Of a stretch of 26,179 bases of DNA, positions 1 to 26,179 are shown piece after piece. Source of the stretch: a virus; the IMG/VR virus record IMGVR_UViG_3300045135_000408, positions 1 to 26,179 of that record; one strand, written 5' to 3'. A model generated the notes under the pieces. The model saw only the letters and a program-made list of their open reading frames with translations, ran no database searches and had not been told where the DNA came from. Position numbers and translations under genes: made by a program. Within the stretch, counting starts at the first letter, position 1, and each line of letters opens with the position of its first letter.

Positions 1-170
1 ATTGCTTTATTGTCTGTTGAACCTGTTGTAACTTCAATCTCAAAATTTCCTGAAGTTGCGGTACGAACAAAAGTTCCAACAGATAACAGATTGTTAGGGT
101 CAACAGTAAATCGTTCTGAAAAGTCTGATACTTCTCTTTGTAGGATTAGTCTTCCGTTTTTAATTGGCAT
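1..170 (-). CDS. Partial gene, unrecognised (C-terminus outside window)
   Basis: A reading frame opens with ATG at 170 and stays open for 56 codons to the window edge, so the C-terminus is missing. It starts MPIKNGRLILQREVSDFSER and continues with a beta-rich, Thr/Ser/Asn-rich stretch. The start is supported by a run of five G (GGGGG) six bases upstream, and by a gap of only ten bases after the stop of the preceding gene. Position at the end of the fibre cassette suggests another small structural or fibre-associated protein, but I do not recognise the family. Confidence 0.6.
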   Translation of the reverse strand, partial: MPIKNGRLILQREVSDFSERFTVDPNNLLSVGTFVRTATSGNFEIEVTTGSTDNKA

Positions 171-180
171 ATCTTACCCC

Positions 181-1044
181 CTACTCTGACTTTTCTTCAG
201 ATGAAGAACTTTCTTCTTTAGCATCAAGTTCTGCTTGCTTCTTATCTACATCAGATAGAGTAACATTACTATTTACGCTATTTTCATTTACCATACCTCT
301 AGCATCCATCACTTTTGCAATTCTTTCTTCAAGTGCAAGTTTTGTTGATAGTGGTAGTGCATCTTCGGATTCAAGATGTGGTGAGAATGCAATTTTCTTT
401 GCTTGCTCTTCATCAATATCTCTAAGAATATCTTCTGGAGAATTAGGATAAATTCTCATATATTCTTCTGATTGTACCATCCAATGTTTGTTTTCAGGTT
501 TAGGGAAACGCTTCTTAACAGCAAGTCTTCTTGCTTGCAATGCATCAACACCTTCTTTATTACCTTCGATGATATATTCCCACAATGCTCTAATCATTGC
601 ATCTTCTCTTGGATAGTTTGCCGCTCTCAGGTCAATATATGATTGCTGGTCAAGAATATCTTGAACATAAGGGCGCAACTTTTTTAATTCTGCGAATGTT
701 GGTTTAGGTAGTGGATTATCTTCATCCCATTCTAGTGCTTCAATAGCACCTGGATGTAATCCGCTGTCGCCTACCTTCCATTCTGCTCCTGGCACTGTGT
801 TAAGTGTCCATTCGCAAGTTGGATAAAGAATACCCAATATTACTGAGAGATTATCTGCCCTACGAATTCTAGAATGATACTCTGTAAGAATTGCTTGCTC
901 TTCATCACTTGCAACCAATCCCAAAGCACCTTTTTCCATAATCGCTTCGATTTCATCTCTAGTAGGAGGACCTTTTCTAATCAGTTCGTCTACTGATTGC
1001 GGTCCAGCAGTTTTTTTAACTGCGTTTACTAAACTGTCTGCCAT
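181..1044 (-). CDS. 287-residue protein, possible tail-fibre chaperone or assembly protein
   Basis: Unlike its beta-rich neighbours, this protein is mostly helical and highly charged. Its middle contains a block beginning YPREDAMIRALWEYIIEG and ending in KKRFPKPE. This resembles the 'YP...D.L..lW....G......I..VK..fPKP' pattern of small fibre-associated and chaperone-like phage proteins; that is resemblance from memory, not a search. The C-terminus is a low-complexity Ser/Glu tail (ESSSSEEKSE), which would be disordered. I prefer the ATG at 1044 over the TTG at 1050 because AGGAG lies seven bases before the ATG. Two late-promoter boxes lie 40-55 bases upstream, so it can be expressed independently of the fibre genes before it. 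An alternative is a virion protein of unknown role. Confidence 0.75.
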   Translation of the reverse strand: MADSLVNAVKKTAGPQSVDELIRKGPPTRDEIEAIMEKGALGLVASDEEQAILTEYHSRIRRADNLSVILGILYPTCEWTLNTVPGAEWKVGDSGLHPGAIEALEWDEDNPLPKPTFAELKKLRPYVQDILDQQSYIDLRAANYPREDAMIRALWEYIIEGNKEGVDALQARRLAVKKRFPKPENKHWMVQSEEYMRIYPNSPEDILRDIDEEQAKKIAFSPHLESEDALPLSTKLALEERIAKVMDARGMVNENSVNSNVTLSDVDKKQAELDAKEESSSSEEKSE

Positions 1045-1082
1045 TTTCAAACTCCTGTTAAAATTCTGTTAGATAACATCTA

Positions 1083-1090
1083 TATTTATA
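1083..1090 (-). promoter_or_regulatory. Late promoter box TATAAATA (proximal of a pair)
   Basis: Exact match on the minus strand to the T4 late-promoter -10 box. It lies in the 57-base gap before the 287-residue gene, ten bases downstream of a second identical box. No -35 element is expected for this promoter class. Confidence 0.7.
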
Positions 1091-1092
1091 TC

Positions 1093-1100
1093 TATTTATA
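1093..1100 (-). promoter_or_regulatory. Late promoter box TATAAATA (distal of a pair)
   Basis: Second exact TATAAATA on the minus strand, just after the stop of the last array paralog. Together with the box at 1083-1090 it forms a tandem late promoter one helical turn apart, reading into the 287-residue gene. Confidence 0.7.
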
Positions 1101-1101
1101 A

Positions 1102-1668
1102 TTAAACACCATCAAAGGTTACTGAACCTGATTGTACTCCATATTCTGGTAAAGCAATTTCTTTACAAATCATGTAAAAATCATTTACTATAAAATCTCT
1201 ATCGTTGTTGTCGTTTTTAACTCTCACTTCAAATGTTGTTTTATTTGTTGATTGAGGTATAAAAGCATGATTGATACCAATTGAACTTCTAAAGTTTCTA
1301 GAATGGCCTAATCTTCTTGTTCCTGCAACTCTGTCGTTTCTACCACCAGTATGTGAATATTCATTGCCGTATGGGTGTAATCCATTATATCCAGATTGTT
1401 CGTATTCTATAATTCCGTTTACAAATAATGCGGCAGAATATCTATCAGACGAGTTGTCTGTACTACTGCTATCTCCCAATGAAAAGGATGCGTTTGTTTC
1501 TAAAACACTATTTGAATATTGAGGAGTGATATCTAAAGTCTTATTAGCAACAGTAGAGTATGAATTTGAAGTTGAACTGTGAGTCCAAACACCTTCATTT
1601 TCAACAAACTTATATTGAACTAGAAGTGACCCTTTTACCGCTCTTTTTGTAATTTTTTGCAATGCCAT
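1102..1668 (-). CDS. Array paralog 5: small fibre/adhesin-like virion protein (188 aa)
   Basis: Fifth and last member of a tandem family. It shares the N-terminal signature (MALQKITKRAVKGSLLVQYK against MALTKVTKHIVYG in others), the 'TPQYS.S..E' strand near residues 48-56, an 'FVNGI.EYEQ' strand near 82-91, and a C-terminal 'F....KEIA' strand. Its central block (YSHTGGRNDRVAGTRR, about residues 104-119) is shared almost exactly with paralog 4, making the two sisters. GINHAF at 131-136 matches the NHxH position of other members. The protein is beta-rich and has no membrane segment. GAGGG precedes the ATG. Tail-tip or fibre-attached adhesin is inferred from position downstream of two fibre genes. 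Confidence 0.8.
   Translation of the reverse strand: MALQKITKRAVKGSLLVQYKFVENEGVWTHSSTSNSYSTVANKTLDITPQYSNSVLETNASFSLGDSSSTDNSSDRYSAALFVNGIIEYEQSGYNGLHPYGNEYSHTGGRNDRVAGTRRLGHSRNFRSSIGINHAFIPQSTNKTTFEVRVKNDNNDRDFIVNDFYMICKEIALPEYGVQSGSVTFDGV
1312..1361. repeat. Near-identical DNA island, copy in paralog 5
   Basis: Fifty bases match 1879-1928 at 49 positions, with a perfect run of 40. The only difference is T at 1321 against C at 1888. It encodes the shared SHTGGRNDRVAGTRR block; flanking DNA of the two genes is clearly more diverged. Confidence 0.85.
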
Positions 1669-1692
1669 GATAACCCTCGTAGAAAACTTATT

Positions 1693-2235
1693 CTACTGGC
1701 CACCAGAAGATGCTAATCCAATAGAAATTTCTTTTGCCAAGAAGAAGAAATCACGAATTCTCATACTTCTTGTTGTGCTATTCTTCACACGAACATCCAT
1801 ATCTAATTGATTTGTAGATGCTGGTGTATATGCATGATTAAGACCCATAGCGGCAGTGTGATTTCTAACATGACCATGTCTTCTTGTCCCTGCAACTCTG
1901 TCGTTTCTACCACCAGTATGTGAATATTGGTTTCCATATGGTGCTGGACTACGAACATCTGCCTGTTCATACTCATTTATCCCATTAACAAAGAATGCCG
2001 CAGAAAATACATCAGATTGACTATCAACATTACTAATATCTCTAGATGTCATACTTGCCTGCTCTTCAATAATCGAATCTGCATATTGAGGCGTCATTAC
2101 AATATTCTTATTGTTAATTTCAGTATATGTACTCTGTGATGCAGTTAAATCAAAGTCTCCTGCATTTTCAGTATACTTAAACTGGACTAAGAGTGATCCA
2201 TGTACAATGTGTTTTGTTACTCTAGTTAATGCCAT
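1693..2235 (-). CDS. Array paralog 4: small fibre/adhesin-like virion protein (180 aa)
   Basis: Fourth tandem member, starting MALTRVTKHIVHGSLLVQFK. It keeps the family landmarks: 'TPQYADSIIE' near residues 48-57, 'FFVNGINEYEQ' near 81-91, and a strand near the C-terminus (FFFLAKEISIG). The central block is SHTGGRNDRVAGTRRHGH, giving an HxH at residues 120/122, followed by GLNHAYTPASTN. It is closest to paralog 5. The tail after the last strand is a short Ser/Gly stretch. GAGGA lies shortly before ATG, and the gap to paralog 3 is only 12 bases. Function is inferred from the fibre context; I know of no characterised member. Confidence 0.8.
   Translation of the reverse strand: MALTRVTKHIVHGSLLVQFKYTENAGDFDLTASQSTYTEINNKNIVMTPQYADSIIEEQASMTSRDISNVDSQSDVFSAAFFVNGINEYEQADVRSPAPYGNQYSHTGGRNDRVAGTRRHGHVRNHTAAMGLNHAYTPASTNQLDMDVRVKNSTTRSMRIRDFFFLAKEISIGLASSGGQ
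1879..1928. repeat. Near-identical DNA island, copy in paralog 4
   Basis: Partner of 1312-1361, 49 of 50 bases identical and in the same position within the gene. Confidence 0.85.
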
Positions 2236-2247
2236 TTTTTTCCTCTC

Positions 2248-2778
2248 TTACGTCAAGTTATAGTGGTCGCCAGCAATTTCACTGATAGTTAAAAATCCTT
2301 CAGCAAAATCAATTTGTGGACCATCGCCTTCAACTGCTACATAAACTCCGACTGCTTGTGCGTTAGTTGTTCCCGGAGCATGAATATGGTTCATATAAAT
2401 CGCTGAACTAAACCCATAGTGTCTCCAGTTTTGTCTACCATTGTTTTCACCAAACTGTTGGTTCTGATGAGTGTGTCCACCACTTCTGTTCGGGTTATTA
2501 CCAATAATACCTCTATAGAAATATTCATCGCTACCATTTACAACAAATTTTGCGGCGCCTGCGTGATAACCAGTGGTGATGCCAGTTGAATTTTGTCGTG
2601 CCGAACCAGTACATACTATTTCTAGATGACTATCACTATACTGTGGTGTTACCGATATATCTGAACCCCACTGACTGTAAGTCGATGATGTCTGAGACTT
2701 ATCTGCCATGTCTGCGCCATAGTGTGCTATAAGAACGGATCCATATACAATATGTTTTGTTACTTTAGTTAGTGCCAT
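2248..2778 (-). CDS. Array paralog 3: HxH-containing fibre/adhesin-like virion protein (176 aa)
   Basis: Third tandem member, starting MALTKVTKHIVYGSVLIAHY. Family landmarks are 'TPQYSDSHLE' near 44-53 and 'FVVNGSDEYF' near 78-87. The centre holds GGHTHQNQQFGENNGRQN with HxH at residues 102/104, followed by YMNHIHAPGTTN with HxH at 131/133. The C-terminus (FAEGFLTISEIAGDHYNLT) is nearly the same as in paralog 2, so these two are sisters. A metal role for the HxH pairs is inferred by analogy with the T4 gp37 tip, where HxH motifs bind iron. AGGG precedes ATG. Confidence 0.8.
   Translation of the reverse strand: MALTKVTKHIVYGSVLIAHYGADMADKSQTSSTYSQWGSDISVTPQYSDSHLEIVCTGSARQNSTGITTGYHAGAAKFVVNGSDEYFYRGIIGNNPNRSGGHTHQNQQFGENNGRQNWRHYGFSSAIYMNHIHAPGTTNAQAVGVYVAVEGDGPQIDFAEGFLTISEIAGDHYNLT
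2427..2475. repeat. Near-identical DNA island, copy in paralog 3
   Basis: Forty-nine bases match 2979-3027 at 47 positions, including a perfect run of 34 (2437-2470). It encodes the HQNQQFGENNGRQN block. Confidence 0.85.
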
Positions 2779-2802
2779 TTATAAAACCCTTTTTCTATAT
2801 CC

Positions 2803-2810
2803 TATTTATG
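2803..2810 (-). promoter_or_regulatory. Possible weak late promoter box CATAAATA
   Basis: One base off TATAAATA. It overlaps the stop codon of paralog 2 and lies about 25 bases before paralog 3. An internal late start within the array is possible but unproven. Confidence 0.3.
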
Positions 2811-3327
2811 TAAGATTATATCCTTCACCTGCGAGTTCAGTTAAAGTCATGAATCCTTCTGCAAATTCGACTGTAATAGAATTTGAAGTTGCAACTTCAC
2901 ACTGCACAGTCTGTCTATTCAATCCTGGTCGATGCATATGGTTCATGTAAATTGTTGATCCTTGACCGTATATCTGAAAGTTTTGTCGACCATTGTTTTC
3001 ACCAAACTGTTGGTTCTGATGACTGTGACTTCCGCTTCTCTGTTGATACCCCCCAATTACATCATTAATAATATATTCTTGTAATCCATTTACCATAAAT
3101 CTTACTTTACCATAACCAGTTCCTGCTGGCATATTTGTAGTTATTCTAGCACTACCAGTTAGTATTATTTCTAAATAACTATCATCAAACTGAATATCAA
3201 TGTCACTTGCATTACCCCATGTTACAAAAGATGAACTTGAAGTAGTTCTATCTGTTAAATCTGCTCCATAATGTGCAACTAAGACTGCTCCATATACAAC
3301 GGTCTTTTTCACCTTTTTCAGTGCCAT
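2806..3327 (-). CDS. Array paralog 2: HxH-containing fibre/adhesin-like virion protein (173 aa)
   Basis: Second tandem member, starting MALKKVKKTVVYGAVLVAHY. It has the family's beta-strand pattern, with 'FDDSYLEIILTGSA' near 47-60 and 'FMVNGLQEYI' near 77-86. The central block is SHSHQNQQFGENNGRQN, with HxH at 101/103, and YMNHMHRPG has HxH at 130/132. The C-terminus, FAEGFMTLTELAGEGYNLT, matches paralog 3. A purine-rich AGAGAG precedes the ATG. It lies 11 bases after paralog 1. Host-contact function is inferred. Confidence 0.8.
   Translation of the reverse strand: MALKKVKKTVVYGAVLVAHYGADLTDRTTSSSSFVTWGNASDIDIQFDDSYLEIILTGSARITTNMPAGTGYGKVRFMVNGLQEYIINDVIGGYQQRSGSHSHQNQQFGENNGRQNFQIYGQGSTIYMNHMHRPGLNRQTVQCEVATSNSITVEFAEGFMTLTELAGEGYNLT
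2979..3027. repeat. Near-identical DNA island, copy in paralog 2
   Basis: Partner of 2427-2475, with 47 of 49 bases identical. Confidence 0.85.
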
Positions 3328-3338
3328 ACTACACTCTC

Positions 3339-3866
3339 TTAGTTCACATAAGCATTACCTGGTGTACCAAGTGTGATACCACCAGCAACTTCTTTCGTCA
3401 TTAAAAATCCACTTCTACATTCTAAGTTTCCACCAGCATTAGCATTAGTTCTGTTACATTTAACAGTAGCAGTTTGCAAGTTTGTAGTTCCAGGTAGATG
3501 TCTATGATACATGTTTACAGATTTACCTTCTCTACGACCAGCGGCGCTACTATATGACCTATCAAAGGTTGAAACAGAAGCGGCATCATTTACTGTATAT
3601 TCTGTGGTTCCATTAATCTCTAACACCATATTTACTCGAGGACTATCATATACACCCTGGTTAGGTGCAGAACTATCTGCTTGATGTGACATAGTTCCAC
3701 TCATACGAACTTCCATGATTGAATCCGAATATTCTGGTGTCATGGTAATGTTGTCCCATTCTACAGCAGTTGTGCTTGTTGTGTCTAAGTTCGACATATC
3801 TTTATAACGAACTTGAACGATAGTTGCTCCATATACAATGTGTTTTGTTAATTTTGTTAATGCCAT
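3339..3866 (-). CDS. Array paralog 1: small fibre/adhesin-like virion protein (175 aa)
   Basis: First tandem member and the most divergent in the middle. It starts MALTKLTKHIVYGATIVQVR and keeps 'MTPEYSDSIMEVRMSG' near 42-57, 'VLEINGTTEYTV' near 81-92, and MYHRHLPGTTN near 119-129. The last aligns with the NHxHxPGTTN motif of paralogs 2 and 3 and has HxH at 121/123. A 'GRREGK' segment takes the place of the GRNDR/GRQN segments of the others. GAGGA stands five bases before ATG. It follows the 797-residue fibre gene by 12 bases, so it is probably cotranscribed with it. Confidence 0.8.
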   Translation of the reverse strand: MALTKLTKHIVYGATIVQVRYKDMSNLDTTSTTAVEWDNITMTPEYSDSIMEVRMSGTMSHQADSSAPNQGVYDSPRVNMVLEINGTTEYTVNDAASVSTFDRSYSSAAGRREGKSVNMYHRHLPGTTNLQTATVKCNRTNANAGGNLECRSGFLMTKEVAGGITLGTPGNAYVN

Positions 3867-3878
3867 TTTCCTCTACCC

Positions 3879-6272
3879 TTAAATAAATCTTACAACTTCT
3901 AGTTTTGTAGCATCAACTGGAATCGTTGTCATATACAACTTATTACCAATAATGATATACTGTGTCGGGTCTTGCAATTCACCCTCTAAGTAAACCAAAA
4001 GTTTTTGTTCGTTATATGTATCTTGCACTGTACCAAACGAGTGCTTTTCAAATACAAGGTCACCCAAATCAAAAATCTGCTGAGACCCATTACATGTAAA
4101 TATTAGTTTTCTAGTTTCTAAATCAGTTTCACTAGAAGTTCCTGTGAAAGTAGTGATATCAAAAATACCTTGAACTTCAATAAATGCATCTTGAGAAGGT
4201 GCAGTATTGAATGTTAATGTAGTGCCACTCAATGCATATTCTTCTTCTCTTAGAACTTTACCATTTACTACTACCATAACACCAAAGTCTGCAGGTGTAG
4301 TTGTTGATGTAAACGGAAGTGTAAATTGTGTCGCAGAACCAGTGCCTCTAAACATTGCTTTTCTTCTGTTAGCGGCGGCAACTTCTGCACACTTCAATAC
4401 TTTACAATCGATGATTGATCCAAACGCAGGATTTTCATCAAAGAAGCACAATTTATTTTTTTCTACAAAATAGGAATCATCATTTTGATATACACCATTG
4501 ATACTAACAATGACACAATCATCTGATGATGGGTGCAATTCTATTGTTCCAGTTGCGGCGTCCATTAGACGAAGGAACTGATGGTCACCAGTACCTGTTG
4601 ATGCTACGCCAGTCATTGTCATTTGTTTAGCATCTTGTGTATTATGTCCTGCGGCAGATGTTAAAGCAGAGAAGAAAATCATATCAACTGCAACTGACTG
4701 GTCACTTGAACCAGGATTACCCCCTAGTGTTAGCGTTGTTCCAGAAATTGACCATGTTGATTTATCTTGAATAATACCATCAACAATAACTAAGAACATT
4801 TCTTCATTTGCGGCGTTTGATGACATTGAACTGTCTATAATTGATCCATTAAGTCTGTTGTTTAGATTTGTTGATCCATTAGCGGCATTGAATGCGGCAG
4901 TATTACCTGGAGCAGTCCATCTACATCTTGCTATACTGTTATTAGAAATAAGTATAGTATCATCATTTCCAACCAGTTGTTGTATAGACCTGATTTCAAC
5001 TTTCGCCGCTTGGTCATCAACACCAACATATGAACCTAAATCAATAACCTGATTTGATGCTCCTGAACCTTCGTTAAAATCTGCAGACATTACAGTGTAT
5101 TCATTAAACGGTTGAATAATACCATCTACTGATACAATCAGATTTCCTGAGGCCGCATTAAGTGCGTAAGTCGTTTCTTTTTGATATGTGTTATTTGTAG
5201 AATCCCAGTGATGATTGTTTACGTCAAAATATCTTTGTCCGTTTCTATCTGTGACTACAGTAATAACTACTGTTGCATCATTTGTAGAACCACTTTGAAT
5301 AATAGTTAGAGTTTCTGGTGCGTTATAACCATATGCAAAGTCACCACCACCTAAGTCTGTATTGAGTGTGACACCAGTTACTACACCACCTGATGCAGTG
5401 ATGTTCACTCTCATACCTTGACCAGAACCACCTCTTGCTTCTAGATTGTTTGCAGTTGTATATCCTGAAGTACCATTCGCACCACTAGTGATAGTTGTGG
5501 GTACACCAGAGATGTGCTTCGACATTTGTACTCGTCTGTCGAGGTTAGTGTAAGTTGTACCTTTAAGACCTCTAAACTCAATCGGAGTGTTTTCAGTTAA
5601 TGCACTTTCATGAACATACTTGTATTCGTTTACAATCGCATATTCATTATGATTAGATATGACTGATGCACTAGCACCCCCTCTAAACACAAGAAGATTG
5701 TTCTCATTATCATTCTTCTGATGCATAGGTACAATGTTTTGTAGACCGTCTGTGATTGCTCTAGTTCTTTTAATTGATAAGTTATTAGATGCTTGCACGT
5801 TACCTGATGGGTCAATAACATCATAGATACCACGAATTTCTATTTCTTGATTGACAGATGGAGTTTGAGTTAATACAACTTTGCTTCCAACTACAACATA
5901 ATCTTTATCTTGAAGAACATCTCCATTCTTTGATACAATAATTGAATATTCATCTGGTGGAGTGAACCCACATGAGAATATTCTCTGAGAACCATCTGCT
6001 ACATAAGTCTTACTTCTTACTGATTGAAATTCAGATGCTTTAAGTGCTTGAATGATAACTTCTGCGCCGTTTGCTGGAGCGTCTGACAACAGTATAGTAT
6101 TTGGATGCTTAAATACGAAATCTTGGTCGTTTAGATAAACACCATCAATGTATACAGACAGTTGATTATCGCTGATTGGGATAAATTCTGTTCTATATAT
6201 CTTTCTCACACCATCGGCAATAAACCTCTGGGTTCTGATATTATTTCCTTTAGTTCTTCCAATGTAAGGCAT
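3879..6272 (-). CDS. Repeat-built tail fibre protein (797 aa)
   Basis: The protein is assembled from about eight related beta modules of 65-100 residues, near residues 12-78, 87-150, 165-236, 360-430, 436-536, 562-630, 636-706 and 720-797. Each has a pattern like 'ADG....F.....p....L.VyvDGv.q....Y.v.g..l.l...P..g..i.v'; examples are VYIDGVYLND, VSVDGIIQPF, VSINGVYQND and VVVNGKVLRE. A glycine-rich insert near 255-340 (GGSGQGMRVN, GYNAPETLTI) resembles modules in gp8 and the 985-residue protein. The N-terminus MPYIGR is typical of attachment ends of fibre proteins in marine phages. No signal peptide or transmembrane segment is seen. The closest role is a tail fibre or fibre shaft; which organelle it joins cannot be told. 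Confidence 0.75.
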   Translation of the reverse strand: MPYIGRTKGNNIRTQRFIADGVRKIYRTEFIPISDNQLSVYIDGVYLNDQDFVFKHPNTILLSDAPANGAEVIIQALKASEFQSVRSKTYVADGSQRIFSCGFTPPDEYSIIVSKNGDVLQDKDYVVVGSKVVLTQTPSVNQEIEIRGIYDVIDPSGNVQASNNLSIKRTRAITDGLQNIVPMHQKNDNENNLLVFRGGASASVISNHNEYAIVNEYKYVHESALTENTPIEFRGLKGTTYTNLDRRVQMSKHISGVPTTITSGANGTSGYTTANNLEARGGSGQGMRVNITASGGVVTGVTLNTDLGGGDFAYGYNAPETLTIIQSGSTNDATVVITVVTDRNGQRYFDVNNHHWDSTNNTYQKETTYALNAASGNLIVSVDGIIQPFNEYTVMSADFNEGSGASNQVIDLGSYVGVDDQAAKVEIRSIQQLVGNDDTILISNNSIARCRWTAPGNTAAFNAANGSTNLNNRLNGSIIDSSMSSNAANEEMFLVIVDGIIQDKSTWSISGTTLTLGGNPGSSDQSVAVDMIFFSALTSAAGHNTQDAKQMTMTGVASTGTGDHQFLRLMDAATGTIELHPSSDDCVIVSINGVYQNDDSYFVEKNKLCFFDENPAFGSIIDCKVLKCAEVAAANRRKAMFRGTGSATQFTLPFTSTTTPADFGVMVVVNGKVLREEEYALSGTTLTFNTAPSQDAFIEVQGIFDITTFTGTSSETDLETRKLIFTCNGSQQIFDLGDLVFEKHSFGTVQDTYNEQKLLVYLEGELQDPTQYIIIGNKLYMTTIPVDATKLEVVRFI

Positions 6273-6287
6273 CTGTTATCTCTCTCT

Positions 6288-6623
6288 TTACGGTGTAAAT
6301 TCTAGTACATTGACAACAACATCCAAAGAACTTGCTCTTGATGCTTTTACTTTCACTATTTCTCCAGTGTTCAAATTGATTGGTCGCTCAAGAACTGCTC
6401 CCAAGTTTGCTTGAACAGGATATAAGTATGCTACATGAAATTCATTACCTGCACCATCATCAATAACTATATTCACATACAAATCTTCAAGGTTGTATGT
6501 GTTTGTGATGTAAATCGAATGAATAACTGAGTATTTACCACTCGGTACAGTGTACAATGTACTTCCTGACCCTGTGGCAGATGCTCCACTCACTTTTGTA
6601 TTTTTGAATATACCTGTTGCCAT
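6288..6623 (-). CDS. Small beta-sandwich-like virion protein, copy B (111 aa)
   Basis: Paralog of the gene at 8359-8694: same length, and the same order of strands and turns. Here the pattern is 'STLYTVPSGKYSVIHSIYITN', then 'YVNIVIDD', 'GAVLERPINLNTGEIVKVKA' and a final 'SSLDVVVNVLEF'. Such 'YTVP.G....I..I...N' proteins are common as small virion proteins in marine phages; their exact role is unknown to me. It has its own late-promoter box 24 bases upstream and a good ribosome site (AGGA). The two copies flank the 565-residue fibre gene, so an adaptor or collar for that fibre is plausible but inferred. Confidence 0.7.
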   Translation of the reverse strand: MATGIFKNTKVSGASATGSGSTLYTVPSGKYSVIHSIYITNTYNLEDLYVNIVIDDGAGNEFHVAYLYPVQANLGAVLERPINLNTGEIVKVKASRASSLDVVVNVLEFTP

Positions 6624-6646
6624 TTCTAGTTCCTATCTCTTATTCA

Positions 6647-6654
6647 TATTTATA
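6647..6654 (-). promoter_or_regulatory. Late promoter box TATAAATA
   Basis: Exact match on the minus strand in the 35-base gap between the 565-residue fibre and the 111-residue gene. Expected initiation leaves a short leader that still contains AGGA. Confidence 0.75.
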
Positions 6655-6658
6655 ATAC

Positions 6659-8356
6659 TTACGACATCGCAATTGCAAAGAAACCTAGGTCTTCGCCAAG
6701 TGCAGGAGGTGCGACAAGACTTCGTGCAAGTTTCTTCAAAGCACCACCATCAGATGCGTCTGATATAATCAAGTCATCTGAATTTTGCACTGATGTTGCT
6801 CTTGTTAGACCGTTAACCAAGTTAGTTACTGCACCTGTCTGGTCGAGAGATGCGGCGCTAACTGAACCACTTGCAATAGTTGTTGCCACTGACATTGTAG
6901 TATCTTGTAAATCTGTCATTGTTGATGATACTGTACCAGTCACATCACCAGTCAAAGTAACTGTGAGTGATGGGTCGTTAAATGTAGCATCGATATAAAA
7001 TCTGTTATTTGCATCGTCATGATGCAATGTGATTGCATTACCTGTACCTTGTACTGTTCCACCAGTATTTGATGTATTTTCGAATGCGCCTATTCTATCT
7101 CTTAATGCTTCAAGACCTGTTGTTGTTAGATTGTCTAAATCAGTATTTGTCTTCAATGCAAGAGCATTAGTCATTGTCGTTGCAAAGGAAGCATCATCTC
7201 CAAGAGATGCGGCAAGTTCATCAAGCGTATCAAGTGCGGCAGGTGAACTATTAATTAAGTTAGCAACTGCAGTTCTGACATATGCGGTTGAAGCAACTCT
7301 CTGTCCGTTATCTGTTTGTTCTGCAGTAAATACATTCATATCTACTGTATTAGGTATAGTAACTACACGTTGATTACCCTTTGTGATAGTTACTGTTGCG
7401 CCAGCACTTTCTGTCGCAGTTGAAGTTCCATCTGCAGAACGAACTGTAAGAACATCGCCTGCTTTTGAGATAACTCTAAATTCTTTATTATTATTTGATT
7501 GAGCGGCACCAGTTACTTCGATAACATCACCATATGATACACTACCGAAAGATGATCCACCACCTGTGATTGTATTACTATTACTAAATGCAATGTTTGT
7601 TACACCAGAAACAACTGAACTTGCGGCGGCATTCTTTTTCATGTCAATATAGAAACTATCAGCATGTGATGAGTTAGTTCCTTCTACAATAGAGAAACCA
7701 CCATCTGCACCTATGACATTATTAGAGAGAACAGTTTTACCACCACTCATACCAACAGAACCTATATGTCCTCCAGTAGACTTTTCAAATTCGACAAACA
7801 AATCAGAAGTAGTATCGTTACCATTTTTATCTTTAATTTTTAATCTTGGTGCATTATCTTCTAATAATATTTCTGAAGTATCTATAGTTACGTTGTCATT
7901 AAGTTGTGTTACACCAGTTACAATCAGTTTAGTATTGAGTGTAAGTCCAACATCAGGAGTATGTGTAAGCGTTACGTCTTGGTCATTACCAAAATAGAGT
8001 ACTGCGCTGTCTGCAAAATATGCATCTGAGAAACCTTTTGATGCAGAACCTATAGTCGCACCATCGTTTGCGTCAGGTAGTAAATCAGTACCAACATTAA
8101 TCGTAGGAACAGTTAAAGACGTTGTTGCTACAACATCATCAATGTACAAGTTAGCAAATCTTGTTCCAGTTGCTCCAATATCATGTGTGCTATCTGCACT
8201 TGCTAGTATACTATTAGCAATAGTCGTTGATGCATCTGCAATTGTAATTTTAGTTGCTGTTGCGTTGTCATCAATACCTGTTGATGCAAATGTGGTAATC
8301 GTACCACCATCTACTCTGTTACCTGATACTCTCGGTTGTGCGCCTACATACTTCAT
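6659..8356 (-). CDS. Tail fibre protein (565 aa)
   Basis: The sequence is Thr/Ser/Asp/Ala-rich with fibre hallmarks. Residues 58-79 and 95-116 carry a repeated 'IGA.G.RFANLYIDD / IGSASKGFSDAYFAD' motif, common in phage fibres. Residues 356-403 carry the widespread 'STAYVRTAV...LDTLDELAASLGDD..FATT' fibre segment. Residues 254-326 form a module (VTGAAQSNNNKEFRVIS) shared with the 2214-residue protein. The C-terminus LGEDLGFFAIAMS is short and hydrophobic, with no obvious receptor domain, so the tip may be formed with a partner protein. The start lies two bases after the preceding stop. It is probably a trimeric fibre, with family placement by motif only. Confidence 0.8.
   Translation of the reverse strand: MKYVGAQPRVSGNRVDGGTITTFASTGIDDNATATKITIADASTTIANSILASADSTHDIGATGTRFANLYIDDVVATTSLTVPTINVGTDLLPDANDGATIGSASKGFSDAYFADSAVLYFGNDQDVTLTHTPDVGLTLNTKLIVTGVTQLNDNVTIDTSEILLEDNAPRLKIKDKNGNDTTSDLFVEFEKSTGGHIGSVGMSGGKTVLSNNVIGADGGFSIVEGTNSSHADSFYIDMKKNAAASSVVSGVTNIAFSNSNTITGGGSSFGSVSYGDVIEVTGAAQSNNNKEFRVISKAGDVLTVRSADGTSTATESAGATVTITKGNQRVVTIPNTVDMNVFTAEQTDNGQRVASTAYVRTAVANLINSSPAALDTLDELAASLGDDASFATTMTNALALKTNTDLDNLTTTGLEALRDRIGAFENTSNTGGTVQGTGNAITLHHDDANNRFYIDATFNDPSLTVTLTGDVTGTVSSTMTDLQDTTMSVATTIASGSVSAASLDQTGAVTNLVNGLTRATSVQNSDDLIISDASDGGALKKLARSLVAPPALGEDLGFFAIAMS
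7379..7597 (-). other. Shared fibre module (NNNK type) in the 565-residue fibre
   Basis: Encodes residues 254-326. It resembles a segment near the C-terminus of the 2214-residue protein (about 9960-10200): both run FSN-N-I, then GD/GK-I-VTGA/VSGA, then NNNKE/NNNKK, then ESA/NESASNAVTI. This is consistent with domain sharing. Confidence 0.55.
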
Positions 8357-8358
8357 GA

Positions 8359-8694
8359 TTAAATGTCCTCTAATATACTAGCGATTACATTCAGTGATGA
8401 TGCTGTATTTGACGTTACTGCAAGTTTATCGCTCTCTGCTAGAACAATTTTCTGTCCACTAATAAATGAGAGTGTCGAGTTCGCTGGTATGTTTAGATTG
8501 TTTCCAATCACAACATATGAAGTTGCAGAGTTATCATAAATTTCAACATCAACTGTAATAGCACTAGAATGAACATTAGCGAGTTCTAGACTAATAATCA
8601 TACTACGCTTTCCTGTTGCAGAAGGAGCAGTATACAAATCAGTTCTAGCGGTCCCAACGCCACTTGCTATACTATTTTGAAAGTCGTTTGCCAT
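8359..8694 (-). CDS. Small beta-sandwich-like virion protein, copy A (111 aa)
   Basis: Paralog of the gene at 6288-6623, with equal length. Its pattern is 'TDLYTAPSATGKRSMIISLELAN', 'VDVEIYD', 'LNIPANSTLSF', 'IVLAESDKLAVTS' and a closing 'SSLNVIASILEDI'. Predicted all-beta, no cysteine, no signal peptide. It lies directly before the 565-residue fibre with only two bases between them, which suggests a product made in step with the fibre. Function is unknown; adaptor or capping subunit is inferred from the flanking arrangement. Confidence 0.7.
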   Translation of the reverse strand: MANDFQNSIASGVGTARTDLYTAPSATGKRSMIISLELANVHSSAITVDVEIYDNSATSYVVIGNNLNIPANSTLSFISGQKIVLAESDKLAVTSNTASSLNVIASILEDI

Positions 8695-8715
8695 TTTATT
8701 CCTCTATCTTTCTAC

Positions 8716-8723
8716 TATTTATT
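8716..8723 (-). promoter_or_regulatory. Possible late promoter box AATAAATA
   Basis: One base off TATAAATA. It overlaps the stop of the 113-residue gene, 22 bases before copy A of the 111-residue gene. Weak evidence. Confidence 0.3.
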
Positions 8724-9060
8724 CAACAAATCCATGAGCATCAAAATCAGTAACATCTCCGAATGATGCCATAGGATGCATATCGTATGCTTGTGGTTCT
8801 GCTTCACTAATTCTAAAAGTATCAACTTCACCTTTTAGATTATTCATACTTTCTACTAGACTTTCTGAACCAGGACGGAGAGTTACATTAATTGTTGATA
8901 AGTCGCCCAAATCACTTTTTATCGAATTAACACCACTGGTCAAGTTGTTACCTAAGTCTGTGTTAAGACCTGCTAAGTCACCAACTTTCTGTCCTAGTGT
9001 GTTTGTATTATCAAACCACTGTTTCATACTAATTAATCTTGTAAAATCAATAATCGCCAT
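8719..9060 (-). CDS. Small helical/coiled-coil virion protein (113 aa)
   Basis: Paralog of the preceding 93-residue protein. Both have an early Trp-containing start (MKQWFDNTNTLGQKVGDLAG), then two rounds of 'N.L..GVNSIKSDLGDL' and 'LVESMNNLKGEVD'. Heptad-like Leu/Ile spacing suggests short coiled coils. A longer C-terminal tail (AYDMHPMASFGDVTDFDAHG) is unique to this copy. No Shine-Dalgarno sequence is visible in the six bases before ATG, and the previous stop is two bases away, so translation probably relies on coupling. It may be a fibre base or whisker-like component; this is inferred. Confidence 0.65.
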   Translation of the reverse strand: MAIIDFTRLISMKQWFDNTNTLGQKVGDLAGLNTDLGNNLTSGVNSIKSDLGDLSTINVTLRPGSESLVESMNNLKGEVDTFRISEAEPQAYDMHPMASFGDVTDFDAHGFVE

Positions 9061-9062
9061 TT

Positions 9063-9344
9063 TTATGCAAACGCAATCAATACTGGTCTAGTCAATGTTG
9101 AAGCACCACTTAATGCATCAAAATCAGATTTGATTTCATTCATTGATCCCACAAGATTGGACTTCTGTGCAGTAGTTAGTTGCGTCAAGTCTCCTTGTTC
9201 GTTGTCTAGTTCGTTTAATCCACCCACTACGTTTGTAGCAGTTGTAGTGATTGTAGCAGTGTCACCAAGATTAGTAGAGATAGTATTAGTTTTACTTCTC
9301 CATTGGTCTAAACTGTCTGTTATATTTACTACTGTTACTGCCAT
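9063..9344 (-). CDS. Small helical/coiled-coil virion protein (93 aa)
   Basis: The protein starts MAVTVVNITDSLDQWRSKTN, a 'W..KTN.I....GD' opening often seen at the N-termini of marine-phage fibres. It continues with 'NVVGGLNELDNEQGDLTQLT' and 'NLVGSMNEIKSDFDAL'. These repeats match the 113-residue protein. GGAG stands nine bases before the ATG. It looks like a fibre N-terminal domain that exists as a separate small gene, probably a structural connector. I cannot name a family. Confidence 0.65.
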   Translation of the reverse strand: MAVTVVNITDSLDQWRSKTNTISTNLGDTATITTTATNVVGGLNELDNEQGDLTQLTTAQKSNLVGSMNEIKSDFDALSGASTLTRPVLIAFA

Positions 9345-9345
9345 T

Positions 9346-9567
9346 TTATTTCTCCAAAACTTTTATAAGCATGTTTTTTATTTCACTCATTTCATCTTTG
9401 AGAGTATTTATCTCATCACATAGAGTGGCAACTTTTTGTTTTTCTGCTTGCTTATTACGATATTTTGTCATAAACTGTACATATTCTATTCGATTAGTAT
9501 TAACAATAGCACCACTTTCTCTTTCTCTTTCTAAGTCTGTATATCCTTCTACTTTAATTCTATTCAT
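9346..9567 (-). CDS. Small conserved-type protein with C-terminal coiled coil (73 aa)
   Basis: The N-terminal half is charged (LERERESGAIVNTNRIEYVQ) and resembles the 'RD..S.AIiNtd...Y' proteins found beside baseplate genes in marine T4-like phages. The C-terminal half (residues about 45-72) has regular Ile/Leu/Met heptads (LCDEINTLKDEMSEIKNMLI), a good coiled coil. The gap to the giant protein before it is one base. A baseplate accessory or assembly factor is likely; this rests on context. Confidence 0.65.
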   Translation of the reverse strand: MNRIKVEGYTDLERERESGAIVNTNRIEYVQFMTKYRNKQAEKQKVATLCDEINTLKDEMSEIKNMLIKVLEK

Positions 9568-9568
9568 T

Positions 9569-12500
9569 TTATACCGCCAATGCTATAACTCTCAAGTTTT
9601 TAATTTTAGGTACTGCACAGAATGTAGTTGATTTGAATACAAACTTAACAGCAATAGTTGAGAATTCAGGTAGTCCTTCAACCAAATGTGTTCTTTCTCT
9701 AAAAGTATTTTCGTTTTCATCAGCAACATCTGAAATTTCTGTTGCAGTCAGTGTATAAGGTATTTCATTGAATTGCTTTTCAGAACCATCAGTCAATACT
9801 TTATAATACACTTCCATCAACGCACCATTTGGTCTATTCATTTCATAAAGAATTTTAATAGCAGTACATGGATTCTCTAGAGTAAATCTTCTAGTCACAT
9901 AGTTTGCTAAGTTTGTCGCTCCAGATGGTGCAATATCATCTAAGAACTTCTCATGCTGTACTATAGTGACTGCATTAGACGCACTTTCGTTAGTACCAGG
10001 TGCTGGTGTCACAGATACAGTTGCAGTAGTATCATCATTGAGATAGTCTGAAATCAGATATTTCTTATTGTTATTTGCGTTTGATGCACCACTCACTGTA
10101 ATAAACTTACCTATATCAAGTGTGTCAAATAGACCTCTTGCAGTAGCATTTGTTGTAGTGATATTACTATTAGTATTTGAGAATGCGACATTAGTGTTTG
10201 CATTCACTGCAGTTCTATCATCATGCGTGGTCATATTTACATCAGTTTCTACTAAGTTATCAATTCTGTTTGCTACCATACAAAGTGAAACACGTTGACT
10301 ATCAATCATCGGTGAAACAAATTCATTCAGTGTATTCATTGTTGCTTTCAATTGTGCAGAATAACCTAGTGATGGTTGATTATCAATTGAGAATATGACT
10401 TTTCTTTCAGTCTGATATACATTACCATTATCAGGTACAGGTAAATAACCAGTGAATGTACCTGCGCTGTTAGCAATATTCATATCATATGTAAGAGAGG
10501 TGTCAGCAAATCTAATGTTAGTTATAGATGGTTGAACAATATCAGCAACGATATTTCTTCTTGCTTGAATATCATTACCACCTACTGTATCTGCAGACAA
10601 TCCAGATACACCTCCAACGACATTACTGCCAGTAACTTCAATTACATAATTATCTGCAGTTACGGGAGCAACAACTGTATGAGAACCATTTAGTTCTGTC
10701 TCGGGAATACCATTTGTCGTTGAGTTAGCACCATAGAATCCTGTCGCCACACCATCAATTACAACAGTGTCGCCAGCAGTGAATCCATGATTTCTTTGCG
10801 TTACACGAATTTTGTTTGTATTTGGTGCAGTTTCAAATGGGTCTGCCTGTAGAACTGTGAAACCATTTCTCACATTATTAAACTCAATTGTAGAAACATT
10901 TGAAACAAATGATGCACGATGAATTGTCATCTTGATATCTCTTGTCTGATGAGGTGTCCATGTACCCCCATTTTGAGATAAGAACATAGTACCAGTCAAT
11001 GGGTTTCTAGAAACAACTCTATTATCACCCAAATTCAGACCACCAAGTTCTGAGTAGTAAACTCTACATCCAGGTTCATCAACTTTAATTAGTATCGCAT
11101 ATGTAACATCTTGCGCCATAAAGACAGGACTATCAAAAGTTACTGTAGTAGCAACAGATGCATCTGCCGATACACTAACATCTGCAGGATTAATAATTTT
11201 CTGTGCTAGTATTTTCTGTCCAGGGAACCCATCTTTTGTATTTACAACTTGAATGATGATTGGTCGTAAACCAGCACTTTCAAAGAACAAGTCAACTTTA
11301 GTCATCATCACACCATCTAGACAATTAGAAATAACAAAGGTTTGTGCCAGTGGATCGTGACCGCCCCAACCGCCGCCTCCGCCGCCATCTCCGCTATCAC
11401 CATTATCGCCTGTAGATGGAGGTGGTTGTATTCTAGAAGTTGCTTGGAAACGAGTAGACCCTGTGATGTTTCTGGTAATTTCACGTTCATCTTGTACACG
11501 GTCACGAACAAAGTTTGCTTGTCTGAGAGACAATATTGTTTCTTCTCTTGTTTCGTTAATCCCTGTTGCGCTAAAAATCTTTTCTGCTTTTGTACTATGA
11601 TTACCAGTAGTGATACTATTTGTAGTATTATCAATCAGACGTAAAGTTCTGTCACCAGTTCTAAACTTAACTGTATCTGTGTTAGGTATGACGAATACTC
11701 CAGTAAATACACCATCATCATCTGTAATTCTATCATCATTAAACTTTTTCAAGTTTTTATAGATATCAGTTGATGTTGCTGTCGATACACCATTAACTGC
11801 GCTTATTGTACACTGGTTCTTGACACCACTTGCATTATCAACAGAACCTGTCAGAGTATCATTAACTGCAAATCCACCTTTTCTGTTTGCAATGTGAATT
11901 ACAATTGGAAGACCATTAGCATTATCACTATTATCAGGTCCTTGATAAGTTACAACTGCAGATGCTTGAATACGCTGTGCAGTACCTCCAGAAGTGTATG
12001 CTGTTATCGCACTAACTGGTGATGCGGCGGTATCTGCATTTACGATTGTAAATGTATTTGCACTAGTGTCTACACTTTCAACAAAGAAATATTTGAATTC
12101 ATCACCAACTTTGTTTAGTTCTGTTGAACCTCCAATATTTGAAAATTCTACAATATGACCTACTGCAATACCATTCACACTCGCTACTGTGATTGTAGTT
12201 GTGTTACCAACTTGTACTACATTTGAAACTGAAGTTGCTGTATGTGCTACGTTCTTAATAACATCACCAACTGCAAAAGCGGCAACTGGTTGTGCAGTAT
12301 TTGTTAGTGGGTTTGCAAAAGTACCAAATGTTCTTGCATCATCACTATCTGCATATGAACCAGGGTCTTGCAGTGGGAAGAAGTTAAAGTCGCTTCTGTT
12401 TGTAGAAGTTACTGTCAACTTGTCATCAGGTTTAACATACGCTCCAACATTTACATTATCAAAGAATGCATTTACTTTTGTTCTTGGTTTCATACCTTCT

Positions 12501-15500
12501 GCATGAATATGAACAGGCACTTCACGCATGAATGGAATCATAGAAATATCTACAATTCTATCACCTAATGCTTTATCTACATTTTCATTTACTAGAGTAG
12601 TTTCAACACCAACATTTATTTGTCCAACTTGTTGTGTACCAGTTTGTTGTAGAAGAACACCATTCCATCCACCTTGCTGTGAAGTACCAATTCTTTGCTC
12701 ACCAGTAAAGATTTGTTCTCCAAACCACTGGTCTTGCCAACCTTCCCATACTGTTCCTTCAACTCCAATTTCATCTGCTAAGAATTGAATTGCGTCAAAG
12801 TTATTATCATCAACAACTACGAGGTCAGGTCTACGAGTTGTATCTTTCCAGTCATCAGATGCAGGTGTTAATTCTAATTCACCAGTGAATGCGGCAACTT
12901 TATATGCATTCACTTCCATATGGTCTGTAGCATACGGATTCTCTAGATATTTTAATTCATTATAGTCCAGTGTGATAATACCATCTCTGTGTTTTTTATA
13001 GAACTTGCCAGTTCTTTCAACATCAGTTGCTAATGTTTCTACCATACTAACAATTTCACTATGCGCCATTGGACGTGCGAGTTTACGCTTTCTATCTACA
13101 GAAATTCTATAATCTGGAGAACCTACGTTACCAATACCATGACCTTGAAAGTTATCTACAATAAATCCATTCTTCAATCTAGGATTACCATCAGCATCTT
13201 CAACAAGTAAATCTGTCGTTGCTTTTTCAAGAAGTGTCAATGCACTAATCTCTTCAAGAGTTCTAATTCTGGTCTCTAGTTGACCAATATCTTTCATAGT
13301 GTATCTTCTATTCTTCAATTTTCTAGCAACTACTTCACTTGTGTTAATAACATAAGGTTTATAAGTCACTTCAAAAAGTGTCATTGCTTTGCCAAGGTCA
13401 AGAGGTGGTCTAGGATTAATATCAGGAACACCTTTTACTAGTTTGAGTTCACCATCAAAGTTCATTACAATCTTATCGATACGACCAATATAGTAAGAGA
13501 AGTCAGCATCAAACGTAGTACCAAACGATGGAAGTTCTGATTTAGATGAACCAGAAGATGTAAAGTTTACACCAGCATCATCAATTCTAGGTCTAAAGTC
13601 TAAAGCATCTCTCAAGTCAAAAGTTTTACCTGTGCCTTCAGATTTATATTGTGGAATATTTTCATAATCTACAACACCATCATAACTGTCTACTGAGAAA
13701 TAATCACCAGCACCATGTGTGAAGTAATCAAATGTAACAAGTATTTGACCACTAGGTGCAGGTCTTCCAGGTCTTAGTCTGATTGCCGCTAAGTCGTAGT
13801 ATGCGTCTTTCTGTCCAGTATCAAACTCATAACGACTAGTAATGTCTTGGTCACTTGAAGTTGGTGTAGTCGAGAAGTCTGCCGCCATCTTAACAGATTT
13901 TAGAACATACCCGTCTGCTTTGCCGAGAGTAATTAATGTCTTTGTTGCCGCCGCTTCAGTTGTAATTGTAACTGTTTGATTTGTATTAAGTGTCTTTGAT
14001 TTTTCTGCACTATCTGTGCTTGTAATTTTAACAGATGCAATCAAATCAACTGTATCGCCGTTGGTCATTGGACTTGAACTTAATGCGTTTAGACCAGTAA
14101 ATGTTACTGTTCTATCACTCGCACTAAGAGTAATATTCGATGATGTGATATCTAGAATATCACCTGCACTTCTAGCAGAACCACCTGCTGGTGTGTTTAC
14201 AGTAAGAACAAAATCTTGTAGATTTGTAGATGATGCAAAACTTTCGTTAGTTCCAGCACATGTAAACTGTAACTGTTGTGAAGAAACTGCAACTGCAGTA
14301 AATTTACGTCTTACGATATATACAGAAGACAATACGTTATCTGGATTCGCAACACCATCTCCACGAATTTTTCTCATTCTAAAGAAACCAGTATCATAGA
14401 CAAGAAGTTTTCTGTCTGGTCTCACTAGTTCTGCAGACATACGCTTTACGTTACCACCCGAAACTACATTACCTGCGGCAGTTGTTGTGTTAGCAGTTAA
14501 TTCTAAAGTTAAATTGTTTGTTGGATGACCTGTAGCAACTTCACCAATATCTACTTCATTTAAGAAAAGTCTGTCGCCTGCTTGCACCTGAGAATTAAAC
14601 AGAGTACCAACACCAGTAACAGTAGCATCTGCATCTGCAGTTGAGGCAGTTCCACTCAATGCTACAAACTTAGGATTAATATCACACTTAAATACTGCAC
14701 TACCTACGGTCGCATTATCACCAAATGCTCTTGCTTGTCTAGCAAAGTCTTTACCATCATTCATTTGAATATCAAAGATACCCAATTTGAATTTCTTATC
14801 AGATAAAGTTCCTGTATAGTCACCATCATGCAACTGGAATGCTCTCACATTACAAGTACCAATTGATGCTGGAGAACCACCTATAAAGTCATCATAGATG
14901 TGAATTTCTTCAAAATCATCAATCTCTGGCATACTTGTTACATTCTTAACAAGAACAAAGTTACCAGTTGGGGTTTGAATAGGTGTATCAACTACACGAT
15001 TAAATGTTCTAGGTTTATCTGCTTCGACAAATTTAGTAATTTGAGTTTCAATTTCATAACCTTGAACATATGCTTTACCAGGTTCTACACCAAGTGCTAA
15101 TTTATCAGAACTACCGCCATCTGCTGTGGTAAATATACCTCTATTACCACCATTAATTAAATGTTCACGAATATCTAGTTTGAAAGGTTTAACTTCATAA
15201 TCTCCACTCTCATCAAATGTTCGTCTTGCAAATTCTTCTTGAAGATAATTATAGTCTGCTTTCTTTTTAATTTTAGCAATCACACCATTTTCAACTCTCA
15301 CTAGTTCGATAAAGTCAGTATCATCTGTAGCAGTAAGAGACTTCTTTTCTAGTGTTAAAGTTACTTTATAACGATGTGCGCCAGGTGCGGCATAGTTAGA
15401 AGCACCTTGTGCGTTATCTTTCAGTGTAGCATCTTCTTCTGGAGTTGTAGTTGCTTGACCAACTTTGAAACCAACTCTATAAGAAGGATATGGAGAGTAA

Positions 15501-16213
15501 TTGTCAAGAAGTATTGTTTGTGCATCGTTTGCTACAAAAAATCCATTTACAAAGAAAACACCTGCTTGTATTTGAACGGCAGAACCAGCACCTACTGTAT
15601 CATTGTCACCAGCAGTTGCAACAGCACCAGCATCAAATCTATCTGCCGCAGTGGCAGTATTTATTGTACCAGTTGTTAAAAGTGCCGCTGAGATTTCAGT
15701 AGTCTGGTCTGCGGTTAGTTGTGGGTTCTTTGCTTGTGTATTGTCAGCATTAGTAGCAGTTACAGTTTCACCAATTGCAAATGTGTTGGTCGCATTATTA
15801 GTACCACTATCTTCATATTTAATATAGAGTGTTAATGGAGTAGTCGAGGTGGCCGCAAGTGTTCCTATAACTCTCGCTTTAACACCCGTTTCACTACCAG
15901 TGATAACTTTGTTTACAAAATCTGCTCTGTAACTTTCTACGTTTTGAGCATTAAATGTAGATTGTACTTTAATAAAGTAGTATTCACTATCGAATGCAAT
16001 ATCACCAGGAATAACCTGAGAACCTTCTTCGAACATGTGTCGACCAAATCTTTCAATCTGATTTTGTAAAATAGATTGTAGTTGGGTTAACTCTCTCGCC
16101 TGAACAGGAAATCCAGGACGAAAGAGTACCCTTTGAAATTTTTTCGACTTAGCACCAGTGGCACCTTCAAAGTCATCATAATATGGGTCTACATTAAAGT
16201 CTATAACTGCCAT
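9569..16213 (-). CDS. Giant DUF4815-type baseplate/tail structural protein (2214 aa)
   Basis: The N-terminus (VDPYYDDFEGATGAKSKKFQ, then 'FRPGFPVQARELTQLQSILQ') is the hallmark of DUF4815 phage proteins, and conserved segments such as FDLRDALDFRPRIDD lie further on. The middle contains several inserted beta modules: a 'VTGVGTLFNSQVQAGDRLF' type near residue 530-590, and two 'HGF..GD.V...' or 'VGHIVEFSN' modules resembling FCCH-like domains. Near residue 1610 a Gly-rich linker (GDGGGGGGWGGHDPLAQTF) precedes a conserved beta domain. In T4 the genes after gp8 are gp9 and gp10; this protein takes that place but is not recognisably homologous. GGAG lies eight bases before ATG. It is probably an outer baseplate component that links to fibres. 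Confidence 0.85.
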   Translation of the reverse strand: MAVIDFNVDPYYDDFEGATGAKSKKFQRVLFRPGFPVQARELTQLQSILQNQIERFGRHMFEEGSQVIPGDIAFDSEYYFIKVQSTFNAQNVESYRADFVNKVITGSETGVKARVIGTLAATSTTPLTLYIKYEDSGTNNATNTFAIGETVTATNADNTQAKNPQLTADQTTEISAALLTTGTINTATAADRFDAGAVATAGDNDTVGAGSAVQIQAGVFFVNGFFVANDAQTILLDNYSPYPSYRVGFKVGQATTTPEEDATLKDNAQGASNYAAPGAHRYKVTLTLEKKSLTATDDTDFIELVRVENGVIAKIKKKADYNYLQEEFARRTFDESGDYEVKPFKLDIREHLINGGNRGIFTTADGGSSDKLALGVEPGKAYVQGYEIETQITKFVEADKPRTFNRVVDTPIQTPTGNFVLVKNVTSMPEIDDFEEIHIYDDFIGGSPASIGTCNVRAFQLHDGDYTGTLSDKKFKLGIFDIQMNDGKDFARQARAFGDNATVGSAVFKCDINPKFVALSGTASTADADATVTGVGTLFNSQVQAGDRLFLNEVDIGEVATGHPTNNLTLELTANTTTAAGNVVSGGNVKRMSAELVRPDRKLLVYDTGFFRMRKIRGDGVANPDNVLSSVYIVRRKFTAVAVSSQQLQFTCAGTNESFASSTNLQDFVLTVNTPAGGSARSAGDILDITSSNITLSASDRTVTFTGLNALSSSPMTNGDTVDLIASVKITSTDSAEKSKTLNTNQTVTITTEAAATKTLITLGKADGYVLKSVKMAADFSTTPTSSDQDITSRYEFDTGQKDAYYDLAAIRLRPGRPAPSGQILVTFDYFTHGAGDYFSVDSYDGVVDYENIPQYKSEGTGKTFDLRDALDFRPRIDDAGVNFTSSGSSKSELPSFGTTFDADFSYYIGRIDKIVMNFDGELKLVKGVPDINPRPPLDLGKAMTLFEVTYKPYVINTSEVVARKLKNRRYTMKDIGQLETRIRTLEEISALTLLEKATTDLLVEDADGNPRLKNGFIVDNFQGHGIGNVGSPDYRISVDRKRKLARPMAHSEIVSMVETLATDVERTGKFYKKHRDGIITLDYNELKYLENPYATDHMEVNAYKVAAFTGELELTPASDDWKDTTRRPDLVVVDDNNFDAIQFLADEIGVEGTVWEGWQDQWFGEQIFTGEQRIGTSQQGGWNGVLLQQTGTQQVGQINVGVETTLVNENVDKALGDRIVDISMIPFMREVPVHIHAEGMKPRTKVNAFFDNVNVGAYVKPDDKLTVTSTNRSDFNFFPLQDPGSYADSDDARTFGTFANPLTNTAQPVAAFAVGDVIKNVAHTATSVSNVVQVGNTTTITVASVNGIAVGHIVEFSNIGGSTELNKVGDEFKYFFVESVDTSANTFTIVNADTAASPVSAITAYTSGGTAQRIQASAVVTYQGPDNSDNANGLPIVIHIANRKGGFAVNDTLTGSVDNASGVKNQCTISAVNGVSTATSTDIYKNLKKFNDDRITDDDGVFTGVFVIPNTDTVKFRTGDRTLRLIDNTTNSITTGNHSTKAEKIFSATGINETREETILSLRQANFVRDRVQDEREITRNITGSTRFQATSRIQPPPSTGDNGDSGDGGGGGGWGGHDPLAQTFVISNCLDGVMMTKVDLFFESAGLRPIIIQVVNTKDGFPGQKILAQKIINPADVSVSADASVATTVTFDSPVFMAQDVTYAILIKVDEPGCRVYYSELGGLNLGDNRVVSRNPLTGTMFLSQNGGTWTPHQTRDIKMTIHRASFVSNVSTIEFNNVRNGFTVLQADPFETAPNTNKIRVTQRNHGFTAGDTVVIDGVATGFYGANSTTNGIPETELNGSHTVVAPVTADNYVIEVTGSNVVGGVSGLSADTVGGNDIQARRNIVADIVQPSITNIRFADTSLTYDMNIANSAGTFTGYLPVPDNGNVYQTERKVIFSIDNQPSLGYSAQLKATMNTLNEFVSPMIDSQRVSLCMVANRIDNLVETDVNMTTHDDRTAVNANTNVAFSNTNSNITTTNATARGLFDTLDIGKFITVSGASNANNNKKYLISDYLNDDTTATVSVTPAPGTNESASNAVTIVQHEKFLDDIAPSGATNLANYVTRRFTLENPCTAIKILYEMNRPNGALMEVYYKVLTDGSEKQFNEIPYTLTATEISDVADENENTFRERTHLVEGLPEFSTIAVKFVFKSTTFCAVPKIKNLRVIALAV
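11365..11400 (-). other. GC-rich patch coding the glycine linker of the giant protein
   Basis: A run of GGC/GGA/GGT-type codons stands out in otherwise AT-rich DNA. It stays in frame and marks the boundary before the DPLAQTF domain. Confidence 0.6.
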
Positions 16214-16245
16214 TTATCGCTCCAATACTCGTTCTAATCTAATAT

Positions 16246-16253
16246 TATTTAGA
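16246..16253 (-). promoter_or_regulatory. Possible weak late promoter box TCTAAATA
   Basis: Lies in the 40-base gap between gp8 and the giant gene, abutting the gp8 stop. It differs from TATAAATA at one position (C for A at position 2). Listed because the gap is otherwise unexplained. Confidence 0.25.
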
Positions 16254-17612
16254 CTAGAATTCAATAACTAATTTGATATCTTCAATCTGGTCAGACGCAC
16301 GATTAATCGGTCGTCTATGCTCAAGATACATAATATCACCACTATCAGGTTCAACCTCAGGGTTACCCAAACTTGCAACTGTTCCTGATGCAGATGAACC
16401 ACCACCTGTAACAGTTTCAGAACTTGTAAATGCAGTAAATCCTGTATTGATATCTTGATAGTATCTTAGAACTCTTGTTGAAGCGTTCCAATCAATCACT
16501 TTACCTGATGCAGATGAAGAACCACCTGTGATAGTTTCATCAACTACAAATGTACCCGAAAGACCAGAACTGTTGAGCGTAATTGACTTAGTAGCACTTC
16601 TTGTAGTATCTGTTGCAACTACAGTTGTACCAAAGTTGTATGGGTCACGAACAAGACCAATTCTACGATAATCGTTAGAAACTGGGAAGTCACCAGAACC
16701 ATCACTGTATTCAAGTCTCACGTTATTCATCACATAGAATCCACCTAGTTCGTGAATTGCATTAGATGAGTGACCACCTTCTGGACCGATGATTGCTTTA
16801 ATCGCACCATTCGAACCACCACCGCCAGAGACAGTGATTGTTGCTTGAGTATATCCAGTTCCTGCGTTAGTGATTGTGAAACCATTAATCGCACCAGAGT
16901 TTACAGTTGCAGTTGCAGTTGCACCGGTACCATCACCAGTAATTGTTAGTGTTGGTGCAGATGAGTATCCAGAACCAGCGTTAGTAATTTTAAGTTGCTT
17001 GATGGCACCATCTACTGCCGCCCCTTGTGTATCGAACTGTTCTTTGTATGGTTGTCCAGAACCTGGATCAGAAGCGATAAACTTAACTGGCATAAAGTCT
17101 GTTGACAAGAACTTCAATGCATCAGCGGCAGAAATTGTGTACATATATTTCCAAATGTATCCATCTGCAGTTGTGATGTAACCAGTTGAAGTACCAGTTG
17201 GTTTAGTCGTTGATGCGCCATTGCTATTATTGCTAATAACTTTGTACACATTGTAATCGTCTGTCAAGACGTAGAATGTTGCAGAGAACAGTGAAGTAGC
17301 ACCACTATTAGCGGTGTTTGATGATGAGTAATCATGTGCATACTCATCGTACACTGTACCTGATGTCCAATCTCTTCTTACTACTGCGTGAATAACATCT
17401 GATGCAGTCACACGCTTCATGGCGACCATGTCATCATAAGCGTTAAATGATGTATCATTGTTATCAGTAGGAGTAGGAGGAGATGTATCATCGGTCCATG
17501 CTTGTGGACGACCGATGAACAAATAAATGTTTGTTCCAGAACTTTCACTAAATGCTTCAATGTACTGTTCAGCGTTGTGAATACGGAACTTATTAGTAAT
17601 GATTGCGGCCAT
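16254..17612 (-). CDS. 8: Baseplate wedge protein gp8
   Basis: T4 gp8 homolog. The N-terminus (IITNKFRIHNAEQYIEAF) aligns with T4 'IVTSKFR'. The segment 'VIHAVVRRDW' (near 73-82) matches T4 'VIPRRDW', and 'GDIMYLEHRRPINRASDQIE' (425-444) matches T4 'GEMIYMENRPPIIMAMDQTE'. T4 gp8 is about 334 residues; this is 452. The extra length is two beta inserts: residues about 201-275, with a repeated 'ITNAGSGY..AP / ITNAGTGY', and about 335-418, with a repeated 'TGGSSSASG / TGGGSSASG'. Gp8 is a wedge component of the baseplate. GAGGA stands before ATG and a late box lies 37 bases upstream. Confidence 0.92.
   Translation of the reverse strand: MAAIITNKFRIHNAEQYIEAFSESSGTNIYLFIGRPQAWTDDTSPPTPTDNNDTSFNAYDDMVAMKRVTASDVIHAVVRRDWTSGTVYDEYAHDYSSSNTANSGATSLFSATFYVLTDDYNVYKVISNNSNGASTTKPTGTSTGYITTADGYIWKYMYTISAADALKFLSTDFMPVKFIASDPGSGQPYKEQFDTQGAAVDGAIKQLKITNAGSGYSSAPTLTITGDGTGATATATVNSGAINGFTITNAGTGYTQATITVSGGGGSNGAIKAIIGPEGGHSSNAIHELGGFYVMNNVRLEYSDGSGDFPVSNDYRRIGLVRDPYNFGTTVVATDTTRSATKSITLNSSGLSGTFVVDETITGGSSSASGKVIDWNASTRVLRYYQDINTGFTAFTSSETVTGGGSSASGTVASLGNPEVEPDSGDIMYLEHRRPINRASDQIEDIKLVIEF
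16384..16518. repeat. Direct repeat within gp8 (120-base period)
   Basis: The 15-base string at 16384-16398 recurs at 16504-16518, followed by further similar sequence. It reflects the duplicated Gly/Ser 'SSSASG' motif in the protein. Confidence 0.6.
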
Positions 17613-17648
17613 TTTTTCCTCTCTTTAACTAATTTAAGTATATGACAT

Positions 17649-17656
17649 TATTTATA
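17649..17656 (-). promoter_or_regulatory. Late promoter box TATAAATA upstream of gp8
   Basis: Exact match on the minus strand within the 51-base gap before gp8, just after the stop of the 985-residue gene. Expected leader is about 31 bases and contains GAGAGGA. Confidence 0.75.
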
Positions 17657-17663
17657 AGACTTT

Positions 17664-20621
17664 TTAACTACTTCGCAGGAAGATTTCACTATCAAATGTA
17701 AAATCTAACTTTCTTCCCGGAAAGTTTACTAAGTCTTCAACAGACATCAACTCATTTAGATGTGCTATTTGCGTATTTGCATAAGTATCCCAATAAGTAT
17801 TATTACTGGTATTACTACCAGAATAGTTTGATGTCAATACAGAACTATTATACGTTCCTCTATATATACGACCCCCACGGTCGATTTTTCTAGTTCCTGC
17901 ACTATATGGCGGGAACAAGAACTTAAAGCGGTCTAGTGAATGCCCTGTAGGTCCAAGTTTTGCTGACCCATAGGATTCATGTAAGTGTGCATCTTCTAGA
18001 CCAAGAGATGCAATTAAGTGTAGTTTCGATGTGGATACTGCAGTCAAATCATCTGTAGATGTAATTGTTGGCAACAGCAATGTGACAACATTCTGTACGC
18101 TTCGTGCAACTGTTGCAACTTGCTTATAGATTTCTATTTGATGTTTAACTGTGGTGTTAGCAGTCAAATTTTCTAACCATGTTTCGAATGTCTGAAGTAT
18201 AATCATAATATCTGGTGTCTGTTTAGTTCTACCATGCTGATTACCATCTGCAGTTGCATTATTAGGTGAGTTAGGTATATTGACACTCTCATCAAATGCA
18301 GTTTGACTTTCTCTCAAGAAAAGTGTGACTTGTTTTAAGAACTGTGTAGTTGCATCAATGTTAGCGGCAGGTGTTGGATGCTGTGGGAACTGCAATGTAG
18401 GAATAACACCACCAGGTTCAGTTCCAATTAACTCATCTTCACCCTTTATGTAATTGTTACCTGTATTGGTCATAACTTCGTTACTATTTTCTAGTAAGAT
18501 GAAAGACCCATCTTCTTGAATAATTCTTGTTTCAAATAACATCGCTGATGCGACTTCAGTGAAAATTTCAAGTTCCATCTTCTGTTCTCTCGCAACAGGT
18601 GTTGCTTCTTTAAGAAGTGAAATCATAAACTCAATAGGTTTGAATATAAGTCCACCAGTCAATGCATTTTGATTAAGTCTAAAGTTAGACCCACCCCATG
18701 CACTCGCTCTTGCAGAAGTTTGCACAGAGACTTCACCAAATAGTGCTAGACCAACTGGATGTAGAATACGCTTAATAGCATCACGCCAGACGTTGATTGA
18801 CTGACCAACTTTAACAACATATGAGAAGTCTTGGTAGTATAAACTATCTTGAATATTTTTAGAACTTTCTGAAAGACGACCATCTGCACCAAATAGAACA
18901 CCTTCACTAGAAGATACTGTGCCGTTTCTTGGATTGATAGTTGCTGTACCAACTTGACATATAACTGCAGTTGCTCCTGAAGTTGTACCTCTAATTCTAG
19001 ACCTTCTTAAACAAATATTAGTTTTCTCAATTAGATTTGTTGGTATTTCAAAACTATCATCTACAGTATTCAACTTTATCTTATACAAACTTCTACTAGT
19101 ATCGATAGATTGAATAACACCATTTTCTATTGCAGTTATTTCACTTTCTAAAATATCACCAGTCTCTAATAGTATATTACCTTCATCTTCTTTGAGTATA
19201 TGATATGGTTGAGATGTAACAGGTTCACCTGCTATAAATGTACCGACTATATCTTCTAGAATTAAATTCTCTTGTACAATGACATCAGGTACACTATCAT
19301 ACCCACTACCTAAGTTAGTTCTGGTGACACCAGTTACACGACCTATATCATTAGATACAGCAAGTATTTCTGCACCAGTACCGTTTGTGGTTGATACACC
19401 CATTATAGGAAGTTGATTATAGTTGTTACCTATATCTGTTATTTGTATTTCGTGAATTTCACCTAAATGGTCGGAATCATCAGGACGTATCTTGCTTCCA
19501 TTTTCTAAAAGTAGTAAGTCGCCATCTTCTTTTGCAATCTCTCTGATATCGCCTGCAAGAATACTATCACCATTCTCTAATAAAATACCTGAACCATTAC
19601 CTTCTGCAATTAATCTACCTTCAGTTCGGTGAACTACCGCAGATGCATTTCGACCTAGTCCTGCATCTGTGTATGAAAGAGCATCGCCTATTGCATAATC
19701 TCTACCCTTTTCTTCAATAACATACTCTTGAATACCTCCTCTACCAACTGCATTAATATCAAACTGTGCAGAACTACCTATTTCTTCATGTATAGTAGTA
19801 TCACCATTTTCTTGTAGAACTTTATCACCGTCTTCTTTGACAATGTTAGGAGTTTGATTAACAGTAATAAGTGGATCGCCAGTGATATAATATGCACCAC
19901 CTTTAGGTATATCCACACCAGTAATAATATTATCTATGACACCTGTAATAGTACCACTGTCTGTTGGCACTGTAACTAATTGACCAGCAACAAAAACACC
20001 TGTAACAGAATTTTCAGTAAGTGTCAACTGATAAATTGTATTTGCTCCAACAGCAAACGCAATAAAGTTTTCAATCAAACCAGTTGCAAGATTAATAGTA
20101 TTATCAGCGGTGTTATTTGCTTGTGTTATCTGCTTACCCACAATCTGCGATATATTAGTTGTATCACCAGTAATACTTTTAATATTGACGATAGTATCTG
20201 AAGTAAACTTACCATCAGATACACGCAACATATCTACTTTTGGATAGTATACAGAAACTTCTTCATTAAACAACATTCTGAATAATAGAATAAGTGCTTT
20301 ATCTGTACCTTTTGCTTTATAGAATTCTTTTATATTTTTAAGAAGGTTTCTCTTATCATTGAGAATGGAATCTGGAATATCTACTAAGTAATTTTCTTTG
20401 AAATATGTTACAAATGCTTCAAGAGTAGTATCAATGTCGTTGACTATTCTAGCACTACGAGTTGCCTCAATAGCATTGCCTTGCTGTTCCATCCACTCAT
20501 AGTATGCTTCAAGAAAAGTTACAAAGGTTGTATGGTCACTTTGAACAAACTCTGGTAATTGGTCAGAGATTATTGCTGAGACTTGTCCTTTAATATTATC
20601 GTTAGCAAGACCATTGTACAT
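17664..20621 (-). CDS. Large baseplate protein in the gp7 position (985 aa)
   Basis: Its place between gp6 and gp8 and its size (T4 gp7 is 1032 aa) make it the positional counterpart of T4 gp7. I cannot align it to T4 gp7, so the name is not assigned. The N-terminal 135 residues are helical (LPEFVQSDHTTFVTFLEAYY, 'YKAKGTDKALILLFRMLFNE'). Residues 250-500 are beta-rich, with an acidic motif of type 'KEDGD..L.ENGD' near 261, 337, 363 and 476, and again near 701. Two 'GYDSVP/NYNQLP' modules recur between. 'YYQDFSYVVKVGQSINVWRD' (594-613) is conserved in marine phage baseplate proteins. The C-terminus is Tyr/Ser/Asn-rich. Its ATG overlaps the gp6 stop by one base (TAATG). Confidence 0.75.
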   Translation of the reverse strand: MYNGLANDNIKGQVSAIISDQLPEFVQSDHTTFVTFLEAYYEWMEQQGNAIEATRSARIVNDIDTTLEAFVTYFKENYLVDIPDSILNDKRNLLKNIKEFYKAKGTDKALILLFRMLFNEEVSVYYPKVDMLRVSDGKFTSDTIVNIKSITGDTTNISQIVGKQITQANNTADNTINLATGLIENFIAFAVGANTIYQLTLTENSVTGVFVAGQLVTVPTDSGTITGVIDNIITGVDIPKGGAYYITGDPLITVNQTPNIVKEDGDKVLQENGDTTIHEEIGSSAQFDINAVGRGGIQEYVIEEKGRDYAIGDALSYTDAGLGRNASAVVHRTEGRLIAEGNGSGILLENGDSILAGDIREIAKEDGDLLLLENGSKIRPDDSDHLGEIHEIQITDIGNNYNQLPIMGVSTTNGTGAEILAVSNDIGRVTGVTRTNLGSGYDSVPDVIVQENLILEDIVGTFIAGEPVTSQPYHILKEDEGNILLETGDILESEITAIENGVIQSIDTSRSLYKIKLNTVDDSFEIPTNLIEKTNICLRRSRIRGTTSGATAVICQVGTATINPRNGTVSSSEGVLFGADGRLSESSKNIQDSLYYQDFSYVVKVGQSINVWRDAIKRILHPVGLALFGEVSVQTSARASAWGGSNFRLNQNALTGGLIFKPIEFMISLLKEATPVAREQKMELEIFTEVASAMLFETRIIQEDGSFILLENSNEVMTNTGNNYIKGEDELIGTEPGGVIPTLQFPQHPTPAANIDATTQFLKQVTLFLRESQTAFDESVNIPNSPNNATADGNQHGRTKQTPDIMIILQTFETWLENLTANTTVKHQIEIYKQVATVARSVQNVVTLLLPTITSTDDLTAVSTSKLHLIASLGLEDAHLHESYGSAKLGPTGHSLDRFKFLFPPYSAGTRKIDRGGRIYRGTYNSSVLTSNYSGSNTSNNTYWDTYANTQIAHLNELMSVEDLVNFPGRKLDFTFDSEIFLRSS

Positions 20622-22609
20622 TAGTATGAACTTCCACCGCTACCTGAACTTCCGCTACTTCCACTACTTCCACTACTACTTGAACTTCCACTACTTCCAG
20701 AACTTCCTGTTATCACTGATGCGGCACCAGCAAGACCAGACCCTCCTGTATTACTTAATTCATTACTTGATGATGTTTGATAATCAACACCAGCAGAGGA
20801 TTCACCAGTTGCAATCTTGTCTACAATAGTATTCACTGTAATATCACTCTCATTAATTGTCAATAGCACATTACGAACACTTACAATATCGTTAGAATTT
20901 AGTGTCACGAATATCTTAACTTGATTTTCATCTAGTACTGTACTAGTAATATTTAGTTGGTCGACAATAATCTTACCTGTGGCATAATCAATCTGACCTT
21001 GTGCAGTATTCACATAAACTTTAGTCGATGAACCTTCTTCAAGATAATATGAACGAATATTACCTGCTCCGTCATCATCTAGATATAGAGTTTGGGTTCT
21101 ACCTGCGATATTAAAACCTGTTGATGATATATTTGTAGGTGACCCTGCCCCTTGTGTAAAGATAGGATTATAGAAATTAATAGTATATTTACTTTCAGTA
21201 TTTAATATTGCATCGAAATATCTTTGACATCTAATGGTAGTTACGTTAGAGACAATACCTTTATCTGCCCTATCAATAACACTAACAAACTTAGAATATC
21301 TGAAAACACTATCAAACGATTTTATTTCTGTGTTTGCAAAATTTAGAATATCTTGTCTTACTTTTGATGATATATCTGTGTAACTAGAACTTGTTACATT
21401 TGGATTCCAATATACATTTACTGTAGGAATAATATCAATATACACAGGATTAACAATTTCTGGTGTGATAGAGACCATATTCTTACCTGCTAGTACAGTA
21501 TTTGTAATTGCCGCTTTTGTAGATGTAGTTAGAGTTTTACCGGTTTTAGGTTTTATAGACAAGAAAACTTTACCATATATAGGTGGGTCATTATCTTCAC
21601 CACCCCACACTTGCATCGTATCAACATTATTATATAACTTAGGAAGAATTACTTTATAATCTTCTGCTGTCACTGCACGATTTTGTGCAGAATATGATTT
21701 AGGTGCATTGAACTTAATACTTTCGATGCTTTCTCTACTCGCACCATTCTGCGAATTTATAACAGTAGTAATTGTTGCATTCGTAGAACCACCAACTGAA
21801 CTTTGTAATGTGAATGCATTTGCACCATTTGCTTCACTTTCATTACAGACAATATACTCAATGATGACTATATTACCATCATCTAGTGCTTTACCTAAAA
21901 CATTATCACCAAAACTAAGTTCATAATATCCATTTTCAACAGCATCTAAAAAGTATACTTCTGAATTTGATTTAACTTCTAAGAAATCATTTGCTCTACT
22001 AAATGTTGTCTGTGTTACGTCTGCTACTGAAGTTTGTACTTTTACAGAAATAGTTGATGTATCAATATTTTCATCTGTTAGTAAAAATCTTTGTGCAGGG
22101 TCTAAGGAATCTTTTGTATATTGTAAGTTAAGAAGAGTTCCCTCTTTAATATCAATATTTGTAAACGTATACACACCCTCTGTTGGTACAATTGTTACGT
22201 CAGAAGTTGTAACAAATTGATAGTTGACATCATTAACACGACTTCTAAAAACAGTACCCTTAGGCATTGTGAGTGTAGTAGGTGCGCCAGCAGGTGAATT
22301 GATTGTTACATTTATTCTTGCTTCTGATGATGTAGATGACCTTGGAGTATAACCTAAATGCTTTGCAAGTGATATAACGCTATCTCTCTTGACGGCACTA
22401 TCAAGAAACATCTCGTTTGCTACCATGTTAGCATATACTGCATTATAGTGTGTATTATATGAAAGAACATCTAGCAACGTATTCATTGCTGAACCTTCAA
22501 AGTCATAATCTTTGAAAGTCTCTTGCGATTTCATATATGATTTCAGATTTGTTTTTATATCGTTGAAATCTAGTTCTGTAACTCTTAATCTTTTTGTAGT
22601 TTGTGCCAT
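20621..22609 (-). CDS. 6: Baseplate wedge protein gp6
   Basis: T4 gp6 homolog, 662 residues against 660 in T4. The N-terminal helical domain starts 'RLRVTELDFNDIKTNLKSYM', and 'AMNTLLDVLSYNTHYNAVYA' (41-60) is characteristic of the family. The baseplate-J type core motif 'APKSYSAQNRAVTAEDYKVI' is at 302-321. Gp6 forms the wedge ring that holds the hub and changes shape at sheath contraction. The extreme C-terminus (635-661) is a pure Gly/Ser tail ending in Tyr, which T4 gp6 does not have as I know it. The start follows the gp25 stop with no gap, and AGGA lies within the gp25 end eight bases before it. Confidence 0.92.
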   Translation of the reverse strand: MAQTTKRLRVTELDFNDIKTNLKSYMKSQETFKDYDFEGSAMNTLLDVLSYNTHYNAVYANMVANEMFLDSAVKRDSVISLAKHLGYTPRSSTSSEARINVTINSPAGAPTTLTMPKGTVFRSRVNDVNYQFVTTSDVTIVPTEGVYTFTNIDIKEGTLLNLQYTKDSLDPAQRFLLTDENIDTSTISVKVQTSVADVTQTTFSRANDFLEVKSNSEVYFLDAVENGYYELSFGDNVLGKALDDGNIVIIEYIVCNESEANGANAFTLQSSVGGSTNATITTVINSQNGASRESIESIKFNAPKSYSAQNRAVTAEDYKVILPKLYNNVDTMQVWGGEDNDPPIYGKVFLSIKPKTGKTLTTSTKAAITNTVLAGKNMVSITPEIVNPVYIDIIPTVNVYWNPNVTSSSYTDISSKVRQDILNFANTEIKSFDSVFRYSKFVSVIDRADKGIVSNVTTIRCQRYFDAILNTESKYTINFYNPIFTQGAGSPTNISSTGFNIAGRTQTLYLDDDGAGNIRSYYLEEGSSTKVYVNTAQGQIDYATGKIIVDQLNITSTVLDENQVKIFVTLNSNDIVSVRNVLLTINESDITVNTIVDKIATGESSAGVDYQTSSSNELSNTGGSGLAGAASVITGSSGSSGSSSSSGSSGSSGSSGSGGSSY
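20627..20707 (-). repeat. Gly/Ser-coding simple repeat at the gp6 C-terminus
   Basis: DNA units of the GGAAGTAGT / GGAAGTTCA type repeat with small variation and encode 27 residues of only Gly and Ser. The array is in frame and ends one Tyr codon before the gp6 stop. Such an array is prone to slippage. Confidence 0.8.
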
Positions 22610-23014
22610 TTATCTCGTCCTTACTAAAAAGGTCTCAAATACCTCGGACCCTGTGAAATTTACAACATAGAAAAAAATCCTCACTCTATAAGTATTAGTA
22701 TCTGGTTCATCAAATACTTGTACATCTTCAATTCTCGCTCTAGGTTCATGATTATCTATGACCTCACGAATTGACTTCTCTATTAATCTTCTTGTCATAG
22801 GAGTATTGTTCTCAAACAACAAGTCTGCAATCGATGAACCAAGATAAGGTTGAAAAGGTCTTTCAAAGTACCTAGTTTGAATAAGTGATTTCATAGACTG
22901 CTTTACTGCTTCTACATCACTCTTACGAGCAATATCTGATGTAGTAGACAGTCTAGTAAAGTTAAAGTCTAAATCCTTAAAATCTGCGGTTTTTCTTGTT
23001 ACAGTCGTTGCCAT
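22610..23014 (-). CDS. 25: Baseplate wedge protein gp25
   Basis: Gp25-like protein of 134 residues, close to the T4 length of 132. The family's EPR motif is present at 90-92, within REVIDNHEPRARIEDVQVF. 'YFERPFQPYLGSSIADLLFE' (49-68) is the other conserved block. Gp25 is a sheath initiator that joins wedges to the contractile sheath; homologs occur in type VI secretion (TssE). No Shine-Dalgarno sequence lies within about 12 bases before the ATG; a TATAAATA box ends six bases before it. There is no other usable start upstream, since the frame has only ATA and Arg codons before the PAAR stop region. Confidence 0.93.
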   Translation of the reverse strand: MATTVTRKTADFKDLDFNFTRLSTTSDIARKSDVEAVKQSMKSLIQTRYFERPFQPYLGSSIADLLFENNTPMTRRLIEKSIREVIDNHEPRARIEDVQVFDEPDTNTYRVRIFFYVVNFTGSEVFETFLVRTR

Positions 23015-23019
23015 ACTAC

Positions 23020-23027
23020 TATTTATA
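23020..23027 (-). promoter_or_regulatory. Late promoter box TATAAATA abutting the gp25 start
   Basis: Exact match on the minus strand. With T4-like spacing (box from about -13 to -6), initiation would fall on the A of the gp25 ATG, giving a leaderless transcript. It may also serve gp6 and genes beyond. Confidence 0.65.
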
Positions 23028-23031
23028 CCTC

Positions 23032-23334
23032 TTATCCGCCAGCAAATACGTTAGATGAACCAGTTGCAACTGATGTGCAAGAAGTTACACCATCACCAAC
23101 TCTACCACAACCTTTTCCGTTGACAAATACAGTTGACGAACCTGTAGTTATAGGTGCCGAATGTGTAGGACATGGTGGTACATTAGGTGGAAGTTTATGA
23201 GTTGTATTGTTATCTCCCTGTCTACTAATACCTGTACCATTGCAAAATACATTGCTACTTCTTTTGTCTCTCTTAGGAGTTGAACAATGTATTACATCTG
23301 CATCAACGCTGTCACCTCTACAAACTGCTGGCAT
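23032..23334 (-). CDS. PAAR-domain spike tip protein (gp5.4-like)
   Basis: PAAR proteins of about 100 residues form the sharpened tip at the end of the gp5 spike and often bind a metal ion. The family pattern is clear: 'MPAVCRGDSVDADVIHCS', repeated 'SSNVFCNGTGISRQGD', 'SSTVFVNGKGCGRVGDGVTS' and 'SSNVFAGG'. Cysteines and histidines at 5, 16, 17, 46, 55, 58, 76 and 86 could bind metal. The central segment 'HKLPPNVPPCPTHSAPITTG' is the usual PAAR loop. The ATG shares one base with the stop of the 65-residue gene. The neighbouring gp5-like spike gene fits a spike-tip role. Confidence 0.92.
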   Translation of the reverse strand: MPAVCRGDSVDADVIHCSTPKRDKRSSNVFCNGTGISRQGDNNTTHKLPPNVPPCPTHSAPITTGSSTVFVNGKGCGRVGDGVTSCTSVATGSSNVFAGG

Positions 23335-23531
23335 TATAGTCTCTCTCTAGAAAATATCTCTCTGAACTTTGTATGAAAAGTAGCAATCAAATCATGGTCT
23401 TCTTGTGTATGTGGTTCTGGAGGAAAGTCAGGTTCAAATCCAATCAAATTATCAAATGACGCAGGTATATCATCGATATGACGATATGTATGAACTACAC
23501 CACCAATTAGAACTTGAAACTTACCTGTCAT
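23334..23531 (-). CDS. Small conserved-type protein (65 aa) in the spike operon
   Basis: Acidic, His-rich small protein (HIDDIPASFDNLIGFEPDFP, then 'EPHTQEDHDLIATFH'). It resembles small proteins I have seen in the same place in marine T4-like phages, with no known function. Its ATG overlaps the stop of the 48-residue gene by four bases (ATGA) and its stop overlaps the PAAR ATG by one base, so the three are coupled. A chaperone or assembly factor for the spike tip is a possibility from context only. Confidence 0.75.
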   Translation of the reverse strand: MTGKFQVLIGGVVHTYRHIDDIPASFDNLIGFEPDFPPEPHTQEDHDLIATFHTKFREIFSRERL

Positions 23532-23674
23532 CTTGTACTACCTTGACCTCTATACTTCTTAAAACTTCTTCTCTTATGTTTGTTCATTGTTGATGTTATA
23601 GGTTTTCTTCCTTGAGAAGTACCTTTGATTGTTTTTTCATATATTGGGGCAGACCCATATTTTACCTTTGCCAT
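23528..23674 (-). CDS. Small basic protein (48 aa) in the spike operon
   Basis: A short reading frame with ATG at 23674 and TGA at 23530-23528. It begins MAKVKYGSAPIYEKTIKGTS, continues 'QGRKPITSTMNKHKRRSFKK' and ends YRGQGSTR. It has a strong ribosome site (GAGGATAAAATG). It is rich in Lys and Arg, with no acidic region apart from one Glu. Similar small proteins with the 'YEKTI.GTSQGRK...STMNKHKRRSFKKYRGQG' pattern occur in marine T4-like phages. The function is not known to me. It fills the gap between gp5 and the 65-residue gene. Confidence 0.8.
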   Translation of the reverse strand: MAKVKYGSAPIYEKTIKGTSQGRKPITSTMNKHKRRSFKKYRGQGSTR

Positions 23675-23683
23675 TTTATCCTC

Positions 23684-24586
23684 TTAGTTCAAATCAATTC
23701 TAGGTGCATCAGCATCAATATGCTTACCACCATTCAAGTCAATCGTATCAGACGCATCAACTCTAAAGTTGACACACTTTGCACGAATATCTTTTGTCGA
23801 TTCCATATCAATGTTACCCTCTGCTTTCACTGTTGCAGTACCACTTACATAAATGTTGAAGTTACCTTTAGTGTGTTGATTATGGTCTTTCTCAATCAAA
23901 AGTTCATGTGTACCTTCATTGAGAATTCTTATCGACCCGTCAGGATGCATCTCAATGAAACTACCCGACATATGTTGTATATTAATTCTTTCTCCGTTTG
24001 GCGTATCATCTACCTCAATGACATGACCACTCTCTGTTTGATTTACTCTATTGAATGGATAACGTGCGTTGTAGGGATTCGCCATTGTATTCCATTTGTC
24101 TGATGACCATGCAATAGGGTGCGGTGGATGTTCATCACTAGATAAATGTTCTTGCTTCTTCGTATAGAGTTTAGATTTTTTATCACCTCTTGCTAAACGA
24201 GATGTGTCTGGTTCTTCAATTTCAACAGGATGGGTACCAGATGGGTCTGAGAATCCTAAATCTGTATTTGGTCTTTCCATAGGATAACCATGAAATGAAC
24301 CAATAACAACCGGTTCTTGACATTCATTACCATCTGTAAAAAATCCCATCACCCACGAACCTTTAAGAAGTCCTGACGGTGAGTTACCTATCTGTGAAAC
24401 AGACGCACTTGTAGTAGGCATCATGACCATCGCCCAAGGTAAATCTTCAACAGGTAATGTTTCTTTATCTTCTGTGTGAATACCTAGACATCGTACACGA
24501 ACTCTACCAATCTGTTCTGGATCGTTGTGGTCTTCAACTACACCCATGAACCAAGTAAATCCGTTAAACCCCATAAAATTCTTCAT
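23684..24586 (-). CDS. 5: gp5-like baseplate hub/spike, without lysozyme domain
   Basis: The N-terminal OB-fold domain spans about residues 10-105 (TWFMGVVEDHNDPEQIGRVR, 'LPWAMVMMPTTSA', 'GSWVMGFFTDGNECQEPVVI'). It is followed by a charged linker and, from about 186, a VgrG-like beta domain with 'SGHVIEVDDTPNGERINIQH', 'SGSFIEMHPDGS' and a repeated short-strand helix to the end. T4 gp5 is 575 residues with a lysozyme domain after the OB fold; here that domain is absent and the protein is 300 residues. The piercing spike role is thus likely without murein cleavage in this polypeptide. A late box and AGGA lie upstream; the start follows the 128-residue gene by 21 bases. Confidence 0.9.
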   Translation of the reverse strand: MKNFMGFNGFTWFMGVVEDHNDPEQIGRVRVRCLGIHTEDKETLPVEDLPWAMVMMPTTSASVSQIGNSPSGLLKGSWVMGFFTDGNECQEPVVIGSFHGYPMERPNTDLGFSDPSGTHPVEIEEPDTSRLARGDKKSKLYTKKQEHLSSDEHPPHPIAWSSDKWNTMANPYNARYPFNRVNQTESGHVIEVDDTPNGERINIQHMSGSFIEMHPDGSIRILNEGTHELLIEKDHNQHTKGNFNIYVSGTATVKAEGNIDMESTKDIRAKCVNFRVDASDTIDLNGGKHIDADAPRIDLN

Positions 24587-24604
24587 ACTATTTCCTTTTG
24601 GATT

Positions 24605-24612
24605 TATTTATA
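24605..24612 (-). promoter_or_regulatory. Late promoter box TATAAATA upstream of gp5
   Basis: Exact match on the minus strand overlapping the stop of the 128-residue gene. Expected leader is about 13 bases and contains the AGGA ribosome site of the gp5 gene. Confidence 0.75.
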
Positions 24613-24994
24613 TCGACAAAGTTTGATTGCTTGTCTTGAACCCTTTTTTACGCATGACAGTTTTTGCTACAAGTTCAAACTCTTGATTTCTTTTATCATA
24701 CTTGAGAACGAATGGCATATTTATATCAGTTTGCATATCTTTCAAAACTGCTTCAGCATCCGGACCAAGTTGAGGAATCTTTTTCCCATGTTTGTTATAA
24801 GTTTGCTTAAACAAACGAGTAAGTTCTGCAGTAGTAATCTGTTTCTTGTTACGCTCATCGTTCACCCTATCTAAAAAATGTCTTGTGAATTCTACATCAA
24901 TATTTACTTTTGCAAATAATCTATCTGCAAATTTTTCAATGCCGTCTAAATCTCTTTGAGATATCTCTTCTCTTAATTCTGTAAACTTACGCAT
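24608..24994 (-). CDS. Conserved-type 128-residue protein, unrecognised; possible nuclease-like fold
   Basis: Basic protein. The centre is 'VEFTRHFLDRVNDERNKKQI' (about 35-54) followed by helical 'TTAELTRLFKQTY'; the end is beta-like with 'MPFVLKYDKRNQEFELVAKT' and VMRKKGFKTSN. A His-x-x-x-Arg-...-Arg helix, then strands, is reminiscent of BECR-fold (RelE/BrnT/DUF4258) nucleases, but I cannot confirm this. I remember similar 'TIMRK.NF.T' segments in marine phage proteins of unknown role. It overlaps the stop of the gp27-like gene by eight bases, with AAGGA upstream. Alternatives are an assembly factor or a minor hub protein. Confidence 0.7.
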   Translation of the reverse strand: MRKFTELREEISQRDLDGIEKFADRLFAKVNIDVEFTRHFLDRVNDERNKKQITTAELTRLFKQTYNKHGKKIPQLGPDAEAVLKDMQTDINMPFVLKYDKRNQEFELVAKTVMRKKGFKTSNQTLSI

Positions 24995-26179
24995 TCCATC
25001 CGTCCTTTACAATATTCATGTCTACTTTATATGAAGTAGTATTGTTTGAAACAGGACTAAAGAAATGCATACAGTCTCTAATTAAATATAGTCCTGAGTA
25101 CTTTTTATTATAAACATCATCAGCATCTTCTACTTTTCTGATAGCAGGATAATTAAACTCTAATAATCTACCACATTCTATGATAGGGTTTCCTGGTGCT
25201 TCAAAGTTTTCTACAACTTCATCATCAATTTGCTTCATAACTTGATGTCTAAGTAGAGCATAATCTTCTGGGTAAATAGTTCTAAAACCCTCTTCACCTT
25301 TTTTCTGTGCATGTATTTTTGTTTGCTTAGAACTTAATGAAATACTTATGTTTGAACTTATTCTTTTTTCAGGTCTTTCAAAGTGTGGGGACTTTGCCAA
25401 ACGCTTTAATTTATCAAAGTCCTCAAAATAATCCCATGTGTTTACTGAATAGTTTTTATGAAAGATATCATATGTAATATGCTTTGCATTCATGTTGCCA
25501 TTCAATATATCTTCCGCTATTGTTTGTCTTTCAAGAATTCTGAAGTCATCTACGTTTTGCGTTGTCTCACTACCTACCATACCTGACTGTGGTTTACCAT
25601 CTGAACCAATTACAGGAACACCAGGAACTTTGTACATATATCCCTTTTTGATTTTACCACCTTTATCTCTTTCGTTTTCAACATCACCCATAAGGTCAGT
25701 GATAACCATATTCTTTTCTTTATCTAAAAGTGTGCCTGTTGATAGAAGTCTAAAACCTAACATGCTCTCATAAAAAAAGAAACCAGGTAAGTCTTTTTCA
25801 GACGATATTGATTTATTCAAAACCCATCGTATCGCTTGACTAGGTCTCCACATAGGGCAGACTAATTTTAGACCACCTAAAGACTTTTCTGCAGTTAATT
25901 GCTTAACACCAGTTGAAAGATATTGTGCGAATATTTGAGATATAATAGAATGAGGTTCACCTGTAAACGCAGATGATAGTGAAGTGTTCATATTCTTATA
26001 ACCTTCTTCACTAATCAATCTCATAGTAAATGCTTGTTTACGTTCTTGTATGACTACATTTTCAATACCAACTACACGAAAGTATAAGTCAACTTCGGTA
26101 TCTATAGTACCCTCCTGCACATTGTATTTGACATGCAGAATATTAGCACCACCGATAGGATAGTCAGGCATCATATCAT
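24987..26179 (-). CDS. 27: gp27-like baseplate hub protein (N-terminus outside window)
   Basis: The frame is open to the window edge: a GAT codon precedes the two ATGs near 26174, so the true start is likely outside. About 395 residues are present. The piece beginning 'GGANILHVKYNVQEGTIDTE' corresponds to T4 gp27 near its residue 60-70. 'LPGFFFYESMLGFRLLSTG' corresponds to the T4 'VFVWQDIMGVNMMDY' segment, and the end 'SGLYLIRDCMHFFSP' corresponds to T4 'TEFYVDEVIHELSN'. In T4, gp27 forms a trimeric collar that holds the gp5 spike. The next gene downstream, after one small gene, is gp5, as expected for a hub partner. Confidence 0.75.
   Translation of the reverse strand, partial: DMMPDYPIGGANILHVKYNVQEGTIDTEVDLYFRVVGIENVVIQERKQAFTMRLISEEGYKNMNTSLSSAFTGEPHSIISQIFAQYLSTGVKQLTAEKSLGGLKLVCPMWRPSQAIRWVLNKSISSEKDLPGFFFYESMLGFRLLSTGTLLDKEKNMVITDLMGDVENERDKGGKIKKGYMYKVPGVPVIGSDGKPQSGMVGSETTQNVDDFRILERQTIAEDILNGNMNAKHITYDIFHKNYSVNTWDYFEDFDKLKRLAKSPHFERPEKRISSNISISLSSKQTKIHAQKKGEEGFRTIYPEDYALLRHQVMKQIDDEVVENFEAPGNPIIECGRLLEFNYPAIRKVEDADDVYNKKYSGLYLIRDCMHFFSPVSNNTTSYKVDMNIVKDGWNA

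Follow-up and report, generated by a model that had tools for sequence, protein, structure and literature searches.

As read from their sequences, the paired copies in a five-gene array of a T4-like phage undergo localized gene conversion at one central loop, and the array itself looks like a fixed set of three genes (A, B and C) plus paired extra copies. The window analyzed here is the complete 26,179-nucleotide stretch of IMG/VR record IMGVR_UViG_3300045135_000408 (positions 1 to 26,179). The initial annotation had described five consecutive open reading frames of 175, 173, 176, 180 and 188 aa, and all five were found on the minus strand where it had placed them (Table 1). Their kinship is beyond chance: with the 175-aa protein A as the query, a search of the window recovered the other four genes (E-values of 1e-16 to 7e-10), and in an alignment of the five proteins B1, B2, C1 and C2 are 30-35% identical to A. 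Two further details of that description require amendment. The motif TPxYSDSxxE is not a universal strand, as the 173-aa B1 protein reads IDIQFDDSYLE at this position. Similarly, a ribosome binding site is clear for the 175-, 180- and 188-aa genes (GAGG or GAGGG) and weaker for the 173- and 176-aa genes.

Table 1. Array genes, loop tracts and bordering genes in the window
Feature	Position	Strand	Description
A	3339..3866	-	175-aa TNF-like protein (predicted fold), no loop insert; core N-terminus MALTKLTKH
B1	2806..3327	-	173-aa paralogue, accessory copy; diverged N-terminus MALKKVKKT
B2	2248..2778	-	176-aa paralogue; core N-terminus MALTKVTKH
C1	1693..2235	-	180-aa paralogue; core N-terminus MALTRVTKH
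C2	1102..1668	-	188-aa paralogue, accessory copy; diverged N-terminus MALQKITKR
Shared loop of B1	2974..3048	-	residues 94-118
Shared loop of B2	2422..2496	-	residues 95-119
45-nt converted tract in C1 (YSHTGGRNDRVAGTR)	1882..1926	-	residues 104-118; 44/45 bases identical to C2
Matching 45-nt tract in C2, probable donor	1315..1359	-	
VrlC-like protein	9569..16213	-	2214 aa; upstream border of the host-recognition cluster
Fibre-like protein	3879..6272	-	797 aa; directly upstream of A, 12 bases away
289-aa protein	181..1050	-	annotated without function; downstream of array; SD-ATG start near 1044, listed start TTG

The minus strand of the window carries a T4-type baseplate run encoding gp5-like, gp25-like and gp6-like proteins, a 452-aa wedge protein and the VrlC-like protein, which has 38-43% identity to its counterpart in Pelagibacter phage HTVC008M. 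This run is followed by small fibre proteins, a 565-aa tail fibre, a 111-aa protein, the 797-aa fibre-like protein, A-B1-B2-C1-C2 and the 289-aa protein. In longer loci of related phages, the 797-aa fibre and the array always precede an orthologue of the 289-aa protein (215-300 aa), a protein of approximately 130 aa (131 aa), gp13, gp14 and gp15, which places the array between VrlC and the neck genes. This is the interval spanned by the pelagimyophage "host recognition cluster" (PMC7029224). The 797-aa protein is the immediate neighbour of A in every examined locus that reaches that far and is a candidate docking partner of the array proteins. The same region holds a second set of paralogues, two 111-aa proteins (6288-6623 and 8359-8694) that flank the 565-aa fibre and both match phrog_1276. 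The sub-lineage of L023, L024 and L028 differs downstream of the array in that the 215-aa and 130-aa genes are separated by an additional gene for a 135-aa protein (MSYPxxEIASAGNIFSRMM..VGHxHxFDHITLL). The T4-type late-promoter motif TATAAATA is present in seven copies in the window, all on the coding (minus) strand and mostly no more than 60 bases upstream of a gene (sites include 1083-1100, 6647-6654, 17649-17656, 23020-23027 and 24605-24612); approximately three copies would be expected over both strands, and none of 100 shuffled sequences attained seven. The sequence CATAAATA lies upstream of B2 at 2803-2810.

When IMG/VR was scanned with the alignment of the five proteins, 23 loci were identified, all with array genes; by sequence, these 23 contigs belong to one uncultured T4-like clade. 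An iterative profile search found 105 family members among these loci and the window. Scans with divergent sub-alignments identified no further contigs, and the 131-aa neighbour used as a query recovered the same clade alone. Elsewhere the family was not detected: no DNA or tblastn match to A, B2, A of L024 or B of L023 (the last two searched up to an E-value of 1) was found among the 50,697 phage records of INPHARED, Pfam and PDB sequence and profile searches with the array proteins were empty, no array relative was found in the bacterial genomes of the GTDB collection, and a direct PHROG scan of array members gave no confident match. The sparse PHROG matches obtained were weak and mostly to unrelated names (such as "endonuclease", E-value: 0.03), and were taken as chance. 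Based on gp6 and gp13, the nearest isolates are HTVC008M, Mosig and Melnitz (approximately 42-46% identity), which carry other genes at the array position and lack the array. In one locus of the clade, the A gene is broken into two frames (L014:8001-8527) by either a frameshift or a sequencing error.

In a tree of 79 array proteins, three lineages (A, B and C) are resolved, which bears out the two sister pairs (second with third and fourth with fifth) and the singleton of the initial annotation. The number of array genes in related phages, a point which that annotation had raised, is three, four or five. Fully readable arrays have the order A-B-C (L021 and L023), A-B-B-C (L020) or A-B-B-C-C (the window clade, L016-L019 and L024); L022 and L025 are apparently A-B-C, with contigs cut inside A. 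In every complete array, A, B and C are each represented by exactly one copy that starts with MALT[K/R]xTKH. Among the N-termini scored, with copies truncated at contig ends or broken in A set aside, this tag is carried without exception by A, by the C-adjacent B and by the B-adjacent C, while it is absent from the first of two Bs and the last of two Cs. Gene order and gene types are therefore fixed: A, B and C are always there, and extras are always a B before B and a C after C. This does not support the proposal that the array consists of interchangeable ligands. The alternative of subunits for a hetero-oligomeric tip is somewhat favoured, because the A-B-C core is invariant and has a common N-terminal tag.

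One possible form of such a hetero-oligomer has as its minimal unit either a mixed ring or a C1q-like heterotrimer of A, B and C. In alternative assemblies, B1 would stand in for B2 and C2 for C1, and loops would be homogenised because both members of a pair fill one position. The single tagged A, B and C of each complete array, the three-gene arrays of L021, L023 and probably L022 and L025, the TNF/C1q-like fold predicted below and the equal loops of paired copies are all consistent with this model; nevertheless, three homotrimers on equivalent docking sites predict an identical gene grammar, and we regard the heterotrimer or ring as rather unlikely. A related proposal, which we consider a little less likely still, is a host-contact tip made of three obligatory chains (A, B and C, as a C1q-like heterotrimer) and an optional second B and C, in which exchange of short tracts between the tandem genes would synchronise the receptor loops of each pair as they evolve; a receptor-binding loop would then undergo concerted evolution within one genome, with no retroelement involved.

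In the tree, B-B and C-C pairs cluster according to the phage lineage and not according to their position in the array. A single ancient duplication giving rise to B1, kept as a clade across lineages, was rejected by the AU test, even when the loop was left out. Together these results indicate either that the same pattern of duplication has recurred or that old pairs have been homogenised, bodies included. B1 and C2 in general evolve faster than B2 and C1.

An unexpected signal of exchange between paired copies is found in a central His/Asn/Gln/Arg-rich loop that is present in B and C and absent from A. The five proteins had been described as differing in their centre. This is true between A, B and C but not within pairs, where the centre contains the block that is most conserved at the DNA level. 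The loop is common to the pair within one phage and different between lineages: it reads HQNQQFGExNGRQN in the window clade, FYNPRFSQHNVRQ in L016-L019 and RVRNxRxNQHDFQQ in L020. In nine window-clade genomes, B1 and B2 have a nucleotide identity of 0.88-0.89 in the loop and 0.43-0.75 elsewhere, and it is at the loop that within-genome identity exceeds between-genome identity the most (+0.08 for B and +0.13 for C). Identical residues in the B loop use the same codon at a frequency of 0.82 within genomes, compared to 0.63 between genomes and 0.63-0.65 for orthologues (permutation p = 1e-4); for the C loop these values are 0.72, 0.60 and 0.64-0.65, respectively (p = 9.5e-4), these single-window p-values being uncorrected for the scan of approximately 69 sliding windows by which the loop was located. 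Outside of the loop, B has no such excess (0.50 both within and between genomes) and C has a mild one (p = 0.0035) that is weaker than in the loop. In an exact test with one genome for each of six lineages, the observed pairing was the best of 720 for each pair (p = 1/720, 0.0014).

These patterns point to gene conversion, as joint selection on the proteins would not match synonymous codons. Within the converted tract, paralogues of one genome are more alike than between genomes, synonymous sites included. With respect to the 45-nt tract shared by C1 and C2 of the window, C1 of close relatives such as L007 carries a different allele while C2 of L007 resembles that of the window, so C2 is the likely donor. 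Paired copies with a common loop run counter to the idea that copies diversify from one another, a second respect in which an interchangeable array is not supported. We also considered whether the variation in the loop could be written by a diversity-generating retroelement or another form of templated mutagenesis instead of conversion between copies. Some variable positions of the loop do switch among N, S, G, D, T and A, as in AAY-based diversification. We consider this explanation to be highly improbable for two reasons. First, no reverse transcriptase (PF00078) was found in ten clade records, which may be partial and of which two exceed 100 kb. Second, the copies have identical synonymous codons rather than A-specific change.

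The array proteins are predicted to adopt a TNF/C1q-like jelly roll. AlphaFold2 models of B2 (pLDDT 86) and C2 (pLDDT 77, with parts of the loop below 50 in the monomer) are all-beta. Their main PDB matches in Foldseek are the TNF-like lectins PLTL and BC2L-C, the Pgp3 C-terminal domain and the lambda gpJ fibre tip, with further matches to a phage baseplate cup, a cyanophage short-tail-fibre domain and the IBDV capsid jelly roll; TM-scores are modest (about 0.35-0.7, with query-normalised values lower for C2). Matches in BFVD include many small phage proteins. A profile of the array family was also aligned by hhalign over 126 columns with a profile of 63 C-terminal tip domains of the tail fibre family phrog_6942 (positions 554-707 of 708), with a probability of 94% and an E-value of 1.5e-7; control profiles, either reversed or with shuffled columns, did not exceed 1.5%. 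On this profile evidence, the array family is distantly related to a widespread domain found at the end of tail fibres in marine phages. The array proteins themselves are free-standing and not fused to a fibre C-terminus. Free-standing relatives also occur in Melnitz, where two adjacent proteins are weak profile relatives of the array and match the C-terminal end of phrog_6942. The two Melnitz genes, annotated as hypothetical, lie a short distance upstream of the gene for the small terminase subunit (115107-116167; L030:33108-34168 in our set) and relatives of them are encoded in 248 IMG/VR stretches.

In a comparison of L007 with L017, identity is 34-53% for the array proteins, 74-78% for gp13-15 and 40% for the 565-aa fibre. 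The role of tail-tip or fibre-tip ligand suggested by the initial annotation is thus supported indirectly by the TNF-like fold, the homology to fibre C-termini, the position in the host-recognition cluster and the fast evolution relative to the neck genes. A jelly roll need not bind a receptor, and the array might instead encode decoration or assembly proteins of the baseplate, collar or whisker without receptor contact, the homogenisation being chance recombination at a spot where the DNA is conserved. TNF-like jelly rolls are known also in non-adhesive structural proteins, which counts against an adhesin reading; the Foldseek matches include jelly rolls from a baseplate and from the IBDV capsid, and the locus lies between the baseplate/fibre block and gp13, like the gp12-wac region of T4. 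Because relatives of these proteins form tail-fibre ends, the rate of evolution is comparable to that of the 565-aa fibre and conversion is focused on one loop in both pairs, we judge a purely structural role to be quite unlikely.

The explanation that we favour, and hold to be reasonably probable, is that, in a marine T4-like (Kyanoviridae-like) phage, the array encodes free-standing TNF/C1q-like proteins that serve as adhesin heads on the tail fibres. The five jelly-roll proteins would most likely assemble as trimers. Through their near-identical tag, A, B2 and C1 would all attach to a single partner, probably the 797-aa fibre, with B1 and C2 being accessory copies with altered tags. The polar, His-rich central loop of B and C, putatively exposed at the distal face, would be the probable surface of contact with the receptor. 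Short-tract recombination between tandem copies, possibly carried out by a phage recombinase, would equalise the loop within a pair while it changes between lineages.

Diversification of phage adhesins is usually ascribed to swaps of fibre ends, duplication of boxes and retroelements. Among the papers searched, no relevant one on tail-fibre paralogues that undergo gene conversion or concerted evolution was found. That one loop is kept alike in pairs while the rest diverges points to the loop as the functional contact, and it is predicted that paired copies recognise the same ligand or share the same assembly. The strict A-B-C core and common tag offer a compact, expressible system for studying how multi-subunit fibre tips are built in uncultured marine phages.

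Several known systems resemble parts of the array. In T4, a single short fibre gene and a single fibritin gene precede gp13; we take the gp12-wac region to be the place equivalent to that of the array, but it is not known to contain tandem TNF-like paralogues. PLTL of Photorhabdus and the N-terminal domain of BC2L-C, which are among the top Foldseek matches for both models (TM-scores normalised to target of about 0.55-0.7), are small glycan-binding jelly rolls. In contrast to these lectins, with which no sequence similarity was found in PDB profile searches, the array has a phage gene context, and sugar binding by its products is only putative. The tail fibre gp24 of Pam3 also has a TNF-like domain (PMC9608196), but it is a single gene with a helical shaft and a chaperone and no paralogue array, and is not among the best 50 PDB matches listed for the array models. 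The pelagimyophage host recognition cluster has the same VrlC-to-neck position and the same hypervariable character as the array locus, although the main text describing it mentions neither paralogues nor C1q (PMC7029224). Another counterpart is the phrog_6942 tip domain, which has the jelly-roll signature GxVLQ...ITPxYxxSK...SPxTTSAxTY in common with the array at approximately 16% identity; to this the array adds the MALTKxTKH tag and, in B and C, the central loop. The Melnitz proteins QZI94920 and QZI94921 are free-standing copies of this domain encoded by two adjacent small genes, but they are located before terminase, whereas the array lies before gp13 in a fixed A-B-C order.
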